Positions 1-64,000 of a stretch of DNA of 64,000 nt are shown piece after piece; the stretch's first letter is position 1; each line of letters opens with the position of its first letter. A model generated the notes under the pieces. The model was given only the letters and a program-made list of their open reading frames with translations, did no database searches and had not been told where the DNA came from. The DNA comes from Xanthomonas bonasiae (lineage in GTDB: Bacteria > Pseudomonadota > Gammaproteobacteria > Xanthomonadales > Xanthomonadaceae). The DNA lies in contig NZ_JAFIWB010000010.1 of NCBI RefSeq assembly GCF_017163705.1, positions 62,001-126,000 on the forward strand, read 5' to 3'. Made by a program: the position numbers and the translations under genes.

Positions 1-40
1 CGAACACCGCCACTCCCTCTACGGAAACGGAACCCAAGCC

Positions 41-706
41 ATGACCAACAAACTGCTTTCCGCCGCTCTCGCCGCCGCCCTGGCCGCCGCCGCACCCGCC
101 ATCGCGCTGGCCCAGGCCGCGCCTGCCGCTGCCGCCGCCCAGCAGGGTTCGGCCAGCAAGGTCGTGCTCGACAACAGCACCCGCATCCTGACCACGCTGG
201 AACAGCGCCGCGCCGAGTTCAAGAACAACAACGCCGCGCTCAAGCAGTTCATCGACAGCGAGATGAACAAGTCCTTCGACCGCGACTACGCCGCGCGCCT
301 GGTGCTCGGCGTGCACGGCCGCGGCGCCTCCGATGCCGACGTCAAGCTGTTCGCCGACGCGATGGCCGACAACTTGATGCAGCGCTACGGCACCTCGCTG
401 CTGACCTTCGAAGGCAAGCCGCAGGTGCGGGTGAAGTCGGAAACCCCGCTGCCGGGCGGCCGCGGCGCCAAGGTCTCCACCGAACTGCTGCGCAGCGGCG
501 GCGACCCGATCCCGGTCGATTACCTGGTGCGCAACGTCGGCGGCAGCTGGAAGATCTTCGACGTGATGGTGGAAGGCGTGTCGTACGTGCAGACCTTCCG
601 CAACCAGTTCGACACGCCGCTGCGCACCAAGTCGATCCCGCAGGTCGCGGCCGATCTGCGCAACGGCGCGCTGCAGGTGGCACCGGCGAGCAACAGTGGC
701 AAGTGA
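41..706 (+). CDS. mlaC: MlaC-type periplasmic phospholipid-binding protein
   Basis: The 221-residue product belongs to the MlaC/Ttg2D family. This soluble periplasmic carrier shuttles phospholipids between the outer-membrane MlaA complex and the inner-membrane MlaFEDB ABC transporter. A Sec signal peptide is visible (residues 1-25, alanine-rich core, cut near ALAQ). The mature part has the family's long helices, with a YLVRNVGGSWKIFDVMVEG-like strand near residue 165 that forms part of the lipid pocket. Length is typical. It overlaps the next gene by 11 bases, and mlaA follows, so this is the distal half of an mla operon; mlaF, mlaE and mlaD should lie upstream of the window. Family assignment is secure. 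Confidence 0.95.
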   Translation: MTNKLLSAALAAALAAAAPAIALAQAAPAAAAAQQGSASKVVLDNSTRILTTLEQRRAEFKNNNAALKQFIDSEMNKSFDRDYAARLVLGVHGRGASDADVKLFADAMADNLMQRYGTSLLTFEGKPQVRVKSETPLPGGRGAKVSTELLRSGGDPIPVDYLVRNVGGSWKIFDVMVEGVSYVQTFRNQFDTPLRTKSIPQVAADLRNGALQVAPASNSGK

Positions 707-1010
707 GCCACGCCTGCGTCGCGACGGCGACACGCTCGCGCTGAGCGGCGTGCTCGACCGCGCCGCGGCCACCGCGCTGTGGCCGGCGGCGCTGCCGCTG
801 CTGGCCGGCGCGCGCGCGCTGGACCTGCGCGAGGTGGCGCAGGTGGACAGCGCCGGCCTGGCGCTGCTCGCCGAACTGGCCGCACGCCTGCGTGCGCAGG
901 GCCAGGCCGAGGTCGCCATCCATGGCGCCCCGGCCGGCCTGACCGAATTGAGCGCCGCCTACCGGCTGGCGCCGACCCTGGATTTCCAATCTCCCCTGGC
1001 GGCGAGCTGA
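696..1010 (+). CDS. mlaB: STAS-domain protein, MlaB-type subunit
   Basis: A 104-residue STAS-domain protein starting at a GTG inside the end of mlaC, which suggests translational coupling. The STAS fold is visible as a first strand/loop (LALSGVLDRAAATALW) and the typical phospho-acceptor-type loop VDSAGLALLAEL near residue 50. In E. coli MlaB binds the ATPase MlaF and stabilises the MlaFEDB importer on the cytoplasmic face of the inner membrane. The position between mlaC and mlaA supports that role over an anti-sigma antagonist. No transmembrane segment or signal peptide is present. The start is chosen for the overlap; no strong Shine-Dalgarno sequence is visible. Confidence 0.88.
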   Translation: MASEPRLRRDGDTLALSGVLDRAAATALWPAALPLLAGARALDLREVAQVDSAGLALLAELAARLRAQGQAEVAIHGAPAGLTELSAAYRLAPTLDFQSPLAAS

Positions 1011-1014
1011 CCCC

Positions 1015-2076
1015 ATGAACGTGCTGCGTATCCTCACTTCCCTGGCCCTGGCCGCCGCCCTGGGCGCCTGCGCCGGCGCCCCCAAGCGTTCCCCGCCGCC
1101 GCCGGCCGCGACCGCGGTGCCGGCCACGCCGGCCGACGCGGCCGTGGCCGATAGCGGCGCCATGGACGCGGCGCCAGCGGCCGATGCGCAGGCCGCGCCG
1201 GCCGCCGTCGCCGGCGACACGCTGGCCGCACCGGCGAGCGTGCCGCCGACCGCTGGCGCAGCCACCACGGCCGAAGACGACTACGCCGCGCTGTACGGCG
1301 GCGACCCGTACAACCCGGTGGCCGATCCGACCCTGCCGGCCGGCGTCGCCGTGCCGCAGAGCTACGATCCGTGGGAGAAGTTCAACCGCAAGGTGCACAA
1401 GTTCAACAACGTGGTCGACCGCACCGTGGCGCGGCCGCTGGCGCGCGCCTACGTCAACGTGGTGCCGCGGCCGGTGCGGCTGGGCGTCACCAACTTCTTC
1501 GACAACCTCAGCTCGCCGCTGACCATGGTCAATCAGCTGCTGCAGGGCCGTCCGCTGCAGGCCGGGCAGACCCTGGGCCGGTTCGTGATGAACAGTACGC
1601 TGGGCATCGGCGGCATCTTCGACCCGGCCAGCGACGCCAAGCTGCCGCGGCGCAGCGAGGACTTCGGCCAGACCCTGGGCGCCTGGGGCTGGCGCCGTTC
1701 GCGTTACGTGGAGCTGCCGCTGTTCGGGCCGCGCACGGTCCGCGACGTGTTCGGCCTGGCCGGCGACGCGCCGCTGTCGCCGCTGCGGCAGATCGAGGAA
1801 GACACCGTGCGCATCGGCCTGCAGGGCCTGCAGTTGGTGGATACGCGCGCGCAGTTGCTGTCGCTGGACAGCATGCGCGACAACGCGCCGGACGAGTACC
1901 AGCTGACCCGCGACGCGTGGATGCAGCGCCGTGCCTACCAGATCGAAGGCGACCTGCGCAGCCACAACAAGCGCCAGGACAACGACCTGCCCGACTATCT
2001 GCGCGAGGAAGAGACCAATCCGACCGTCCCGGTGGACGCGATGCCGATCCCGGAATGGCGCGGCGGCAGCCGCTGA
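1015..2076 (+). CDS. mlaA: MlaA (VacJ) outer-membrane lipoprotein
   Basis: A 353-residue lipoprotein with lipobox LGAC near residue 19, then a low-complexity Ala/Pro linker to about residue 85. The MlaA/VacJ domain follows, beginning at YDPWEKFNRKVHKFNN. It includes the signature region around LSSPLTMVNQLLQG and GIGGIFDPASD. MlaA removes phospholipids from the outer leaflet of the outer membrane and passes them to MlaC. The gene begins four bases after mlaB and ends just before a strong hairpin terminator, so it closes the operon. The Ala/Pro linker is longer than in the E. coli protein (about 250 residues), as is common in xanthomonads. Confidence 0.95.
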   Translation: MNVLRILTSLALAAALGACAGAPKRSPPPPAATAVPATPADAAVADSGAMDAAPAADAQAAPAAVAGDTLAAPASVPPTAGAATTAEDDYAALYGGDPYNPVADPTLPAGVAVPQSYDPWEKFNRKVHKFNNVVDRTVARPLARAYVNVVPRPVRLGVTNFFDNLSSPLTMVNQLLQGRPLQAGQTLGRFVMNSTLGIGGIFDPASDAKLPRRSEDFGQTLGAWGWRRSRYVELPLFGPRTVRDVFGLAGDAPLSPLRQIEEDTVRIGLQGLQLVDTRAQLLSLDSMRDNAPDEYQLTRDAWMQRRAYQIEGDLRSHNKRQDNDLPDYLREEETNPTVPVDAMPIPEWRGGSR

Positions 2077-2103
2077 GTCGCGCCGATTCGGGCGACCCTG
2101 AAG

Positions 2104-2128
2104 AAACCCGGCTTCGGCCGGGTTTTTT
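2104..2128 (+). terminator. Rho-independent terminator of the mla operon
   Basis: A perfect 9-bp stem, AAACCCGGC, a TTCG tetraloop, and GCCGGGTTT running into a T-tract. It lies 28 bases after the mlaA stop codon. This is a textbook intrinsic terminator. Confidence 0.93.
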
Positions 2129-2249
2129 GTGGCTGGATTTTTCCTGCCACCGCCAAGGTAGGAACATCGCGCTCGCAAGCGGTTATTGGTGCACGCCACG
2201 TAGCGCAGCACGCGATGGGCACGACGAATGTCCCGCACCCCAACGTACT

Positions 2250-2309
2250 TGCTGTTGCTCCTGCTGTTGCTCCTGCTGTTGCTCCTGCTGTTGCTGTTGC
2301 TGTTGCTCT
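2250..2309. repeat. Tandem CTGTTGCTCCTG microsatellite
   Basis: A 12-base unit, CTGTTGCTCCTG, is repeated about three and a half times and followed by pure CTGTTG hexamers. This is a low-complexity tract prone to slippage. It lies at the left edge of the composite inverted-repeat element and is not inside a supported gene. Confidence 0.8.
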
Positions 2310-2698
2310 GCTTTTGATCTACCGGGTCCCCTCAGCGCGGCAGGTCCGGCGGGCGAATACCCGAAGGGCGGCGCGCAGGATGCGCGACGTTTTTCGTTGG
2401 CACATGGGTGAGCCGGATAAAGGCGAAGCACTGCTTCGCCCCGGCGAACGGGCAGGCGCCGCGAGGCGCCTGCCCCGGGCTTGGCCGCGTAGCGGACAAG
2501 TGCCATCGAAAAATGCCCGTCGGGCCTGCGGACCTGGAGCGCGCAGCGCGGAAGGCGCGCTGCGGGGTGTGCTTGACCAGCCTTCGGCTGTGGTAAAGCG
2601 CCTCTTTTGGTTAATTTTCTTTGCACAAGCAAAGAAAAGTGACCCGCCGTAAGGCGAAAGCTGTTGCTGCTGCTCTTACTGTGCGGTGGAAGAATCTT

Positions 2699-2764
2699 TG
2701 TAGGAGCTGCTTCAGCCGCGACGCCTTCCTGACAGAACCAGTCGCGGCTGAAGCCGCTCCTACA
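2699..2764. repeat. REP doublet (REPIN-like), copy A
   Basis: A forward unit beginning TGTAGGAGCTGCTTCAGCCG (2699-2722) is paired with an inverted unit ending GCGGCTGAAGCCGCTCCTAC (2741-2764). The two units face each other around an 18-base spacer, as in REPIN elements. The same unit recurs at least four more times in the window. Confidence 0.85.
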
Positions 2765-3316
2765 AAAACAAACGCCGAAGCAAACAAACGCCGAAGCAAA
2801 GGCTTCCGCCCTGGGGCGGGTCACTTTTCTTTGCTCGCGCAAAGAAAAGTAACCAAAAGAAAGCGCGCCCTGCCGAGCGCCCTCCGCGCTGCGCGCTCCG
2901 GGTCCGCGGATGCACCGGGGATTCGCGGAAGGGGCATCCTGCCCCTGCCGCGAACGGCGCACATCCATGTGCGCCGCCCTTCGGGTTTTTCCCCGGTCCA
3001 TCCGCCGCTGCGGAAGGGAACCCGGAAAGTCAAAAGCAACAGCAATGCCAAAGCAACTGCAACTGCAAAGGCAAAGACGGCGGCGACGAAAGTGCCGGCA
3101 GGAACCGCAGCAGACTGAGCGCCATCGCGGCGACCATCGGGACGCCTTCGCATCAGATCGCTGGCTGTAATGCCCTGACGGCCGCCGTGAGACGACTCCG
3201 AATGCGTTCGGCCTTCCGAAGCGATGAACGCATGGAAGCAGCTCCGACCTCCGTCGATCCCGGAACCGATGACCAGCGTCCCTCCTATCGTGCACTCGGC
3301 AAGCCAGCCGCGCTCC

Positions 3317-3401
3317 TGTAGGAGCGGCTTCAGCCGCGACGAACGGAGCCAGGAATCGTTACGCGCTCGGCGAATTGTCGGAGCTGAAGCCCCTCCTGCA
3401 G
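3317..3401. repeat. REP doublet, partly decayed (copy B)
   Basis: An intact forward unit, TGTAGGAGCGGCTTCAGCCG (3317-3340), is followed by a degenerate inverted partner (3377-3401, with AGCTGAAGCCCCTCCTGCAG). It lies between the composite repeat and the end of gpx. The damaged second arm suggests an old copy. Confidence 0.7.
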
Positions 3402-3460
3402 TGCATCCGGATAGCCAGCAGCGCCTGCGGCATCCAGCAGGCTGCGGACACCGCGGGCGT

Positions 3461-4006
3461 TTAGGCGGCCAGCGCCGCCTCGAGCGCCGTGCGCAGGCGC
3501 GGGTCCTCGGCGGTCACGTCCGGGGCGAAGCGGCCCAGCACCTGGCCATCGCGGCCGACCAGGAACTTCTCGAAGTTCCACAGCACGCCCGGCGCCGGAT
3601 TGGGCTCGATGCCATAGCCGACCAGCTTCTCGCGCATCGGGCCTTCGCCCTCGGTGTGCGGCTGCGCCTGGATCAGCGCGCGGTACAGCGGATGCGTGGC
3701 CTCGCCGGTGACCGCGATCTTGGCGAACATCGGGAAGGTCACGTCGTAGGTGAGCTGGCAGAACTGCTGGATCTCCGCCTCGCTGCCCGGCTCCTGGCCC
3801 TTGAAGTCGTTGGCCGGGAAACCGAGCACGTCCAGCCCGGCGGCGTGCTTTTCGCGGTACAGCGCTTCCAGCCCTTCGTACTGCTTGGTCAGGCCGCACT
3901 TGGAGGCGACGTTGACGACCAGCAGCACCTTGCCGCGATGCGCGGCCAGCGAAGCGGGCTGGCCGTCGATGGTGGTCAACGGGATGTCGTAGATCGATTG
4001 GTTCAC
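3461..4006 (-). CDS. Glutathione peroxidase-family thiol peroxidase
   Basis: A 181-residue protein of the GPx/BtuE family, which reduces H2O2 and organic hydroperoxides, in bacteria usually with thioredoxin or glutathione as donor. The peroxidatic residue is cysteine, not selenocysteine (NVASKCGLT, near residue 37). The partner Trp lies in VLWNFEKFLV near residue 137, and the family motif LGFPANDF is present. A GTG start at 4006 is chosen because AGGAG lies six bases upstream; longer in-frame extensions lack a ribosome-binding site and add an unrelated basic tail. No signal peptide is present, so it is cytoplasmic. It is monocistronic, with repeats downstream. Confidence 0.93.
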   Translation of the reverse strand: MNQSIYDIPLTTIDGQPASLAAHRGKVLLVVNVASKCGLTKQYEGLEALYREKHAAGLDVLGFPANDFKGQEPGSEAEIQQFCQLTYDVTFPMFAKIAVTGEATHPLYRALIQAQPHTEGEGPMREKLVGYGIEPNPAPGVLWNFEKFLVGRDGQVLGRFAPDVTAEDPRLRTALEAALAA

Positions 4007-4249
4007 GTGCGACTCCTGCAACAAGATGGAGCGCAAGCATAGGCGCCTGGCCGCGCAGCGGCTATCGCGCCGCGACCTGGGCGTGTCCTTTATCCAAGCA
4101 AGCCGCACCGCTCCTGTCCGTCCACGGGGCAGGAAGCGCGCATGCGTCCAAGCCGCAGTCATGACGCTGCCCCGCGCGCAGGAGCGGCCCTGCGGGTTGG
4201 TGACGGCAGACCCAGCGCGCCCCGCTCGGCGCTGGAGCGCGCGCCGCCC

Positions 4250-4639
4250 TCAGTCGATGCAGACCTGCGATCCGCCCACGCCGCCTTGCACGGCCTGCCG
4301 GCAGCCGTAGTTCTCGCTGATGTCGCGCTGGCATACGCCCTGCGCGGCGGCGCCGGTGGGCACCGGCGTGACCGCCAGGCAGTCGCCGCGGCACTGGCTC
4401 TTGTCGCTGCACGTCTTGCCGGCATCGGCGAACGGGATCACGCACTTGAGCAGTCCGCGCCGGCCGAGCGGGCGCAGGCTGCCGCCCTGCGCCGTGCACG
4501 CCGCGGCGTCGGCCGCAGCGGCGCCGTCGCCGCCCGCCTGCGGCGCGGATGCCGCGGGGGTCGCCTGCGGGCGTGGACCGCTACTGCAGGCAGCCAGCAG
4601 CAGGCAGGACAACAGGGGCATGCACCATCGCATCGACAT
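4250..4639 (-). CDS. Small cysteine-rich putative lipoprotein
   Basis: A 129-residue product with a lipoprotein signal sequence (lipobox LLAAC near residue 16), so it is probably anchored in the envelope. An Ala/Pro/Gly linker of about 30 residues follows. The C-terminal domain of about 80 residues holds seven cysteines, including GKTCSDKSQCRGDC and ENYGCRQAVQGG, which suggests disulfide bonds. I recognise no named family. The ATG at 4639 is preferred because GGAGA sits six bases upstream; an in-frame ATG at 4651 lacks this. It runs in the same direction as gpx, about 240 bases away, with nothing clear between them. Confidence 0.75.
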   Translation of the reverse strand: MSMRWCMPLLSCLLLAACSSGPRPQATPAASAPQAGGDGAAAADAAACTAQGGSLRPLGRRGLLKCVIPFADAGKTCSDKSQCRGDCLAVTPVPTGAAAQGVCQRDISENYGCRQAVQGGVGGSQVCID

Positions 4640-4818
4640 CGGCGTCTCCATTCGGCCAGGTTTCGGCGCGCAGTATCGCAATGCGCCTGTGGCGAGCGGG
4701 TGCATGGGCGTGCGCGATAGCGCCGCTTTCTTGTCCTGGCGCGTGAGATCTCGTCGCCGGTATCGGCGATGGGCAACTCGAAGCAGCGCGGCGAGGTGTG
4801 TGGCGTGCCCGATACCGC

Positions 4819-6411
4819 CTATTCCTGCTCGTCGCGCGCCGGATCCTCGTCCGCCTCGGCATCGGCGATGGGCAACTCGAGATCGAGCAGCGGGGTGAAC
4901 TGCGCGTCGGCCAGCGTCTCCACCCCGCGCAGGCGGCGCTCGATGGTGCGGGTCTTGCGGCTGGCATCGCCCAGGCTCTTGCCGACGGTGCTGATCTGCT
5001 TCTCGGCCTTTTCCAGGATGCCGGCGAACTTGCCGAACTCGCTCTTGACCGCGGCCAGCACGCCCCACACTTCGCTGGAGCGCTTCTCGATGGCCAGCGT
5101 GCGGAAGCCCATCTGCAGGCTGTTGAGCAGCGCGGTGACGGTGGTGGGGCCGGCGATGACGATGCGGTGCTCGCGCTGCAGCAGGTCGGCCAGGCCGGGC
5201 CGGCGCAGGGTTTCGGCGTACAGGCCCTCGGTGGGCAGGAACATCACCGCGAAATCGGTGGTGTGCGGCGGCGCGATGTACTTGTCGCTGATCGACTTGG
5301 CCTGCACCCGGATCGCGCGCTCCAGCTGCGCGCCCATCGCCAGCACCTGGTCCGCATCGCCCTGTTCCTGCGCGTCGAGCAGCCGCTCGTAGTCCTCGCG
5401 CGGGAACTTGGCATCGATCGGCAGCCACACCGGCGTGTCCTCGTGGCCGCGGCCGGGCAGGCGCACCGCGAAATCGACCGCCTCGTTGCGCTCCGGGCGC
5501 ACCCGCACGCCGTGCGCATACTGTTCCTGGGTCAGGGTCTGCTCGAGGATGTTCTCCAGCTGCACTTCGCCCCAGCCGCCGCGGTTCTTGACGTTGCTCA
5601 GCACGCGCTTGAGATCGCCGACGCCGGTGGCCAGCTGCTGCATCTCGCCCAGCCCGCGCTGGACCTGCTCGAGCCGTTCGGAGACCAGCTTGAACGAGGC
5701 GTCCAGGCGCGTGTTGAGGGTGGTCTGCAGCTTCTCGTCGACGGTGCCGCGCATCTGCTCGAGCTTGGCCGCGTTGTCGGCCTGCAGTTCCTTCAAACGC
5801 TCTTCCAGGGTGCTGCGCATCTCGCCGATGCGCTGCTCGTTGCGCTGGATCAGTTCGTTGAGCCGCTGGCCGAGCGTGTCGGCGAAGCGCTGCTGCGACT
5901 CGGCGCCTTCCAGGCGGCCCTTGCGCGCATCCTCGACCAGGGTCTCGCGCAGCGCGGTCAGGTGCGCGTCGATGCGCGCGATCAGCTCGCTCTGCTGCTG
6001 GCCGAAGTGCAGCATGCGCGCGTCCTGCTGCTGGCCGAAGGCGTCGAGCTGGCTGCGCATTTCGACCAGGCGCTGGTTGAGCAGTTCGGCCACGCGTTGC
6101 TGCGCCTCGCCGGCCTCGACCCGGCCGCGCCGCGCGTCTTCGGTCAGCGCCTCGCGCAGCAGGTCCAGGCGCTGGTCGGTGCGGGTGGACAGGTCGGCGA
6201 GATGGCGGGCGAAGCCTTCGCTGCGCGCATCCTGCTGCCGCGCCAGGCTGTCGAGCTGCTCGCGCAGTTCGCCGCGGCCGCCGCGCTGTTCCTCGCGCAG
6301 GGCCTGCTCCAGCGCCGTGTGGTTGGTCCGGCGCAGCAACAACGCCAGCAGCAGCACGAGCACGGCGCACAGCAGGCCGGCCAGGATCAGGAAATGGGGA
6401 TCGGTTTGCAT
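4819..6411 (-). CDS. rmuC: DNA recombination protein RmuC
   Basis: A 530-residue RmuC-family protein. One N-terminal membrane helix (about residues 7-27) is followed by a long Glu/Gln/Arg-rich coiled coil to about residue 260. The RmuC domain follows, with GGWGEVQLENILEQTL and the nuclease-like core WLPIDAKFPREDYERL (about residues 335-350). RmuC limits recombination at inverted repeats in E. coli and is thought to be a membrane-tethered PD-(D/E)XK-type nuclease. The start is at the ATG giving the membrane anchor (MQTDPHFLILAG). Length fits the family. It is monocistronic, divergent from the GST gene. Confidence 0.93.
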   Translation of the reverse strand: MQTDPHFLILAGLLCAVLVLLLALLLRRTNHTALEQALREEQRGGRGELREQLDSLARQQDARSEGFARHLADLSTRTDQRLDLLREALTEDARRGRVEAGEAQQRVAELLNQRLVEMRSQLDAFGQQQDARMLHFGQQQSELIARIDAHLTALRETLVEDARKGRLEGAESQQRFADTLGQRLNELIQRNEQRIGEMRSTLEERLKELQADNAAKLEQMRGTVDEKLQTTLNTRLDASFKLVSERLEQVQRGLGEMQQLATGVGDLKRVLSNVKNRGGWGEVQLENILEQTLTQEQYAHGVRVRPERNEAVDFAVRLPGRGHEDTPVWLPIDAKFPREDYERLLDAQEQGDADQVLAMGAQLERAIRVQAKSISDKYIAPPHTTDFAVMFLPTEGLYAETLRRPGLADLLQREHRIVIAGPTTVTALLNSLQMGFRTLAIEKRSSEVWGVLAAVKSEFGKFAGILEKAEKQISTVGKSLGDASRKTRTIERRLRGVETLADAQFTPLLDLELPIADAEADEDPARDEQE

Positions 6412-6610
6412 GCCGCCAGTGTAGCCGGCCGCGTCTAAGGCGCTGCGCCATGCGGCGACCTTCGCACTGCCGTGCCTGCGCGGAGGGCCTGCCGATGGTG
6501 CAAGCCAGGCGCGCCACGGTACGCGCCATCTCGGCGACCGCGCTGCGGCTGCATTGCACAGGGCGACGTACTGATGCAGGCTCGATCGCTCCAACCTGGC
6601 CCGGATTTCC

Positions 6611-7234
6611 ATGCTCACCCTCTACGGCAAATCGTCCTCGATCAACGTGCGCAAGGTGCTGTGGCTGTGCGCGGAACTGGAGCTGCAGATCGAGCAGCTG
6701 CCCTACGGTACCGGCTTCGCCGCGGTGGACACGCCGGCGTTCCGCGCATTGAACCCGAACGCGCTGGTGCCGGTGCTGCGCGACGGCGACTTCGTGCTGT
6801 GGGAGTCCAACAGCATCTGCCGCTACCTGGCGGCACGCCAGCAGCGTGCGGACCTGCTGCCGACCGCGCCGCAGGCGCGGGCAACGGTCGAGCAGTGGAT
6901 GGACTGGCAGGCCACCGAACTCAACAACGCCTGGCGCTACGCGTTCATGGCGCTGGTCCGCGACAGCCCCGCGCATCGCGATGCGCAGGCGCTGGCGCAG
7001 GGCGTGGCCGGCTGGCACCGACACATGGGCATTCTCGACGCGCAGCTGCAGCGCACCGGCGCCTATGCGGCGGGCGCGGACTTCACCCTGGCCGACATCG
7101 TGCTCGGCCTGTCCACCCAGCGCTGGATGGCCACGCCGATGCAGCGGCCGCCGCTGCCGGCGGTGGCGGCGTACTACGAACGCCTGTCGGCACGCCCGGG
7201 CTTTCTGGCGCACGGCCGCAACGGCATGCCGTAA
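6611..7234 (+). CDS. Glutathione S-transferase family protein
   Basis: A 207-residue cytosolic-type GST. The N-terminal thioredoxin-fold domain (residues 1-80) begins MLTLYGKSSSINVRKVLW. It has the conserved cis-Pro strand NALVPVLRDGDFVLWESNSI, where Glu-Ser bind the glutathione gamma-glutamyl group. The all-helical C-terminal domain carries the N-capping box motif GADFTLADIVLG near residue 160. The substrate cannot be predicted. It is divergent from rmuC with about 200 bases between; the long unannotated leader of the mgtC operon follows. Confidence 0.9.
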   Translation: MLTLYGKSSSINVRKVLWLCAELELQIEQLPYGTGFAAVDTPAFRALNPNALVPVLRDGDFVLWESNSICRYLAARQQRADLLPTAPQARATVEQWMDWQATELNNAWRYAFMALVRDSPAHRDAQALAQGVAGWHRHMGILDAQLQRTGAYAAGADFTLADIVLGLSTQRWMATPMQRPPLPAVAAYYERLSARPGFLAHGRNGMP

Positions 7235-7562
7235 CCGTTCCTGCGCAGCGCGCGCCGCCGCGGCGCTGCCTTTGCCCATGGCGATACGTTGGTATAGGCG
7301 GGCGATGCGCATGGCCATGAAAAAGCGCCGCATGCGCGGTGGCCGTCGCCAGGCCACGTATGCCAAGCTTTGCCGCGTCGCGAAGCTGCAGCCCGGCCAG
7401 CGCGGCAAGACCTCGTGCGTCCCCACTTTCGCCCGCGTTGGCGGCGTGCGGACGCCGTGTCTTGTCGCAGCGCCAATGCCGCCGCCGCGTCCACGCCCGC
7501 AACGCCTGCGTCCGCCGCCGACGCCGCAACCGCGCACGTTCCGCCCTCATCAGGAGACCGCC
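7235..7562 (+). promoter_or_regulatory. Long leader upstream of the MDPDP leader peptide / mgtC operon
   Basis: A stretch of 328 bases without a convincing gene. Short inverted repeats occur around 7300-7335 (GCGCATG and CATGCGC). The segment from about 7480 to 7556 is C-rich and G-poor, the composition of Rho-utilisation sites. A reading frame open from an ATG at 7311 runs into the leader peptide in frame, but it is Arg/Pro-rich and has no obvious ribosome-binding site. I read the region as 5' untranslated leader plus promoter. No -35/-10 pair is clear. Confidence 0.4.
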
Positions 7563-7673
7563 ATGGACCCCGACCCGCATCCGCGTGGCGCCATCGCCAC
7601 GCTCCCGCCTGCGCTGTCCTTTTCCCGCTTGCCCGGTCCCGCCCCGGAGACGTCCGCCCATCCGCAAGGGTGA
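7563..7673 (+). CDS. Putative MgtL-like leader peptide (MDPDPHPRG...)
   Basis: A 36-codon reading frame with a near-ideal ribosome-binding site (CAGGAGA, five bases before ATG). The peptide begins MDPDPHPRG and has nine prolines in 36 residues, including PP at 15-16. The E. coli/Salmonella MgtL leader peptide begins MEPDPTPLP. There, alternating acidic residues and prolines destabilise the translating ribosome when Mg2+ is low and switch on the Mg2+ transporter gene downstream. This frame sits just ahead of a small gene and an MgtC-family gene. A hairpin in the 37-base gap would mask the next ribosome-binding site. Function as a magnesium sensor is inference from sequence and context. Confidence 0.6.
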   Translation: MDPDPHPRGAIATLPPALSFSRLPGPAPETSAHPQG

Positions 7674-7679
7674 GGCGCC

Positions 7680-7702
7680 CCTTCCGGCAGCGCGCCGGAA
7701 GG
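7680..7702 (+). promoter_or_regulatory. Hairpin sequestering the ribosome-binding site of the next gene
   Basis: A perfect 9-bp stem, CCTTCCGGC / GCCGGAAGG, around loop AGCGC. The 3' arm covers AAGG of the AAGGAG ribosome-binding site (7699-7704) of the gene starting at 7711. It lies seven bases after the leader-peptide stop codon, so a ribosome finishing or stalling in the leader could open it. There is no T-tract, so it is not a standard terminator. Confidence 0.6.
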
Positions 7703-7710
7703 AGCTTCTC

Positions 7711-8139
7711 ATGCTGCTGTACACGTCCCGTTTCCAACGCACCCTGCAACGCGCGCTGCGCGCGGCGGTGGCCATGCACCGCGCCGATATCCTGTGCCAG
7801 CTGCTCGCCGCCCATGGCGTGCGCGCGTTTGCCAAGGCCTTGTCCGGCTTCCCCGGGCGCGTGCTCGCCGATGCGCTGTCGTTGCTGCCGGGCGAGGACC
7901 GCATCCGCGTGCTGGTGCGTCTGTCGCGGCCAGCGCGGCGGCGCCTGTGCCAGCCCGGTCCCGCCGTGGCGATGCTGCCGGGCTGGCGGCAGAGGATGCT
8001 GGAGTGGTGGTCGGATTCGGTGGCGGCGCTGCGACGCGCGATTGCCACGCATCTACCGCATCATGCCCGGTCCCTGTCGTCCGACATCTCCGCAGGCATT
8101 GCGATGACCCCTCCGCTCCGCCACCGGTCGCCGCGCTGA
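7711..8139 (+). CDS. Small protein preceding mgtC, helical repeats resembling an MgtE N-domain
   Basis: A 142-residue basic protein with a strong ribosome-binding site (AAGGAG, six bases before ATG). Residues 23-75 contain two or three short helices with Ala/Leu spacing, such as RADILCQLLAAHG, RVLADALSLLPGEDR and IRVLVRLSRPARRRL. They recall the superhelical N domain of MgtE magnesium channels, but I do not recognise a named family. No membrane segments are clear. Its stop codon overlaps the mgtC start (TGATG), so the two are translationally coupled. It may be a regulator or partner of the MgtC-like protein; that is inference. Confidence 0.65.
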   Translation: MLLYTSRFQRTLQRALRAAVAMHRADILCQLLAAHGVRAFAKALSGFPGRVLADALSLLPGEDRIRVLVRLSRPARRRLCQPGPAVAMLPGWRQRMLEWWSDSVAALRRAIATHLPHHARSLSSDISAGIAMTPPLRHRSPR

Positions 8140-8867
8140 TGGAAGCGCTGCGCCTGTTCAATCTCGACTCGCTGCTCGACACCCTGGTGAGCCTGTCCAC
8201 CGCTTTCGCGCTGGGCGCGCTCATCGGCTTCGAGCGGCAGGTGCGGCAGCGCACCGCCGGCCTGCGCACCAACACCCTGGTCGCGGTCGGCGCGGCCATC
8301 TTCGTCTCGCTCGGCGACCGCCTGTTCGAAATCCATGGCGGTACCCAGGGCGCGGTGCAGGTGGTGGCCTACGTGGTCTCCGGCATCGGCTTCCTCGGTG
8401 CCGGCGCGATCATGAAGGAAGGCGCCAACGTCACCGGCCTGAACACCGCGGCCACGCTGTGGGGGTCGGGCGCGGTCGGCGCCTGCGCCGGCGCCGGGCT
8501 GGTCGCCGAGGCGGTGCTGGCGGCGCTGTTCGTGCTGCTCAGCAACACCTTGCTGCGCCCGGTGGTGAACCGGATCAACCGCCGGCCGCTGGAGGAATCC
8601 TCGATCGAGGCGACCTACGTGTTCTACGTGATCTGCGCCCGCGGCGTGCACGGCGAGGTGCGCGAGCGGCTGATCGAGCTGCTGGAAACCGCCCACTACC
8701 CGGCGCGCGAGGTGGACCAGCATCCGTTCGGCCAGCACGACGTGGAGATCGCCGCGACGCTGTACGCGACCGCGGTGCGCGCCGAAGAGCTGGATACGGT
8801 GATCCAGCACCTGGAAGGCGAACCCGGTGTACAACAGGCGTTCTGGAACGCCGGGGCCGAAGGCTGA
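8139..8867 (+). CDS. MgtC/SapB family membrane protein
   Basis: A 242-residue MgtC-family protein. The N-terminal half holds about five membrane helices with family motifs ALGALIGFERQVRQRTAGLRT and VSGIGFLGAGAIMKEG. The cytoplasmic C-terminal domain (from about residue 150) resembles the ACT-like domain of MgtC. MgtC proteins are linked to Mg2+ limitation, acid stress and survival in hosts; in Salmonella MgtC inhibits the F-ATPase. Many bacterial homologues are not virulence factors. The start codon overlaps the upstream stop. The histidine-kinase gene begins 34 bases downstream, so the operon may continue. Confidence 0.9.
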   Translation: MEALRLFNLDSLLDTLVSLSTAFALGALIGFERQVRQRTAGLRTNTLVAVGAAIFVSLGDRLFEIHGGTQGAVQVVAYVVSGIGFLGAGAIMKEGANVTGLNTAATLWGSGAVGACAGAGLVAEAVLAALFVLLSNTLLRPVVNRINRRPLEESSIEATYVFYVICARGVHGEVRERLIELLETAHYPAREVDQHPFGQHDVEIAATLYATAVRAEELDTVIQHLEGEPGVQQAFWNAGAEG

Positions 8868-8901
8868 TCGCCCGGCCCCGCACCCGCATTCGCCCACCGC
8901 C

Positions 8902-9984
8902 ATGACGCCGATGACCCGCTGCTTCACCTCGCCCTCGCCGCATCGCCGCCTGCTCGCGCTGGCGGCGCTGCTGCTGGCGCTGGGCGCGATCTTCGCCGCC
9001 GATACGCTGACCGACTACGGGGTGGCCGCCGCGTTGTTCTACACGGTGGTGATCCTGTTCGCGGTGCGGTTGCTCACCCGCATGGGCATGCTGCTGCTCG
9101 CCGGCGCGTGCATCGTGCTGATCGTGCTCAGCTTCCAGCTCAGCTCCGCCGGCGCGTACCGGGTGGGGGTGATCAACTCGGCCATCAGCATCGTGGTGGT
9201 GGCGGTGACCACGTCCATCGCGGTGCAGATGGAACGCGCCAAGGCGGCCGCGCACGCCGCGCAGGCGCAGCTGCTGCGCCTGGCCCGCGCGCGCAGCCTG
9301 GGCAGCCTGACCGCCTCGATCGCGCACGAGGTCAACCAGCCGCTGGCCGCGATCGTCACCAGCGGCAATGCCTGCCAGCGCTGGCTCGGCCAGCAGCCGC
9401 CGAACCTGGAGCGGGCGCAGGCGGCGTTGCAGCGGATCCTCGACGACGCCAACCGCGCCAGCGAGGTGATCGCGCGGATCCGCAGCCTCAGCAAGGGCGA
9501 GGCGCCGCGCAAGAGCGCATTCGACCTCAACGCCGCGGTGCTGGACGTGCTGGCGCTGTCGCGCGGCGAACTGGAGCGCAACGCCATCGCGGTGCGGGTG
9601 GAACTGGCGCCGGCGCTGCCGCCGGTACTGGCCGACCGGGTGCAGAGCCAGCAGGTGGTGGTGAATCTGTTGTTGAACGCGATGGAGGCGATGGCGGACA
9701 CGCCGGCCGAGGCGCGGTCGATCCTCATCGGCACCGCGCAGGAGGATGCGGGTTCGGTGCGGCTGACCGTGGCCGATGCCGGCGTCGGCCTGTCGGCCGA
9801 GGCGCAGGCGCGCCTGTTCGACGCGTTCTGGACCACCAAGCCCGACGGCATCGGGATCGGTCTGAGCATCAGCCGCAGCATCATCGAAGCCAGCGGCGGG
9901 CGCATCTGGGCCGCGCCGCGCAGCCCCTGCGGCGCGGTGTTCGGCGTGTGCCTGCCGATCGCAAAACCAGGAGCTCGCCCATGA
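8902..9984 (+). CDS. Membrane sensor histidine kinase (FixL/TodS-type kinase core)
   Basis: A 360-residue sensor kinase. The first 105 residues form four tightly packed membrane helices with almost no periplasmic loop, so the signal is probably sensed within or at the membrane. The kinase core starts at SIAHEVNQPLAAI, the His-box with QPL of the FixL/DctB-like group. It continues with the N-box NLLLNAMEAM, G1 VADAGVGL, F-box DAFWTTKPDGIGIGLSI. No PAS domain is present. It overlaps the response-regulator gene by four bases (ATGA). The link to magnesium is contextual only. Confidence 0.9.
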   Translation: MTPMTRCFTSPSPHRRLLALAALLLALGAIFAADTLTDYGVAAALFYTVVILFAVRLLTRMGMLLLAGACIVLIVLSFQLSSAGAYRVGVINSAISIVVVAVTTSIAVQMERAKAAAHAAQAQLLRLARARSLGSLTASIAHEVNQPLAAIVTSGNACQRWLGQQPPNLERAQAALQRILDDANRASEVIARIRSLSKGEAPRKSAFDLNAAVLDVLALSRGELERNAIAVRVELAPALPPVLADRVQSQQVVVNLLLNAMEAMADTPAEARSILIGTAQEDAGSVRLTVADAGVGLSAEAQARLFDAFWTTKPDGIGIGLSISRSIIEASGGRIWAAPRSPCGAVFGVCLPIAKPGARP

Positions 9985-10604
9985 ACCTGCCGCTGTCCGA
10001 ACAGCGCCCGGTGGTGTATCTGATCGACGACGACGCCTCGATCCGCGCCGCGCTGGAAGACCTGTTCGCCTCGGTGGACCTGCAGGTGCACGCGTTCGGC
10101 TCCAGCCGCGAATTCCTGCAGCACCCGCTGGCCGACGCGCCCAGCTGCATGGTGCTGGACATCCGCATGCCCGGGCAGAGCGGCATGGAATTCCACCGGC
10201 AACTGCTCGAGACCGGGCTGAACCTGCCGACCATTTTCATCACCGGCCACGGCGACATCGCGATGAGCGTGGAAGCGATGAAGAACGGCGCGATCGAGTT
10301 CCTGACCAAGCCGTTCCGCGACCAGGACCTGCTCGACGCGATCCAGCACGGCATCGCCCGCGACCGCGAGCGCCGCCAGCGCGAGGCCGCGCTGGCCGAA
10401 CTGCGCGGCCGCTGGGCGACGCTGACCCCGGGCGAGCAGGAGGTGACCCGGCTGGTGGTGCAGGGGCTGCTGAACAAGCAGGTCGCCGCGCGGCTGCAGC
10501 TCAGCGAGATCACGGTGAAGGTGCGGCGCGGCCAGGCGATGCGCAAGATGAAGGCCGGCTCGCTCGCCGAACTGGTGCGGCTGGCCGAGCGGATCGGGTT
10601 GTAG
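9981..10604 (+). CDS. FixJ-family response regulator (REC + LuxR HTH)
   Basis: A 207-residue two-domain regulator. The receiver domain (about residues 10-125) has the acidic pair in YLIDDDASIR, phospho-acceptor Asp in MVLDIRMPG near residue 59, Thr/Ser switch FITGHGD, and Lys in LTKPF near residue 109. The C-terminal LuxR/FixJ helix-turn-helix has LTPGEQEVTRLVVQGLLNKQVAARLQ-type sequence near residues 148-175. Start overlaps the kinase stop (ATGA), so the two form a cognate pair made at equal levels. It probably activates sigma-70 promoters; targets are unknown. Confidence 0.92.
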   Translation: MNLPLSEQRPVVYLIDDDASIRAALEDLFASVDLQVHAFGSSREFLQHPLADAPSCMVLDIRMPGQSGMEFHRQLLETGLNLPTIFITGHGDIAMSVEAMKNGAIEFLTKPFRDQDLLDAIQHGIARDRERRQREAALAELRGRWATLTPGEQEVTRLVVQGLLNKQVAARLQLSEITVKVRRGQAMRKMKAGSLAELVRLAERIGL

Positions 10605-10750
10605 CGAGCGCGACAGCGACGGTGGCCGCGCATCGCGATGCCAGCGGCGTTCGCCACCGTCCCGCCGGCGGGCAAGGCGGCCGGGCATAGCATTGCTGCA
10701 CCGCATTCGGCGACACTCGCGGGCTTGTCCTGTCGCTCCCCGAGGCCCGC

Positions 10751-12175
10751 ATGTCGTTCCTGTTCCGGCGCAAGTCGCTCGATCTGGTCACCGTCCACGA
10801 AGCCGGGCGCCGGCTGGTGCCCACGCTGAGCTGGCCGCACCTGGTGGCGCTGGGCATCGGCGCGATCGTCGGCACCGGCATCTACACCCTGATCGGGGTC
10901 GGCGCGCACCTGGCCGGGCCGGCGGTGCTGCTGTCGTTCGCGGTGGCCGGGGCGATCTGCGCCTGCGCCGCGCTGGCCTACGCGGAAATGGCGACGCTGA
11001 TGCCGGCCGCCGGCAGCGCCTACACCTACAGCTACATCGCGCTGGGCGAGAGCATCGCCTGGGTGGTCGGCTGGAGCCTGATCCTGGAGTACTCGCTGGT
11101 GGTCAGCACGGTGGCGGTGGGCTGGTCGGGCTATGCGGTCGGCTTCCTCAAGGGCGTAGGCGTGGACCTGCCGCTGTGGCTGACCGCCGGGCCGCACGCC
11201 GGCGGCGTGGTCAACCTGCCGGCGGTGCTGATCACCTTCGTGGTCGCCGGCATGCTGATGCTCGGCACCCAGGCCAGCGCCACGGTCAACGCGGTGCTGG
11301 TGGCGGTGAAGATCGTCGCCCTGACCGTGTTCGTGGTGATCGCGCTGCCGCATTTCGACAGCGCGCGGATGGAGCCGTTCATGCCGTTCGGCTTCGCCAA
11401 ATCGATGGGCGCCGACGGCGTCGAGCGCGGGGTGATGGCGGCCGCGGCGATCATCTTCTTCGCCTTCTACGGCTTCGACGCGATCTCCACCGCGGCCGAG
11501 GAAACCAAGAAGCCCGAGCGCGATCTGGCGATCGGCATCCTCGGCTCGATGGTCGGCTGCACCCTGATCTACGTGCTGGTGGCGCTGTCCGCGGTCGGCG
11601 CGATGAGCTACACGGTGTTCGGCCAGAGCGCCGAACCGCTGGCGCTGATCCTGCGCGAACTTGGCCAGGGCAAGGCGGCGACGCTGATCGCCGCGGCCGC
11701 GGTGATCGCATTGCCGACGGTGCTGCTGGCGTTCCTGTACGGGCAGAGCCGGATCTTCTTCGTGATGTCGCGCGACGGCCTGCTGCCGCGCGGCCTGTCC
11801 AAGGTCAGCGCGCGCACCGGTACGCCGGTGGCGACCACGCTGTTCACCGCGATCCTGGTGGCGGCGCTGGCCGGCGTGGCGCGGCTGGATGAGATCGCCG
11901 CGCTGGCCAACGCCGGCACCCTGGCCGCGTTCATCGCGGTGGCCGCGTGCCTGCTGGTGCTGCGCGTGCGCGAGCCCGACCGGGTGCGCAAGTTCCGCAC
12001 GCCGCTGGCGTGGGTGGTGGCACCGCTGGCGATCGGCGGCTGCCTGTACCTGTTCTGGAGCCTGCCGCACACCACGCAGAAGTGGTTCGCGTTGTGGAAC
12101 GGGATCGGCGTGGTCGCCTACCTGCTCTACGGGCGCCGTCACAGCCTGTTGCAGCGCGGGGAACCGCGACCGTGA
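10751..12175 (+). CDS. APC-family amino acid permease
   Basis: A 474-residue polytopic transporter of the amino acid-polyamine-organocation superfamily, cationic amino acid transporter-like (YfnA/YhdG group). About twelve membrane helices are visible. The unwound first helix shows LGIGAIVGTGIYTLIGVGA (about residues 38-56), typical of substrate/Na+-binding helices. Other conserved parts are FAFYGFDAISTAAEETKKPERDL (residues 235-257) and LLPRGLSKVSARTGTPV. The specific amino acid cannot be assigned. The start follows a 146-base gap after the response regulator; the next gene overlaps by four bases. Confidence 0.92.
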   Translation: MSFLFRRKSLDLVTVHEAGRRLVPTLSWPHLVALGIGAIVGTGIYTLIGVGAHLAGPAVLLSFAVAGAICACAALAYAEMATLMPAAGSAYTYSYIALGESIAWVVGWSLILEYSLVVSTVAVGWSGYAVGFLKGVGVDLPLWLTAGPHAGGVVNLPAVLITFVVAGMLMLGTQASATVNAVLVAVKIVALTVFVVIALPHFDSARMEPFMPFGFAKSMGADGVERGVMAAAAIIFFAFYGFDAISTAAEETKKPERDLAIGILGSMVGCTLIYVLVALSAVGAMSYTVFGQSAEPLALILRELGQGKAATLIAAAAVIALPTVLLAFLYGQSRIFFVMSRDGLLPRGLSKVSARTGTPVATTLFTAILVAALAGVARLDEIAALANAGTLAAFIAVAACLLVLRVREPDRVRKFRTPLAWVVAPLAIGGCLYLFWSLPHTTQKWFALWNGIGVVAYLLYGRRHSLLQRGEPRP

Positions 12176-12888
12176 CGCCGGCCTTCCAGGCCCTGCTGGC
12201 GCGCCATATCGGCACCGCCTTCGCCCGGCAGATGGCGCTGGCCGACCTGCTCGGCGAACGCGGCTGGCGCCTGGATCTGGCCGAGGGCATTGCGCACTTC
12301 GGCGACGACCTGCACTTCCCGGTGCAGCTGCTGGGCAGCGCCGCCGAGGACAGCGCCAGTTGGCTGTGGGCCTGGGCCAACACCGCCAGCAACCTGCCGG
12401 AGAACCTGCTGGTCGCGGCGAACGCGCTGCGCGAGCGTGGCGAGCGCGACGGTCCGGCCGAACTGGCCACGGCGTCGCTGCCGCTGGACGACGAAGGCCA
12501 TACGATTGCCCTGCTCGCCGCCGCGCTGAGCGCGCGCTGCTACTACCGTGGCCCGTACCGCGGCGGTGCGCTGTTCTTCCTGCTCGACGACGTCCCCGCC
12601 GCGGTGTTCGCGCCGTGCGACGATCCGCGCGTACTCAGCCTGCTCGGACAATTGGTCGCGCAGTTCCCGCTCGACCACCGCGCGATGACCGAAGGCTTCC
12701 TCGACGACCAGGGCTATGCGCTGCAGCGCGAACCCGGGCAGACCGTCGCCACGCGCGGCGGCAGCCGGATCACGCTTGGCTTCGATGCGCTGGATCGCCT
12801 GATCCAATTGCAAGGCAGCCTCGCCCCGCCATCAACCCCCACGGCGGCGAGCAAGCCGGCGCCGAAATGGCAGTTCTGGAAAAAATAA
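12172..12888 (+). CDS. Conserved hypothetical protein (DUF6882-like)
   Basis: A 238-residue soluble protein that I place near the DUF6882 group, without certainty. Features are a central aromatic stretch, SWLWAWANTASNLPENLL (about residues 60-78), and a predicted alpha/beta core with ALFFLLDDVPAAVFAP. The charged/Pro-rich tail ends PKWQFWKK. No signal peptide or membrane span is present. The GTG start overlaps the permease stop codon (GTGA), so the two genes are translationally coupled and may be functionally linked. Biochemical role is unknown. Confidence 0.7.
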   Translation: MTPAFQALLARHIGTAFARQMALADLLGERGWRLDLAEGIAHFGDDLHFPVQLLGSAAEDSASWLWAWANTASNLPENLLVAANALRERGERDGPAELATASLPLDDEGHTIALLAAALSARCYYRGPYRGGALFFLLDDVPAAVFAPCDDPRVLSLLGQLVAQFPLDHRAMTEGFLDDQGYALQREPGQTVATRGGSRITLGFDALDRLIQLQGSLAPPSTPTAASKPAPKWQFWKK

Positions 12889-12903
12889 CGACCGCCACGC
12901 ATC

Positions 12904-13034
12904 GCCCCTCTCCCCTCGGGAGAGGGGTTGGGGTGAGGGTCCGGCGCGAAAGCGTCTCGCCGAGTGTGGATGCACGAGGCTGCGCCCGTACCCTCGTCCG
13001 CCCCTGCGGGGCCTGCTTCCAACGGGAGAAGGGA
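12904..13034. repeat. GC-rich intergenic repeat of the CCCCTCTCCC...GGGAGAGGGG family
   Basis: Begins CCCCTCTCCCCTCGGGAGAG, continues with GGTTGGGGTGAGGGT, and ends with an AACGGGAGAAGGG segment. It sits between two convergent genes. The same family occurs as three tandem copies at 38935-39372 and as fragments at 45402-45438 and 46201-46268. The self-complementary ends could act as a bidirectional transcription stop. Confidence 0.75.
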
Positions 13035-13123
13035 CAAATCGTGCGGCGCCGGGTCCTGCCGGTTGCCATGAATGCATGCCTTGGAACGGATGCGAGCGTC
13101 ACCCGATCCAGGCAGAAGCGCAC

Positions 13124-14335
13124 TCAACGCGCCGGCACCACCGCGCGCCTGAATTCGCTGAAGTAGAACAGCAGCGCGGCCGTGCCGAAGCCGGCGCCGA
13201 GCAACGACAGCCCCGGCCAGCCGGCATAGGCGAAGACCGCCGCGGCCAGCAACGACCCGGCGGCGCCGCACACGAACACCGAAGTCATGAACAGGCCGTT
13301 GAGGCGGCCGCGCTGCTCCGGGGCCAGCATGTAGATGCTGCGCAGGCTCAGCACCTGGCACACCTGTACCGCCGCATCCAGCACCAGCGCGGCGATCACC
13401 AGCCACAACAGCGCGTGCGCGTGCGCGGCCCAGGCGCCGATGCCGAACGACAGCGCCGCGGCAGCCAGCGCCCAGCCGGTGGCCGGGCGGGTCCAGCCGC
13501 GGTCCGCCATGCGCCCGGCCAGCGGCGCGACCAGGGCGCCGGCGGCGCCGGCCAGGGCGAACAGCGCGATGTGCCGCTGGTCCATGCCGAAGGACTGCGC
13601 CAGCAACAGCGGCGAGCCGGTCCAGAACACGTTGAACGCAGCGAACATCATGCCCTGGTAGAACGCGCGCCGGCGCAGCAGCGGGGTGGCGGCATACAGG
13701 CGCGGCAGCGAGGCCAGCACCGCGGCGTAGGACGCGCGCTGCGCGGGCCGGCGCTGCGGCAGGCGCCAGCGCAGCACCGCCATCAACAGCAGCATCATGC
13801 CGGCGGACAGGAAGAACACCGCGCGCCAGCCCAGACTGGCGGCGACGAAGCTGGAGAACGGCCGCGCCAGCATGATCCCGGCCAGCAACCCGCCCATCAC
13901 CGTGCCGACCACGCGGCCGCGGCTGGCCTCCGGCGCCAGGTGCGAGGCGAACGGCACCAGGATCTGCGTGGCCACCGCGCACACGCCGACCACGAACGAG
14001 CCGATCAGGAACCCGGCCGCCGACTGCGACAGGCCGATGCCGAGCAGGCCCAGCACCACCCCGCCCAGCAGCAGGATCGCCAGGCGCCGGTTCTCGGCCA
14101 CGTCGGCCAGCGGCACCAGCAACAGCAGGCCGGCGCCGTAGCCGAGCTGGGTCAGCGCCACGATCAGCCCGGCCAGGCCCGCGTGCAGGCGCAGTTCCGG
14201 CGCGATGATGCCGATCAGCGGTTGCGAGAAATAGATGTTGGCCACCGCCAGGCCGCAGGCGGCGGCGAACAGCGCGATCAGGCCGGAGGACAGGCCGGCG
14301 GGTGCCGCATCGGCCTGGGAAGCGTGTGGGGACAT
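13124..14335 (-). CDS. MFS transporter (drug/metabolite efflux type)
   Basis: A 403-residue major facilitator with twelve predicted helices. The helix-1 motif is NIYFSQPLIGIIAPEL, the loop 2-3 motif resembles motif A (PLADVAENRR), and the second half repeats it as PLAGRMADRGWTRPATG. The C-terminal part contains SIYMLAPEQRGRLNGLFMTS, typical of the YgaY/DHA1-like branch. Substrate unknown. The ATG at 14335 is preferred over one at 14407, which would add a Ser/Pro-rich tail; neither has a strong ribosome-binding site. It is convergent with the preceding operon, separated by a repeat. Confidence 0.87.
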   Translation of the reverse strand: MSPHASQADAAPAGLSSGLIALFAAACGLAVANIYFSQPLIGIIAPELRLHAGLAGLIVALTQLGYGAGLLLLVPLADVAENRRLAILLLGGVVLGLLGIGLSQSAAGFLIGSFVVGVCAVATQILVPFASHLAPEASRGRVVGTVMGGLLAGIMLARPFSSFVAASLGWRAVFFLSAGMMLLLMAVLRWRLPQRRPAQRASYAAVLASLPRLYAATPLLRRRAFYQGMMFAAFNVFWTGSPLLLAQSFGMDQRHIALFALAGAAGALVAPLAGRMADRGWTRPATGWALAAAALSFGIGAWAAHAHALLWLVIAALVLDAAVQVCQVLSLRSIYMLAPEQRGRLNGLFMTSVFVCGAAGSLLAAAVFAYAGWPGLSLLGAGFGTAALLFYFSEFRRAVVPAR

Positions 14336-14519
14336 GGGGGAGCCTGGCAGCGAAGGCGCCACGGTAGGCGCCGACGCCGGCAGACTCAAGCCGTCCCGCC
14401 ACGACACAGCGTTGCGTCGTGGCCAGGGCGTGTGCCCAGCCCCCGCGCGATCTGCGCGGGAAGCGGCGGCATGGCCTGGGCGCGCGCCGCGCGGACTCAG
14501 CCGGCGCGGCGCGAGCGGG

Positions 14520-14924
14520 TTACCACCAGCGCATGCCTTCGAAGGGGTTCCAGCTGGTGCTGCCCTTCTTCACTTCCAGGTAGTAGGCGTAGTTGGCGAT
14601 CATGCCGACCAGCACCGAATAGGCCACGCCCAGGCCGTTGACGACCATCTTCGGCAGGAAGAACGACAGCACGCCGATCAGCAGCGAGATGCCGATCAGC
14701 ACGATCGCCTTGCGCCACAGGCCGAGGATGAAGAAGTAGATCCAGCCGAAGAAGAACGCGAAGAAGTTCATGTTGATCTTCAGGCGGTCGCCGAACGACG
14801 GCAGCGCCTTGAACGCCGGCTTGAAGCCGGGCGAGGCCGGCCCGCCGTGGCGGTCGAAGAAGTCGAAGCGGAACTGCCACTTGGGGCTGAGCGGCGCGCG
14901 TTCGGGGAGGTTCTGGGTACTCAT
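14520..14924 (-). CDS. DUF2628-like small membrane protein
   Basis: A 134-residue protein with a hydrophilic N-terminus (about 55 residues, KWQFRFDFFDRHGGP) and three membrane helices (about 60-77, 82-98 and 104-120). It resembles DUF2628 inner-membrane proteins, which have no established biochemical role. The C-terminal tail ends WNPFEGMRWW. AAGGAA lies about ten bases before the start codon, and TACAAT is a possible -10 box about 30 bases upstream. It is probably monocistronic. Confidence 0.75.
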   Translation of the reverse strand: MSTQNLPERAPLSPKWQFRFDFFDRHGGPASPGFKPAFKALPSFGDRLKINMNFFAFFFGWIYFFILGLWRKAIVLIGISLLIGVLSFFLPKMVVNGLGVAYSVLVGMIANYAYYLEVKKGSTSWNPFEGMRWW

Positions 14925-15155
14925 GGAGAGGCAATTCCTTTTCTTGTAATCGTTTTCATTGTAGCTGAATAGGCCCGGTGCGCACCAGATGCGGCCTGGA
15001 TTGGCACCATTGTGGTGCGTATGGTCCGCCATGAATCGGGCTGTATAGGAGTCGGGCACCCGATCGATACCAGGCCGGTACGCGTCCGCAACCCGGCTTG
15101 CGGACGCGGCAGACGCCGCATGCGTGCACCTGGCGGGAGCGCCGCCGCGATCCGG

Positions 15156-16307
15156 TCAGCGCCCCAGCTCGCGCCCGATCCTGATCGCCTCGGCCACGTT
15201 CCTGGCCGCCAGGCGCAGGTTCGCCGCGGCCTCGGCCAGCGCCTGCTCCAGCGTGCAGGCGCGCTGCACGGCGCCGAACATCGCGTCGATGCCGTGCGCG
15301 TGCAGAAGCTCGGCGCCGACACCCAGCCCGCCGGCGATCGCGACCACCGGCTTGCCGTGGCGTCTGGCGATGCGGGCCACGCCGAGCGGCGTCTTGCCGT
15401 GGACGCTCTGGCTGTCGAGGCGGCCTTCGCCGGTGATCACCAGGTCGGCGTCGGCCACCAGCGCGTCCAGCCCCAGCGCCTCGGCGACGATGTCCGCGCC
15501 CGGGCGCAGCTGCGCGCCCAGAAAGGCCACCAGCGCCGCGCCCACGCCGCCGCCGGCGCCGCCGCCGGGCAACCCGGCGAGCGCGATGCCAAGGTCGGCT
15601 TCGATCACCGTGGCGTAGTGCTGCAGGTTGGCGTCGAGCTGGGCGACCAGCGCCGGCGTGGCGCCCTTCTGCGGCCCGAACACCGCCGAGGCGCCCGCCG
15701 GCCCGGTCAGCGGATTGTCGACATCGCAGGCGACCTCGATCACGCACTGTCGCAAGCGCGGATCCAGGCCGCTGGCATCGATCCGCGCCAGCCTCGCCAG
15801 TGCACCACCGCCCACGCCGGGATCCAGCGCATGGCCCTGCGCGTCGAGCAGACGCACGCCCAGCGCCTGTGCCATGCCGGCACCGCCGTCGTTGCTGGCG
15901 CTACCGCCGACCCCGACGATGAGCTTGCGCGCGCCGGCATCGAGCGCCGCCAGGAGCAGCTCGCCGACGCCGTAGCTGGTGGCGGCCAGCGGGTCGCGCC
16001 GCGCCGGCGGCAGCAGCGCCAGCCCGCTCGCCGCGGCCATTTCGACGACGGCGGTGCGGCCATCGCCGGTGATGCCGAAGAAGGCCTCGACCGGCTCCCC
16101 CAGCGGTCCGGTCACCGTGCGGCCGACGATGCGGCCGCCGCTGGCCGCGACCAGCGCCGCGACCGTGCCCTCGCCGCCGTCGGCGACCGGCACCTTGAGG
16201 TAGGTCCACGCCGGGAACACGGCGCGAAAGCCCGCCTCGATCTGCGTGGCCGCTTCCAGCGCCGACAGGCTTTCCTTGAACGAATCCGGGGCGATGACGA
16301 TCTTCAT
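15156..16307 (-). CDS. glxK: Glycerate kinase (GlxK/GarK type)
   Basis: A 383-residue glycerate kinase of the bacterial GarK/GlxK family, which phosphorylates D-glycerate to 2-phosphoglycerate and so feeds glyoxylate or glucarate breakdown into glycolysis. Family motifs are complete: IVIAPDSFKESLSA at the start, VPVADGGEGT near residue 42, GGSASNDGGAGMAQALG near residue 135, and GEGRLDSQS plus KTPLGVARIA near residue 290. No other glyoxylate genes are adjacent. The downstream neighbour reads in the same direction but with a gap of 230 bases. Confidence 0.95.
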   Translation of the reverse strand: MKIVIAPDSFKESLSALEAATQIEAGFRAVFPAWTYLKVPVADGGEGTVAALVAASGGRIVGRTVTGPLGEPVEAFFGITGDGRTAVVEMAAASGLALLPPARRDPLAATSYGVGELLLAALDAGARKLIVGVGGSASNDGGAGMAQALGVRLLDAQGHALDPGVGGGALARLARIDASGLDPRLRQCVIEVACDVDNPLTGPAGASAVFGPQKGATPALVAQLDANLQHYATVIEADLGIALAGLPGGGAGGGVGAALVAFLGAQLRPGADIVAEALGLDALVADADLVITGEGRLDSQSVHGKTPLGVARIARRHGKPVVAIAGGLGVGAELLHAHGIDAMFGAVQRACTLEQALAEAAANLRLAARNVAEAIRIGRELGR

Positions 16308-16466
16308 GGTCGCCCCGATGCTAGCCGATGCGACGGCGCCGGTTCGGCGCGTGCGGCACCGCGCACTCCGGCGACCGGGCTACGCCCCCTTCGGCCCTCG
16401 GCGGGCGCCAGGCCAAGCGCCACCGCCAGGCGCAATCGCGCGAGACGGCCGCGCCGGCACAAGGTC

Positions 16467-17717
16467 TCAGGAAGACCCGGCGCGCGCCTGCGCCGCCGCC
16501 CACTCCTGCGCCTGCTGCATCACCCGCAGCACGTTGCCGCCCCAGATGGCGGCGATCTGCTGCTCGCTGTAGCCCTTGCGCAACAGCCAGGCGGTGATCT
16601 TGGGCAGGTCGCCGACGTCCTCCATGCCGACCACCCCGCCGCCGCCGTCCCAGTCCATGCCGATGCCCACGTGCTCGGGGCCGATCAGCGCCAGCACGTG
16701 GTCCAGGTGCGCGAAGAAGTCGTCCAGCGTCGCCTGCCGCACCGGATATTTGGCATCCAGCGCCTTCATCTCTTCGCCGAGCTTGGGTCCATCGGCCAGT
16801 TGCAGATGCTCCCAGCCGCCATATTTGGCGATCAGTGCCTGCTCGGCCGCCTTGCGCTCGGGGCTGGCGCCATTGTCGATCAGGTAGCCGCCGTAGGAAT
16901 TCATCTGGATCACCCCGCCGTGCGCGGCCAGCACCTTCAGCCGCGCATCGTCGATGTTGCGCGGATGCGCATGCACCGCGCGCGCGCCGCTGTGCGAAAG
17001 CAGGATCGGCACCGGCGACAGCGCGATCAGCTGGTCGAACACCGCATCGGAGGCATGCGACTGGTCGATGACGATGCCCAGCTTCTGCGCCTGCTGCACC
17101 AGCGCCCGCCCGGCAGGACTCAAGCCATGCCATTCCGGTCCCTTCGGATCGGTGGCCGAATCGGCGAACTCGTTGTTGAGGAAATGCGCCGTGCTCATCA
17201 GCCGCAGGCCTTGCGCGTGGTAGAAGCGCAGCAGCGTGGGATCGGCGACCAGCGGGCTGGCGTTCTCCATGCTCAGGTACACCACGCGCTTGCCGGCGGC
17301 CTTGATCCGCGCCGCATCGGCCGGCGTGGTGGCCATGCCGAACTGCTGCGGGTGCGCCGCGAGCAGCGCGTGGATCGCCATCAGGCGCTGCAGCCCGGCG
17401 TCGCGATCGTCCAGGTGCGCCTGCGCGCTGCAGTCGCCCTGGCCGGTGTAGATCGCCCAGAAGCCACCGTCCAGCGCGCCGGCCACCATGCGCGGATAGT
17501 CCACCTGCGCCAGGCGATTGCCGGCGTGCGCGGCCATCATGTCGAAATCGCCGCGCTCGAAATTGGCCGGCGTATCCAGATGCGAATCCAGCGTCAGCAG
17601 GCGCTGCTGCAGCGCGGTGGCGCGCGCCAGTTCCGCCTTGGTGAAGTCGACGGCATGCGCCGGCAGCGCCGCGGCCAGCGCCAACGACACGGAAAGACAC
17701 AGGGCGTGCAGGTTCAT
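16467..17717 (-). CDS. Secreted membrane-dipeptidase-family metallopeptidase (M19)
   Basis: A 416-residue zinc dipeptidase of the renal-dipeptidase family (M19), which hydrolyses dipeptides, often with D-residues. A Sec signal peptide covers residues 1-22 (ending ALPAHA). Metal ligands are visible: LDSHLDTP (His-x-Asp, near 43), the bridging Glu in LSMENASP, His in IDQSHASD, His in LLSHSGARA, and Asp in GIGMDWDGG. Length and order are typical. The ATG at 17717 gives the signal peptide; the long upstream open frame is on the opposite strand of other sequence and not part of it. Likely periplasmic. Confidence 0.93.
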   Translation of the reverse strand: MNLHALCLSVSLALAAALPAHAVDFTKAELARATALQQRLLTLDSHLDTPANFERGDFDMMAAHAGNRLAQVDYPRMVAGALDGGFWAIYTGQGDCSAQAHLDDRDAGLQRLMAIHALLAAHPQQFGMATTPADAARIKAAGKRVVYLSMENASPLVADPTLLRFYHAQGLRLMSTAHFLNNEFADSATDPKGPEWHGLSPAGRALVQQAQKLGIVIDQSHASDAVFDQLIALSPVPILLSHSGARAVHAHPRNIDDARLKVLAAHGGVIQMNSYGGYLIDNGASPERKAAEQALIAKYGGWEHLQLADGPKLGEEMKALDAKYPVRQATLDDFFAHLDHVLALIGPEHVGIGMDWDGGGGVVGMEDVGDLPKITAWLLRKGYSEQQIAAIWGGNVLRVMQQAQEWAAAQARAGSS

Positions 17718-17865
17718 GCGCAGGAACTCTCGAACGGGGCGACGATTCGATGATAGCCATGCCACGCCTGCCGGGTTGCCCCGCGACGGGTAGGTGAGTG
17801 CATCCGGGTGGCACGCAAGGTCGCCCTGCACGATCGAACCTGCCGCGCGGCGCGGCGGCGCCGGC

Positions 17866-18366
17866 TCAGCCAGGCGCAGGCGACGCGCAGGCTTCGGCGC
17901 AGGCCGCGCCCGCCGCCACCAACGCATCGACCACCTCGCCCAGGGTCCACGTCGCCGTGCCTTCCCAGAAGGACGCCGGCAGTGCGATCCCGAGCTGCGT
18001 CTGGATCTCGCCGATCGCATCCTCCACGTCGGCGCCGGTGTCGAGCATCTCGAAGCGCGGTCCGCCGCAGACGACGCCGAACACGTCGTCGGGCAGGAAA
18101 CACGGACCGGGCCAGCGTAGCCGCCGCGCCAGGATCGCTCCGATTGCGCTTGCCGCCCGCTGCCGCGTGCCGCCACCCCACAGTTCCATGAGATCGACGC
18201 TGCGCGCCTTCTGCTGCGCCGACAATCGACCGAAGAACGACAGATCCGGGCCGAGCCATCTGACGCCGATGAAGAATCGTTCGCGCCTGCCGGTCGGCGG
18301 ATAGCCGGGCGGGTAGCGCAGCGGCGACGCCGGGTCCGGGCAAGCGGTTGCTGCTGGTCTGTGCAC
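17866..18366 (-). CDS. Hypothetical protein
   Basis: A 166-residue protein of unrecognised family. The first 30 residues are Pro-rich and may be an over-extension of the start. The core begins RRERFFIGVRWLGPDLSFFG and continues with LPDDVFGVVCGGPRFEMLDTGAD and a C-terminal helix TLGEVVDALVAAGAAC. Codon usage matches neighbours. No signal peptide, membrane helix or catalytic motif is evident. It is transcribed in the same direction as the dipeptidase, 148 bases upstream of it. Confidence 0.6.
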   Translation of the reverse strand: MHRPAATACPDPASPLRYPPGYPPTGRRERFFIGVRWLGPDLSFFGRLSAQQKARSVDLMELWGGGTRQRAASAIGAILARRLRWPGPCFLPDDVFGVVCGGPRFEMLDTGADVEDAIGEIQTQLGIALPASFWEGTATWTLGEVVDALVAAGAACAEACASPAPG

Positions 18367-18482
18367 GACGACCTCCCCCTCGATCCGCGGCGAGGCCGCG
18401 CCGCACTATGCCACCGACCGGGCGTCCGCTGGCACGGCAAGCGGCACGCGCCGCGGCACGCCGCGAGCGGCGGCACGCATCA

Positions 18483-20006
18483 TCATGCCGACACCGGCGC
18501 CGCGGTTGCAGCGCGTCCCGCCCACACCTCCGGCCCGGCCTGGCAATAGCGCGCGATGAAGTCCTGCTGCGACGGCATCTGCGCCACCGCGCGGTCGATG
18601 GGCTGGCGGATCGTGTCGAGGAACTGCTGCAGCTGCTGGTCCGGCAACGCGCGCGCCAGCAGGTGGTGCTGCGCCGGCACGATGCCCTGGCCGAGCAGCA
18701 CGTGGATCCACGAATCCACCCGGAACAGTTCGTCGCTGCCCTGCCAGGCGTGCGCGCGCTCGCGCCAGGCGCGCAGCCGCTGCTGCAGCGAGTCGGGCAA
18801 TGTCATCTCGCGGCAGGCCCGCCACATCGGTTCGTCGCGCTGGTTGGCGTGGTAGTGCAGGATGATGAAATCGCGCACGTGTTCCATCTCGGCGCGACTG
18901 ACGTCGTTGTAGATGTCCGCCATCGACGGGGCGATGCCGTCGGTGGGGAACAGCGTGAGCAGCCGCATCACCGCGGCGATGGTCAGGTGGATGCTGGTGG
19001 ATTCCAGCGGTTCGATGAAGCCGCTGGCCAGGCCCAGCGCGACCACGTTCTTGTTCCAGGCCTTGAGCCGGCGGCCGGTGCGGAACGGCACCAGCCACGG
19101 CTCCTTGATCGGCGGCGCGGCGGCGTCGTGCAACAGCTTGGCGCGCGCTTCGTCGTCGGACAGGTGCGCGCTGGAGAACACCAGCCCGCAGCCGACGCGA
19201 TGCTGCAACGGGATATGCCAGCGCCAGCCGGCGGCATGGGCGATGGCGCGGGTGTACGGCACCGGCGCCGTCACCGCCTCGGTCTGCACCGCCACCGCGC
19301 GATCGCACGGCAGCCACTGCTTCCAGTCTTCGTAGCCGGTGTGCAGGGTCTGCTCGATCAGCAGGCCGCGGAAGCCGGTGCAGTCGATGAACAGGTCGCC
19401 TTCGATCAGCGTGCCGTCTTCCAGCAGCAGCGCCTCGACGAAGCCGCTCTCGGCGTGCTGCCGCACCTGCTGGATCTTGCCCTCCACGCGCTTGAGGCCG
19501 TGGCGCTCGGCGTGGCGGCGCAGCAGGCGCGCGTACAGCCCGGCATCGAGGTGGTAGGCGTAGTTGACCGGCGGCGACTGTTGCAGCGCGAAGCGGTCCA
19601 CGCGCGAGGCCACGGTTTCCAGGCAGTAGTCGCCCAGGTCGGAGACCATCCCGCGCCGCTGCGCCTCCAGCCAGAAATGGTGGAACGCGCAGACCAGGGT
19701 GCTTTGCCCGGTGAGGCCGAACGGGTGGATGTAGCGCTCGCCGTGCCGTGGCCAGTTCTCGAAGGAAATGGAGAGCTTGAAGGTGCCCGCCACGCTGCGC
19801 AGGAACTCCTGCTCGTCGATCTGCAGGAAACGGTGGAAGCTGCGGATCGGCGGCACCGTGGATTCGCCGACGCCGACCGTGCCGATCTGCTCGGACTCGA
19901 TCAGGGTGATGTCCAGCAGCTCGCGGAACTGGTGCGCCAGCGCGCAGGCCGCGATCCAGCCCGCCGTGCCGCCGCCCGCGATCACCACCTTGCGTATCTG
20001 GGCCAT
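18483..20006 (-). CDS. Flavin-dependent tryptophan halogenase-family protein
   Basis: A 507-residue member of the tryptophan 7-halogenase family (PrnA-like), which uses FADH2, O2 and halide to make hypohalous acid. The FAD-binding GGGTAGW lies at residues 11-17. A Lys in GTFKLSISFENW near residue 80 matches the catalytic Lys of PrnA. The halogenase motif WRWHIP is near residue 264, and the Glu of GFIEPLEST near residue 340 is present. All key residues appear intact. Homologues clustered with TonB receptors and SapC in Xanthomonas and Caulobacter have no proven halogenation substrate. It is last gene of the leftward TonB-SapC-cupin cluster, 71 bases after the cupin gene. Confidence 0.92.
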   Translation of the reverse strand: MAQIRKVVIAGGGTAGWIAACALAHQFRELLDITLIESEQIGTVGVGESTVPPIRSFHRFLQIDEQEFLRSVAGTFKLSISFENWPRHGERYIHPFGLTGQSTLVCAFHHFWLEAQRRGMVSDLGDYCLETVASRVDRFALQQSPPVNYAYHLDAGLYARLLRRHAERHGLKRVEGKIQQVRQHAESGFVEALLLEDGTLIEGDLFIDCTGFRGLLIEQTLHTGYEDWKQWLPCDRAVAVQTEAVTAPVPYTRAIAHAAGWRWHIPLQHRVGCGLVFSSAHLSDDEARAKLLHDAAAPPIKEPWLVPFRTGRRLKAWNKNVVALGLASGFIEPLESTSIHLTIAAVMRLLTLFPTDGIAPSMADIYNDVSRAEMEHVRDFIILHYHANQRDEPMWRACREMTLPDSLQQRLRAWRERAHAWQGSDELFRVDSWIHVLLGQGIVPAQHHLLARALPDQQLQQFLDTIRQPIDRAVAQMPSQQDFIARYCQAGPEVWAGRAATAAPVSA

Positions 20007-20077
20007 TGCGTCGTCTCTCCTGCAGTGATGAATGGTGGCGCGCGCGGCGGCGCGCGGCCCTGGATGGGGGTCCGTGG

Positions 20078-21097
20078 TCAGCGGTTGAGCTTGGCCAGCA
20101 GCATCGCGCGCAGCTGCCGCGCCTGGGTGTCGTCGATCGGGCCGAGCAGCTGCCGCGCCGGCGCCGGCAGGTGCGCGCCGGCGCGCTCGGCCGGGCCGAA
20201 CACGTAGTAGTCGAAGATCTCCCGCCACGCCGCCTTCTCCGCCTCGGGCCGGTCGCGGATCGCCCACAGCGCGTGATACAGCGCCTGCATCGGCGCCGGC
20301 AGATGGGCCGGCGCGCTGCTCCACCAGTAGTTGACCAGCACGTTGAACGGCTCCAGCCCTTCCACGTGATGCCACCACAGGCTGGGCAGGAACAGCGCAT
20401 CGCCCGGTTCCAGCACCGCGCTGCGGCCGTGCGCCAGCGCGTCGCGAAAGCGCGGGTAGCGCGCGACATCGGGCGCGGCGAAATCCACCACGCTGATCGC
20501 CTGCCCGCCCGGGGTCGGCTCCAGCGGGCCGGGATAGAGATTGCCGATCTGCTCCGGCGGGAACACGGTGAAGCGGCGCCGGCCGACCGCGCAGCAGGCC
20601 AGGTTGTTCGGCGCGTCGTAGTGGCAGGACGCGGTGATGCGGTTGCCGATCCAGATGCTCGGCCGCACCTGCATGCCATGCGCGGCGAAGTCCACATCGT
20701 TGCCGTCGCGGAATCCCGGCAGGCTGTCGTCCACCGGCAGCGAGGCCAGGTAGTAGGCCGGCGGCCGCGGATCGTCCAGGTGCGCGGCGATCGCCTCCAG
20801 CAGGCCGTGCAGGTCGCTGCGCCGCACTTCGAAGTTCAACGCGGTGAAGTCGTCGTTGTAGAACGGCCGGCCGGCGATCTCCGGCGCGCCGTAGGAGTAC
20901 TGCAGCGCGCGGCCGTTGCTGTGCCCGCGCAACAGGTCCATGGCCTCGCGCGTGCCGCGCAGGCCGGCCTGGACCAGCGCCCAGTCGCGCGCCACGCCAC
21001 GCAACACCACCGGTTCGCCGGCGGCGAGCAGGTCGGCCAGCGGCACTGCGCCGGCCCGGCAATCGCTGCGCTCGGCAATCGCCGCCAACGCGTCCAC
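20078..21097 (-). CDS. JmjC-like cupin (cupin_8) family protein
   Basis: A 339-residue protein of the cupin_8/JmjC-like family of Fe(II)/2-oxoglutarate-dependent hydroxylases. The iron triad is visible: His-x-Asp in ITASCHYDAPNNLACC near residue 165, and distal His in LPSLWWHHVEGLEP near residue 240. The N-terminal part has VPLADLLAAGEPVVLRGVARDW, typical of the fold. The proposed GTG start lies five bases after the sapC stop codon, so coupling is likely. A hydroxylase on a protein or small molecule handled by the cluster is plausible; the substrate is unknown. Confidence 0.85.
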   Translation of the reverse strand: MDALAAIAERSDCRAGAVPLADLLAAGEPVVLRGVARDWALVQAGLRGTREAMDLLRGHSNGRALQYSYGAPEIAGRPFYNDDFTALNFEVRRSDLHGLLEAIAAHLDDPRPPAYYLASLPVDDSLPGFRDGNDVDFAAHGMQVRPSIWIGNRITASCHYDAPNNLACCAVGRRRFTVFPPEQIGNLYPGPLEPTPGGQAISVVDFAAPDVARYPRFRDALAHGRSAVLEPGDALFLPSLWWHHVEGLEPFNVLVNYWWSSAPAHLPAPMQALYHALWAIRDRPEAEKAAWREIFDYYVFGPAERAGAHLPAPARQLLGPIDDTQARQLRAMLLAKLNR

Positions 21098-21102
21098 GCC
21101 GC

Positions 21103-21867
21103 TCAGGCGGCCTGCCCGGAGGCGACCGCGTCCACGCCGACGTGCTGCAGGCGGCGCTGCTTCTCGGCCATCAGCCGGCGCATGTTGTGCAGCGACGCCA
21201 GCAGCAGATAGACCCCTTCCAGATACCCGGCGCGGTGCAGCCCATGCAGCGACGCCGCATCCAGCGCCGCCAGCCGTTCGCGGTCGATGCCGTACAGCCC
21301 GGCCAGATGCACGTTGTGTTCCTGCCCGAGCTGCACGTCGATGCGCAGCGGCTGGATCAGGCCCAGCGCATCGAAGGCGGCGAACATGGCGTCGCCGCCT
21401 TCCACGCCGTCGCGGATGCCGCGCAGCACGGTGATGATGTGCTCCAGATACGGGCTGTTGCCGCCTTGCGGCAGGAACACCCGTTCGCCTTCGTCGAAAC
21501 TCACCCGGGGGTGGTCCAGATCGACGTGGATCACCGGTTCGCGGCGCAGCACGCCGTCCTCGTGCTGTTCCTGGAATCCGATCAGGAACGGTCCCTTGGC
21601 GACGATGCCCGGCAGGTACGCCGCATTCCAGTGCGCGTCCTGCAGGAACAGGTTTTCCTGCTGCTCGAAGCCCAGCAGCGCCACCGACTGGAAACCGCCG
21701 CCGTCCGGGTCCTTGCGCAGCAGGATCGGATACTCGCGCTGCAACTCGGCGTATTCGGTCGGGAACGCCTGGACCACGCCGGTGGCGTCGCCGAACTCCG
21801 GGCCGAAGCGCAGGATCACGCGCAGGTCCTGGTGGGCCACGTTGTTGAGCAATTCGTATCGGGCCAT
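21103..21867 (-). CDS. SapC-family protein
   Basis: A 254-residue protein of the SapC family (PF07277 type, named for a Campylobacter S-layer-associated gene). Conserved blocks are visible: VVQAFPTEYAELQREYPILL near residue 30, NLFLQDAHWNAAYLP near residue 70, and FDALGLIQPLRIDVQLG near residue 170. No signal peptide is present. It has GGAG six bases before ATG. SapC proteins next to tryptophan halogenases and TonB receptors are common in Xanthomonadales and Caulobacterales, but their biochemistry is unknown. It lies between the receptor gene (137 bases upstream) and the cupin. Confidence 0.88.
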   Translation of the reverse strand: MARYELLNNVAHQDLRVILRFGPEFGDATGVVQAFPTEYAELQREYPILLRKDPDGGGFQSVALLGFEQQENLFLQDAHWNAAYLPGIVAKGPFLIGFQEQHEDGVLRREPVIHVDLDHPRVSFDEGERVFLPQGGNSPYLEHIITVLRGIRDGVEGGDAMFAAFDALGLIQPLRIDVQLGQEHNVHLAGLYGIDRERLAALDAASLHGLHRAGYLEGVYLLLASLHNMRRLMAEKQRRLQHVGVDAVASGQAA

Positions 21868-22004
21868 CTGGACTCCGGCGGATCGGTGGCGGAACTGGGT
21901 GGGGCGCCACGCGACCATTGCAGCAAAGCGCCGCGCCCGCAAGACGCGCTGCGGCGTGGGCGCCGTTGCCGCACGCGGCCATCGCCGCGCGCGGCTTGCC
22001 GGGC

Positions 22005-25000
22005 TCAGAAGTTGTAGCGCACGCCCAGGGTATAGCGCGGGCTCTGGTCCAGCACCTTGATCACCTGCTTCTCCGAGCGGCCGTGCCAGCGCACGTCCTC
22101 GCTGGTGATGTTGATCGCCTCGAAGCCGATCGACAGGTTGTCGGTGATCGCGTAGCTGACGCTCAGGTCCAACTGCTGGTAAGGCTCGACGTAGTACGGG
22201 TTGCGGTTGGAGCCGTTCTGGTTGGCCGCGATCAGGTACTCGTCGCGCCAGTTCCAGGCCAGGCGCGCGCTCCAGCCGTACTTCTCGTACATCAGCATGA
22301 CGTTGGCGGTGTCGCTGAGGCCGAGCAGCGCGAACTGGTCGCGGTCCAGCACCGTGTTGTCGAAGCCGACGTCGCCCTTGACCAGGGTGTAGTTGGCGTA
22401 GACGCCGAAGCCGGTGTCGCCGAGGAAGTACTGCCCGCCCAGTTCCCAGCCGTGGATCTTGGCCTTGTTCTGGTTGACCGGGCGCGACACGTCGAATTCG
22501 TACAGCGGATCGTCCGCCTCGCCGACCAGGTCGTAGGCGTTCTCCAGCGCCAGGGTCTGCGCCGAGCTGCCGTTGTAGGCGCCCAGTCCACCGGTGGCCG
22601 CGGCGTTGCGCAGCAGCGCCATCGCCGAGAACAGCGAGGTGTCGTTGGCCGAGCAGGCCGCCGCCACGTCGTTGCCGGCGGCGCCGACCTGCGCGGCGCA
22701 GGCACCGCTCTGCAGGAAGGCCAGCGCCGCCTGCGCATCCGGCCCGGAGGTGGGGTCGCGCAGGCCGTACATGGTTTCGCGGGTGACGCTGGTGCCGATG
22801 AAGTTGGACACGCGCTTGTCCCAGAACGTCAGCGACACGTAGCTGGCGTCGGCGAAGTACCACTCCAGCGCCAGGTCCAGGTTGTTGGATTCCAGCGGGT
22901 CCAGGCTGGGGTTCTCGGTGCTGCCGGACGCGCGCGTGGAGGGGTTGATCAGGATCGAGCCGCCCGGCGTGCCCGGGGTCGAGCCGACCACCAGGTTGTT
23001 GTACGGCGCACGCGCGATGCTCTGCCCGAACGAAGCGCGGGCTTTCAGCGTGTCGGTGAGGTTGATGCTGAAGTCCAGGTTCGGCAGCACGTAGCTGTAG
23101 CTGTGCTTCTCGCTGAACAGCTGCACCTCGTCGGAGCGCAGCAGCTGGAAGTCGTTGTTGGCCTGCCATTCCAGCGCGACCGGGGTGGCCACCTCCGAGG
23201 AGGAGATCACGTCGGTCTTCTCGTAGCGCACGCCGATGCGGGTATTGGTGGTCATGCCGCCGAGCTCGCCGTCGAACTCCAGCTGCATGTAGGCGGCGCG
23301 GGTCTTCTCCTCGACCTGGTTGTCGGAACTGAACTGCGGGTTGTAGCGCGTGGTCGCGCCATAGGCGTTGCCCGCCCACAACGCCAGCTGGTCGGCGTTG
23401 CCGCGCCAGGCGCCCGGCGCGGCGCCGTTGGCGTTGAAGTCCTCGAACAGGCCGGTGATGCCGACCGGCTGCAGCAGCGCCAGCATGCCCGGCTCGTTGC
23501 CGGCATTGGCCACGCCCCAGTCGCCCAGCGTCGAATAGGTGTCGCTGATGCGCCGGTTCATCGTGGTCTTGGCGCTGTTGACGCCGAACTGGAAGCGGCC
23601 GTTGTCGAAGTCGAACTGGCCGTCGACGCGCCCTTCCTTCACCTCCGTCACCTGGCTCTGGTAGTAGATGCGCAGCACCTGCGAACCGAGTTCGGCCGGG
23701 GAGAAATCCTGGTTGACCAGGCCGTTGGTGCCGGCGATGGAATCGGCCGCGGTCGGGTACCAGGTGCGCGCGCCGATCGGCAGGCCGTTGTTGAACCACA
23801 GCTCCTGCGCCCACTGTCCGCCGCACTGGGTGCCGGCGGTGCAGTTATTGGTGCCGGCCAGGCTGAAATAGGTGGCGCTGCCGCCGGTGACCGGATCGTT
23901 GGGCAGGCTCTGGGTCTTGGAGTTGTGCGCATCGAAGGTCAGGCGCAGGCGGTCGGTGGCCTGCCAGTCGGCATTGAAGCCCAGCGAGCCGAGCTTGTAC
24001 TTCTGCATGCTGCGCTGCTGCTCCATGCCGAAGTCCTTGGCGCCGTTGGGCACGTCGCGCAGGTACACCGGCGTGGCCACCGCCTGCCCGGTGTCGAACA
24101 CCAGGTCGGTGAAGCTGTTGGCGCGCTGCAGCCAGATGCCCTGCTCGCCACGATTCTCGGTGATCTCGTTGCTCGAGTAGGTGTAGTCCAGGGTCAGGGT
24201 CAGGCTGTCGGTCGGCGCGAACTGCACCACCGCCTGCCCATTGAGCCGCTCGCGCTCGAAGTCGGAGAAGGCGTAGCGCAGGTCGTTGGGCATGCCGTAG
24301 AGCTGGCCGATCGCCGGCGCGTTCTGCACGTTGGCGTCCGGGCGCAGCGCCGGATCGGTGCCGGTCCAGGGCTGGATGTTCCAGGCGTTCTCGGTCGCCT
24401 GCACCGATCCGCCGCGGCGCTTCTGGTAGCTGCCGCTCAGGCCGATGCCCCAGGTCTTGTCCGGGTTGGTGTAGCTGAAGATGCCGGACACTTCCGGCGT
24501 GACCTTGTTGTCGAACGGCTGCGAGTCGTCGTACGCGGCCTTGGCGCCGGCGCTGGCGACCAGGCCTTTGTGGTTGAACGGGCGGTCGGTGAGGATGTTG
24601 ATGGTGGCGCCGATGCCGCCGCTGGGCGCATTGGCGCGGCTGGTCTTGTACACCTCGATGCCGGTGATCGCCTCGGAGGCGAGCTGGGCGAAGTTGAAGG
24701 CGCGGGTGCCGCCGTCCACGCCGCCGCTGGGCACCGCGCCCGGCGCGCCGAACGCGTCGGCACCGGGGATCACCCGGCCGTTGAGGGTGACCGCATTGAA
24801 CTGCGGACCGAAGCCGCGCGCGGTGACCTGCGCGCCTTCGCCGTCGCGGCGCTCGATCGAGATGCCGGTGATGCGCTGCAGCGACTCGGCCAGGTTGGTG
24901 TCGGGAAACTTGCCGATGTCCTCGGCGCTGATCGCATCGACCACGCCGGCGTTGTCGCGCTTGATCCCCATCGACTGGTTGAGGCTGTTGCGGATGCCGG

Positions 25001-25172
25001 TGACGCTGACCGTGTCCAGCGTGGTCGCGTCAGGAGAGGACTGCTGCTGGCTGGTCTGGGTCTGCGCCTGGGTCTGCGGCGCCTGCTGGGCGAACGCCGG
25101 ATTGATCACCAGCACCCCGCCGACGAAGGTGAACATGGCCTTGGAGCGGAACTTCTTCAACTGCTGACGCAT
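22005..25172 (-). CDS. TonB-dependent receptor, Xanthomonas/Caulobacter class
   Basis: A 1055-residue outer-membrane receptor. The signal peptide covers residues 1-28 (INPAFA), followed by a Gln/Thr-rich linker. A TonB-box-like TLDTVSVTG is near residue 52, then the plug with AEDIGKFPDTNLAESLQRI and ITGISIERRDGEGAQVTARG. The beta barrel ends in YTLGVRYNF with terminal Phe. The AISAEDIGKFPD motif marks the TonB-Xanth-Caul class, often induced by plant carbohydrates. AGGA lies seven bases before ATG. It is first gene of the leftward cluster with SapC, cupin and halogenase. A LacI-type operator 320 bases upstream suggests sugar control. Confidence 0.95.
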   Translation of the reverse strand: MRQQLKKFRSKAMFTFVGGVLVINPAFAQQAPQTQAQTQTSQQQSSPDATTLDTVSVTGIRNSLNQSMGIKRDNAGVVDAISAEDIGKFPDTNLAESLQRITGISIERRDGEGAQVTARGFGPQFNAVTLNGRVIPGADAFGAPGAVPSGGVDGGTRAFNFAQLASEAITGIEVYKTSRANAPSGGIGATINILTDRPFNHKGLVASAGAKAAYDDSQPFDNKVTPEVSGIFSYTNPDKTWGIGLSGSYQKRRGGSVQATENAWNIQPWTGTDPALRPDANVQNAPAIGQLYGMPNDLRYAFSDFERERLNGQAVVQFAPTDSLTLTLDYTYSSNEITENRGEQGIWLQRANSFTDLVFDTGQAVATPVYLRDVPNGAKDFGMEQQRSMQKYKLGSLGFNADWQATDRLRLTFDAHNSKTQSLPNDPVTGGSATYFSLAGTNNCTAGTQCGGQWAQELWFNNGLPIGARTWYPTAADSIAGTNGLVNQDFSPAELGSQVLRIYYQSQVTEVKEGRVDGQFDFDNGRFQFGVNSAKTTMNRRISDTYSTLGDWGVANAGNEPGMLALLQPVGITGLFEDFNANGAAPGAWRGNADQLALWAGNAYGATTRYNPQFSSDNQVEEKTRAAYMQLEFDGELGGMTTNTRIGVRYEKTDVISSSEVATPVALEWQANNDFQLLRSDEVQLFSEKHSYSYVLPNLDFSINLTDTLKARASFGQSIARAPYNNLVVGSTPGTPGGSILINPSTRASGSTENPSLDPLESNNLDLALEWYFADASYVSLTFWDKRVSNFIGTSVTRETMYGLRDPTSGPDAQAALAFLQSGACAAQVGAAGNDVAAACSANDTSLFSAMALLRNAAATGGLGAYNGSSAQTLALENAYDLVGEADDPLYEFDVSRPVNQNKAKIHGWELGGQYFLGDTGFGVYANYTLVKGDVGFDNTVLDRDQFALLGLSDTANVMLMYEKYGWSARLAWNWRDEYLIAANQNGSNRNPYYVEPYQQLDLSVSYAITDNLSIGFEAINITSEDVRWHGRSEKQVIKVLDQSPRYTLGVRYNF

Positions 25173-25491
25173 CAGAATGTCCTCGGTGCTGGAGTCGGAC
25201 GGGCAACGCCGTCTGCGGCGTACGACGCGGCGCATGCCTACGTCGAAGCGGTCCCTGGTACGTGACACGCATCGCTGCATGCCTGCATGTGATCCCCTAC
25301 GTCTCGATCGATGGATGGATCGCGCCTTCCCCCGAAGGGCGCCGGGCGCCATCGCTGCCCGTTGCAACCCGGACGCTGACCAAGCCGCCCGCTACAGCGA
25401 ATGCCGATATGCAAACCCGAATCGAAATCCGTGCGGCGCTGCCGCCGCGGCGAGTGAGGCGACGGCACCAGATCCCGGCACCTGGCCGAGA

Positions 25492-25548
25492 GTGATAGCG
25501 CTATCACCCGACGGCGCAAACCTAATCCCGCGTGCCGGCGTTTGTCAC
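25492..25548 (-). promoter_or_regulatory. Candidate promoter and LacI-type operator of the TonB-SapC-halogenase cluster
   Basis: A perfect 16-bp palindrome with central CG, GTGATAGCGCTATCAC (25492-25507), of the kind bound by LacI-family regulators. Upstream of it on the minus strand are GTGACA (25548-25543) and TAGGTT (25524-25519) with 18-base spacing, a plausible sigma-70 promoter. The palindrome would cover about +5 to +20, suited to repression. The 728-base gap 25173-25900 holds this and one further LacI-like site; no gene is supported in it. Confidence 0.5.
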
Positions 25549-25603
25549 CGTGCGGCGCAACAAAGCTACGTTATGCCTACATCCGCTGGGATGCAGACCA
25601 CGA

Positions 25604-25617
25604 TGTAAGCGTTATCA
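25604..25617. promoter_or_regulatory. Second LacI-like half-matched site
   Basis: TGTAAGCGTTATCA fits the loose LacI-family pattern TGNNANCGNTNNCA. It lies 97 bases upstream of the perfect palindrome at 25492, close enough for a looping partner. Symmetry is weak, so it may be chance. Confidence 0.3.
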
Positions 25618-25900
25618 GTGCCGACGTTGCGCAATTCGCGCGGTATGCGATCGACGAACGTCGTTGCCGTTGCGCACGTCGCCGCGCGCCGCAGGCGCGT
25701 TGCCGGGTGGGCAATGGCGTGATGCGTGCGATGCAGCGCGGTACGCGCTGTGGCGTGAAGGCGTGGCCGACTCGGCACACGTAGCCGTGCGGGCGCTGAT
25801 CAGCCCGCAGCAGTGCCAGCGGTGTGTCGGCAACCCGCCCGGCGTGTCCGTGGTAACGCGATCTCGCGGCGCGCGGCGAACGCCGGCGCGCCGCGGCGGC

Positions 25901-27082
25901 TCAGTTCAGCACGCGGCAGAACACCGCTTTCAGATAGCGCGATTCCTGCACGTGGGCCATGAACGGGTGGTCGGCGCCGGCGCCGGCCACCTTCAGGATC
26001 TGGATGGTGCGGCCGGAGAAATACGCGGCGCGGCGCAGCATGTCCAGGAACTCGTGCTCGGCGACCAGGCCGGTGCAGGAGAACGTGGCGAACAGGCCGC
26101 CGGGCGCGACCACGCCCAACGCCAACTTGTTCATGTCCAGGTATTTCTTCAGCGCCGGGATCACCTGGTCGCGGTCGCGGGTCATCTTGGCCGGGTCCAG
26201 GATCACCACGTCGTAGCGGTCGCCGCGCACCGCGGCATCGCGCAGGTACGGGAAGATGTCGGCCTGCACGAACTTGAGCCGCACGTCGTTGAGTTTGGCG
26301 TTGCCCTTGGCGATCTCGATCACGTCCTCGTCGATGTCCACGCCGACCACTTCCTCGGCGCCGCGCACCTTGGCGTAGACGGCGAAGCCGCCGGTGTTGC
26401 AGCACAGGTCGAGCACGCGCTTGCCGGCCACCTGCTGGCTCAGCCACTGCCGGTTCTCGCGCTGGTCGGCGAAGAAGCCGGTCTTGTGCGCACCGGCCGG
26501 ATCGGCGCGGAAACGCACGCCGTATTCGCTGATGATCGCCGGCTCCGGGCGCTCGCCGCTGCTGGACACCGGGCGGTAGTCGAAGCTCTCCTGCTTCTGC
26601 ACATGCTCCTCGGCGAAGCTGTAGAAGCGCGCGCCGGGGAACTGGGTGCGCAGCGCGGCGTAGATCCAGTCGCGGTAGCGGAACATGCCGGCGCTGAAGA
26701 ACTCCACCACCAGCAGGTCGCCATAGCGGTCCACCACCAGCCCGGACAGGCCGTCGCCTTCGGCATGCACCACGCGCCAGGCGTCGGACACCGCGTCCAG
26801 CTTGAGCACGTCACGGCGCAGCGACACCGCCTCGGCGATCTTGCCGGCGAACCAGGCTTCGTCCACCGGCACCTCGCGATCGATCTCGAGGATGCGCACG
26901 GCGATGCGCGAATGGCCATTGTAGAAACCGCGGCCGATCCACTCCCCGTCCACCCCGACCACGTCGACGAGGCTGCCCGGCTTGGGCTTGGCGGCGGGTT
27001 TTTCGACCAGTTTCTGGAAGATCCACGGATGGCTGGAGCGCCAGGCGTTCTTGAGGCGGACTACGGGCAGGGGAGTATTCAT
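25901..27082 (-). CDS. rlmI: 23S rRNA (cytosine-5)-methyltransferase RlmI family
   Basis: A 393-residue class I SAM-dependent methyltransferase of the RlmI/YccW group, which in E. coli makes m5C1962 in 23S rRNA. An N-terminal PUA domain (residues 1-75, RLKNAWRSSHPWIF) is followed by the EEHVQKQESFDYRPV region. The Rossmann catalytic domain has the SAM loop VLDLCCNTGGFAVYAK near residue 222, acidic GVDIDEDVIE, motif IV VILDPAKMTR, and catalytic Cys in ATFSCTGLV near residue 345. Start at the ATG yielding MNTPLPVVRL. It is divergent from terC; the riboswitch lies between. Confidence 0.93.
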   Translation of the reverse strand: MNTPLPVVRLKNAWRSSHPWIFQKLVEKPAAKPKPGSLVDVVGVDGEWIGRGFYNGHSRIAVRILEIDREVPVDEAWFAGKIAEAVSLRRDVLKLDAVSDAWRVVHAEGDGLSGLVVDRYGDLLVVEFFSAGMFRYRDWIYAALRTQFPGARFYSFAEEHVQKQESFDYRPVSSSGERPEPAIISEYGVRFRADPAGAHKTGFFADQRENRQWLSQQVAGKRVLDLCCNTGGFAVYAKVRGAEEVVGVDIDEDVIEIAKGNAKLNDVRLKFVQADIFPYLRDAAVRGDRYDVVILDPAKMTRDRDQVIPALKKYLDMNKLALGVVAPGGLFATFSCTGLVAEHEFLDMLRRAAYFSGRTIQILKVAGAGADHPFMAHVQESRYLKAVFCRVLN

Positions 27083-27138
27083 GAACGCCATTGTATCCGC
27101 CCCGATTGACGCCACCGCCGCCAGCCGCAAGAATGGGC

Positions 27139-27252
27139 GCAGAAGGGGAGTAGCTCCCAACGTTGTCGCCGTCAATTCGAGCCAGCAGGCTCCGGTGCAA
27201 CGGCAGCCAGACCACCGGCTGCGAGCGAGACCTTCGCCGCAGTGGCGAAGGC
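27139..27252 (+). ncRNA. yybP-ykoY (Mn2+-sensing) riboswitch upstream of terC
   Basis: The leader contains hallmarks of the yybP-ykoY aptamer: AGAAGGGGAGTAGC near 27141, GTCGCCGTCAATTCGAGCC near 27165, CCGG and GAGCGAGACCTTCGCC near 27225. It closes with an 8-bp stem CCTTCGCC/GGCGAAGG (27231-27251). This RNA binds Mn2+ and in E. coli sits in front of alx, a TerC-family gene, as here. About 85 bases separate it from the start codon, without an obvious terminator, so control of translation is likely. Edges are approximate. Confidence 0.85.
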
Positions 27253-27338
27253 ATTCCCTGGAACGAACCCCATCGTTTCCGTCCAGGACGCCTCGCCGCC
27301 GCGGCCCGAGGTTCAACCTTCACTGACGGGAATTCCCC

Positions 27339-28292
27339 ATGCAAACGATAGGCAACGTGTGGTTGTGGAGCGGTTTCGCGATCGTGGTGATCGCGGCGCT
27401 GCTGGCGGATCTGGTGCTGATGCGCCACGGCGGTCCGCACAAGGTCACCTTCAAGGAAGCGCTGTGGTGGAGCCTGGGCTGGATCGGGCTGGCGCTGGCC
27501 TTCAACGCCGGGCTGTGGTGGTACCTGCGCGAGACCATCGACGTGGCCACCGGCAACCAGTACGGGCTGGAGTTCCTGACCGGCTACCTGGTGGAGAAGT
27601 CGCTGGCGGTCGACAACATCTTCGTGTTTCTGATGATCATGAGCTACTTCGCGGTGCCGGAGGAGCAGCGCCAGCGCGTGCTGGTGATCGGCGTGCTCGG
27701 CGCGATCGTGCTGCGCGCGGTCATGATCTTCGCCGGCTCGGTGCTGCTGACCAAGTTCCACTGGCTGCTGTACGTGTTCGGCGCGTTCCTGCTGCTGACC
27801 GGCATCAAGATGTGGTTCTCGGCGGGCAAGGAACCGGACCTGGAAGCCAACCCGGTGCTGCGCTTCATGCGCAAGCACCTGCGCCTGACCCCGCAGTACC
27901 ACGGCAACGCGCTGAGCGTGACCCAGGAAGGCAAGCGCTGGTACACGCCGCTGTTCGCGGTGCTGATGCTGATCGCCATCACCGACGTGATCTTCGCGGT
28001 GGACAGCATCCCGGCGATCTTCGCGATCACCACCGACCCGTTCCTGGTGCTGACCTCCAACGTGTTCGCGGTGCTGGGCCTGCGCGCGATGTTCTTCCTG
28101 CTGGCGGGCATGGCCGACCGCTTCCACCTGCTGCCGTACGGGCTGGCGATCGTGCTGGTGTTCATCGGCACCAAGATGCTGATCATCGACCTGTACAAGA
28201 TCCCGGTGCTGGTCTCGCTGCTGGCGGTGGCGCTGATCATCGGCGCGACGGTGGCGCTGAGCCTGCTGCGCCCGGCCAAGCCGGCGCACTGA
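27339..28292 (+). CDS. TerC-family membrane protein (Alx-like)
   Basis: A 317-residue integral membrane protein of the TerC/Alx family, linked to metal (manganese) homeostasis and export. About nine helices are predicted. Acidic residues lie within helices, as in AALLADLVLMRHGG, LVEKSLAVDNIFVFL (near residue 90) and IAITDVIFAVDSIPAIFAIT (near residue 210). These DN/DxxxAVDS motifs are the proposed metal site. Upstream lies a yybP-ykoY riboswitch, so expression should rise with Mn2+. The gene ends before a GC-rich hairpin. E. coli Alx exports Mn2+; that function is inferred here. Confidence 0.93.
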   Translation: MQTIGNVWLWSGFAIVVIAALLADLVLMRHGGPHKVTFKEALWWSLGWIGLALAFNAGLWWYLRETIDVATGNQYGLEFLTGYLVEKSLAVDNIFVFLMIMSYFAVPEEQRQRVLVIGVLGAIVLRAVMIFAGSVLLTKFHWLLYVFGAFLLLTGIKMWFSAGKEPDLEANPVLRFMRKHLRLTPQYHGNALSVTQEGKRWYTPLFAVLMLIAITDVIFAVDSIPAIFAITTDPFLVLTSNVFAVLGLRAMFFLLAGMADRFHLLPYGLAIVLVFIGTKMLIIDLYKIPVLVSLLAVALIIGATVALSLLRPAKPAH

Positions 28293-28297
28293 GGCGC

Positions 28298-28330
28298 GCC
28301 ACGGCCGCGGGATTGTCCCGCGGCCGTGGC
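28298..28330 (+). terminator. Terminator-like GC-rich hairpin after terC
   Basis: A perfect 15-bp stem, GCCACGGCCGCGGGA / TCCCGCGGCCGTGGC, with a TTG loop, five bases after the terC stop. No T-tract follows, so it may be a weak terminator or an mRNA 3'-end stabiliser. Confidence 0.5.
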
Positions 28331-28388
28331 CAGTCCCTCCCACCGGCGGCGCCTTGCCTTGGACGACAGGCGCCGCCATCCAGGGACC

Positions 28389-29177
28389 ATGGACACCTCT
28401 CCTTCGCTCTCCCCGCCCCCGCCTGCCGACGATGCGCAGGCGCAGGACCGCTTCGACCGGGCCCGGATCCTGCGCGCCTTCAACGCCAGCCTCGCGCTGA
28501 TCGCGGTGTTGGTGGCGGTGTTCGCCAGCCAGGGCCTGTTCGACTGGCGGCCGTGGTCGGTGGGACCGCAGCAGGCCAGCGGCCTGCTCGGGCTGCTGAC
28601 CGCGCCCTTGCTGCACGGGTCGCTGGAACACCTGGCCGCCAATGCCGGCGCGCTGCTGATCCTGGGCACCCTGGCCGGCAGCGTGTACCCGCGCGCCACC
28701 CTGGCCGCGCTGCCGTTGCTGTGGCTGGGCTCGGGCCTGGGCGCATGGCTGCTCGGCGAGCCCGGCAGCCACCATCTGGGCGCCAGCGGCGTCACCCACG
28801 GCCTGCTGTTCCTGGTGTTCGTGCTCGGGCTGCTGCGCCGCGACCGCGCCGCGATCGCGGCCAGCATGATCGCGTTCCTGTTCTATGGCGGCATGCTGGT
28901 GACGGTGCTGCCGCACGAGGCCGGGGTGTCCTGGCAGTCGCACCTGGGCGGCGCGCTGGGCGGCGCGGTCGCGGCGCTGCTGCTGCGCCACCGCGACCCG
29001 CTGCCACCGCGCAAGCGCTACAGCTGGGAAGACGAGGACGAGGAAACGCTGGCGCCGTTGAACGACGAGCTGGAGCCGCCACCGCCGGCGCAGGTGCCGG
29101 TGCTGTGGCAACCGCCCCCGGTCCCGCGCGGGGTGGTGTTGCGCTTCCCGCCGCGGCAGGAACGCGACGAGGGCTGA
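28389..29177 (+). CDS. Rhomboid-family intramembrane serine protease
   Basis: A 262-residue rhomboid-type protein with about six membrane helices after a Pro-rich cytoplasmic start of 35 residues. The catalytic serine is in GASGVTHGL near residue 140. The partner His is in QSHLGGALGG near residue 190, and the oxyanion/HxxxN-like region is PLLHGSLEHLAANAGALL. The C-terminal 60 residues are charged and Pro-rich (KRYSWEDEDEET), likely cytoplasmic. The start at ATG 28389 has only a weak AGGGA. Substrate unknown. It may be cotranscribed with terC if the hairpin between is leaky. Confidence 0.88.
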   Translation: MDTSPSLSPPPPADDAQAQDRFDRARILRAFNASLALIAVLVAVFASQGLFDWRPWSVGPQQASGLLGLLTAPLLHGSLEHLAANAGALLILGTLAGSVYPRATLAALPLLWLGSGLGAWLLGEPGSHHLGASGVTHGLLFLVFVLGLLRRDRAAIAASMIAFLFYGGMLVTVLPHEAGVSWQSHLGGALGGAVAALLLRHRDPLPPRKRYSWEDEDEETLAPLNDELEPPPPAQVPVLWQPPPVPRGVVLRFPPRQERDEG

Positions 29178-29290
29178 GGCCTCCGCCGCGGGCGTGGCCC
29201 CCGCTACGCAGCACGACAGCGGCTGCCTGCCTGCTGCGCTTCCCGGCGCTGCAACATGCGGTCCAGGTATTTGCGGTTGGCGCGCGCTTT

Positions 29291-29356
29291 TGTAGGAGCG
29301 ACTTCAGTCGCGACGGGCCTTACCGGCAATGCGTCGCGACTGAAGTCGCTCCCACA
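29291..29356. repeat. REP doublet (REPIN-like), copy C
   Basis: A forward unit beginning TGTAGGAGCGACTTCAGTCG (29291-29314) faces an inverted unit (29333-29356). The spacer carries TTACCGG, also found in copy E. The stem bases co-vary (GACTTCAGTC instead of GGCTTCAGCC), so the hairpin is kept. It lies in the 366-base gap 29178-29543, which otherwise holds no supported gene. Confidence 0.85.
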
Positions 29357-29543
29357 GGGTGGCCGCCCGTTTCGGCATGATTGCTGCCGCCCCGGTCCGA
29401 CACCGCCGCGCGCGCACCGGACGCATCGACCTGGCTGCTGCAGGCAGTACCGCTCCAGGCCCTCCGACCTGCGCCATGGCGGCCTGCCGCGCCACGGCAC
29501 CGGCCGTACACTGAACGATCCCTCCTCGCCCGCCCGAGATCGC

Positions 29544-30395
29544 ATGCCCGCGTCCCCTGCCTTCCGTTTCCGTTCTGCCGCCCTCGCCCTGCTGGCGCTG
29601 GCGCTCGCCGGGTGCAGCACGTCGCCCGCCCGTGCGCCGGCGGCGCCGGCACCGGAGCAGGCCGCGTCGGGCAAGGCGATCGGCTACCTCGCTGCTGCCG
29701 CGGTCCCGGCCAGCCTGCAGTTGCTGCCGGCACCGCCGGCCGAGGGTTCGCCCGGGCAGGCGCTGGACCAGGCGGTGAACCGCGAGGCGCTGGCGCTGCG
29801 CGGCAGTGCGCGCTGGCACCAGGCCGCGCGCGACGCCGACCTGAGCTTCCCGGCCGGCGCCGGCCAGTTCGCCTGCGCGCTGGGCGTGCCGATCGATGCG
29901 CAGCGCACGCCGCACCTGTACACCTTGCTGGAACGCAGCCGCATCGATGCCAGCGCCGCGACCAAGGCGGCCAAGAACCACTACCGGCGGCCGCGCCCGT
30001 TCATGCTCAACCAGCTGCCGGTCTGCACCCCGGACGACGAGGACGGGTTGCGCCACAGCGGCTCCTATCCCTCCGGGCACAGCGCCATCGGCTGGGCCTG
30101 GGCGCTGATCCTCGGCGAGATCGCGCCCGACCGCGCCGACGCCTTGACCGCGCGTGGCCGCAACTACGGCGAAAGCCGGCTGGTGTGCAACGTGCATTGG
30201 CAGAGCGACGTGCTGGCCGGCCGCTTCATGGGCGCGGCGACGGTGGCCCGGCTGCATGCCGACCCGGCGTTCCGCGCCGACCTGGAGGGCGCGCGCAGGG
30301 AGATCGCGGACGCGCGCGCGCAGGGCCTGACGCCGGCCCAGGACTGCGCCGCGGAAACCACGACCCTGCAGGTGCGGCCGGAAAGCGCGCTGTAG
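29544..30395 (+). CDS. Class A acid phosphatase-like lipoprotein (PAP2 superfamily)
   Basis: A 283-residue phosphatase with a lipoprotein signal (lipobox LAGC near residue 22). All three phosphatase motifs of the PAP2/class A non-specific acid phosphatase superfamily are present. They are KNHYRRPRPF near residue 148, the core YPSGHSAIGW near residue 174, and ESRLVCNVHWQSD near residue 210 (SRxxxxxHxxxD with both nucleophile His and Asp). The C-terminal tail has a cysteine (QDCAAETT). Probably a periplasm-facing enzyme that frees phosphate from organic phosphomonoesters. Monocistronic, flanked on both sides by REP elements. Confidence 0.92.
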   Translation: MPASPAFRFRSAALALLALALAGCSTSPARAPAAPAPEQAASGKAIGYLAAAAVPASLQLLPAPPAEGSPGQALDQAVNREALALRGSARWHQAARDADLSFPAGAGQFACALGVPIDAQRTPHLYTLLERSRIDASAATKAAKNHYRRPRPFMLNQLPVCTPDDEDGLRHSGSYPSGHSAIGWAWALILGEIAPDRADALTARGRNYGESRLVCNVHWQSDVLAGRFMGAATVARLHADPAFRADLEGARREIADARAQGLTPAQDCAAETTTLQVRPESAL

Positions 30396-30425
30396 GCGTG
30401 CTGTCGCGGGCATTCCTGGCGCCCG

Positions 30426-30514
30426 GTCGCGGCTGAAGCCGCTCCTACAAAAGCGTGCGTGTCGCTTGTACCGATCCAGGCATGCTTTTCTGTAGGAGCG
30501 GCTTCAGCCGCGAC
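30426..30514. repeat. Pair of REP units in outward orientation (copy D)
   Basis: An inverted unit (30426-30449, ending CGGCTGAAGCCGCTCCTACA) is followed 41 bases later by a forward unit (30491-30514). This is the reverse of the facing order in copies A, C and E. A weaker similar segment, GTTGCTCCTGCAGG, follows near 30560. It lies between the phosphatase and the AIM24-type gene. Confidence 0.8.
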
Positions 30515-30675
30515 GCGTTTCGATCCAGGGATCGTGCCACTTCGTTTCGTCGCGATTGACGTTGCTCCTGCAGGAAACATTCGGCGAACATCCCGCCCCA
30601 TGCCTTTGGGCAGATGCGAACCGACCGGGCCGGCGGGCTAGACTCGCCGCAGATTTCCGCCAAGGACCCGCAGCC

Positions 30676-31692
30676 ATGACCCAGTGGTACTTCCTGACCG
30701 GCAGCGAGCAGACCCGCTCCGGCCCGTTCGACGACGCCGACGCCATCGCCTTCGCCCGCAACAATCCCACCGCCATGGCCTGGCGCCAGGGCCAGAGCGG
30801 CTGGAAGCCGGCCAACCAGATCGACGAGCTGCGCGGCGCGAACGCGGCCAGCCTGCCGCCGGACCTGCCGCCCCCGCCCGGCAGCAGCGGTCGTGCCGAC
30901 GACATCGACTTCCGCATCGTCGGCCACGAGATGCAGTTCGTGGAGATCGAGCTGGATCCGGGCGAGAGCGCGGTCGCCGAGGCCGGCGCGCTGATGTTCA
31001 AGGACGCCGTGGTGCAGATGGACACCGTGTTCGGCGACGGCTCCAACAGCCAGGGCGGCGGGCTGATGGGCAAGCTGTTCTCGGCAGGCAAGCGCCTGGT
31101 CACCGGCGAGAGCCTGTTCACCACCGTGTTCACCCACCAGGGCCAGGGCAAGGCCAAGGTCGCCTTCGCCGCGCCGTATCCGGGCACGGTGCTGGCGATG
31201 AAGCTGGACCAGCACGGCGGCCGCCTGATCTGCCAGAAGGACAGCTTCCTGGCCGGCGCGCGCGGCGTGTCGCTGGGCATCCACTTCCAGCGCAAGATCA
31301 TGACCGGCCTGTTCGGCGGCGAGGGCTTCATCATGCAGAAGCTGGAAGGCGACGGCTGGGTGTTCGTGCATGCCGGCGGCTGCGTGGTCGAGCGCGAGCT
31401 GGCCGCCGGCGAGCGCCTGGACGTGGACACCGGCTGCGTGGTCGCGTTCCATTCCACGGTGGACATGGACGTGCGCCCGGTCAGCGGCATCAAGAGCATG
31501 TTCTTCGGCGGCGAAGGCATGTTCCTGGCCACCCTGACCGGCCCGGGCAAGGTGTGGCTGCAGTCGTTGCCGTTCTCGCGCCTGGCCGGACGCATGTTCG
31601 CCGCCGCGCCGCAGGGCGGCGGGCAGAACCGCGGCGAAGGCTCGGTGCTCGGCGGCCTGGGCCGGATGCTGGACGGCGACAACAACTTCTGA
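30676..31692 (+). CDS. GYF_2 + AIM24/TIGR00266-family protein
   Basis: A 338-residue protein. The N-terminal 55 residues form a GYF_2-type domain (MTQWYFLTGSEQTRSGPFDD, with WRQGQSGWKPA). A Pro/Ser linker follows. Residues 75-315 form an AIM24/TIGR00266 domain, a beta-rich repeat fold, with DFRIVGHEMQFVEIELDPGE, GGEGFIMQKLEGDGWVFVHAGG and GIKSMFFGGEGMF. The function of this family in bacteria is unknown; the mitochondrial relative is an inner-membrane organiser. There is a Gly-rich C-terminal tail. No signal peptide is visible. Convergent with the bufferin operon to its right. Confidence 0.88.
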   Translation: MTQWYFLTGSEQTRSGPFDDADAIAFARNNPTAMAWRQGQSGWKPANQIDELRGANAASLPPDLPPPPGSSGRADDIDFRIVGHEMQFVEIELDPGESAVAEAGALMFKDAVVQMDTVFGDGSNSQGGGLMGKLFSAGKRLVTGESLFTTVFTHQGQGKAKVAFAAPYPGTVLAMKLDQHGGRLICQKDSFLAGARGVSLGIHFQRKIMTGLFGGEGFIMQKLEGDGWVFVHAGGCVVERELAAGERLDVDTGCVVAFHSTVDMDVRPVSGIKSMFFGGEGMFLATLTGPGKVWLQSLPFSRLAGRMFAAAPQGGGQNRGEGSVLGGLGRMLDGDNNF

Positions 31693-31732
31693 GCCGTGCC
31701 GGCGCGGTCGCGGCGGCGCAAGCGTGCGCCAC

Positions 31733-32470
31733 TTACGCCGGTGCGACCGCCTCCAGCAGTTCGTCGCGCAACCACTGCTCCAGCACCTGCCCGATCAGCG
31801 CCGGATCATCGCCAGGCGCGTGCCGGCACAACACTCCGAACGGAACCCCGGCGAGCGCATCGCGCAGCATGCGCGCCTCCAGCGGCGACATGCTCTGGAA
31901 ATAGGGCGACAAGCCCTTGCGCCAGACCCGGATCACCATCGTCTCTGGCAGGCGTACCGCAGCTGGCGGTGGGGTCCCTTCGGACAGCGCCCGCCAGATC
32001 ATAGCGGCATTGCTGCGCATGCCGCGCCGGCGCAAGGTGGGCACGAAGCGCAGGCGCGCCTGCTCCCAGTCCACGCCGGCCAGTGACGCCAGCGTCACCG
32101 GCGCCGCGTCGGTCCCATCGAAGGCGCGGCGCAGGGCCAGGTCGAGCCAGGCCAGGTCCTCGATCTCCGGGCGCTCGGGATGGCACACGGCCAGGTGCGC
32201 GCCGAACCGATCGCCGTAGGCGCCAAGCGACCAGGCCGACGGCGGATGGCTCGCCACATAGCAGGCAGCGGCGGCATCGAACGCGGCCTCGCCCAACCAG
32301 GCCAAGGTCTTAGCGTAGGTATCGCGCAACGCATCGCCCAGCTGCGCACTGTAGGCGTGCCGGTACACGCGCAGGCCCGGACGCTGACGCGCGTCCAGCC
32401 AGGCATCTGCGTCGGCCGCGGGGTCACGCAGCCAACCCGAGAAGCGACGCTGCAGTTCCAGCAGGCTCAT
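31733..32470 (-). CDS. DUF2063-family partner protein of the MNIO enzyme (BufC-like), first operon
   Basis: A 245-residue protein of the DUF2063 (HvfC/BufC) family. The N-terminal domain has LRVYRHAYSAQLGDALRDTYAKTLAWLG, typical of the group. The middle carries LAWLDLALRRAFDG, and the C-terminus has a winged-like fold with VWRKGLSPYFQSMSPLEARML. Relatives bind the DUF692 enzyme and help present the precursor peptide. The start overlaps the end of the upstream DUF692 gene by four bases (ATGA), so the two are made together. It is last gene of the short operon bufA-bufB-bufC (33645 to 31733). Confidence 0.85.
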   Translation of the reverse strand: MSLLELQRRFSGWLRDPAADADAWLDARQRPGLRVYRHAYSAQLGDALRDTYAKTLAWLGEAAFDAAAACYVASHPPSAWSLGAYGDRFGAHLAVCHPERPEIEDLAWLDLALRRAFDGTDAAPVTLASLAGVDWEQARLRFVPTLRRRGMRSNAAMIWRALSEGTPPPAAVRLPETMVIRVWRKGLSPYFQSMSPLEARMLRDALAGVPFGVLCRHAPGDDPALIGQVLEQWLRDELLEAVAPA

Positions 32471-33303
32471 GCGGCCGCGCGTACCGCGCTGGAGGCGATG
32501 TCGCGGGCGATCTGAAGTTCGTCCAGCAATTCGGCCAACGGCGGTATCCGGTCGTCGCGCTCGATCATGGTGGCCACCGCACCGATGCGCTGGCATACCC
32601 TGGCGTAGAGCGCCCAGACCGGATCGCATATCGGCTGGTCGTGGGTATCGATCAGCAACTCGCGGCCCTGGCTGTGGCCGGCCAGGTGCACCTGGCGCAC
32701 GCGGTCCCAGGGCAGCGCATCCAGATAGGCCTGCGGGTCGGCACCGTGATTGCTGGCGCTGACGTAGACGTTGTTGACGTCGAGCAGCAGATAGCAGCCT
32801 GTCCGCGCGCATATCTCACGCAAGAAGTCCGCTTCGCTCATGCTGGCGCCCGAGAAGGCCAGGTAAGTGGAAGGATTCTCGAGCAGCAGCGGCCGTTCCA
32901 GCACGTCCTGGGCGTGGGCGATGTTGGCGCAGACGACGTCCAGCGCTTCGCCGTCGTAGGGCAGCGGCAGCAGATCGTGCGCGTTGAACCCGCCGACCGC
33001 GCTCCAACTGAGGTGATCGGAAACCCACAACGGACGCACGCGCCGCGCGAGGCGCTTGAGCCGCAGCAGATAGTCGCGATCGAGCCCATCGGCCGAGCCC
33101 AGCGACATGGACACGCCGTGCAGCGCCACCGGGTAGCGCTCGCGCACGCGGTCCAGCACGTGCAGCGGCCGGCCGCCGGCGACCATGAAGTTCTCCGAGA
33201 TCGCCTCGACGAAATCCAGCGCGGGCGGTTCCTCGAGATAGAGCGGATAGTGCGGCGGGCGCAGGCCCAGCCCGAAGCCGTGGAAAGGGGCGATCGTGTC
33301 CAT
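32467..33303 (-). CDS. DUF692 multinuclear iron oxygenase (MNIO, BufB-like), first operon
   Basis: A 278-residue TIM-barrel enzyme of the DUF692/MNIO family. In related systems MNIOs oxidise cysteines of a partner peptide to thiooxazole-like heterocycles that bind copper. Metal-ligand motifs are visible: VALHGVSMSLG, VSDHLSW, LLENPSTYL (Glu), LLDVNNVYVSASNHG (Asp, Asn, His), VRQVHLAGHS and IDTHDQPI. An ATG at 33303 is used; a TTG nine bases upstream is possible. It is preceded by the DUF2282 peptide gene and overlaps the DUF2063 gene. The substrate is most likely that peptide. Confidence 0.9.
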   Translation of the reverse strand: MDTIAPFHGFGLGLRPPHYPLYLEEPPALDFVEAISENFMVAGGRPLHVLDRVRERYPVALHGVSMSLGSADGLDRDYLLRLKRLARRVRPLWVSDHLSWSAVGGFNAHDLLPLPYDGEALDVVCANIAHAQDVLERPLLLENPSTYLAFSGASMSEADFLREICARTGCYLLLDVNNVYVSASNHGADPQAYLDALPWDRVRQVHLAGHSQGRELLIDTHDQPICDPVWALYARVCQRIGAVATMIERDDRIPPLAELLDELQIARDIASSAVRAAA

Positions 33304-33369
33304 CTGGCGCAAGGTCTCGTGCGTCGTCCCGGCCGGGCGCGCGGCGCCGGCCGGAACAGGGGCGTCGCC

Positions 33370-33645
33370 TCAGGCGGCGGGTGCGGTCAGCGAGCCGCCG
33401 GCCGACGTGCACTGCTTCACCGTCACATCCTTGAAGCCCTGGCCCTTGCACGCGTTCTGGCCCTTGCACTCGTGGCTGCCGGATTTGCAATCGGACTGGC
33501 CCTTGCAGCTGTTGATGCCATAGCAGGCGACGAGCTTGGCATCGCCCTTGGCGGCGGCGCTGGCGGTAGCGGGGACGCTGGCGGCGGCGACGGCGAGCAG
33601 GGCGGCGGTGGCGGCGAAACCGGTGACGGTACGGGTAGCGATCAT
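33370..33645 (-). CDS. DUF2282 cysteine-rich bufferin-type peptide, first operon
   Basis: A 91-residue secreted peptide. The Sec signal covers residues 1-30 (ends ATASA). The mature part holds six cysteines in CYGINSCKGQSDCKSG, ECKGQNACKGQG and KQC, with the repeated CKG motif of DUF2282. In Caulobacter, DUF2282 peptides (bufferins) are modified by a DUF692 enzyme and then protect against copper in the periplasm. It has its own promoter with GTAACC/CGAA just upstream. This copy has six Cys against four in the second peptide of the locus, so the two may differ in metal capacity. Confidence 0.9.
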   Translation of the reverse strand: MIATRTVTGFAATAALLAVAAASVPATASAAAKGDAKLVACYGINSCKGQSDCKSGSHECKGQNACKGQGFKDVTVKQCTSAGGSLTAPAA

Positions 33646-33690
33646 GGACGTTCCTCGGGGATGGACAGATGCCGAATTGGCAGCGGGTAC

Positions 33691-33716
33691 TTCGCCGCAA
33701 GCGTCGCTGCGGTTAC
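33691..33716 (-). promoter_or_regulatory. ECF-sigma promoter of the first bufferin operon
   Basis: On the minus strand GTAACC (33716-33711) is followed, after exactly 16 bases, by CGAA (33694-33691). It lies about 46 bases before the DUF2282 start codon. The identical element and spacing occur at the two divergent promoters of the adjacent sigma-factor locus, so this operon is probably read by that sigma factor. Confidence 0.8.
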
Positions 33717-33731
33717 AGCGCGCTGCGCGTG

Positions 33732-34190
33732 TCAGGCGATGCGCAACACACGGTCCAGCGATAGCGTGCCGGCGCCGCGCACCAGCAGATACGACAACAG
33801 CGCGGCCCAGCTCAGGTGCGTGGGCCAGGCATCGGGATAGACGAAGATCTCGATCACCGCGGTCATGCCCAGCAATGCCAGCGCCGACAGGCGCGTGCAC
33901 AGGCCCAGTATCAGCAGCAACGGGAACAGATGCTCCGCATAGGTGGCCAGGTGCGCGGCCAGTTCCGGCGGAAGCAGCGGCACGCGGTAGTCCTCGCGAA
34001 ACAGTGCGTAGGTGCTGTCGGTGATGGTCAGCACGCCGCTGACCTTGGTACGTCCGGACAGGAAGAAGATCGCGGCGATCGACAGCCGGAACAGCAGGGC
34101 CAGCGCGGAGTGGCCGACCCGCTGCGACAGCGCGGCGGCGAGACGATTCCACGCTGTGCGCGGGTCCGAAGAAGCGAGAGGGGGCGTCAT
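33732..34190 (-). CDS. DoxX-family membrane protein
   Basis: A 152-residue protein with four membrane helices, of the DoxX family ([22 protein letters not shown] near residue 35, [23 protein letters not shown] near residue 90). DoxX proteins are common last members of DUF2282-DUF692-DUF2063 operons, including the gold/copper-induced gig operon of Cupriavidus. Their proposed role is redox support for the enzyme or envelope. The start overlaps the upstream DUF2063 stop (ATGA). This gene ends just before the promoter of the first bufferin operon. Confidence 0.9.
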
Positions 34191-34948
34191 GGAATTCCTT
34201 GCGTGGAAGAAAGGTCGAGGGAAGAAAACGCGCCGGCGCGCAGCAGCGTGGCGAACGTGTCCGCCAAGGCCAGCGCCGGCTCGGCCTGCTGCGCCCGCGC
34301 TGCGGCGGCCTGCAGCGTGACGCCGCCGCGGCAGGCCTCCAGCAGCGCGCAACCGCCCAGGCCCAGCGCCTGCCGATGCACCTGGCCGCCGTGCCGCAGC
34401 AGCAGCGCGCCTTCGCCGCGCCACGCAAGTTCGGGCACCGGCGCCGCATCGCGCTGCGCGCACCAGATCGCGTACACCGGCAGCGCCTCGAACCAATGCC
34501 AGCGCGCGCTCGGATGCACGGCCACGCGCGCGCCGGCCAGTTGTTCGCGCGGCAAGGCGGCCACGGCCTGCGGATCGAGTACCGCGGCATCGGCCGCGAC
34601 ATGCGCCTCGCGCCAGCTGCGATCCAGTTGCGCCACGCCCGGCAGGTAGGGCAGTTGCCGGGCCTCGGGAAGCGCGGCGAGAAACGCATCGAAGTCGTCG
34701 CCGTAGTTCAAAAGGCGCACATCGTCGGGTGGGCAGCGGCGGGCATAGGCACGCGCCGCCTCCTCGAACCATGCCGCGCCCACCAGCCGCTGCACGCTCG
34801 GAAAATTCGCCTGCAGCGCGTCGATGCAGGCACGCAGCACGGTGTTGCGATAGATGCGGAATCCCGGTTGCGCCGCCAGGCCGCCGGCGTCGCCATCGCC
34901 GTACAGCGCGCGCGCGAAGCCGTCCTGGAACTGCGCCAACGCATTCAT
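34187..34948 (-). CDS. DUF2063-family partner protein (BufC-like), second operon
   Basis: A 253-residue DUF2063 protein, paralogue of the one at 31733. It starts [19 protein letters not shown] and shows [21 protein letters not shown] and [22 protein letters not shown]. Sequence identity with its paralogue looks low, so the two operons are old, not a recent duplication. The start overlaps the DUF692 stop and its own stop overlaps the DoxX start (both ATGA), giving a tightly coupled unit. It presumably helps the DUF692 enzyme recognise the four-cysteine peptide. Confidence 0.85.
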
Positions 34949-35787
34949 GCCGCCCACCGCCGACGCGTCGCGGCCCGCTCCAGCAGCCGTTGCGCGCGAT
35001 CGCGCTCCAGCAGCAGCGCATCGAACGCGGGCACGTCGCCATCGCGCTCGATCAACGTCGGCCGCGGCCCGGCGAGGTCCAGGAAATGCGCGTACAGGTC
35101 CCAGACCGCGTCGTCCACCGGCGCATCGTGCGAATCGATCAGCAGGGTCCGCTCGTCCGCCGCATCCTCGGCATGGCCGGCCACATGCACTTCCACCACC
35201 GCATCGGCGGGGAAGGCGTGCAGGTAGGCGTAGGCGTCGAAACCGAGGTTGTGCGCGCTGACATGGACATTGTTGATGTCCAGCAATAGCCGGCAGCCGC
35301 TGCGGCGTACCAGTTCGGCCAGGAACTCCGGTTCGCTCCACGCGTGCCCGGGCAGCGCCAGGTAATGGCTCGGGTTCTCGATCGCCAGGGGGCGGCCGAG
35401 CGCCTCCTGCGCCTGCTGGACATTGCTCACCACGCGCGCCAGCGCCGCGGCGCTGCGCGGTACCGGCAACAGGTCCGGATGGTAGCGGCCGCGCCAGACC
35501 GACCAGGCCAGGTGCTCGGACACCTGCCACGGCCGGACCCGCTCGGCGAGCGCGGCCAGACGGCGCAGGTGCCGCGCGTCCGGGTCGGCATCGGCCGCCA
35601 GCGACAGCGATACGCCGTGCAGCGACAGCGGGTGGCGCGCGGCGATCGCCTCGAGCCAGGCGAGCCGCGGCCCGCCCTGGACCAGATAGTTCTCCGGGTG
35701 CACCTCGAACCACAGCCCTGGCGCAGTGCAATCCAGCGCCTGCGCGTAGTGCTGCGGCTTCAGGCCGATGCCGGCGCCGAGCTGCAT
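34945..35787 (-). CDS. DUF692 multinuclear iron oxygenase (MNIO, BufB-like), second operon
   Basis: A 280-residue MNIO, paralogue of the enzyme at 32467. Ligand motifs are conserved: [84 protein letters not shown]. The NNVHVSAHN loop differs from NNVYVSASN in the other copy, a possible specificity change. It lies 16 bases after the DUF2282 gene and overlaps the DUF2063 gene. Predicted to modify cysteines of the neighbouring peptide. Confidence 0.9.
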
Positions 35788-35803
35788 GGCCGCGGCGCCG
35801 CGC

Positions 35804-36091
35804 TCAGGCGCCGACCGGGGTCAGCGTGCCATGGCCCTTCGGCGTCTTGATGCCGACGCAGGTGCCGGCCGGCACATTCTTCCAGGCGTTGCCTTGGTAG
35901 TCGCGCTTCGACGTGCCCGCGCAACTGGTCCCCGCGCCGGCCTTGCAATCGTTCTGGCCGGCCTTGGCGATGCCGTAGCACTTCTCCATCGGCTTGGGCT
36001 GGGCAGCGGGATCGGCGCCCTGAGCCATCGCGGCTCCGGCGACGAGAGCGGCCAGGGTCAGGGCCGCCGTTGCAGCGTTGCGTACGTTCAT
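35804..36091 (-). CDS. DUF2282 bufferin-type peptide, second operon
   Basis: A 95-residue secreted peptide with a signal sequence over residues 1-24 (ends AAMAQG). The mature part has four cysteines: [21 protein letters not shown] and [14 protein letters not shown]. This matches the four-Cys pattern of typical DUF2282 bufferins. It is first gene of the operon DUF2282-DUF692-DUF2063-DoxX and has a GTAACC/CGAA promoter about 74 bases upstream, back to back with the sigma-factor operon. Copper or other thiophilic metal buffering in the periplasm is inferred from the family. Confidence 0.9.
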
Positions 36092-36164
36092 GAGAATGCT
36101 CCTGCGGAAAAGGGAAGGGACGGACCGGGCCGCGAGTGCACGCGGCGGCCGGAACCCTTCTGCA

Positions 36165-36190
36165 TTCGCGGCGAACGCCGCCGCGGTTAC
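36165..36190 (-). promoter_or_regulatory. ECF-sigma promoter of the second bufferin operon
   Basis: On the minus strand GTAACC (36190-36185), a 16-base spacer, then CGAA (36168-36165). It lies 74 bases before the DUF2282 start. Same elements and spacing as the promoters at 33691 and 36237. Confidence 0.82.
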
Positions 36191-36236
36191 AGCCGGTCGC
36201 CGATGCGGGCGAAAAAGAATGAAGGCGGCGTCGGCT

Positions 36237-36262
36237 GTAACCGCCGCCGCGGATGCGGCGAA
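36237..36262 (+). promoter_or_regulatory. Autoregulatory ECF-sigma promoter of the sigma/anti-sigma operon
   Basis: GTAACC (36237-36242), a 16-base spacer, then CGAA (36259-36262), facing right. It lies 46 bases from the divergent promoter of the bufferin operon. The sigma-factor ORF starts 328 bases downstream, so the mRNA would carry a long leader. The 498-base gap 36092-36589 holds these promoters and short frames but no other supported gene. Confidence 0.78.
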
Positions 36263-36530
36263 CTACCGCTGACATGACCATAGACGGGGAAGCAACCGTG
36301 AACAGCCAGATGCCGGTGGCGGCCGTGGACGGACGGGCTGCGCCTGCAGCGCGATCCGTCGCGGCGGCGGGCGCGTGCGTTGCCCGCCTTGCACGACCGG
36401 CTGCGGCGCCTGGCGCTGCCTGGCGGCGGCAGCGATGACGGGCGGGCACGGGGGGCCGGTCCTGCGGCCAGGACAGCGCCGTCGTATCCTGCCTGTCCGG
36501 CGTCCGCCAGGCCGCCCTGGAGAACGCCGC

Positions 36531-36593
36531 ATGTCCGTCCTCCGCCGTTCCCGCCGCGCCCCTCGCCCGGCCGCCGGCCGCGTGGCGCAATGA
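36531..36593 (+). CDS. Possible 20-residue upstream ORF coupled to the sigma-factor gene
   Basis: ATG at 36531 has GGAGA six bases before it and encodes the Arg-rich peptide MSVLRRSRRAPRPAAGRVAQ. Its stop TGA overlaps the start ATG of the sigma gene (ATGA), which itself has no clear ribosome-binding site. Translation of this frame could feed ribosomes into the sigma gene. It is short and of biased composition, so it could be chance. Confidence 0.35.
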   Translation: MSVLRRSRRAPRPAAGRVAQ

Positions 36594-37153
36594 GCCGCCT
36601 GGACGCGCTGCAGGCGGTGGAGGTGCGTCTGCGCCTGTTGTTCGTGGCCGGCCTGGATGGCAACGCGCGCGACTACCGCGCCTTCCTCGACGAACTCAGC
36701 GCCCACTTGCGCGGCTTCCTGCGCCGACGCCTGACCCACGCGCCCGATGACGTGGAGGACATCTTGCAAGAGACCCTGCTGGCCATCCACAACAGCCGCC
36801 ACACCTACCGCCGCAGCGAACCGTTGACCGCGTGGGTATATGCGGTCGCCCGGTACAAGCTGCTGGACTTCTACCGGGCGCACGCGCGCAAGCGTCCGCT
36901 GCAGCTGCCGCTGGATGACGCCGACGACCTGTTCGCGCATGCGGACGACGCTCCGGCGCACGCACGCCATGAGATCGGCCGGCTGCTGGAACAATTGCCG
37001 GACCGGCACCGCCTGCCGATCGTGCACGTGAAGCTGCAAGGCCTGTCGGTCAGCGAGACCGCCAGGCTGACCGGCATGTCCGAATCGGCGGTCAAGATCG
37101 GCGTGCATCGCGGACTCAAGGCGCTGGCGCTGAAGATCAGGAGTACGACATGA
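36590..37153 (+). CDS. ECF sigma factor of the SigF (NrsF-controlled) type
   Basis: A 187-residue extracytoplasmic-function sigma factor. Region 2 shows FLDELSAHLRGFLRRRLTH, DDVEDILQETLLAIHNSRHTY and PLTAWVYAVARYKLLDFYR (-10 recognition). Region 4 shows RLLEQLPDRHRLPIVHVKLQGLSVSETARLTGMSESAVKIGVHRGL (-35 helix-turn-helix, residues 130-175). It overlaps the anti-sigma gene by four bases. In Caulobacter SigF and its membrane anti-sigma NrsF respond to heavy metals and control bufferin operons; the same layout occurs here. The start is chosen at MSRLDALQ; longer frames are Pro/Arg-rich and non-homologous-looking. Confidence 0.92.
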   Translation: MSRLDALQAVEVRLRLLFVAGLDGNARDYRAFLDELSAHLRGFLRRRLTHAPDDVEDILQETLLAIHNSRHTYRRSEPLTAWVYAVARYKLLDFYRAHARKRPLQLPLDDADDLFAHADDAPAHARHEIGRLLEQLPDRHRLPIVHVKLQGLSVSETARLTGMSESAVKIGVHRGLKALALKIRSTT

Positions 37154-37791
37154 AGACCGATGAGCTGATCGCGCTGCTGGCGCAGGAACCGCTGCGCGTG
37201 GACCGGCATGTCTCCGCCCGGCGGTTCGCACTGGCACTGCCGTGCGGGATGCTGGGGGCGCTGCTGCTGGCGGCGGCGGTGTTCGGTGTCCGCCCGGACC
37301 TGGCCGCGGCGGCCGCCGATCCGGCGTTCTGGGCGAAGCTGGGCTTCGCCGCCTGCATGGCCGCCGGCGCCGGCCTGGCGACCTGGCGCCTGGCCACGCC
37401 GGGGCGGCGGGTCGGCGCAGCCGCCATCGCGATCGGCGTCCCGGTCGCAGCGGTGTGGATCGCCGCCATCGCCGTGCTGTGGACGGCACCGGCGGACCTG
37501 CGCCTGCCGTTGCTGCAGGGCCAGAGTTGGCACAGTTGTCCGTTCAACATCGCGCTGCTGTCGATTCCGACCTTCGCCAGCGTGTTCTGGGCCTTGCGCG
37601 GACTGGCACCGACCCGCCTGCGCGCGGCCGGCGCCGCTGGCGGGCTGCTCGGCGGCGCGCTGGCGACCATGGCCTATTGCCTCCATTGCCCGGAGATGGC
37701 GGTCCCGTTCTGGGCACTCTGGTACGCGCTGGGGATGGCGCTGCCGACCGCGCTCGGCGCCGCGCTCGGCCCGCGCCTGCTGCGCTGGTAG
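37150..37791 (+). CDS. NrsF-type membrane anti-sigma factor (DUF1109)
   Basis: A 213-residue protein with a cytoplasmic N-terminus (MKTDELIALLAQEPLRVDR, the sigma-binding part) and six membrane helices, of the DUF1109/NrsF family. Cysteines in loops, WHSCPFNIALLS near residue 127 and MAYCLHCPEMAVPF near residue 178, correspond to the conserved cysteines needed for metal sensing in Caulobacter NrsF. Metal binding to them is thought to release the sigma factor. The start codon overlaps the sigma stop (ATGA). This makes the locus a complete metal-sensing switch. Confidence 0.9.
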   Translation: MKTDELIALLAQEPLRVDRHVSARRFALALPCGMLGALLLAAAVFGVRPDLAAAAADPAFWAKLGFAACMAAGAGLATWRLATPGRRVGAAAIAIGVPVAAVWIAAIAVLWTAPADLRLPLLQGQSWHSCPFNIALLSIPTFASVFWALRGLAPTRLRAAGAAGGLLGGALATMAYCLHCPEMAVPFWALWYALGMALPTALGAALGPRLLRW

Positions 37792-37900
37792 CCGGCGGCT
37801 CCGCGTGCGCCAGCGTGCATGACCTCCGGTCGTGGGCGGTGCAGGCCGATCCCGGTATGCTCGCGCCGGCTCCGCCCTCTCCTTCCACGACGCCGCATCC

Positions 37901-38929
37901 ATGACCGCCTTCCGTTCCCCGCGCCTGCTCCTGTCCCTGTCCCTGTTCGGCCTGCTCGCGGCGTGCGGCGGCGAGCCCAAGCCGGCGCCGCCGGCACCGG
38001 TGGTGGTGGGGCCGGCACCGACCGCCGCGGCCAAGCCGCTGCGCATCGGCATCGCCCTGGGCGGCGGCGCGGCCAAGGGCTTCGCCCATATCGGCGTGAT
38101 CAAGATGCTGCAGGCCAACGGACTGGAGCCGGTGGTGGTGTCCGGCACCAGCGCCGGCAGCGTGGTCGGCGCGCTGTACGCCAGCGGCATGGACGCGTTC
38201 CAGATGCAGCAGGCCGCGGTGGCGCTGGACGAGACCAGCATCCGCGACATGCGCCTGTTCTCCGGCGGCCTGGTGCAGGGCCAGGCCCTGCAGGACTATG
38301 TCAACGCCCAGCTCAAGAACCGCCCGATCGAAAAGCTAGGCAAGCCCTTCGCCGCGGTGTCCACGCGCCTGGAAGACGGCGAGCGCACCGTGTTCGTGCG
38401 CGGCAACGCCGGCCAGGCGGTGCGCGCCTCCAGCAGCATTCCCGGGGTGTTCGAGCCGGTGACCATCGGCAAGTTCCATTACGTGGACGGCGGCGTGGTC
38501 AGCCCGGTGCCGGTGGACGCCGCGCGCCAGCTCGGCGCCGACTTCGTGGTCGCGGTGGACATCTCCAGCAAGGCCAGCGGCAAGAACCCGGCCGGCATGC
38601 TCGGCATCGTCAACCAGTCGATCGCGATCATGGGCCAGCGCCTGGGCCAGCAGGAGTTGGCGCGCGCGGACATCGTGATCCGGCCCAAGGTCAACGACAT
38701 CGGCGCCGCCGATTTCGCCCAGCGCAACGCCGCCATCCTGGAAGGCGAGAAGGCCGCGCTGGCGGCGATGCCGCAGATCAAGGCCAAGCTGGCGCAGCTG
38801 CAGCAACAGCGCGCGGCGGCCGCCGCGGCCGCGGCCAAGGCCGCGCAACCGGCGCCGCCGCCGTGCGAACCGCGCTCGCGCCTGGGCCGCCTGATCGGCC
38901 GCGACGATCCGTGCAAGGAACAGAAGTGA
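37901..38929 (+). CDS. Patatin-like phospholipase family lipoprotein (RssA-like)
   Basis: A 342-residue lipoprotein (lipobox LLAAC near residue 21) with a patatin domain. The oxyanion hole is GGGAAKGFAHIG near residue 55, the nucleophile elbow SGTSAGS near residue 88, and the catalytic Asp in DGGVVSPVPV near residue 198. This is a Ser-Asp dyad hydrolase acting on lipids. The C-terminus is Ala-rich with two cysteines (PPPCEPRSR, DDPCKEQ) that might pair. Envelope location is inferred from the lipobox. It is followed at once by a tandem GC-rich repeat block. No operon partner. Confidence 0.92.
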   Translation: MTAFRSPRLLLSLSLFGLLAACGGEPKPAPPAPVVVGPAPTAAAKPLRIGIALGGGAAKGFAHIGVIKMLQANGLEPVVVSGTSAGSVVGALYASGMDAFQMQQAAVALDETSIRDMRLFSGGLVQGQALQDYVNAQLKNRPIEKLGKPFAAVSTRLEDGERTVFVRGNAGQAVRASSSIPGVFEPVTIGKFHYVDGGVVSPVPVDAARQLGADFVVAVDISSKASGKNPAGMLGIVNQSIAIMGQRLGQQELARADIVIRPKVNDIGAADFAQRNAAILEGEKAALAAMPQIKAKLAQLQQQRAAAAAAAAKAAQPAPPPCEPRSRLGRLIGRDDPCKEQK

Positions 38930-38934
38930 GCTAA

Positions 38935-39372
38935 CCCCTCTCCCACCGGGAGAGGGGTTGGGGTGAGGGTACGGCGCGAAGCGGCTCGCGGAGTTGGGTA
39001 CACGAGGCTGCGCCCGTACCCTCATCCGCCCCTTCGGGGCACCTTCCCCCGAAAAGGGGCCATGGTCCCGAGGGGAGAAGGAAACAAGCCGCTAGCCCCT
39101 CTCCCACCGGGAGAGGGGTTGGGGTGAGGGTACGGCGCGAAGCGGCTCGCGGCGTTTGGGTACACGAGGCTGGCCCGTACCCTCATCCGCCCCTTCGGGG
39201 CACCTTCTCCCGAGGGGAGAAGGGAACAGCCGACTAGCCCCTCTCCTCCCGGGAGAGGGGTTGGGGTGAGGGTACGGCGCGAAGCGGCTCGCGGCGTTTG
39301 GGGTGCACGAGGCTTCGCTCGTACCCTCATCCGGCCCTGCGGGCCACCTTCTCCCGATGGGAGAAGGAACAG
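38935..39372. repeat. Three tandem copies of a GC-rich intergenic repeat
   Basis: Copies at about 38935-39083, 39093-39233 and 39236-39372. Each opens with CCCCTCTCCC and GGGAGAGGGG (hairpin), continues GGTTGGGGTGAGGGT, GGCGCGAAGCGGCTCGCGG, CACGAGGCT and GTACCCTCATCC, and ends with a GGGAGAAGG segment. The copies differ by small changes, including a CCATGGTCCCGAGGGGAG insert in the first. They fill the whole 461-base gap between convergent genes; no gene is supported. Confidence 0.88.
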
Positions 39373-39390
39373 CCACCGCCTTGCCGATCC

Positions 39391-41586
39391 TCAGTAGCGC
39401 CAGCGCAGGGTGAAGCTGACGAAGCGCGGCTCGCCGTAGTTCTGGTAGTCCAGGTTGGCCCAGTACTTCTTGTCCAGCGCATTGCGCACCGCCAGCGTCG
39501 CGGTCCACTGCGCGCCGAGCTGGTAGTTTGCGTTGAGGTGCACCAGCGTGTACGCGTCCTGCACCACGGTGACCGCGGTCTCGGCGCCGCTGCCGTCGCC
39601 GACCGGGCGCGGGATGTTGTAGCCGCGCACCGCGCTCTGCCAGCTGAGCCCGCCGCCGATGCTCAGCCGCTGCCAGGCGCCGGGCAGACGCAACTGCGTG
39701 GACAGCTGCAGATAGTCCTCAGGCAGGTTGGCGTAGATCGCGTCGGTCGGCGCACGCGTGACCTTGGCGCGGGTATAGCCGGCGTTGAGCGTCCAACCCG
39801 GGCGCAGCTCGCCGTTGAAGTCCAGTTCCCAGCCGCGGCTCTTGGTGCCGTCGATGCCGATGTAGGCCGAACTGCCGTCGGGCAGCGAAGCCTCGGGCTG
39901 GCTCATGTCGCGCACCGCGTAGTTGTCCTGGCGCGCCTCGAACAGTGCGGCGCCGAGCAGCGCGCGGCCGCCGAACAGCGTGGCCTTGAGGCCCGCTTCG
40001 CGGTTGGATCCTTGCACCGGCGCCAGCAGGTTGTTGTCCTTGTCCTTGTAGTTCTGCGGATTGAAGATCTCGGTGTAGCTGGCGTAGGCCGAGATGTCCG
40101 GAGTGAGCGCGTAGACCAGGCCGACGTAAGGCGTGACTTCGTCGCTGACCCGGTAACGCCCGCTGGTGCCGGTGTAGACGCCGCTGGCGTTGAAGTTGTG
40201 CGTGCGCGTCGTCCACGAACTGAGCCGCGCGCCGGCGATCAGCGACAGCGGCTTGGCCAGGCGCAGGCGCGTGGACGCGTACACGCCGCGCTGGGTGGTG
40301 CGGGCCACGCGCGAGGCGCCGGTGCGCGCGTAGGTGATCTCGGAAATGTCGCCGTCCCAGTCGTAGACGTTGGGAATGTAGTAGCAGCGCTCGCGCCCGC
40401 ACGTTGCCCAGTCGCCGGGATAGCGCAGCGCCAGGGTGGAGGCGGTCGACTGCAGGTCCTGCCAGCTGCCGCCGACGACCAGGTCGTGGTCGCGGCCGAA
40501 CAGCGGGAACGAACCGGACAGGTATACATCCGCGCCGTCGCGCCTGTCCGTGGTCTCGCCTGCGGCGGCGCGCAGGTAGATGCCGCTGCCGTCGCGCGTG
40601 TCCGGATAGCCGCTGCCGTACACGCGCAGGTTGCGCACGTCGCCGTCGGTGCGGGCCAGGTTGACCTTCAGCAGCCAGTCCTCGCCGAAGCGCTGCTCCA
40701 GATTGGCGAAGGCGGTATGCGTGTCGCGCTTCCAGTACGCCCATTTCGGCGCCAGGTTGGTCGAGCTGGGCAGGTCGGCGAAGGAGCCGGCGGCGGCGAA
40801 GTACGGCACCGTGCCCCAGGTCGAGCCGACCGGATCGTTGTCCTGGCGCTGGTAGCCGACGGTCACCGTGGTGGACTCGGTCAGGTCGCCTTCCAGCACC
40901 GCCATGCCCGACATCTTCTGCTCGTGGTAATGGTCGTAGTAATAGTCGCGGTCCTGCCAGGCGGCGACGAAGCGGCTGCGGAAGCGACCATCGTCGGTAA
41001 GCGGCGCGGTCACATCGGCCTGGGTGCGGCGGAAGTCCCAGCTGCCGGCGCTGGCCGCGAACGACGCATCGAAGGTCTTGCCGGGGCGCTTGCGCAGCAT
41101 GTTGACCGTGGCCGAGGGAATCCCCGCGCCGCTGAGCAGGCCGTTGGCGCCGCGGATCACCTCGACGCGGTCGTAGAAAACCATGTCGTATTCCTGGTTG
41201 GTGGAGCCGCTGTAGGTGGGCAGGCCGTCGACCTGGAAGTCGGTGATCTGGAAGCCGCGCGCGAAGTACAGCGGGCGCTGCGTGTCGTAGAAGGACACGT
41301 TGACGCCGGTGACGTTGCGCAACACGTCGTTGATGCTGAACAGCGATTCCTCTTCCAGCCGCTGCAGCCCGAGCACGCTGACCGACTGCGGCGTCTCCTG
41401 CAGCGTCAGCGGCAGCCGCGTGGTGGTCGATGGCTGCGCGCGGGTGGGGCTGCCGTTGACCTCGACCTTGTCCAGCGTGGTGGGCTGGCTGGCGTCGGCC
41501 TCGGCGGCGCGCAACGGCACGGCGGCGGCGGACAGGATGGACAGCAGGGCGAGGTGCAGCAGGTGGCGCGGAGCGGAGCGGGTCAT
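39391..41586 (-). CDS. TonB-dependent siderophore receptor (FhuE/FpvA-like)
   Basis: A 731-residue outer-membrane receptor. The signal peptide covers residues 1-27, ending with VPLRA. A TonB-box-like TLDKVEVNG is near residue 37. The plug contains LPLTLQETPQSVSVLG and VEVIRGANGLLSGAGIPSATVNM, typical of hydroxamate or mixed siderophore receptors. The barrel ends FVSFTLRWRY with terminal aromatic. It lacks the extra N-terminal signalling domain of FpvA, so it is not a transducer. A Fur-box candidate lies about 180 bases upstream. Monocistronic here; the exact siderophore is unknown. Confidence 0.93.
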   Translation of the reverse strand: MTRSAPRHLLHLALLSILSAAAVPLRAAEADASQPTTLDKVEVNGSPTRAQPSTTTRLPLTLQETPQSVSVLGLQRLEEESLFSINDVLRNVTGVNVSFYDTQRPLYFARGFQITDFQVDGLPTYSGSTNQEYDMVFYDRVEVIRGANGLLSGAGIPSATVNMLRKRPGKTFDASFAASAGSWDFRRTQADVTAPLTDDGRFRSRFVAAWQDRDYYYDHYHEQKMSGMAVLEGDLTESTTVTVGYQRQDNDPVGSTWGTVPYFAAAGSFADLPSSTNLAPKWAYWKRDTHTAFANLEQRFGEDWLLKVNLARTDGDVRNLRVYGSGYPDTRDGSGIYLRAAAGETTDRRDGADVYLSGSFPLFGRDHDLVVGGSWQDLQSTASTLALRYPGDWATCGRERCYYIPNVYDWDGDISEITYARTGASRVARTTQRGVYASTRLRLAKPLSLIAGARLSSWTTRTHNFNASGVYTGTSGRYRVSDEVTPYVGLVYALTPDISAYASYTEIFNPQNYKDKDNNLLAPVQGSNREAGLKATLFGGRALLGAALFEARQDNYAVRDMSQPEASLPDGSSAYIGIDGTKSRGWELDFNGELRPGWTLNAGYTRAKVTRAPTDAIYANLPEDYLQLSTQLRLPGAWQRLSIGGGLSWQSAVRGYNIPRPVGDGSGAETAVTVVQDAYTLVHLNANYQLGAQWTATLAVRNALDKKYWANLDYQNYGEPRFVSFTLRWRY

Positions 41587-41761
41587 GGAATCGGCGTCGT
41601 CGTTGGGCGGCGGCACCAGCGCTGGCGCACCACCGGGAAAGGGAGAGGAAGCGGACGGGCGCAGACGGGCTCCACGGCACGGATATCCGGCATGGCTGGC
41701 CCAGGGACGGGGCTGGCGGGATCGAGCGGGGAGGCGCTGGCCGGTTGCGGCCGTCGTAGAC

Positions 41762-41780
41762 GCAAATGTAAATCGTTAGC
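41762..41780. promoter_or_regulatory. Candidate Fur box upstream of the siderophore receptor
   Basis: GCAAATGTAAATCGTTAGC agrees with the 19-bp Fur consensus at 13 of 19 positions by direct comparison. It lies in an AT-rich island within GC-rich DNA between the receptor and the lrp-type gene. Iron-repressed expression is expected for such a receptor. Confidence 0.5.
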
Positions 41781-41848
41781 AACAACTTAACAAGCGTTGT
41801 CACACTTCGACACGCATCCGCCGTTGCCCGGGCGGCCCGGACGCAGGC

Positions 41849-42328
41849 TCAGCCGCGCGGCAGCGGCAGGCCGGCGAAGTCCTTGACCGTGCGCAGCACG
41901 AAGCTGGAATTGACGTCGGCCACGCCGGCGGCGTTGAGCAGCTTGTCCAGCAGGAATGCGGAGAAATGGGTCAGGTCGCGCACGTACACGTGCAGCAGGT
42001 AGTCCATGTCGCCGGTCAGCGCGTGGCAGGCGACGACCTCGTCCCAGCCCTGCACGCTGTCGGCGAAATGGGCGATGCCGGATTGCCCGTGCTTTTCCAG
42101 CTGCACACGCACGAACGCCTGCAGACCCAGGCCGATCGCGCCGGGCACCAGCCGTGCGGCATAGCCGGCGACCACACCGTCTGCCTCCAGCCGCTGCACC
42201 CGGCGCAGGCAGGCCGACGGCGACAGGTTCACCTGCGCGGCCAGTTCGGCGTTGCTGGCCCGGCCCTGACGTTGCAGGAGCGCCAGCAGGCGCAGGTCGG
42301 TGCGGTCGAATAGGGCCGATTCGGTCAT
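41849..42328 (-). CDS. Lrp/AsnC-family transcriptional regulator
   Basis: A 159-residue Lrp-type regulator. The N-terminal helix-turn-helix covers residues 8-60 (TDLRLLALLQRQGRASNAEL, VNLSPSACLRRVQRLEADG). The C-terminal RAM/ligand domain includes VVACHALTGDMDYLLHVYVRDL near residue 100 and VNSSFVLRTVKDF. It is divergent from phhA with 128 bases between, the standard arrangement of a phenylalanine/tyrosine-responsive activator such as PhhR-like or Lrp types in Xanthomonas. It probably senses an aromatic amino acid and controls phhA; this is inferred from position. Confidence 0.92.
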   Translation of the reverse strand: MTESALFDRTDLRLLALLQRQGRASNAELAAQVNLSPSACLRRVQRLEADGVVAGYAARLVPGAIGLGLQAFVRVQLEKHGQSGIAHFADSVQGWDEVVACHALTGDMDYLLHVYVRDLTHFSAFLLDKLLNAAGVADVNSSFVLRTVKDFAGLPLPRG

Positions 42329-42361
42329 TTATTGCTCTGCAGCATGGGTTCTCTGCAATAA
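42329..42361. promoter_or_regulatory. Inverted repeat between lrp-type gene and phhA
   Basis: Arms TTATTGC (42329-42335) and GCAATAA (42355-42361) flank a 19-base spacer; CTCTGC recurs in the spacer. It lies immediately upstream of the regulator start codon and 96 bases before phhA. Good candidate for the Lrp-type regulator's site. Confidence 0.5.
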
Positions 42362-42456
42362 TCTTGCGCGCAACCGCTGGAATCGCGCAACTTCGCAAGC
42401 TCATTGCGTGGCCTGGCGCCTACCATCGTCGGTATCCCTTTCCGGAGCCGCCGCCC

Positions 42457-43347
42457 ATGGACACCGCCCCGCGCCGCGTCGAACACCAGCAGACCGACAA
42501 GGGCTACGTGCCGGTCTACACCACCGCCGTGGTCGCGCAGCCGTGGGACAGCTACAGCGCCGACGACCACGCCACCTGGGGCACGCTGTACCAGCGCCAG
42601 CGCGAATTGCTGGTCGGCCGCGCCTGCGACGAATTCCTGCAGGCGCAGGACGCGATGGGCATGAGTCCGCAGGCGATCCCGCGCTTCGAGCAGCTCAACG
42701 AGGTGCTGGGCGCCGCCACTGGCTGGACCCTGGTCGGGGTCGAAGGCCTGCTGCCGGAACTGGATTTCTTCGACCACCTGGCCAACCGCCGCTTCCCGGT
42801 GACCTGGTGGATCCGCCGCCCCGAGCAGATCGACTACATCGCCGAGCCGGACCTGTTCCACGACCTGTTCGGCCACGTGCCGCTGCTGATGAATCCGCTG
42901 TTCGCCGACTACATGCAGGCCTACGGCCGCGGCGGGGTGAAGGCGCACGGCATCGGTCCGGACGCGCTGCAGAACCTTACCCGCCTGTACTGGTACACGG
43001 TGGAATTCGGACTGATCGCCAGCGCCGACGGCCTGCGCATCTTCGGTGCCGGCATCGTCTCGTCCAAGGGCGAATCGCTGTACGCGCTGGAATCGGCCGC
43101 GCCCAACCGCATCGGCTTCGACCTGGCGCGGATCATGCGCACCCGCTACCGCATCGACACCTTCCAGAAGACCTACTTCGTCATCGACAGCTTCGAACAG
43201 CTGATGCAGGCGACCGCGCCGGACTTCACTCCGCTCTATGCGACGTTGGCCGACCAGCCGCACCTGCCGGCCGGCCAGGTACAGCCGGAGGACCGCCTGT
43301 TCCACGCAGGCAGCGGCGAAGGCTGGGCCGACGGCGGCGATGTGTGA
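42457..43347 (+). CDS. phhA: Phenylalanine-4-hydroxylase
   Basis: A 296-residue pterin-dependent, iron phenylalanine hydroxylase that converts phenylalanine to tyrosine. The iron ligands are the two His of PDLFHDLFGHVPLLMNP (near residues 136 and 141) and Glu in WYTVEFGLI near residue 181. PVTWWIRRPEQIDYIAEPD and FGAGIVSSKGE are also family landmarks. Length is that of bacterial monomeric enzymes, without the mammalian regulatory domain. Divergent Lrp-type regulator suggests induction by aromatic amino acids. A pterin carbinolamine dehydratase (phhB) is not adjacent. Confidence 0.97.
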   Translation: MDTAPRRVEHQQTDKGYVPVYTTAVVAQPWDSYSADDHATWGTLYQRQRELLVGRACDEFLQAQDAMGMSPQAIPRFEQLNEVLGAATGWTLVGVEGLLPELDFFDHLANRRFPVTWWIRRPEQIDYIAEPDLFHDLFGHVPLLMNPLFADYMQAYGRGGVKAHGIGPDALQNLTRLYWYTVEFGLIASADGLRIFGAGIVSSKGESLYALESAAPNRIGFDLARIMRTRYRIDTFQKTYFVIDSFEQLMQATAPDFTPLYATLADQPHLPAGQVQPEDRLFHAGSGEGWADGGDV

Positions 43348-43486
43348 GCGATGGCGCTTGCGTCGTGCCTCTGTGCGGCGCTGTGGCACCACACCAAAGA
43401 ATTCTGGCGCTGGATGCAGCTCGACCTGATTAGGCCCAAGCGGAAATCTGATCGTTCGGACCGTCCCTCGGAACGTCTCCTGCGAC

Positions 43487-44113
43487 TCAGGGCAGCCCGA
43501 TCCAGTTCTTGGATGCCATTGCGTCGAGCAGCGGAAAGGAAAGCGCCTTCAGCTTGTGGCTGGAGGACGCTGCCTGCACCAGTTCCGCAAGGCTTTTCCT
43601 GTATGTGGCGATGACTTTGAACAACTCGTAGACCTGCTTGTCCTCGATCTTCTTTGCGGGGTCCCTCGCGATTTGCTCAAGAATCCTGGCGGTCGAATAT
43701 TGAGGGATCTGCTGCTTGAGCGAACACCAGAGCAAGATGGCTCGATAGACCTCCTTGTTCAATGGATCGATGCTCGCCGCTGAGAGGCCGGCAGCCGAAG
43801 AACTGCTGCCGGTTCCAGGGGAAGGCGCGCCCTGCGGTGCTGCGAACGGAGTGAACGCCTCGGGCATCACCTGGCCGATCCGCTGCAGGAATTGTTCGGC
43901 GCAGTCCTTGCCTACCGAAAACTGTCCTGCATCGGTGGGCCGGGTATTTGAGGTGTAGGTGAATACGATCTGCTCGTCCGACAGCTCGCCGCAGCATCCT
44001 TCGATCGTGGCTCCTGGTGCGATTGCGAAGCGACCGATCGCCAGCAATGTGTACTCGCGGACGATCCTGGCTTTGTTCGCGTCGCCGCGGCAGTCGTTCT
44101 TGTTGATCGGCAT
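43487..44113 (-). CDS. Hypothetical protein of atypical composition
   Basis: A 208-residue protein of unknown family. The N-terminal half has four cysteines (KNDCRG, IEGCCGELSDEQIVF, GKDCAEQFLQ), then a Ser/Gly/Pro linker near residue 98. A helical C-terminal half follows (EVYRAILLWCSLKQQ, KIEDKQVYELFKVIATYRKSLAEL). No signal peptide. The gene is visibly poorer in G+C than both neighbours and uses AT-ending codons, which suggests acquisition from elsewhere. It sits alone between phhA and the uronate operon. No function can be proposed. Confidence 0.7.
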   Translation of the reverse strand: MPINKNDCRGDANKARIVREYTLLAIGRFAIAPGATIEGCCGELSDEQIVFTYTSNTRPTDAGQFSVGKDCAEQFLQRIGQVMPEAFTPFAAPQGAPSPGTGSSSSAAGLSAASIDPLNKEVYRAILLWCSLKQQIPQYSTARILEQIARDPAKKIEDKQVYELFKVIATYRKSLAELVQAASSSHKLKALSFPLLDAMASKNWIGLP

Positions 44114-44168
44114 AGCAGATTCCCGTTGTTGCGTGTCGCCGCTTCATACCAGCATGGCGCGCTTGTCG

Positions 44169-45299
44169 CTACTCCGACGCCACCGGATAGGCCAGCATCA
44201 CCACCAGGTCCTCCTCCCCCACCTGCTGCAGCGCATGCGTGCTGCCCGGCCGCGTCAACAGCGCGTGGCCGGGACCGACGGCATACTGCTTGCCGTCCAG
44301 CGCGTACAGGCCGCGGCCGCTGACGATGTAGTAGATCTCGTCCTTGTCGTGCAGGTGCAGGCCGATGCCGGCGCCCTTGTGCAGCACGCGCTTGCGCAGC
44401 ACGAAGGCCAGGCCGGGGGCGTCGGCGAAGAACGGATAGGCGGTGGTTTCGCCTGGCCCGCCGTGCGGGCCGGGTTGCGTGCGGGCGAGCTCACGTTCCT
44501 GCAGCACCAGCGATGTCGACGACGTCGATTGCGCGACCGGCGAATGCGCTGCCGCCGCGCTGCCGGCCGGCATCCCGCAGTCGATGTCGCGGCGCAGCTG
44601 CGCCTTCAACGTCGGCTGCAACGCCGCCCAGTCGCGCACCACCAGGCAGGCCACCGCGGCCGCGCCGGCGTGGCTGAAATGGGTGCCGTCGGCCTTGCCC
44701 TGTTCCGGCACGAACAGGAAATACGGCCTGGCCGCCTGCTCGCCCAGCGCGCGGATCCAGGCGCTGCTGCTGGCGTTGAGATCGATCAGCGCCACCTGCT
44801 GCTCGGCGGCCAGGCGCTGCATCGCCTGGGTGTACAGCCCGTGGGTGTCGAGCAGGGAACCGAAGTCGTACAGCAGGCGCGCGGCGGGGGTGAGCAGGAT
44901 CGGCGTGGCGCCCTTATCGCGGGCCAGCGCCACGTAGCGCGCCAGGAACTGCGGATAGGCCTGCTGCGGATCGTCGTAGCGGCTGGGGTCTTCGACCTTG
45001 GCGTCGTTGTGCCCGAACTGGATCAGCAATACGTCGCCGCGACGCAGGTCCTTGGCGATCGCGTCGAGGCGGCCCTCGGCGATGAAGCTGCGCGCGCTGC
45101 GCCCGCCCTTGGCATGGTTGCGCACCTGCCAGGCGGCCGGATCCAGATAGCTCTGCAGGGCCTGGCCCCAGCCGGCCTGCGGCGCGCGCTCGGGGCCGTA
45201 GTCGGCCGCGGTGGAATCGCCGGCGATGAACACGCGCTGCGGTTCGGCGCAGGCGCTATCTGCGCAGAGCAACAGCAAGACGGACAAGAGCAGGCGCAT
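44169..45299 (-). CDS. Secreted SGNH-hydrolase (rhamnogalacturonan acetylesterase type) fused to a cupin domain
   Basis: A 376-residue two-domain protein. A signal peptide (residues 1-18) leads to an SGNH esterase domain with FIAGDSTAADYG (Ser block, residue 28), GGRSARSF (Gly), LIQFGHNDAK (Asn) and DGTHFSHAGA (Asp/His near residue 205). This is the layout of rhamnogalacturonan acetylesterases, which deacetylate pectin. After a Ser/Ala linker, residues 265-376 form a cupin with GIGLHLHDKDEIYYIVSGRG. The fusion is unusual and may combine deacetylation with sugar binding or isomerisation. Last gene of the kdu operon. Confidence 0.88.
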   Translation of the reverse strand: MRLLLSVLLLLCADSACAEPQRVFIAGDSTAADYGPERAPQAGWGQALQSYLDPAAWQVRNHAKGGRSARSFIAEGRLDAIAKDLRRGDVLLIQFGHNDAKVEDPSRYDDPQQAYPQFLARYVALARDKGATPILLTPAARLLYDFGSLLDTHGLYTQAMQRLAAEQQVALIDLNASSSAWIRALGEQAARPYFLFVPEQGKADGTHFSHAGAAAVACLVVRDWAALQPTLKAQLRRDIDCGMPAGSAAAAHSPVAQSTSSTSLVLQERELARTQPGPHGGPGETTAYPFFADAPGLAFVLRKRVLHKGAGIGLHLHDKDEIYYIVSGRGLYALDGKQYAVGPGHALLTRPGSTHALQQVGEEDLVVMLAYPVASE

Positions 45300-45401
45300 G
45301 GTGGGCTCCGGTGCGCGGTGTCCGCGCTTGCGCCGCCGCCGCTGTCACGGCGAGCGGGGCGAGGCAGTAGGGAAGCACGGTGCGGGTCGCTCAAACCGCC
45401 G

Positions 45402-45438
45402 GCCCTCACCCCCAGCCCCTCTCCCGCGGGAGAGGGGC
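45402..45438. repeat. Fragment of the CCCCTCTCCC/GGGAGAGGGG repeat
   Basis: CCCTCACCCCCAGCCCCTCT followed by CCCGCGGGAGAGGGG forms the hairpin end of the repeat family seen at 12904 and 38935, in inverted orientation. It lies between the isomerase and the esterase/cupin genes of the kdu operon and could cause partial transcription stop inside it. Confidence 0.7.
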
Positions 45439-45447
45439 TTGATGCGG

Positions 45448-46104
45448 TCAGGCCGCGGCGGCTTCCGGCTTGCCCAGCACGCCGGCGACGAAGGCGCGGA
45501 TCTCCGCGTCCTGCGCGTTGTCGAAGAAGCACTGCTGGAAACGCGCGCCGCCGACCGCCTGCTTGACCAGTTCCGGATCGAGCGCGCGCAGGCCGTCCAG
45601 GTAGGACTTGGCGGTGGCCTGCTTGACCTGCGCCAGGATGCCGGCGTTGGCCTGCTGCGATTCGCGGCGCTCGGCCGGATAGCCCATGCCGCGTTCGCCG
45701 CTGAAGGCCTTCTCGAAGATGTAGCGCACGTTGATCTCCGCGCCCCAGCCGTAGCCCTTGGCGAAGGCCAGCGCCAGCGCGTTGCCGTTGTTGACCTGGG
45801 CGAACAGGTAGGCGTCGGTCGGCTCGATGCAGTAGCCGCAGAACACGCCCGGGTAGGCGTTGAGCGACATCATCGCGCCCTGGCCGGTACCGCAGCCGGC
45901 GACGACGAAATCGACCGCCTTCGAATTCAGCAGCAGGCTGGCGACGATGCCCAGGTGGATGTAGGTCAGGCGGTGATCGTTGTCGCCGTCCATGCCGACG
46001 TTGAACACGCTGTGGCCCTGTTCGCCGGCCACATCGGTGAGCTGCTGCAGGATCACCGGGTTTTTGCCGGCCTGGCTGAACTCGTTCATTAGTGCGATTT
46101 TCAT
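45448..46104 (-). CDS. RpiB/LacA/LacB-family sugar-phosphate isomerase
   Basis: A 218-residue isomerase of the RpiB/LacAB family. The fold starts MKIALMNEFSQAGKN. The active-site region is VAGCGTGQGAMMSLNAYPGV near residue 70, where the Cys and the GTGxG anion-binding loop are conserved. C-terminal YPAERRESQQANAG is typical of a subgroup found with kduI and kduD in uronate operons. It likely acts on a keto-deoxy sugar from unsaturated galacturonate, possibly with or instead of KduI. Exact substrate is inferred. Confidence 0.88.
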   Translation of the reverse strand: MKIALMNEFSQAGKNPVILQQLTDVAGEQGHSVFNVGMDGDNDHRLTYIHLGIVASLLLNSKAVDFVVAGCGTGQGAMMSLNAYPGVFCGYCIEPTDAYLFAQVNNGNALALAFAKGYGWGAEINVRYIFEKAFSGERGMGYPAERRESQQANAGILAQVKQATAKSYLDGLRALDPELVKQAVGGARFQQCFFDNAQDAEIRAFVAGVLGKPEAAAA

Positions 46105-46200
46105 GGGTGTCTCCGATTGCGGGGGAAGAGTGTTGCGTGTGATCGATGCGGTGCCTGCGGTACCGACCTTCATTTGCATCTGGTTGGTATGCGTGCGGGC

Positions 46201-46268
46201 CGACCCTCATCCGCCCTGCGGGCATCTTCCCCCAAAAAGGGGGCCATGGTCCCGCAGGGAGAAGGGAG
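46201..46268. repeat. Second fragment of the GC-rich intergenic repeat
   Basis: ACCCTCATCCGCCC, GGGCATCTTCCCCCAAAAA, GGGGGCCATGGTCCC and CAGGGAGAAGGG match the second half of the tandem repeats at 38935. It lies within the 194-base gap between kduD and the isomerase gene, inside the operon. Confidence 0.7.
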
Positions 46269-46298
46269 GAGCGTCGGCTGCAGCGGCACGTGCTTGGC

Positions 46299-47054
46299 TC
46301 AGCGCGCCAGCCAGCCGCCGTCGACCGGGATGACGGTGCCGTTGACGTAGTCCGAGGCGCTGCTGGCCAGGAACACCGCGGTGCCGCCCAGGTCTTCCGG
46401 CACGCCCCAGCGCCCGGCCGGGATGCGTTCCAGGATCGACTGGTTGCGCGCGGCGTCGGCGCGCAGCTGCGCGGTGTTGTCGGTGGCCATGTAGCCGGGC
46501 GCGATGGCGTTGATGTTCAGGCCCTTGGCGCCCCATTCGTTGGCCAGCAGGCGGGTGATGCCGGCGATGCCGGACTTGCTGGCGGTGTACGAGGGCACGC
46601 GGATGCCGCCCTGGAACGACAGCATCGAGGCGATGTTGATGATCTTGCCGCTGCCCTGGGCGATGAAGTGGCGGCCGGCGGCCTGCGACATGAAGAACGC
46701 GGACTTGATGTTGACGTTCATCACGTCGTCCCAGTCCTGCTCGCTGAAATCCACCGCGTCGGCGCGGCGGATCAGGCCGGCGTTGTTGACCAGGATGTCG
46801 AGGCGGCCGAGGCCGGCCAGGGTCTCGTCGAGCACGCGCTGCACCGGCTCGATGCTGATCAGGTTGGCCTCGATCGCGACGAAGCGGCGACCCAGCGCCT
46901 TGACCTTTTCCTCGGTCTCGGTGGGCGCCTGGATGCCGGCGGCGGCGATGTCGGCGCCGGCCTGCGCCAGCGCCAGCGCGATGCCCTGGCCGAGGCCGGT
47001 ATTGGCGCCGGTGACCAGTGCGACCTTGCCTTCGAGACTGAACGGATTCGTCAT
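46299..47054 (-). CDS. kduD: 2-dehydro-3-deoxy-D-gluconate 5-dehydrogenase KduD
   Basis: A 251-residue short-chain dehydrogenase. The NAD-binding VTGANTGLGQGIALALAQAG is at residue 13, NNAG at residue 89, and the catalytic Ser-Tyr-Lys set is SMLSFQGGIRVPSYTASKSG (residues 142-161). KduD reduces 2,5-diketo-3-deoxygluconate to 2-keto-3-deoxygluconate in breakdown of unsaturated galacturonate from pectin. Adjacent to kduI (67 bases), which makes its substrate. Length and motifs are standard. Confidence 0.95.
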   Translation of the reverse strand: MTNPFSLEGKVALVTGANTGLGQGIALALAQAGADIAAAGIQAPTETEEKVKALGRRFVAIEANLISIEPVQRVLDETLAGLGRLDILVNNAGLIRRADAVDFSEQDWDDVMNVNIKSAFFMSQAAGRHFIAQGSGKIINIASMLSFQGGIRVPSYTASKSGIAGITRLLANEWGAKGLNINAIAPGYMATDNTAQLRADAARNQSILERIPAGRWGVPEDLGGTAVFLASSASDYVNGTVIPVDGGWLAR

Positions 47055-47121
47055 TGCGGGTGCTCCCTAGAGTGATGCGGATACGGTGGCGGGCGGCGGC
47101 GCAGGTGGCGCGCGCGGCGGC

Positions 47122-49451
<2,330 letters not shown>

Positions 49452-49453
49452 GT

Positions 49454-51034
49454 TCACTCCAGCGCACGGTAGCGGAATTGGCGGAAATGCACCTTTCCAT
49501 TTCCGGCCGCATACAGCGCCGGCTTCAGCGCCAGGAACTTGCCGGCGACGTTGTGGTGATAGCCGGACACTTCCATCTGCACCGGGTACTTGGTCCAGGT
49601 GGTGCCGTCGCGGCTGCTGTGAATGGTGACGATGTGGCGGTCGTTGCGCACCCGCAGCCACAGGCGGCCGCCCTTGGCGCTGGGCGCCAGCTGCGCCGGG
49701 CGCTCCTCGCCGTAGCGGTGCATGACGAAGGCCTCGCCATTGCTGCCCACCCCGGCGTACAGGCGCTCGCTGTAGAACAGCAGCGCGCCGCCCTGCGCGC
49801 CGGGTTCGATCTCCATCTCCACCTCGAACTGGTAGGCGGGATCGGGCGCGATCACGGTCAGCGGCGAGCTGTCGCGCGGGGCGCGGCCCTTGCCCTGCAC
49901 GCTCAGCGTGCCGTCGCCGAAGGACAGACGCTGGGACTCGTCGCGGCCCGGATTGAAGAACGACCACTGCGGGCCGAGCCGGCCGCCGCGGAAATCGTCC
50001 GACAACGCCAGCCCGTGCGGCAGCGCCTGCCCGCTGGGCTTTTTCAGCGGCATGCCGAGATCGCCGCCCTTGGCCACGAACCAGCCGTCGGCGGTCCACT
50101 CGATCGGGTCCAGCAGCGCCTGCCGGCCCAGCGTCCAGTAGCCGTTCTCGTAGCCGTGGTAGAGCATCCACCAGCGCCCGTCGGTGCCTTCGACCAGGGT
50201 CGCATGGCCGCGCGACCACCACGGCTCGGCCGCGCTCGTGGTGCGGGTGATCGGGTTGTTCGGCGCGTTGCGCCACGGCCCGTGGATCGAGCGCGCGCGC
50301 GCGGTGATCACCATGTGCCCGGTCGGCGGACCGGCGGTGCCGCCGACCGCGGTGGTCATGTAGTACCAGCCGTTGTGACGGGTGATCTTCGGCCCTTCCT
50401 GCGCATAGGCTTCCACGTCCCAGCTTTCCGGGTACGTCCAGCCGTCGTAGACATGCCTGGGCGTGCCGACGACCTTCAACCCGTCGTCGGACAACTGCAC
50501 GTAGTCGCCGCCGCTCAGGAACAGGTAGCGCTTGCCGTCTTCGCCGACCGCATGGCCGGGATCGATGTACTTGCCCAGGCCGATGTCGATCGGCGCGCTC
50601 CATGGACCCCTGATGTCGTCGGCCCAGACCACGAAGTTGCTGCGCTGGCCCTGCTCGCCGCGCCGCGCCGGGAAATAGATGTAGTAGCGGTTGCCGTGCT
50701 TGATCAGGTCCGGCGCCCAGATCGCGCCGACGTTCTCGCTGATGGCATGGCCCAGCGGCTGCCAGTTGACCAGGTCGCGCGAGTGCCAGATCGGCAGGCC
50801 GGGGTAGGCGTCGAACGAGGACAGGGTGAGGTAGTAGTCGTCGCCGTCCTTGAGCACCGACGGATCGGGATGGTCGCCGGCCAGCACCGGATTGAGAAAA
50901 GTCCCGTTGCCCTGGTCGGCGACGCGTTGGTGTTCGATGCCGCGCTTCCAGTCGGCCGCCGCCGCCAGCGTGCTGGCGGCGAGCAGGCCGGCCAGCAGCA
51001 GCCAGCGCAGAGGCGAGGTTGTAGGCGAAGCCAT
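49454..51034 (-). CDS. Secreted glycoside hydrolase family 43 protein
   Basis: A 526-residue enzyme with signal peptide (residues 1-26), a five-bladed GH43 catalytic domain and a C-terminal beta-sandwich (from about residue 335). The catalytic Asp is in GDHPDPSVLKDGDDYYL near residue 55. A second Asp is in KYIDPGHAV and the acid Glu in YAQEGPKITRHNGWYYM near residue 205. GH43 includes beta-xylosidases and arabinofuranosidases that trim side chains of xylan or pectin. AGGAG lies nine bases before ATG. It is in operon with a TRAP transporter, pointing to pectin/arabinan-derived sugars. Confidence 0.92.
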   Translation of the reverse strand: MASPTTSPLRWLLLAGLLAASTLAAAADWKRGIEHQRVADQGNGTFLNPVLAGDHPDPSVLKDGDDYYLTLSSFDAYPGLPIWHSRDLVNWQPLGHAISENVGAIWAPDLIKHGNRYYIYFPARRGEQGQRSNFVVWADDIRGPWSAPIDIGLGKYIDPGHAVGEDGKRYLFLSGGDYVQLSDDGLKVVGTPRHVYDGWTYPESWDVEAYAQEGPKITRHNGWYYMTTAVGGTAGPPTGHMVITARARSIHGPWRNAPNNPITRTTSAAEPWWSRGHATLVEGTDGRWWMLYHGYENGYWTLGRQALLDPIEWTADGWFVAKGGDLGMPLKKPSGQALPHGLALSDDFRGGRLGPQWSFFNPGRDESQRLSFGDGTLSVQGKGRAPRDSSPLTVIAPDPAYQFEVEMEIEPGAQGGALLFYSERLYAGVGSNGEAFVMHRYGEERPAQLAPSAKGGRLWLRVRNDRHIVTIHSSRDGTTWTKYPVQMEVSGYHHNVAGKFLALKPALYAAGNGKVHFRQFRYRALE

Positions 51035-51084
51035 GTCGTGCACTCCTTGGTTCGCGCCGCAGCGGCTGCGTGCGGCGCCGCGCA

Positions 51085-52368
51085 TCAGGCACGCAGCGCG
51101 CGCGGCAACCACAGCGACAGTTCCGGGAAGAACGCCACGATCAGCAGCACGCACAGCGCCGCCAGCCAGAACGGCCAGATCGTGCGCATGCTCTGGGCCA
51201 CGGTGATCTGGCCGATCGAGGTGCCGATGAACAGCACCGAGCCGATCGGCGGGGTGATCAGGCCGATGCCGCCGGCCAGCACCATCACCAGGCCGAAATG
51301 GATCGGGTCGATGCCGTAGGCCTTCACCACCGGCAGGAAGATCGGCGTGCAGATCAGGATCTTCGGCGCCAGGTCCATGAACATGCCCAGCAGCAGCAGC
51401 ATCACCACGATCATCAGCAGCACGGTGTTCTTGCCGTCGGCGATCGACTGCAGCAGCGACACCGCCGCCGCCGGCACCTGCAGGTAGGCCAGTAGCCAGC
51501 CGAATACCGCCGCGGTGGCGATCACGAAGAGGATCACGCCGGTGGTGCGCGCCGCATGCGTGACCGCGGCGAAGAACTCGGCCCAACGCAATTGCCGATA
51601 CAGCAGCGCGGTGACGATCAGCGCGTACACCACCGCGATGGCGGCGCTCTCCACCGCGGTGAAGATGCCGGCGCGGATGCCGACGAAGATCAGCGCGACC
51701 AGGCCCAGCCCGGGCAGCGCGCCGACCAGGCGCAGCGCCACCGCGCGCCAGCCCGGGAACGGTTCGGTGCCGTAGCCGCGATGGCGCGCCACCGCGTAGC
51801 CGGTGATCATCATCGCCGCGGTCATCAGCAGCGCCGGGAAGATGCCGGCCGCGAACAGATCGGCGATCGACAAGCCGCCGCCGGCCGCGGCAGAGAACAG
51901 GATCAGGTTGTGCGAGGGCGGCACCAGCAGCGCAACCAGCGCCGCGGTCATGCTCACGTTGACCGCGTAGTCGCGGTCGTAGCCGCGCTTGATCATCTGC
52001 GGAATCATGGTGCCGCCGACCGCCGACACGTCGGCGATGGCCGAGCCGGACACGCCGCCGAAGAACAGCGAGGACAGCACGCTGACCTGGCCCAGGCCGC
52101 CGCGCATGCGCCCCACCAGCGACGACGCCAGCGCGATCAGGCGTTCGGAGATGCCGCCGCGCAGCATCAGCTCGCCGGCGAAGATGAACAACGGAATCGC
52201 GATCAGCGACGCCGAACCGCTACCGGCGGAGATCTGCTGCACCAGCACGATCGCCGGCAGGTCCAGGTAGATGATGGTCGCCAGCGCCGCGGCGCCCAGC
52301 GCATAGGCGACCGGCACGCCGATCAACAGCAACAGCACGAACAGCCCGAGCAGGATTGCAATGGCCAT
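51085..52368 (-). CDS. TRAP transporter large permease (DctM type)
   Basis: A 427-residue membrane protein with about twelve helices, of the DctM large-subunit family. Signatures are FFGGVSGSAIADVSAVGGTMIPQM near residue 94 and VMVLAGGIGLITPPIGSVLFIG near residue 360. It forms the Na+-driven channel of a tripartite ATP-independent periplasmic transporter. Three bases separate it from the small subunit gene. Located with GH43, LacI and uronate genes, it probably imports hexuronates or unsaturated uronides, as UxuT/TogT-like systems do. Confidence 0.95.
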   Translation of the reverse strand: MAIAILLGLFVLLLLIGVPVAYALGAAALATIIYLDLPAIVLVQQISAGSGSASLIAIPLFIFAGELMLRGGISERLIALASSLVGRMRGGLGQVSVLSSLFFGGVSGSAIADVSAVGGTMIPQMIKRGYDRDYAVNVSMTAALVALLVPPSHNLILFSAAAGGGLSIADLFAAGIFPALLMTAAMMITGYAVARHRGYGTEPFPGWRAVALRLVGALPGLGLVALIFVGIRAGIFTAVESAAIAVVYALIVTALLYRQLRWAEFFAAVTHAARTTGVILFVIATAAVFGWLLAYLQVPAAAVSLLQSIADGKNTVLLMIVVMLLLLGMFMDLAPKILICTPIFLPVVKAYGIDPIHFGLVMVLAGGIGLITPPIGSVLFIGTSIGQITVAQSMRTIWPFWLAALCVLLIVAFFPELSLWLPRALRA

Positions 52369-52371
52369 GGC

Positions 52372-52896
52372 TCAGTTCACTCCTTCAGCGGTGGCCGGAC
52401 GCAGCACCTGCCACGCCTGGTACAACGCGAACACGCTCATCAGCGCGCCGCCGATCGACAACGGCAGGTAGTTGATGCTCTGCGGCAGCGTGGCGCCGGC
52501 CATCTTGATGTCCAGCCCGTCCAGCAACAGCACCCCGCCCCACCAGGCGATCACCGCGCCGATGGCGACGATCATCAGCGGACGGATCAGGTCGATCGCC
52601 CGGCGCACGCGGGCGTGCATCTTCTCGGCCAGCAGGAAGAAACCGAAGTGGCGCTTGGTGTGCACGCCGGCGGCGGCGGCCAGGCTCATCGCGGTGCTCA
52701 GCAGCAGCAGCGTCACCGGCTCGGTCCAGCTCGGCGAATCGTTGAGCACGTAGCGGGTGAACACCTGCCAGCCCTGCACCACCACCAGCCCGAGCAGGGC
52801 GGCGGCGGCGATGCCGATGGCGAGGTTGGAGATCCGGTCCAGCAGCCGCTGCAGCGGCGCCACCGGGACGGCAATGGCGTGGTCGGTCATCGGCAT
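52372..52896 (-). CDS. TRAP transporter small permease (DctQ type)
   Basis: A 174-residue protein with four membrane helices, typical of DctQ subunits. Family landmarks are GWQVFTRYVLNDSPSWTEPVTLL near residue 42 and HTKRHFGFFLLAEKM near residue 80. It joins the large subunit to form the transporter membrane complex. Placed between the binding protein and large subunit genes with 3-4 base gaps. Confidence 0.93.
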   Translation of the reverse strand: MPMTDHAIAVPVAPLQRLLDRISNLAIGIAAAALLGLVVVQGWQVFTRYVLNDSPSWTEPVTLLLLSTAMSLAAAAGVHTKRHFGFFLLAEKMHARVRRAIDLIRPLMIVAIGAVIAWWGGVLLLDGLDIKMAGATLPQSINYLPLSIGGALMSVFALYQAWQVLRPATAEGVN

Positions 52897-52900
52897 GGCC

Positions 52901-53893
52901 TCAGGCGAAATCGCGGATGCGGCGGTACAGGGCTTCGATCTCCGGCTGCCGCCGGTAGTCGGCCAGCAGCGGCGCGGCGGCCTTGCGGAAGGCGGGCATG
53001 TCCACCTCGTTGACCGCCACGCCGTAGTCGAGCACTTCCTGGCGCGCCTGCGCCTCGGATGCGTCCCACAGCTTGCGCATCACCGCCACCGATTGCCGCG
53101 CGGTCTCCACCACCAGCGCACGGTCGCCCGGCGACAGCGCCTGGAAGCTGCGCCGCGACATCACCAGCACGTCCGGCGCATAGGAATGCTCGCTCTGCGA
53201 CCAGTAGCGCGCGGCCTCGAAATGGCGGCTGGACTGGAAGCTGCGCATGTTGTTCTCGGCGCCGTCGATCATGTGCGTCTCCATCGCCGAGAAGGTCTCG
53301 CCCAGCGACATCGGCGTCGGATTGGCGCCGAGCATGCGCATCAGCTTGAGGAAGATGTCCGACGAGGCCACGCGCAGCTTGAGGCCGTGCAGGTCTTCGG
53401 GACGATGCAGCGGGTGCTTGGTGTTGTAGAAGCAGCGCGCGCCGGAATCGTAGATGGCCAGGCCGACCAGGTCGCGCTGCTCGAAGCTGGCCAGGATGCT
53501 GTCGCCGACATGGCCGTCGATCGCGCGGCGCAGGTGCGGCACCGAGTCGAACACGTACGGCAGGCACAGCGCCTGGGTCAGCGGGAAGGTGTTGTTGAGC
53601 GCGCCGGAGTAGACGCGGGTGATGTCGATGGCGCCGAAGCGGGCCATGTCGATCGCCTCCGCTTCGCGGCCGAGCTGGCCGGAGTGGTACTGGCGCAGCT
53701 TCAGCCGCCCGCCGGTCTGCCGTTCCAGGGTCTGCCCGAACCAGCGCACCGCCTCCACGGTGGGGTAGTCGGCCACGTGCACGTCGGTGGCGGTGAGCAG
53801 CTGGCTGCCGCCGCCGGCCTGGGCCAGCGTGCCCAGCGGGGCCGCCGCCGCGGCGGCCAATCCTGCGCCCAGGAAACCTCTACGAGTGATCAT
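52901..53893 (-). CDS. TRAP transporter substrate-binding protein (DctP type)
   Basis: A 330-residue periplasmic solute-binding protein. It begins MITRRGFLGAGLAAAAAAPL, a signal sequence with an RRGFLG twin-arginine-like motif, and then follows the DctP fold. Landmarks are AVRWFGQTLERQTGGRLKLRQY near residue 48, the carboxylate-binding Arg in GLKLRVASSDIF near residue 170, and MIDGAENNMRSFQSSRHFE near residue 212. The Arg fits a ligand with a carboxylate such as a uronic acid. Four bases before the DctQ gene, 36 bases after the fumarylacetoacetase-family gene. Confidence 0.93.
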   Translation of the reverse strand: MITRRGFLGAGLAAAAAAPLGTLAQAGGGSQLLTATDVHVADYPTVEAVRWFGQTLERQTGGRLKLRQYHSGQLGREAEAIDMARFGAIDITRVYSGALNNTFPLTQALCLPYVFDSVPHLRRAIDGHVGDSILASFEQRDLVGLAIYDSGARCFYNTKHPLHRPEDLHGLKLRVASSDIFLKLMRMLGANPTPMSLGETFSAMETHMIDGAENNMRSFQSSRHFEAARYWSQSEHSYAPDVLVMSRRSFQALSPGDRALVVETARQSVAVMRKLWDASEAQARQEVLDYGVAVNEVDMPAFRKAAAPLLADYRRQPEIEALYRRIRDFA

Positions 53894-53929
53894 GCTGCGC
53901 CCTCCCGCGCGTCGTCGGCATGCCGCGGC

Positions 53930-54754
53930 TCAGGCCGCGACTGCCCTGCAATGAAGTTCGCCATAGCCGTCGAAACGGATCGTCGCGTGCTGGCCGATGG
54001 CGATGTCGTGGATGCCGGTGGCATTGCCGGTGGCGATCAGCTCGCCGCGCTTGAGCGGCCGACCGCGCCGCGCCGAACGCGCCAGCGCGAACGCGAACGC
54101 GGTGCGCAGCCCGCCGGGCAACAGCGTGGCACCGCCGCTGCCGACGCGCTGGCCCTCGATCAAGGTTTCCGCCAGCAGCGCGGCCTCGTCCAGCGTGGTC
54201 CAGTCGGGGACCTGCGGCCCCAGGATCAGGCCGTTGTTGTTGCCGAAGTCGGAAATCACCACGCGCGGCCCCAGCTGGTTGATCGTGGCCAGCGGGCTGC
54301 TGGCCACTTCCACGCCGATGAACAGCGTGGACGGCACCTGCGCGGCCTGCTCCGGCGTCCAGTGCAACTGGTCGGCCGGCACGTCCGCGTCCAGCCGCAT
54401 CACGTACTCCGCCTCGACCGCGCCGAAGCCGCCGTCGAACACCGGAATGTCCGTTGTTCCACCGGTAGCATTCCAGAGGTTGCGGGCGAAGATCGGGCCG
54501 AGCAGGCGCTCGTCGCCGGAATGATCGCGGCGCTCGGCGGCGATGTAGCCGACCTTCCAGCCGACCACGCGGTCCGGCCATTGCGCGATCGCCAGGTCCT
54601 GCACGCGGTAGGCGGTTTCCAGGTCGTCGGGGATGATCCCGGGGAAATCGGGCAGCGAACGGCCCTGCTGGCGGGCCTGGACGAAGCGGGCCGCGATGTC
54701 GGCCAACGCGGGCGGTGGCGTGTCCGAAGGACCGGAATGAGTGCTCAAGGGCAT
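53930..54754 (-). CDS. Fumarylacetoacetate hydrolase / 2-keto-4-pentenoate hydratase family protein
   Basis: A 274-residue member of the FAH/hydratase superfamily (MhpD/HpaH side). The core has RVVGWKVGYIAAE, GPIFARNLWN, GGFGAVEAEYVMRL (metal-binding Glu-x-Glu near residue 112) and VISDFGNNNGLILGP. The C-terminal TGNATGIHDIAIGQHATIRFDGYGEL is typical. Such enzymes hydrate or cleave 2-oxo acids; as first gene of a uronate-transport operon it could act on a 2-keto-3-deoxy sugar acid. The start is uncertain: ATG 54754 has GGAG directly adjacent, while TTG 54748 is better spaced. Confidence 0.82.
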   Translation of the reverse strand: MPLSTHSGPSDTPPPALADIAARFVQARQQGRSLPDFPGIIPDDLETAYRVQDLAIAQWPDRVVGWKVGYIAAERRDHSGDERLLGPIFARNLWNATGGTTDIPVFDGGFGAVEAEYVMRLDADVPADQLHWTPEQAAQVPSTLFIGVEVASSPLATINQLGPRVVISDFGNNNGLILGPQVPDWTTLDEAALLAETLIEGQRVGSGGATLLPGGLRTAFAFALARSARRGRPLKRGELIATGNATGIHDIAIGQHATIRFDGYGELHCRAVAA

Positions 54755-54823
54755 CTCCGCAAGAATATGGGGGATCGAAAGAATTGCTGCGCCGCTCATC
54801 GACAGCGCGTTGCGCAGTGTATA

Positions 54824-54842
54824 TGGTAAACCGGTGTCATTG
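54824..54842. promoter_or_regulatory. KdgR/LacI-type operator upstream of the TRAP/GH43 operon
   Basis: TGGTAAACCGGTGTCATTG, identical to the site at 48037-48055. It lies about 70 bases before the first gene of the leftward operon and about 150 bases before the rightward esterase gene, so it might serve both. A GGGATTGGGCATTCGGGAGT repeat follows on its right, as a related repeat does at the other site. Confidence 0.78.
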
Positions 54843-54995
54843 GCAATGTGCGGTGCGGCAAAAAGCCGGGATTGGGCATTCGGGAGTGGGGATTCGCTGA
54901 AGCGCTGCGACCCGATCCCTTCTGCAAGAACCCGTCGCTTGCACGGCGCCGTGCGAGCGGATTAGCTGCACATCCTTGACCTGGGAGGGCGACGG

Positions 54996-56162
54996 ATGCG
55001 GAACACGACGACAACGGGAGGCGCTGGCGTGGCGCTGGCGGATGCTGCCGACGACACCGGCCGGCAGCGCCGGGCCTCGCGCCCGATCCTGAGGCAGGCG
55101 GCCGGCGCGCTGGCGCTGGCGTGGCGCCAGCGCCGGCAGGGCGCACTGGGCGTTTTGCTGGCACTGGCGCTCGCCGGCCCCGCGCTCGCCGCCGAGCACC
55201 CGAGCAGCGAAACCGCGGCCGAGCAAGCGGCGCGCATCCCGCTGTGGCCGGATCCGGCGCCAGGCTCCGTGCCCGGCCCCGACCAGGTGCGCATCGTCGA
55301 CCGCAGCGACGACCCGGCGCTGCCCGACCGCGCCATCAGCGGCCGCTATCAGCCCTATCTGGTGGTGTACCGGCCGAAGACGCCGAACGGCAGCGCGCTG
55401 CTGGTCGCCCCTGGCGGCGGCTACGCGCGCATCGTGCTGGACAAGGAAGGCAGCGCCTTGCTGCCGATCTTCGCCGAACAGGCAGGCATCACCCTGTTCG
55501 TGCTGCGCTATCGGCTGCCCGATGCGGAAGCGGCGGGCGCCGACGCCGCAGCGCAACGCGACCTGCCGCTGGCCGACGCGCAGCGCGCGCTGCGCCTGAT
55601 CCGCGCGCGCGCCGCCGATTACGGCGTGGACCCGCACCGGGTCGGCGCGATCGGCTTCTCCGCCGGCGGCCATGTCGCCGCCAGCCTCGGCACCCGCTAC
55701 GACGAACGCGTCTCTCCGGCGCGCGATGCGATCGACCGGCTCAGCGCGCGGCCGGACTTCCTGCTGCTGCTGTACCCGGTCATCGACATGGGCAGCGGCA
55801 CCGCGGCGCATACCGGGTCGCGCCTGCGGCTGCTCGGCCGCCATCCCGATGCCGCCACGATGACAGCCTATTCGCTGCAGAACCGCGTGACACCGGCGAT
55901 GCCGCCGACGTTCCTGGTGCACGCGCAGGACGACCGCGTGGTGCCGGTGGAGAACAGCCTGCTGTTCTACCAGGCGCTGCGCCAGGCCGGCGTGCCGGCG
56001 GAACTGCACCTGTTCGCGCACGGCGGCCATGGCTTCGGCACCCGCGGCATCGCCGGCCTGCCGCTGGCCGCATGGCCGACCCAGGCGTTGGAATGGATGC
56101 GCAGCGTGCAGGGCGACCCGGCCGCGCTGGCACCGATTCCGCCTGCCGCGCCGAAGCAGTAG
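54996..56162 (+). CDS. Secreted alpha/beta-hydrolase esterase (acetylxylan/pectin-esterase type)
   Basis: A 388-residue esterase. The N-terminus is long (about 50 hydrophilic residues) before a hydrophobic export segment VLLALALAGPALA. The alpha/beta-hydrolase core has the oxyanion motif APGGGYARIVLDKEG near residue 133, nucleophile GFSAGGHVAA near residue 220, Asp in HAQDDRVVP near residue 310 and His in GGHGFGTRG near residue 345. It resembles bifunctional feruloyl/acetylxylan esterases. GGGAGGG lies before the ATG. Probably removes acyl groups from plant polysaccharides; fits the pectin region. Confidence 0.88.
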   Translation: MRNTTTTGGAGVALADAADDTGRQRRASRPILRQAAGALALAWRQRRQGALGVLLALALAGPALAAEHPSSETAAEQAARIPLWPDPAPGSVPGPDQVRIVDRSDDPALPDRAISGRYQPYLVVYRPKTPNGSALLVAPGGGYARIVLDKEGSALLPIFAEQAGITLFVLRYRLPDAEAAGADAAAQRDLPLADAQRALRLIRARAADYGVDPHRVGAIGFSAGGHVAASLGTRYDERVSPARDAIDRLSARPDFLLLLYPVIDMGSGTAAHTGSRLRLLGRHPDAATMTAYSLQNRVTPAMPPTFLVHAQDDRVVPVENSLLFYQALRQAGVPAELHLFAHGGHGFGTRGIAGLPLAAWPTQALEWMRSVQGDPAALAPIPPAAPKQ

Positions 56163-56339
56163 CCGGCGCTGCCGCATCGCCATGCACCACGCCGCCATGA
56201 CCCCGCGCCCGAACGCCGCCCGCATCGGGCCGTCTTGCGCCGCGCTCGGCATAGGCGTGCCGCGCCGCATCCACCCGCCCCTTTCCGCTGCCAGCCCGGG
56301 CCCATGGCCGGCGGCGTTTGCCCACGGACTCCGCCACGC

Positions 56340-58004
56340 ATGACCCCACCCGCCGCCATCCTGCCTGCCGACCTTGCCACCACCGCATCCACCGCACCCG
56401 ACGACCACGGCCGGCGCCGCTTCCTGCACGGCAGCGCGCTCGGCGCACTGGCGTTGAGCGGCGCCTTGCCTGGCGGCAGCGCCGGCGCCGCGCCCACGCC
56501 CGTCGATCCGGACGCGCCGCTGGCACGCACCCGCAGCGGCCGCATCCGCGGCTATCGCGAGCAGGGCGTACAGGTGTTCAAGGGCATTCCCTATGGTGCC
56601 GACACCGCGTCGCGCCGCTTCCAGCCGGCGCTGCAGGAACAGCCCTGGCGCGGCGTGCGCGATTGCAGCGGCTACGCCGCCTCCGCACCGCAGCTCAAGC
56701 TCGACCCGGTCAGCGAGGACTGCCTGTTCCTCAACGTGTGGACGCCCGCCCTGCGCGACGGCGCCAAGCGTCCGATCCTGTTCTACATTCACGGCGGCGC
56801 CTACAACAACGGCTCCGGCAGCGATCCGCAGTACGACGGCGCGCGCCTGTGCCGGCGCGGCGACGCAGTGGTCATCAGCGTCAACCATCGCCTCAACGCC
56901 TTCGGCTACCTGTACCTGGCGCAGCTGGGCGGCGCCGCGTTCGCCGCGTCAGGCAATGTCGGCCAGCTCGACCTGGTGCAGGCGTTGCACTGGGTGCGCG
57001 CGCATGCGGCCGAGTTCGGCGGCGACGCCGGCAACGTCACCGTGTTCGGCCAATCCGGCGGCGGCGCCAAGATCGCCACGCTGATGGCGATGCCGGCCGC
57101 GCAGGGGCTGTTCCACCGCGCGTGGACCATGAGCGGCCAGCAGGTCACCGCCGCCGGGCCGCGCGCGGCCACGCAGCGCGCGCAGTTGCTGCTGCAGGCC
57201 TTGCAGCTCGATGCCACGCAACTGGCGGCGCTGCGCACGCTGCCGATGCAACGCCTGCTCGAGGCCACGCGCACGCGCGATCCGTCGCGGGTGGAGAACA
57301 CGTCCCTGTACCTGGGCCCGGTGCTGGATGCGCAGGTGCTGCACCGGCATCCGTTCTGGCCGGATGCGCCGCCGCAGTCGGCGCGCATCCCGATGGTGAT
57401 CGGCAATACCCACGACGAGACCCGCGCCTTCCTCGGCAACGACCCGGCCAACTTCGCGCTGAGCTGGGACACGCTACCGGCCAGACTGGAGCAGGAGCAA
57501 TTCGTGGATCTGCTGCCACAGGTGGTGATCGCCGAATACCGGCGGCTGTATCCGCACTACACGCCGAGCGAGGTGTTCTTCGCCGCGACCACCGCCGGGC
57601 GCTCGTGGCGTGGCGCGATCGAGGAAGCCGAGGCGCGCGCGCGGCAGGGCGCGCCGACCTGGGCCTACCAACTCGATTGGAGCTCGCCGCTGGACGGCGG
57701 CAAGTTCGGCGCGTTCCACACCCTCGACATCCCGCTGGTGTTCGACAACATTCGCCAGCCCGGTTCGCGCACCGGCGACGGCGCCGACGCGCAGCGCGTG
57801 GCCGATGCGATGAGCGAAGCGCTGCTCGCCTTCGCCCGCCACGGCGATCCCAACCATGCCGGACTGCCGCGCTGGGAACCGTATTCGCTGGCCCGGCGCG
57901 AGACCATGCTGTTCGATGCGGACAGCCGTCTGGTGCACGACCCGCGCGGCGGCGAACGGCGCCTCTACCAGCAGGTGCCGTTCGTGCAGCGCGGGACGTT
58001 CTGA
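56340..58004 (+). CDS. Secreted carboxylesterase type B
   Basis: A 554-residue type-B carboxylesterase (para-nitrobenzyl-esterase family). A twin-arginine signal is visible (GRRRFLHGSALGALALSG, residues 24-41). The fold is VQVFKGIPYG, SEDCLFLNVWTP, oxyanion YIHGGAYNNGSG near residue 155, nucleophile VFGQSGGGAKIA near residue 238, and catalytic His in GAFHTLDIPLVF near residue 460. The acid residue is probably in GNTHDETRAF. Substrate unknown; the neighbouring esterase and GH43 suggest plant cell-wall esters. 177 bases downstream of the previous esterase, same strand. Confidence 0.92.
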   Translation: MTPPAAILPADLATTASTAPDDHGRRRFLHGSALGALALSGALPGGSAGAAPTPVDPDAPLARTRSGRIRGYREQGVQVFKGIPYGADTASRRFQPALQEQPWRGVRDCSGYAASAPQLKLDPVSEDCLFLNVWTPALRDGAKRPILFYIHGGAYNNGSGSDPQYDGARLCRRGDAVVISVNHRLNAFGYLYLAQLGGAAFAASGNVGQLDLVQALHWVRAHAAEFGGDAGNVTVFGQSGGGAKIATLMAMPAAQGLFHRAWTMSGQQVTAAGPRAATQRAQLLLQALQLDATQLAALRTLPMQRLLEATRTRDPSRVENTSLYLGPVLDAQVLHRHPFWPDAPPQSARIPMVIGNTHDETRAFLGNDPANFALSWDTLPARLEQEQFVDLLPQVVIAEYRRLYPHYTPSEVFFAATTAGRSWRGAIEEAEARARQGAPTWAYQLDWSSPLDGGKFGAFHTLDIPLVFDNIRQPGSRTGDGADAQRVADAMSEALLAFARHGDPNHAGLPRWEPYSLARRETMLFDADSRLVHDPRGGERRLYQQVPFVQRGTF

Positions 58005-58113
58005 GGTGGTGCAGGACGCCCGCCGACGCGCGCATGCCATCCGAGCTTGGTGACGGCTAGCTGCTTCCGATCGCATTCGCCAGCGCGTCTTCGCTCGAGA
58101 TCGCGCCACGCCC

Positions 58114-58181
58114 TGTAGGCGCGGCTTCAGCCGCGACAGGCGTTACCGGGAAAGCCTGTCGCGGCTGAAGCCGCTCCTACA
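58114..58181. repeat. REP doublet (REPIN-like), copy E
   Basis: A forward unit beginning TGTAGGCGCGGCTTCAGCCG (58114-58137) faces an inverted unit (58158-58181), around a spacer containing GTTACCGGGAAAGCCT. The spacer resembles that of copy C. It lies between two convergent genes. Confidence 0.85.
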
Positions 58182-58220
58182 ACGTGCAGGACATTCCGTG
58201 GAGACCGCACACCATCGCGC

Positions 58221-58787
58221 TCACAAGCTGGCAGAAAGGTAGTAGAGCTTGGAGGTCCGGGTGTCGTAGGCCAGCATGCTGACCTCGTCGACTTCATGCC
58301 AGGAAGGATCCTCGGTCCCTCCGTCGCTCGACGCGATGCGCAGGAACGCCAGCATGAAGCGCGGCGAATCCATGTCCGCCTGCGTGGGAAGCCACGGGCA
58401 GTCCGGCGAATCGTTGAACCCGATCGCCGTGCGCAATGCGTCCTTCTGCACGGCGCCATGCGCCGGTCCGCGCTGCCAGTGGCGCTGCGCCGCCTTACCG
58501 GCCCAAAACGCAGCGGGAATCTTCGCCACCTCGGCCACATAGAAATACGCGTAATCGCGCTGCATCAGTTCATCGGGTGGCTTGCAGGCGTGCTCCATCC
58601 GGCGCACGCGCGTCACCGCATCGTCGAGTCCGGCCTGCCGCATCGTCTCGCGCAGGCGGCCGGCATCGTCGCTGCGTTCGATGGCCTTGGAAACGGGGTT
58701 GGGCGGGAGCAGATCCAGCGCGACGCATCCCTGCACCGCTGCCGCCGCCACGATCACAAGGACCAGCACGATGTTGCGCAGATGCAT
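58221..58787 (-). CDS. Hypothetical lipoprotein
   Basis: A 188-residue protein with a lipoprotein signal peptide (VQGC near residue 21). The mature domain has two further cysteines (EHACKPPDE, SPDCPWLPT) and a beta-rich end, DEVSMLAYDTRTSKLYYLSASL. GGAGG lies seven bases before ATG, so the start is firm. I recognise no family. Probably anchored in the envelope. The same-strand neighbour lies 84 bases upstream. Confidence 0.75.
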   Translation of the reverse strand: MHLRNIVLVLVIVAAAAVQGCVALDLLPPNPVSKAIERSDDAGRLRETMRQAGLDDAVTRVRRMEHACKPPDELMQRDYAYFYVAEVAKIPAAFWAGKAAQRHWQRGPAHGAVQKDALRTAIGFNDSPDCPWLPTQADMDSPRFMLAFLRIASSDGGTEDPSWHEVDEVSMLAYDTRTSKLYYLSASL

Positions 58788-58871
58788 GCAAAGCCTCCAT
58801 TCCGCAAAAGACCACAAGCGTTCGCGGCCGGCATCGCACTGCGCATCCGACCCGCGCCGGCGCCGGCGCTG

Positions 58872-60053
58872 TCACCAACCCGTGTCCTCGGCCAGCACCA
58901 CCTGGTTGCCGCCGCCGATGCGCGCGCGCTGCAGCAGCGCTTCGGCGCGTTGCATCAGCGTGGCGGCGGTGTCGGCGGGCGCGGCGAGCAAGGCGCCGAC
59001 GCTGACGCCGAGCTGTTCGTTGGCCATGTCGGCGTGCGCGATCGCCAGCAGCTCGACCATGTCCCGCAGCGCCGGCGCCACCTGGCGCAGGTGCGCGCCG
59101 CTGGCGTCGTACAGCACCAGCGCGAAGCGGCCATCGTCGATGCGCATGGTCACGTCCATCGGCCGCAGCAGGCATTGCAGCACCTCGGCCACGTCCACCA
59201 CGGCGCGGTCGGCCTCGCGCGGGCCGTAGCGCTGCACGAAGGCGGCGTACCCATCCAGTTCGACCAGGATCAACGCCAGGCCGCGCTGCAGGCGCCGGGT
59301 CTCGGCCAGCGCCACCGCCAGGTGCTCGTCGAAGCGGCGGCGGTCGCCCAGGCCGGTGAGCGCGTCGCGCAAGGCCTCGTCGTCGCGCACCCGCCGCTGC
59401 AGAAAGCCCTCGCGGCGCGAATGCTCGCGCAGATAGCCGCCGACCGCGCCGATCGGTACCGCCGCCCACAGCAACCATTGCAGCCGCAGGTAGCCGGCCT
59501 GCGCGGCGCCGTCCAGCAGCAGATGCGCGGCCGCGGCGCTGATCGCGCACAGCGTCAGCGCCACCGCCACGCTCTGCCACAGCGCCAGGCCCAGCGGAAA
59601 GAAACCGGCGACGATCACCAGGGTCATCACCGCGGCGGCATAGCGCAGTTCCTGCGGCGGATAGCCGATGCTCGACAGCACCAGCCCGGTGCCGCCGACC
59701 AGCAGCAGCAGCGCCGCCCGGCCCGGCCCGTGCGCATGCGCGCGATGGATCGCCACCGCCACCCACAGCAACGCCAGCAAGGTGGCCGCGCGCACCGCCA
59801 CCGCGTAGCCGACCAGCCCGGTGCTGCCGGTCCAGCCGAAATGCAACGCGTCCCAGGCCAGCAACGCCAGCGCGATCAGCACCCCGAGCGAGGCCGCCAC
59901 GCGCTGCGCGAAACCCATCGTCGATGCGGTATAGCGGCGATACGCCAGCTCCAGCGGCGGATCGAAGCGCAATGCGGCGAAGCCGCTACGCAACTGCCTG
60001 GCGTAGGCCTCGCCGGACGGAGCGTCGGGCGGTCCTTCGTAGCGTTGGTGCAT
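58872..60053 (-). CDS. Membrane protein with degenerate GGDEF domain
   Basis: A 393-residue protein. Five or six membrane helices (residues 50-215) lead to a GGDEF-type domain beginning at DALTGLGDRRRFDEHL near residue 233. Where diguanylate cyclases have GG(D/E)EF, this one reads MRIDDGRFALVLYD (near residue 308), so the catalytic signature is lost. The DxLTGLxNRR-like start is intact (G-D in place of G-N). It is therefore unlikely to make c-di-GMP and may instead bind GTP or act as a partner. A GGGGAT ribosome-binding site is present. Confidence 0.85.
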   Translation of the reverse strand: MHQRYEGPPDAPSGEAYARQLRSGFAALRFDPPLELAYRRYTASTMGFAQRVAASLGVLIALALLAWDALHFGWTGSTGLVGYAVAVRAATLLALLWVAVAIHRAHAHGPGRAALLLLVGGTGLVLSSIGYPPQELRYAAAVMTLVIVAGFFPLGLALWQSVAVALTLCAISAAAAHLLLDGAAQAGYLRLQWLLWAAVPIGAVGGYLREHSRREGFLQRRVRDDEALRDALTGLGDRRRFDEHLAVALAETRRLQRGLALILVELDGYAAFVQRYGPREADRAVVDVAEVLQCLLRPMDVTMRIDDGRFALVLYDASGAHLRQVAPALRDMVELLAIAHADMANEQLGVSVGALLAAPADTAATLMQRAEALLQRARIGGGNQVVLAEDTGW

Positions 60054-60326
60054 GCAATCCCCTGTACGCGGCAGCGCGGAACAGAACGTGGTGGCGGTCA
60101 CAAAAATTGCCGTGCGACGCCCAGCGCCAACGCTGCAGACTTCGACTTCCATGTACATGAGAAATCACTGGCGCGCGATTGTCCACTTTTCGCGGTCGGG
60201 CATGCGTGCGATGCGCAGCGCATGCGGGCGACAGGATGCGGCGTGGAGGCGCCGCGGCTGGCATACCACAGCGCGCGCGGCGTTGCCGCAGCGGCCCGAA
60301 CGACGGCCGAAGTACAGCGCCAGCGC

Positions 60327-61874
60327 TCAGGTCTTCGCCGGCAGCGCCCACACGCTGTTGGGATCGCCGTTGCGGCCACGGCGACAGGTGGCGCGCGCCA
60401 TCTGCCAGTACGCCCAGGCCAGGGCCACGGCACAGCCGTCCACCGCCAGCAGCAGCGGACTGCTCCACGGCGCCACCCAGCCGCCGGCGCCGCGCAGCGC
60501 GGCCAACGGCACCAGCGCGGTCAGCACCGCGCAGGCCAACAGCAGTTCGTAGGCGCCGCGCGCGGTGGGACGCAGCAACGCCCAGGCCACGCCCAGCCCG
60601 AACACGGCGTAGTACACGCCACGCTCCTGCCCCGGCGGCAACAGCCGCGCGGCGACGAACAACGCCGACACGCCGGCCACGCAGCCCAGGCAGACGCCGG
60701 TCGTTAGCCGCGCCAGCGCATGCGTGCGCCACGGCTGCGCCGGCTGGCGCCGCTTGCGCCGCGCCTCCACCCACAGCAGGTTGCCGCTGTAGAACAGGAA
60801 CGCGCCGGCCAGGCCGAGCAGGAAATACAGCCATTGCAGCGGCGCCCCGCCGAAGTTGGCGAAATGCAGCGCCTGCAGTCCGCGCAGCGAGGCCACGCCC
60901 GGCGACATGCTCTGCGGCGCCAGCACCCGCAGCACCTTGCCGGTGGCCGCTTCCATCGCGACGCCGGCAAGCGTGTTGAGCCGGCGCTGCGGCTGGTGAC
61001 CGTAGATCTCCACGCGCGCATTGGCGTCGCCGGCGTCGTGGAAGGACAGGCTCTCCGGCACGAAGCCGGGGCTGGCCGCACGCGCGCGCGCCAGCAAGTC
61101 GGCCACCGGCAACGGCGCCGCCTTCGCCTGCGCCGGCTGCATATGCGGGGTCAGTTCGAAATCCGGCGCCAGCACCTGCATCAGCTTGCCGTCGAACACC
61201 AGGTACTGGAACGGCGCCAGCAACAGCACGCCCAGGGTCAGCACCGCGCCGGACCAGGCGAAGATCACATGGAACGGCAGCGACAGCATGCCGATCGCGT
61301 TGTGCGCGTCCTGCCACAGGCGCTTGACGTTGCGCCCCAGGCGCAGCGCGAACAGGTCCTTCAGGAACACCGGCGCATACAGCACCACACCGCTGACCAG
61401 GGCCAGGCCGTACAGGATGCAGACCACGCCGAACAGGTAGGTGCCGAAGGTGCGCGGCAGCCCGGCGGTGAAATGCAGGTCGTACAGGAAATCGGCAAAG
61501 CCGCTGCGCTGCGGCAGCTGCACCAGTCGCCCGTCCGCACCGAGCTGGAACTGCACCGCCCCGCCGAACGGCTGCGCCGCCGGCCCGAACGCATACAGCC
61601 GCGGCAACGCACCGTGTTCCCCCGGCAGCATCAGCGAGAACGACTCGGCCAGCGCCGGATGCCGCGCCAGCACCGCATCCTGCAGGGCCTGCGCCGCCTG
61701 TTCCGGCGTCCGCGTCGCCGGGGCGGCATCCGCCGCCGCGCGCGGCCAGTCGTTGAGCTCGTGGGTGAACACGGTGATCGCGCCGGCATAGAAGGCGATG
61801 AACAAGGCCATGCCGGCCAGCAGGCCCATCCAGCTGTGGGCCGACAGGAACTGGCGCAAGGTCGCCGCCTTCAT
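60327..61874 (-). CDS. PepSY-domain membrane protein (siderophore-reductase-like)
   Basis: A 515-residue inner-membrane protein of the PepSY_TM family. Helices occur at residues 13-35, 150-175, 200-225 and in the C-terminal third. PepSY-type features are LHFTAGLPRTFGTYLFG (His) near residue 135, WQDAHNAIGMLSLPFHVIFAWSG with His residues near 195 that may bind heme, and GLQALHFANFGGAPLQWLYF near residue 345. FpvG-like members reduce ferric siderophores in the periplasm. It is last gene in the TonB receptor-DUF3325-DUF3649-PepSY operon; its start overlaps the preceding stop (ATGA). Confidence 0.88.
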   Translation of the reverse strand: MKAATLRQFLSAHSWMGLLAGMALFIAFYAGAITVFTHELNDWPRAAADAAPATRTPEQAAQALQDAVLARHPALAESFSLMLPGEHGALPRLYAFGPAAQPFGGAVQFQLGADGRLVQLPQRSGFADFLYDLHFTAGLPRTFGTYLFGVVCILYGLALVSGVVLYAPVFLKDLFALRLGRNVKRLWQDAHNAIGMLSLPFHVIFAWSGAVLTLGVLLLAPFQYLVFDGKLMQVLAPDFELTPHMQPAQAKAAPLPVADLLARARAASPGFVPESLSFHDAGDANARVEIYGHQPQRRLNTLAGVAMEAATGKVLRVLAPQSMSPGVASLRGLQALHFANFGGAPLQWLYFLLGLAGAFLFYSGNLLWVEARRKRRQPAQPWRTHALARLTTGVCLGCVAGVSALFVAARLLPPGQERGVYYAVFGLGVAWALLRPTARGAYELLLACAVLTALVPLAALRGAGGWVAPWSSPLLLAVDGCAVALAWAYWQMARATCRRGRNGDPNSVWALPAKT

Positions 61875-62143
61875 ACCGTCACCTGCACCAGGCCGGCGGC
61901 CTTCAACGCGTACAACAGGCCATGGCACAGCAGCGTCGCCAGGCCCAGCCACAGCCAGGCGCGCGCGCCGCTGCGGAACACGAACGCCAGCGACATCGCG
62001 CCGATCCACAGCGGGAACACCAGCAGCAACCACGGCAGCGTATGCACCTGCAGCGCGCCCGGCCACAGCAGCACGCACAGCCCGACCACGCCCACCGCCA
62101 GCGGCAGGCCGAGCACGATCGCCGCCAGCCACCTAGCCCACAT
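61871..62143 (-). CDS. Small membrane protein (DUF3649-like)
   Basis: A 90-residue protein with three hydrophobic helices (MWARWLAAIVLGLPLAVGVV, PWLLLVFPLWIGAMSLAFVF, WLWLGLATLLCHGLLYALK). It resembles the DUF3649 partners of siderophore-uptake clusters, such as FpvH/J in Pseudomonas; this match is from position and size as much as sequence. It overlaps both neighbours, by 11 bases upstream and 4 downstream, so it is cotranslated with them. Confidence 0.7.
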   Translation of the reverse strand: MWARWLAAIVLGLPLAVGVVGLCVLLWPGALQVHTLPWLLLVFPLWIGAMSLAFVFRSGARAWLWLGLATLLCHGLLYALKAAGLVQVTV

Positions 62144-62429
62144 CGGCGCGGCCTCCACGCAGGTGCCGCCAGGCATCCAGGTACGGCAGCGCGACCGCGG
62201 CGAGCATCAGCGCGCTCAGCGCCGCGAAGATGCCGGCCCACACGCCGAGCGCGGCGATCGCCGCGGCCAGCGCCAGCACGCTCGACACCACGCCGGCCAC
62301 GTTCAGCGCGCGCGCATGCCGGCGCCAGGCCGGACACAGGCGCTGGTGCGCGGTAGCCAGGTAGAACGCCAGCGCCGCCAGCGGCGCGGCGAGCAGGTAC
62401 AGGGCGGTGGTCAGCGCGTGCATGGCCAT
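62133..62429 (-). CDS. Small membrane protein (DUF3325-like)
   Basis: A 98-residue protein with three hydrophobic helices (ALTTALYLLAAPLAALAFYL, ALNVAGVVSSVLALAAAIAALG, FAALSALMLAAVALPYL). The N-terminal helix is followed by HQRLCPAWRRHARAL. It fits the DUF3325 proteins that accompany PepSY-domain proteins and siderophore receptors. It starts six bases after the receptor stop and overlaps the next gene. Likely part of a periplasmic iron-reduction complex; role unproven. Confidence 0.7.
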   Translation of the reverse strand: MAMHALTTALYLLAAPLAALAFYLATAHQRLCPAWRRHARALNVAGVVSSVLALAAAIAALGVWAGIFAALSALMLAAVALPYLDAWRHLRGGRADVG

Positions 62430-62435
62430 CGTGGG

Positions 62436-64000
62436 TTACCAGCGCGCTTCGAAGCCGATGCCGACCACGCGCGGTGCGCCGAGGATGGCGATCGGCTGAT
62501 CCGCCCAGCGGTACTGGATGTACTGCCGGTCGAGCAGGTTGTTGGCGAACACCCACGCGCTCCAGTCCAGGTTCTCGTAGCCGAACTTGGCGTTGAGCAG
62601 CGTGCGCGAGGCCAGCCGCGGCGCATCGCTGCCGATGTCGGTGTAGACCTTGTCGCGGAAGTTGGCGTTGAGATTGGCGACCCAGCCCGCGCCGAAGCGC
62701 CAGTTGCCGCCGAGCGCGGCGGTCCAGCGCGGCGCATAGGCGAACTCGCGGCCGGCATAGTCGGTGATCTCGGCATCGGCCACGGTCTTGAACTCGTCGA
62801 AGCGGGTGCGCGAATAGCCCAGCGAGGCGTACCAGTCGAAGCCTTCGCCGAGCCGGTGGCTGGCCTCCAGCTCGAAGCCGTACAGGTGCGCGCGGCCGGC
62901 GTTGACGGTGTTGTAGTCGTAGTCGTTGAGGCCGAAGAAGGCGAAGACCTGCTTGTCCTTCCAGTCGATGTAGTAGGCGTTGGCATTGACGCTCAGGCGC
63001 CCGTCCAGCCACTGCGAGCGCAGCGAGGCCTCGTAGTTCCAGGTGTATTCCGGGTCGTAGGCGAAGGCCTGGCTGCGCGCGGTGTTGAAGCTGGAGCCGC
63101 CGGAACGGTAGCCGCGCTGCACCACCAGGCTGGCGGCCAGGTCCGGGCTCCATTCATAGCGCGCGCCGAGCTTGGGCAGGAACGCGCTGAAGTCGCGCGT
63201 GTTGTCCGGCACCTCGCCGCTGGCCGCATCGACGATGCCGGCCACGCCCGCGTTGATCGCGGTGATCGCCTGGTACAGCGCGGTTCCGGGACTGGCGAAG
63301 CTGGCCGCGCTCGGATAGCTGCCGACGAAGGTCGCGGTGGTACTGGAGGCCATCTCGTAGCGCTGGCGGTCGTAGCGGAAGCCGCCGATCAGCGAGAAGC
63401 CGCCGCCCACATGCCATTGCCCGTCGGCGAACAGCGCGCGGTTCTCCGAGGTGGTCGGCGCGTCGCTGACGTACAGCACCGGGATCACCGGCAACGCCTG
63501 GCCGTAGGCGGCCGAGATCGCCGCGGCATTGGCGGCCGGGAAGCCGGCGCCGGTCAGCAGGCGGGTGATGGTGGCGAGCGGGGTATTCACGTTCAGACGG
63601 TTGACCACGTCGTTCTGGGTGTCGTGCTTGGCCCAGTACAGCCCGAACAGGCCGTCCACGGCCTGGCCGTCGTAGTTCAGGCGCACCTCCTGCGAAGTGG
63701 TGCGGGTGGTGGCCAGGCGCCTGGCGTAGGCGACCTGGGCGGCGCTGCGGTCGCCGTCCCAGCTGCTGTCCATGTCCACCTTGTTCCAGGCCGTCACCGC
63801 CGACAGCGACCAGGCCGCATCGATCGCGTAATCGACGTCGAGGGTGGCGATGTCGCTGTCGGTCTGGCTGCGGTTCGGGGTGTTGTCGTGATTGACCCGG
63901 CGCTTGAAATAGTCCGCCTCGTCGGTGGGCACGTACACGTACAGGTACGGCCCGTTGCGATGCGCCTTGGTGTAACCGAGCTGGACCTTCAGCCCCTCGA
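62436..64000 (-). CDS. TonB-dependent siderophore receptor, C-terminal part (continues beyond window)
   Basis: The open frame runs to the right edge, so only the last 521 or so residues of a TonB-dependent receptor are present. They are beta-barrel: alternating aromatic strands such as DWYASLGYSRTRFDEFK, AGREFAYAPRWTAALGGNW and WSAWVFANNLLDRQYIQYRW. The end is VVGIGFEARW with the terminal aromatic needed for outer-membrane insertion. The plug, TonB box and signal peptide lie outside. Adjacent DUF3325, DUF3649 and PepSY genes indicate siderophore uptake with periplasmic reduction. Confidence 0.9.
   Translation of the reverse strand, partial: EGLKVQLGYTKAHRNGPYLYVYVPTDEADYFKRRVNHDNTPNRSQTDSDIATLDVDYAIDAAWSLSAVTAWNKVDMDSSWDGDRSAAQVAYARRLATTRTTSQEVRLNYDGQAVDGLFGLYWAKHDTQNDVVNRLNVNTPLATITRLLTGAGFPAANAAAISAAYGQALPVIPVLYVSDAPTTSENRALFADGQWHVGGGFSLIGGFRYDRQRYEMASSTTATFVGSYPSAASFASPGTALYQAITAINAGVAGIVDAASGEVPDNTRDFSAFLPKLGARYEWSPDLAASLVVQRGYRSGGSSFNTARSQAFAYDPEYTWNYEASLRSQWLDGRLSVNANAYYIDWKDKQVFAFFGLNDYDYNTVNAGRAHLYGFELEASHRLGEGFDWYASLGYSRTRFDEFKTVADAEITDYAGREFAYAPRWTAALGGNWRFGAGWVANLNANFRDKVYTDIGSDAPRLASRTLLNAKFGYENLDWSAWVFANNLLDRQYIQYRWADQPIAILGAPRVVGIGFEARW

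What the first reader, a model, noticed from the sequence alone, without database searches (positions are those of the whole stretch)
31733..37791. Self-contained bufferin regulon with two peptide-maturation operons and its own sigma/anti-sigma switch
Seen: two DUF2282-DUF692-DUF2063 gene sets (one with DoxX) and an ECF sigma/DUF1109 pair, all within 6 kb. Known: in Caulobacter DUF692 enzymes modify cysteines of DUF2282 peptides for copper protection, and SigF-NrsF controls them. Inference: here the entire sensing, regulation and response pathway is clustered, with two divergent peptides (six and four cysteines) and two divergent enzymes, suggesting different metals or loads.
Basis: partly seen in the sequence, partly recalled or inferred. 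Interest (0 to 1): 0.8.

Follow-up and report, generated by a model that had tools for sequence, protein, structure and literature searches.

The report
Self-contained copper-buffer peptide regulon
A 6-kb stretch of a bacterial genome carries two different, probably copper-binding, peptide systems together with the stress switch that appears to turn both on, a compact one-place version of a defence that was described as scattered in another bacterium.

Summary
Nine intact genes fill 31733-37791: bufA1-bufB1-bufC1-doxX and bufA2-bufB2-bufC2 on the minus strand, sigF-nrsF divergent. One correction: only the four-Cys peptide is DUF2282 (Buf1); the six-Cys one is the separate Buf2 family.

The published sigma-F promoter tGTAACc-N16-CGAA stands exactly once upstream of each transcription unit, 0 in 100 shuffles. 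These are the only exact GTAACC-N16-CGAA sites in the 5.38-Mb genome. The layout recurs in 22 distinct loci, with the motif at bufA1 and bufA2 in 22 of 22. In an order-wide Buf2 set it precedes bufA2 in 19 of 19 loci near sigF and 0 of 41 without.

So this is one NrsF-gated regulon of two bufferin operons, all-or-none at its site: 5 of 19 genus genomes have it, 14 do not. A periplasmic copper buffer is inferred from Caulobacter. 'Different metals' is unsupported; a thiol-oxidant or hypochlorite signal remains a live rival. New variant of a known kind: Caulobacter has a similar regulon, dispersed.

The parts
31733..32470 (-). bufC2, DUF2063 + RRE-fold partner protein (245 aa)
   Evidence: Pfam DUF2063 62.8 bits; AlphaFold model matches 8hi7_A, the 269-residue chain of TglHI (E 2.6e-5), and NGO1945 3dee (E 1.9e-4)
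32467..33303 (-). bufB2, MNIO (DUF692) bufferin maturase
   Evidence: NCBIfam MNIO_BufB 381.3 bits, cut-off 310
33370..33645 (-). bufA2, Buf2 bufferin precursor, six Cys, apparent signal peptide (by eye)
   Evidence: NCBIfam BufA2 99.6 bits, cut-off 60; six Cys invariant in 11 aligned sequences
33691..33717 (-). sigma-F promoter of bufA2B2C2, TGTAACC-N16-CGAA, 45 nt before the start codon
   Evidence: exact motif in 22 of 22 composite loci; alignment of five genus members
33732..34190 (-). doxX, membrane protein, last gene of the Buf1 operon
   Evidence: Pfam DoxX 66.6 bits; HvfX family below cut-off, 49.7 of 80 bits
34187..34948 (-). bufC1, DUF2063 partner protein (253 aa)
   Evidence: Pfam DUF2063 74.8 bits; overlaps bufB1 and doxX by 4 nt each
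34945..35787 (-). bufB1, MNIO (DUF692) bufferin maturase
   Evidence: NCBIfam MNIO_BufB 355.4 bits, cut-off 310
35804..36091 (-). bufA1, Buf1 (DUF2282) bufferin precursor, four Cys, apparent signal peptide (by eye)
   Evidence: Pfam DUF2282 87.3 bits; four Cys invariant in 11 aligned sequences
36165..36191 (-). sigma-F promoter of bufA1B1C1-doxX, 73 nt before the start codon
36236..36262 (+). sigma-F promoter of sigF-nrsF (autoregulation), back-to-back with the bufA1 promoter
36590..37153 (+). sigF, ECF sigma factor (ECF16/SigF type by partner and promoter)
   Evidence: Pfam Sigma70_r2 and r4_2; NCBIfam PRK12536 296.6 bits, cut-off 250
37150..37791 (+). nrsF, anti-sigma factor with Cys130 and Cys180
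   Evidence: Pfam NrsF 229.6 bits; Cys130 in 125 and Cys180 in 128 of 131 NrsF sequences

Best explanation
A single ECF16-type sigma-F/NrsF switch controls two bufferin operons beside it. NrsF, an inner-membrane anti-sigma factor, holds SigF until its paired cysteines (130 and 180) meet excess copper or another thiol-reactive stress. Freed SigF transcribes three units from tGTAACc-N16-CGAA promoters: its own operon, bufA1B1C1-doxX and bufA2B2C2. The MNIO enzymes, guided by their DUF2063-RRE partners, convert cysteines of Buf1 (four Cys) and Buf2 (six Cys) to thiooxazoles in the cytoplasm. The peptides are then exported by Sec and bind copper in the periplasm. Shown here: the genes, the promoter sites, their genome-wide uniqueness as exact sites, their conservation, purifying selection and the partner fold of BufC2. 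Inferred from Caulobacter and related work: copper as signal, the cysteine chemistry, export and the buffering function.
For: Three exact promoters in the window, 0 in 100 shuffles. They are the only exact GTAACC-N16-CGAA sites in 5,383,649 bp; the reversed pattern gives 8. The motif is published for Caulobacter sigma-F as GTAACC-N16-CGAA (PMC3511200, figure legend seen) and for ECF group 16 as tGTAACc-N16-CGAA (PMC3420878, passage). Order-wide Buf2 set: exact motif before bufA2 in 19 of 19 loci with sigF within 6 kb and 0 of 41 without; before bufA1 in 18 of 19 and 0 of 11; spacings 13-15 and 17-19 gave one match in that set. 22 distinct composite loci: motif at bufA1 22 of 22, bufA2 22 of 22, within 450 bp of sigF 19 of 22, the other three having an extra nrsF between promoter and sigF. 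NrsF Cys130 and Cys180 conserved, matching Caulobacter C131/C181 (PMC3511200 abstract). The corresponding Caulobacter operons are copper-induced and a sigF::Tn5 mutant is copper-sensitive (PMC8224329 passages).
Against: No expression, binding or metal data for this organism. In the 20 regions mostly of more distant family members the exact motif is often missing: bufA1 3 of 6 near sigF, bufA2 0 of 3, sigF 3 of 17; in two Dyella loci with bufA2 further than 6 kb from sigF it is missing too, 0 of 2. The 327-nt leader between promoter and sigF start is long and unexplained. Caulobacter sigF is not strongly autoregulated under chromium or cadmium, and its loss did not raise sensitivity to those metals (PMC3511200 Discussion). 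SigF/NrsF systems elsewhere answer hypochlorite or peroxide. The Caulobacter regulon also holds an Msr unit, but no exact promoter exists outside the cluster here.
Confidence: 0.8

Rival explanations
1. The switch senses oxidants (hypochlorite, peroxide, chromate) through NrsF cysteines, and the Cys-rich peptides serve oxidant stress at least as much as copper.
For: SigF/NrsF systems in Brucella (HOCl), perchlorate reducers (hypochlorite) and Bradyrhizobium (H2O2) drive Met-rich peptides or Msr systems (PMC8315932, PMC4623255, PMC3420878, passages). Of the 35 named NrsF loci without buf genes nearby, 17 hold an MXKDX-like Met-rich repeat somewhere in the locus.
Against: No Msr or MXKDX gene lies in this cluster and no other exact promoter exists; the MXKDX family search of this genome was negative, but its controls did not ring either, so it shows nothing. 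In Caulobacter the bufferin-type operons respond to copper, and sigma-F genes were not induced by ROS generators.
Confidence: 0.25
2. The two peptide-enzyme sets are specialised for different metals or different loads.
For: The two enzymes are 48% identical and fall in separate clades; the peptides are of different families. Work on a related enzyme argues for family-specific substrate choice (PMC12668002 section).
Against: Identical promoters imply one trigger. [quoted passage not shown] Four relatives keep both peptides with no BufB1-clade enzyme.
Confidence: 0.12
3. Only the Buf1 operon is a true sigma-F target; bufA2B2C2 is a separate cassette that merely sits beside it.
For: The landscape paper reports sigma/NrsF genes in Buf1 but not Buf2 clusters (PMC12452194). 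41 of 60 bufA2 genes in the order-wide set have no sigF within 6 kb and no motif.
Against: An exact sigma-F promoter lies upstream of bufA2 here and in 22 of 22 composite loci, and in 0 of 41 Buf2 loci lacking sigF.
Confidence: 0.05

Closest known systems
Caulobacter SigF-NrsF regulon (CC3254-3257, CC2907-2905, CC2748)
   Same: Same sigma/anti-sigma pair, same promoter, two paralogous peptide-DUF692-DUF2063 operons, DoxX in one (PMC3511200, PMC8224329).
   Different: There the second operon and the Msr unit lie at other loci; here both operons and the switch sit within 6 kb, and no site outside has the exact promoter. That CC2907-2905 is the Buf2 set is my inference: PMC3511200 lists CC2907 as DUF2282, while PMC12452194 speaks of a Buf2 in C. 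vibrioides.
Bufferin gene clusters, Buf1 and Buf2 (MNIO RiPPs, captophorins)
   Same: Precursor with signal peptide, BufB, BufC, often DoxX (PMC12452194 sections, PMC12668002 abstract and one section).
   Different: That survey states sigma/NrsF genes occur in Buf1 but not Buf2 clusters; here one switch serves both.
gig operons (gold-induced genes)
   Same: Said to be bufferin clusters in PMC12452194.
   Different: Named from gold induction; gold was not testable here.
SigF/NrsF-MrpX-YedYZ hypochlorite system; Brucella bcrS-abcS-bcrXQP
   Same: Same ECF16/NrsF switch type.

Membership tests
ECF16 sigma factor with NrsF anti-sigma | Target promoter tGTAACc-N16-CGAA | tested here: met
   three exact sites, one per transcription unit; motif from PMC3511200 and PMC3420878
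ECF16 sigma factor with NrsF anti-sigma | NrsF/DUF1109 membrane protein with two conserved Cys near 130 and 180 | tested here: met
   Pfam NrsF 229.6 bits; C130 in 125 and C180 in 128 of 131 sequences, some loci being near-duplicates
ECF16 sigma factor with NrsF anti-sigma | Sigma factor itself assigned to ECF16 by a classification model | not tested
   no ECF classification model was run
ECF16 sigma factor with NrsF anti-sigma | NrsF binds SigF and lets go on stress | not testable with these tools
   needs two-hybrid or fractionation
NCBIfam AntiSigF_NrsF equivalog | score of 300 bits or more | tested here: not met
   140.5 bits; filed as an NrsF-family protein by Pfam, not as this equivalog
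Buf1 bufferin | DUF2282, four Cys, signal peptide, next to MNIO and DUF2063 genes | tested here: met
   the signal peptide was judged by eye, no predictor was run
Buf2 bufferin | BufA2 profile above cut-off, six Cys | tested here: met
   99.6 bits, cut-off 60; six Cys invariant
BufB MNIO maturase | MNIO_BufB equivalog above cut-off | tested here: met
   381.3 and 355.4 bits, cut-off 310
PME-type 1 partner (DUF2063 + RRE) | DUF2063 domain plus RRE-type fold, about 250 aa | tested here: met
   245 and 253 aa, DUF2063; BufC2 model matches the 269-residue TglHI chain and 3dee; BufC1 was not modelled
Bufferin / captophorin | Cys-derived thiooxazoles that bind copper | not testable with these tools
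   needs mass spectrometry and metal titration

The most novel reading that the evidence does not exclude
Buf1 and Buf2 are two halves of one portable copper buffer under one switch, gained and lost as a single 6-kb unit, and BufB2 is a general maturase able to modify both peptides, with BufB1 dispensable. Related genomes that kept both peptides but no BufB1-clade enzyme would be natural experiments for this.
Probability: 0.3. Interest if true: 0.55.

Novelty: new variant of a known kind. Interest (0 to 1): 0.42.

Why it matters
It gives a minimal bufferin regulon (switch, two peptides, two enzyme pairs, every exact sigma-F promoter in the genome) as one 6-kb segment with natural presence and absence at one chromosomal site. 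That lets one ask directly why bacteria keep two bufferin families, whether one maturase can serve both, and what NrsF senses, in a system without the scattered targets of Caulobacter.

Tried and rejected
One search covered the family with a wrong spacer (N13-14 between longer half-sites), so its 0 of 198 means nothing; it was replaced by local scans. One search gave 0 of 8 other same-genus genomes with NrsF, which suggested absence from the genus; the fuller draw showed 5 of 19. Horizontal gain was considered because the best 80 of 282 NrsF relatives in the named collection are mostly Burkholderiales and Pseudomonas, but records near the window's own genome may be left out there. Within the genus, island and flank divergence broadly agree, so one gain with later losses fits better than repeated gains, though the flank tree has weak nodes (supports down to 0.07). 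Loss of bufB1 in L204 and L210 was first read as support for BufB2 cross-use; both genomes have another MNIO beside a second Buf1, so that reading rests on G421, G433, G437 and G148 only. Sequence search of BufC against PDB was inconclusive (3dee, E 0.062) and was settled by structure. The paper search for 'bufferin' as a word start matched 'buffering' and was repeated as a whole word with copper. The search pairing bufferin with Luteibacter listed 11 papers that look unrelated by title. The MXKDX family search of the own genome was negative but its controls did not ring. The organism could not be named; that it is a Xanthomonas-type member of its order is my inference from recall, no call names it.
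Full report
Anatomy. The interval holds seven minus-strand genes and two plus-strand genes. In transcription order the minus strand reads bufA1 (35804-36091), bufB1 (34945-35787), bufC1 (34187-34948), doxX (33732-34190), bufA2 (33370-33645), bufB2 (32467-33303), bufC2 (31733-32470). Divergent from bufA1 are sigF (36590-37153) and nrsF (37150-37791). Pfam and NCBIfam name most parts. bufA1 is DUF2282, the Buf1 family. bufA2 has no Pfam hit and is BufA2, the Buf2 family, so 'two DUF2282 sets' must be corrected. bufC1 overlaps bufB1 and doxX by 4 nt each, as in an operon.

Promoters. The published sigma-F site is GTAACC-N16-CGAA (PMC3511200, figure legend seen), given for ECF group 16 as tGTAACc-N16-CGAA (PMC3420878, passage seen). 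The pattern TGTAACC-N14..18-CGAA has three matches in the 64-kb window and none in 100 shuffles; all three have spacing 16. They lie 73 nt before bufA1, 45 nt before bufA2 and 327 nt before sigF. In the whole genome (5,383,649 bp) GTAACC-N16-CGAA occurs exactly three times, all here, while the reversed pattern occurs eight times; TGTAACC with spacing 15 occurs twice elsewhere. The genome has one match each for NrsF, DUF2282 and BufA2. The regulon is self-contained at the level of exact sites; sites with mismatches were not counted.

Conservation. I fetched 59 Buf2 regions chosen from the match list (not all rows; one of them, G324, just below the cut-off) and the G018 region, which was chosen for its NrsF. 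In these 60 loci the exact motif lies within 350 bp upstream of bufA2 in 19 of 19 with sigF within 6 kb (18 of 18 without G018) and in 0 of 41 without, and upstream of bufA1 in 18 of 19 and 0 of 11. Spacings 13-15 and 17-19 gave one match in this set and one more in the family set. In the 80 named NrsF loci it precedes bufA1 in 42 of 46, sigF in 62 of 80, bufA2 in 1 of 1 near sigF and 0 of 2 further away. In the 20 regions it is rarer: bufA1 3 of 6 near sigF and 0 of 1 away, bufA2 0 of 3, sigF 3 of 17. In the genus set it precedes bufA1 5 of 5, bufA2 5 of 5 and sigF 1 of 5 within 350 bp; the long leader puts the sigF site just outside, and 5 of 5 have it within 450 bp. Composite loci with bufA1 and bufA2 both behind one divergent sigF number 23 rows. 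L113 and L209 are the same contig (both 337,834 bp; Luteibacter sp. dw_328), so 22 are distinct: 20 have the full gene order and 2 (L204, L210) lack bufB1. The motif precedes bufA1 in 22 of 22, bufA2 in 22 of 22 and sigF within 450 bp in 19 of 22. In the other three (L201, L213, L217) an extra nrsF lies between promoter and sigF.

Genus distribution. All 20 held genomes of the genus match the left flanking gene, 19 of them strongly. In these 19, regions of about 14 kb (12 kb for the window) show the flanks in synteny: 5 carry the whole island and 14 carry none of its genes at this site; of the 14, 12 have a gap of 197-460 bp and 2 a gap of 1.6-1.7 kb. Whole-genome absence of NrsF and BufA2 was shown for 7 of those 14; the other 7 were not searched whole. 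G186, with only a weak flank match, was left out of the 19; it too lacks NrsF and BufA2. Island identity among the five is 84-91% and flank identity 92-97.5%. L183 is nearest the window and L189 farthest by both measures, while L185 and L188 change places. This fits common descent within one subclade with later losses, without proving it. All nine genes are free of stops against the four congeners, with pairwise dN/dS of 0.02-0.31.

Proteins. NrsF Cys130 and Cys180 are kept in 125 and 128 of 131 sequences. Buf1 keeps four Cys and Buf2 six in all 11 sequences of each alignment and in 22 of 22 composite loci. Both BufB proteins align with solved MNIO structures, best 3bww, then TglH and MbnB. 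The best BufC2 model (mean pLDDT 83.2; the other four 58-71) matches the 269-residue chain of TglHI and 3dee, as expected of a DUF2063-RRE partner; that this chain is TglI follows from its length, TglH being 304 residues.

One enzyme for two peptides? In a tree of 77 BufB sequences the 20 composite BufB1 share an ancestor that holds 25 sequences, the other five being Buf1-operon enzymes of other genera (support 1.0). The 22 composite BufB2 share one that holds 24 (support 0.84). In 13 loci bufA1 and bufA2 stand with only a BufB2-type enzyme beside them; one of these, L259, is in a genome that also has BufB1. Whole-genome MNIO searches of four others (G421, G433, G437, G148) found no BufB1-clade enzyme, and G421 has a single MNIO. 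Either BufB2 matures both peptides or Buf1 stays unmodified there. PMC12452194 already raises the possibility that one enzyme pair serves several precursors (Discussion), and a comparable Pseudomonas cluster, 'Pep4', is listed in PMC8719888 (passages). For the related enzyme FonB, PMC12668002 argues for family-specific substrate choice (one section), so this is an open test.

Function. In Caulobacter both peptide-DUF692-DUF2063 operons, sigF-nrsF and an Msr unit are among the 11 genes... reported as copper-induced in all conditions, and a sigF::Tn5 mutant is copper-sensitive (PMC8224329 passages). Buf1 there carries Cys-derived thiooxazoles that chelate copper; Buf2 is reported to be similar in preliminary work (PMC12452194 Discussion). 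I transfer this to the window by homology; nothing here measures it. Against a pure copper reading, related switches respond to hypochlorite or peroxide, and in Caulobacter loss of sigF did not raise sensitivity to chromium or cadmium, so the signal is inferred.

Novelty. The parts and the regulatory logic are known. The landscape paper states that sigma and NrsF genes occur in Buf1 but not Buf2 clusters (section read). The joined Buf1-Buf2 unit with one sigma-F promoter per operon was not found described in the sections and passages I saw; searches were in an open-access library that lacks most subscription journals, and the original bufferin paper was not seen. I rate it a new variant of a known kind.

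Noticed in passing
L048, L050, L057, L077, L097 and other NrsF loci without buf genes: Exact sigma-F promoters there often precede a Met-rich MXKDX peptide (17 of 35 such loci hold an MXKDX-like repeat somewhere; one example confirmed as TIGR02953) or, by eye, a cytochrome-b-like membrane protein. This fits the published MrpX/Msr hypochlorite system and suggests the same switch is wired to Cys peptides in some lineages and Met peptides in others.
   Followed up: partly
L278:8600-11400 (own genome, contig C5): A third MNIO with a partner gene and a precursor ending in EGKCGEGKCGGGG (oxazolin/captophorin type by its motif), without the exact sigma-F motif.
   Followed up: partly
L279 (own genome, contig C30): A fourth, distant MNIO (134 bits), function not examined.
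   Followed up: no
L201:12123-14012, L213:12182-14074, L217:4809-6657: Two nrsF genes flank one sigF, so the anti-sigma factor is duplicated in three composite loci.
   Followed up: no
L204:7920-8935 and L210:10271-11275: bufB1 is cleanly missing between bufA1 and bufC1 while all three promoters remain; both genomes have another MNIO beside a second Buf1.
   Followed up: partly
L231:9343-9762 (G040): bufA2 carries two tandem Buf2 domains near sigF, with an exact sigma-F promoter upstream.
   Followed up: no
window 36263-36589: 327-nt leader between the sigF promoter and its start codon, also long in the four congeners and not obviously coding; possible post-transcriptional control.
   Followed up: no
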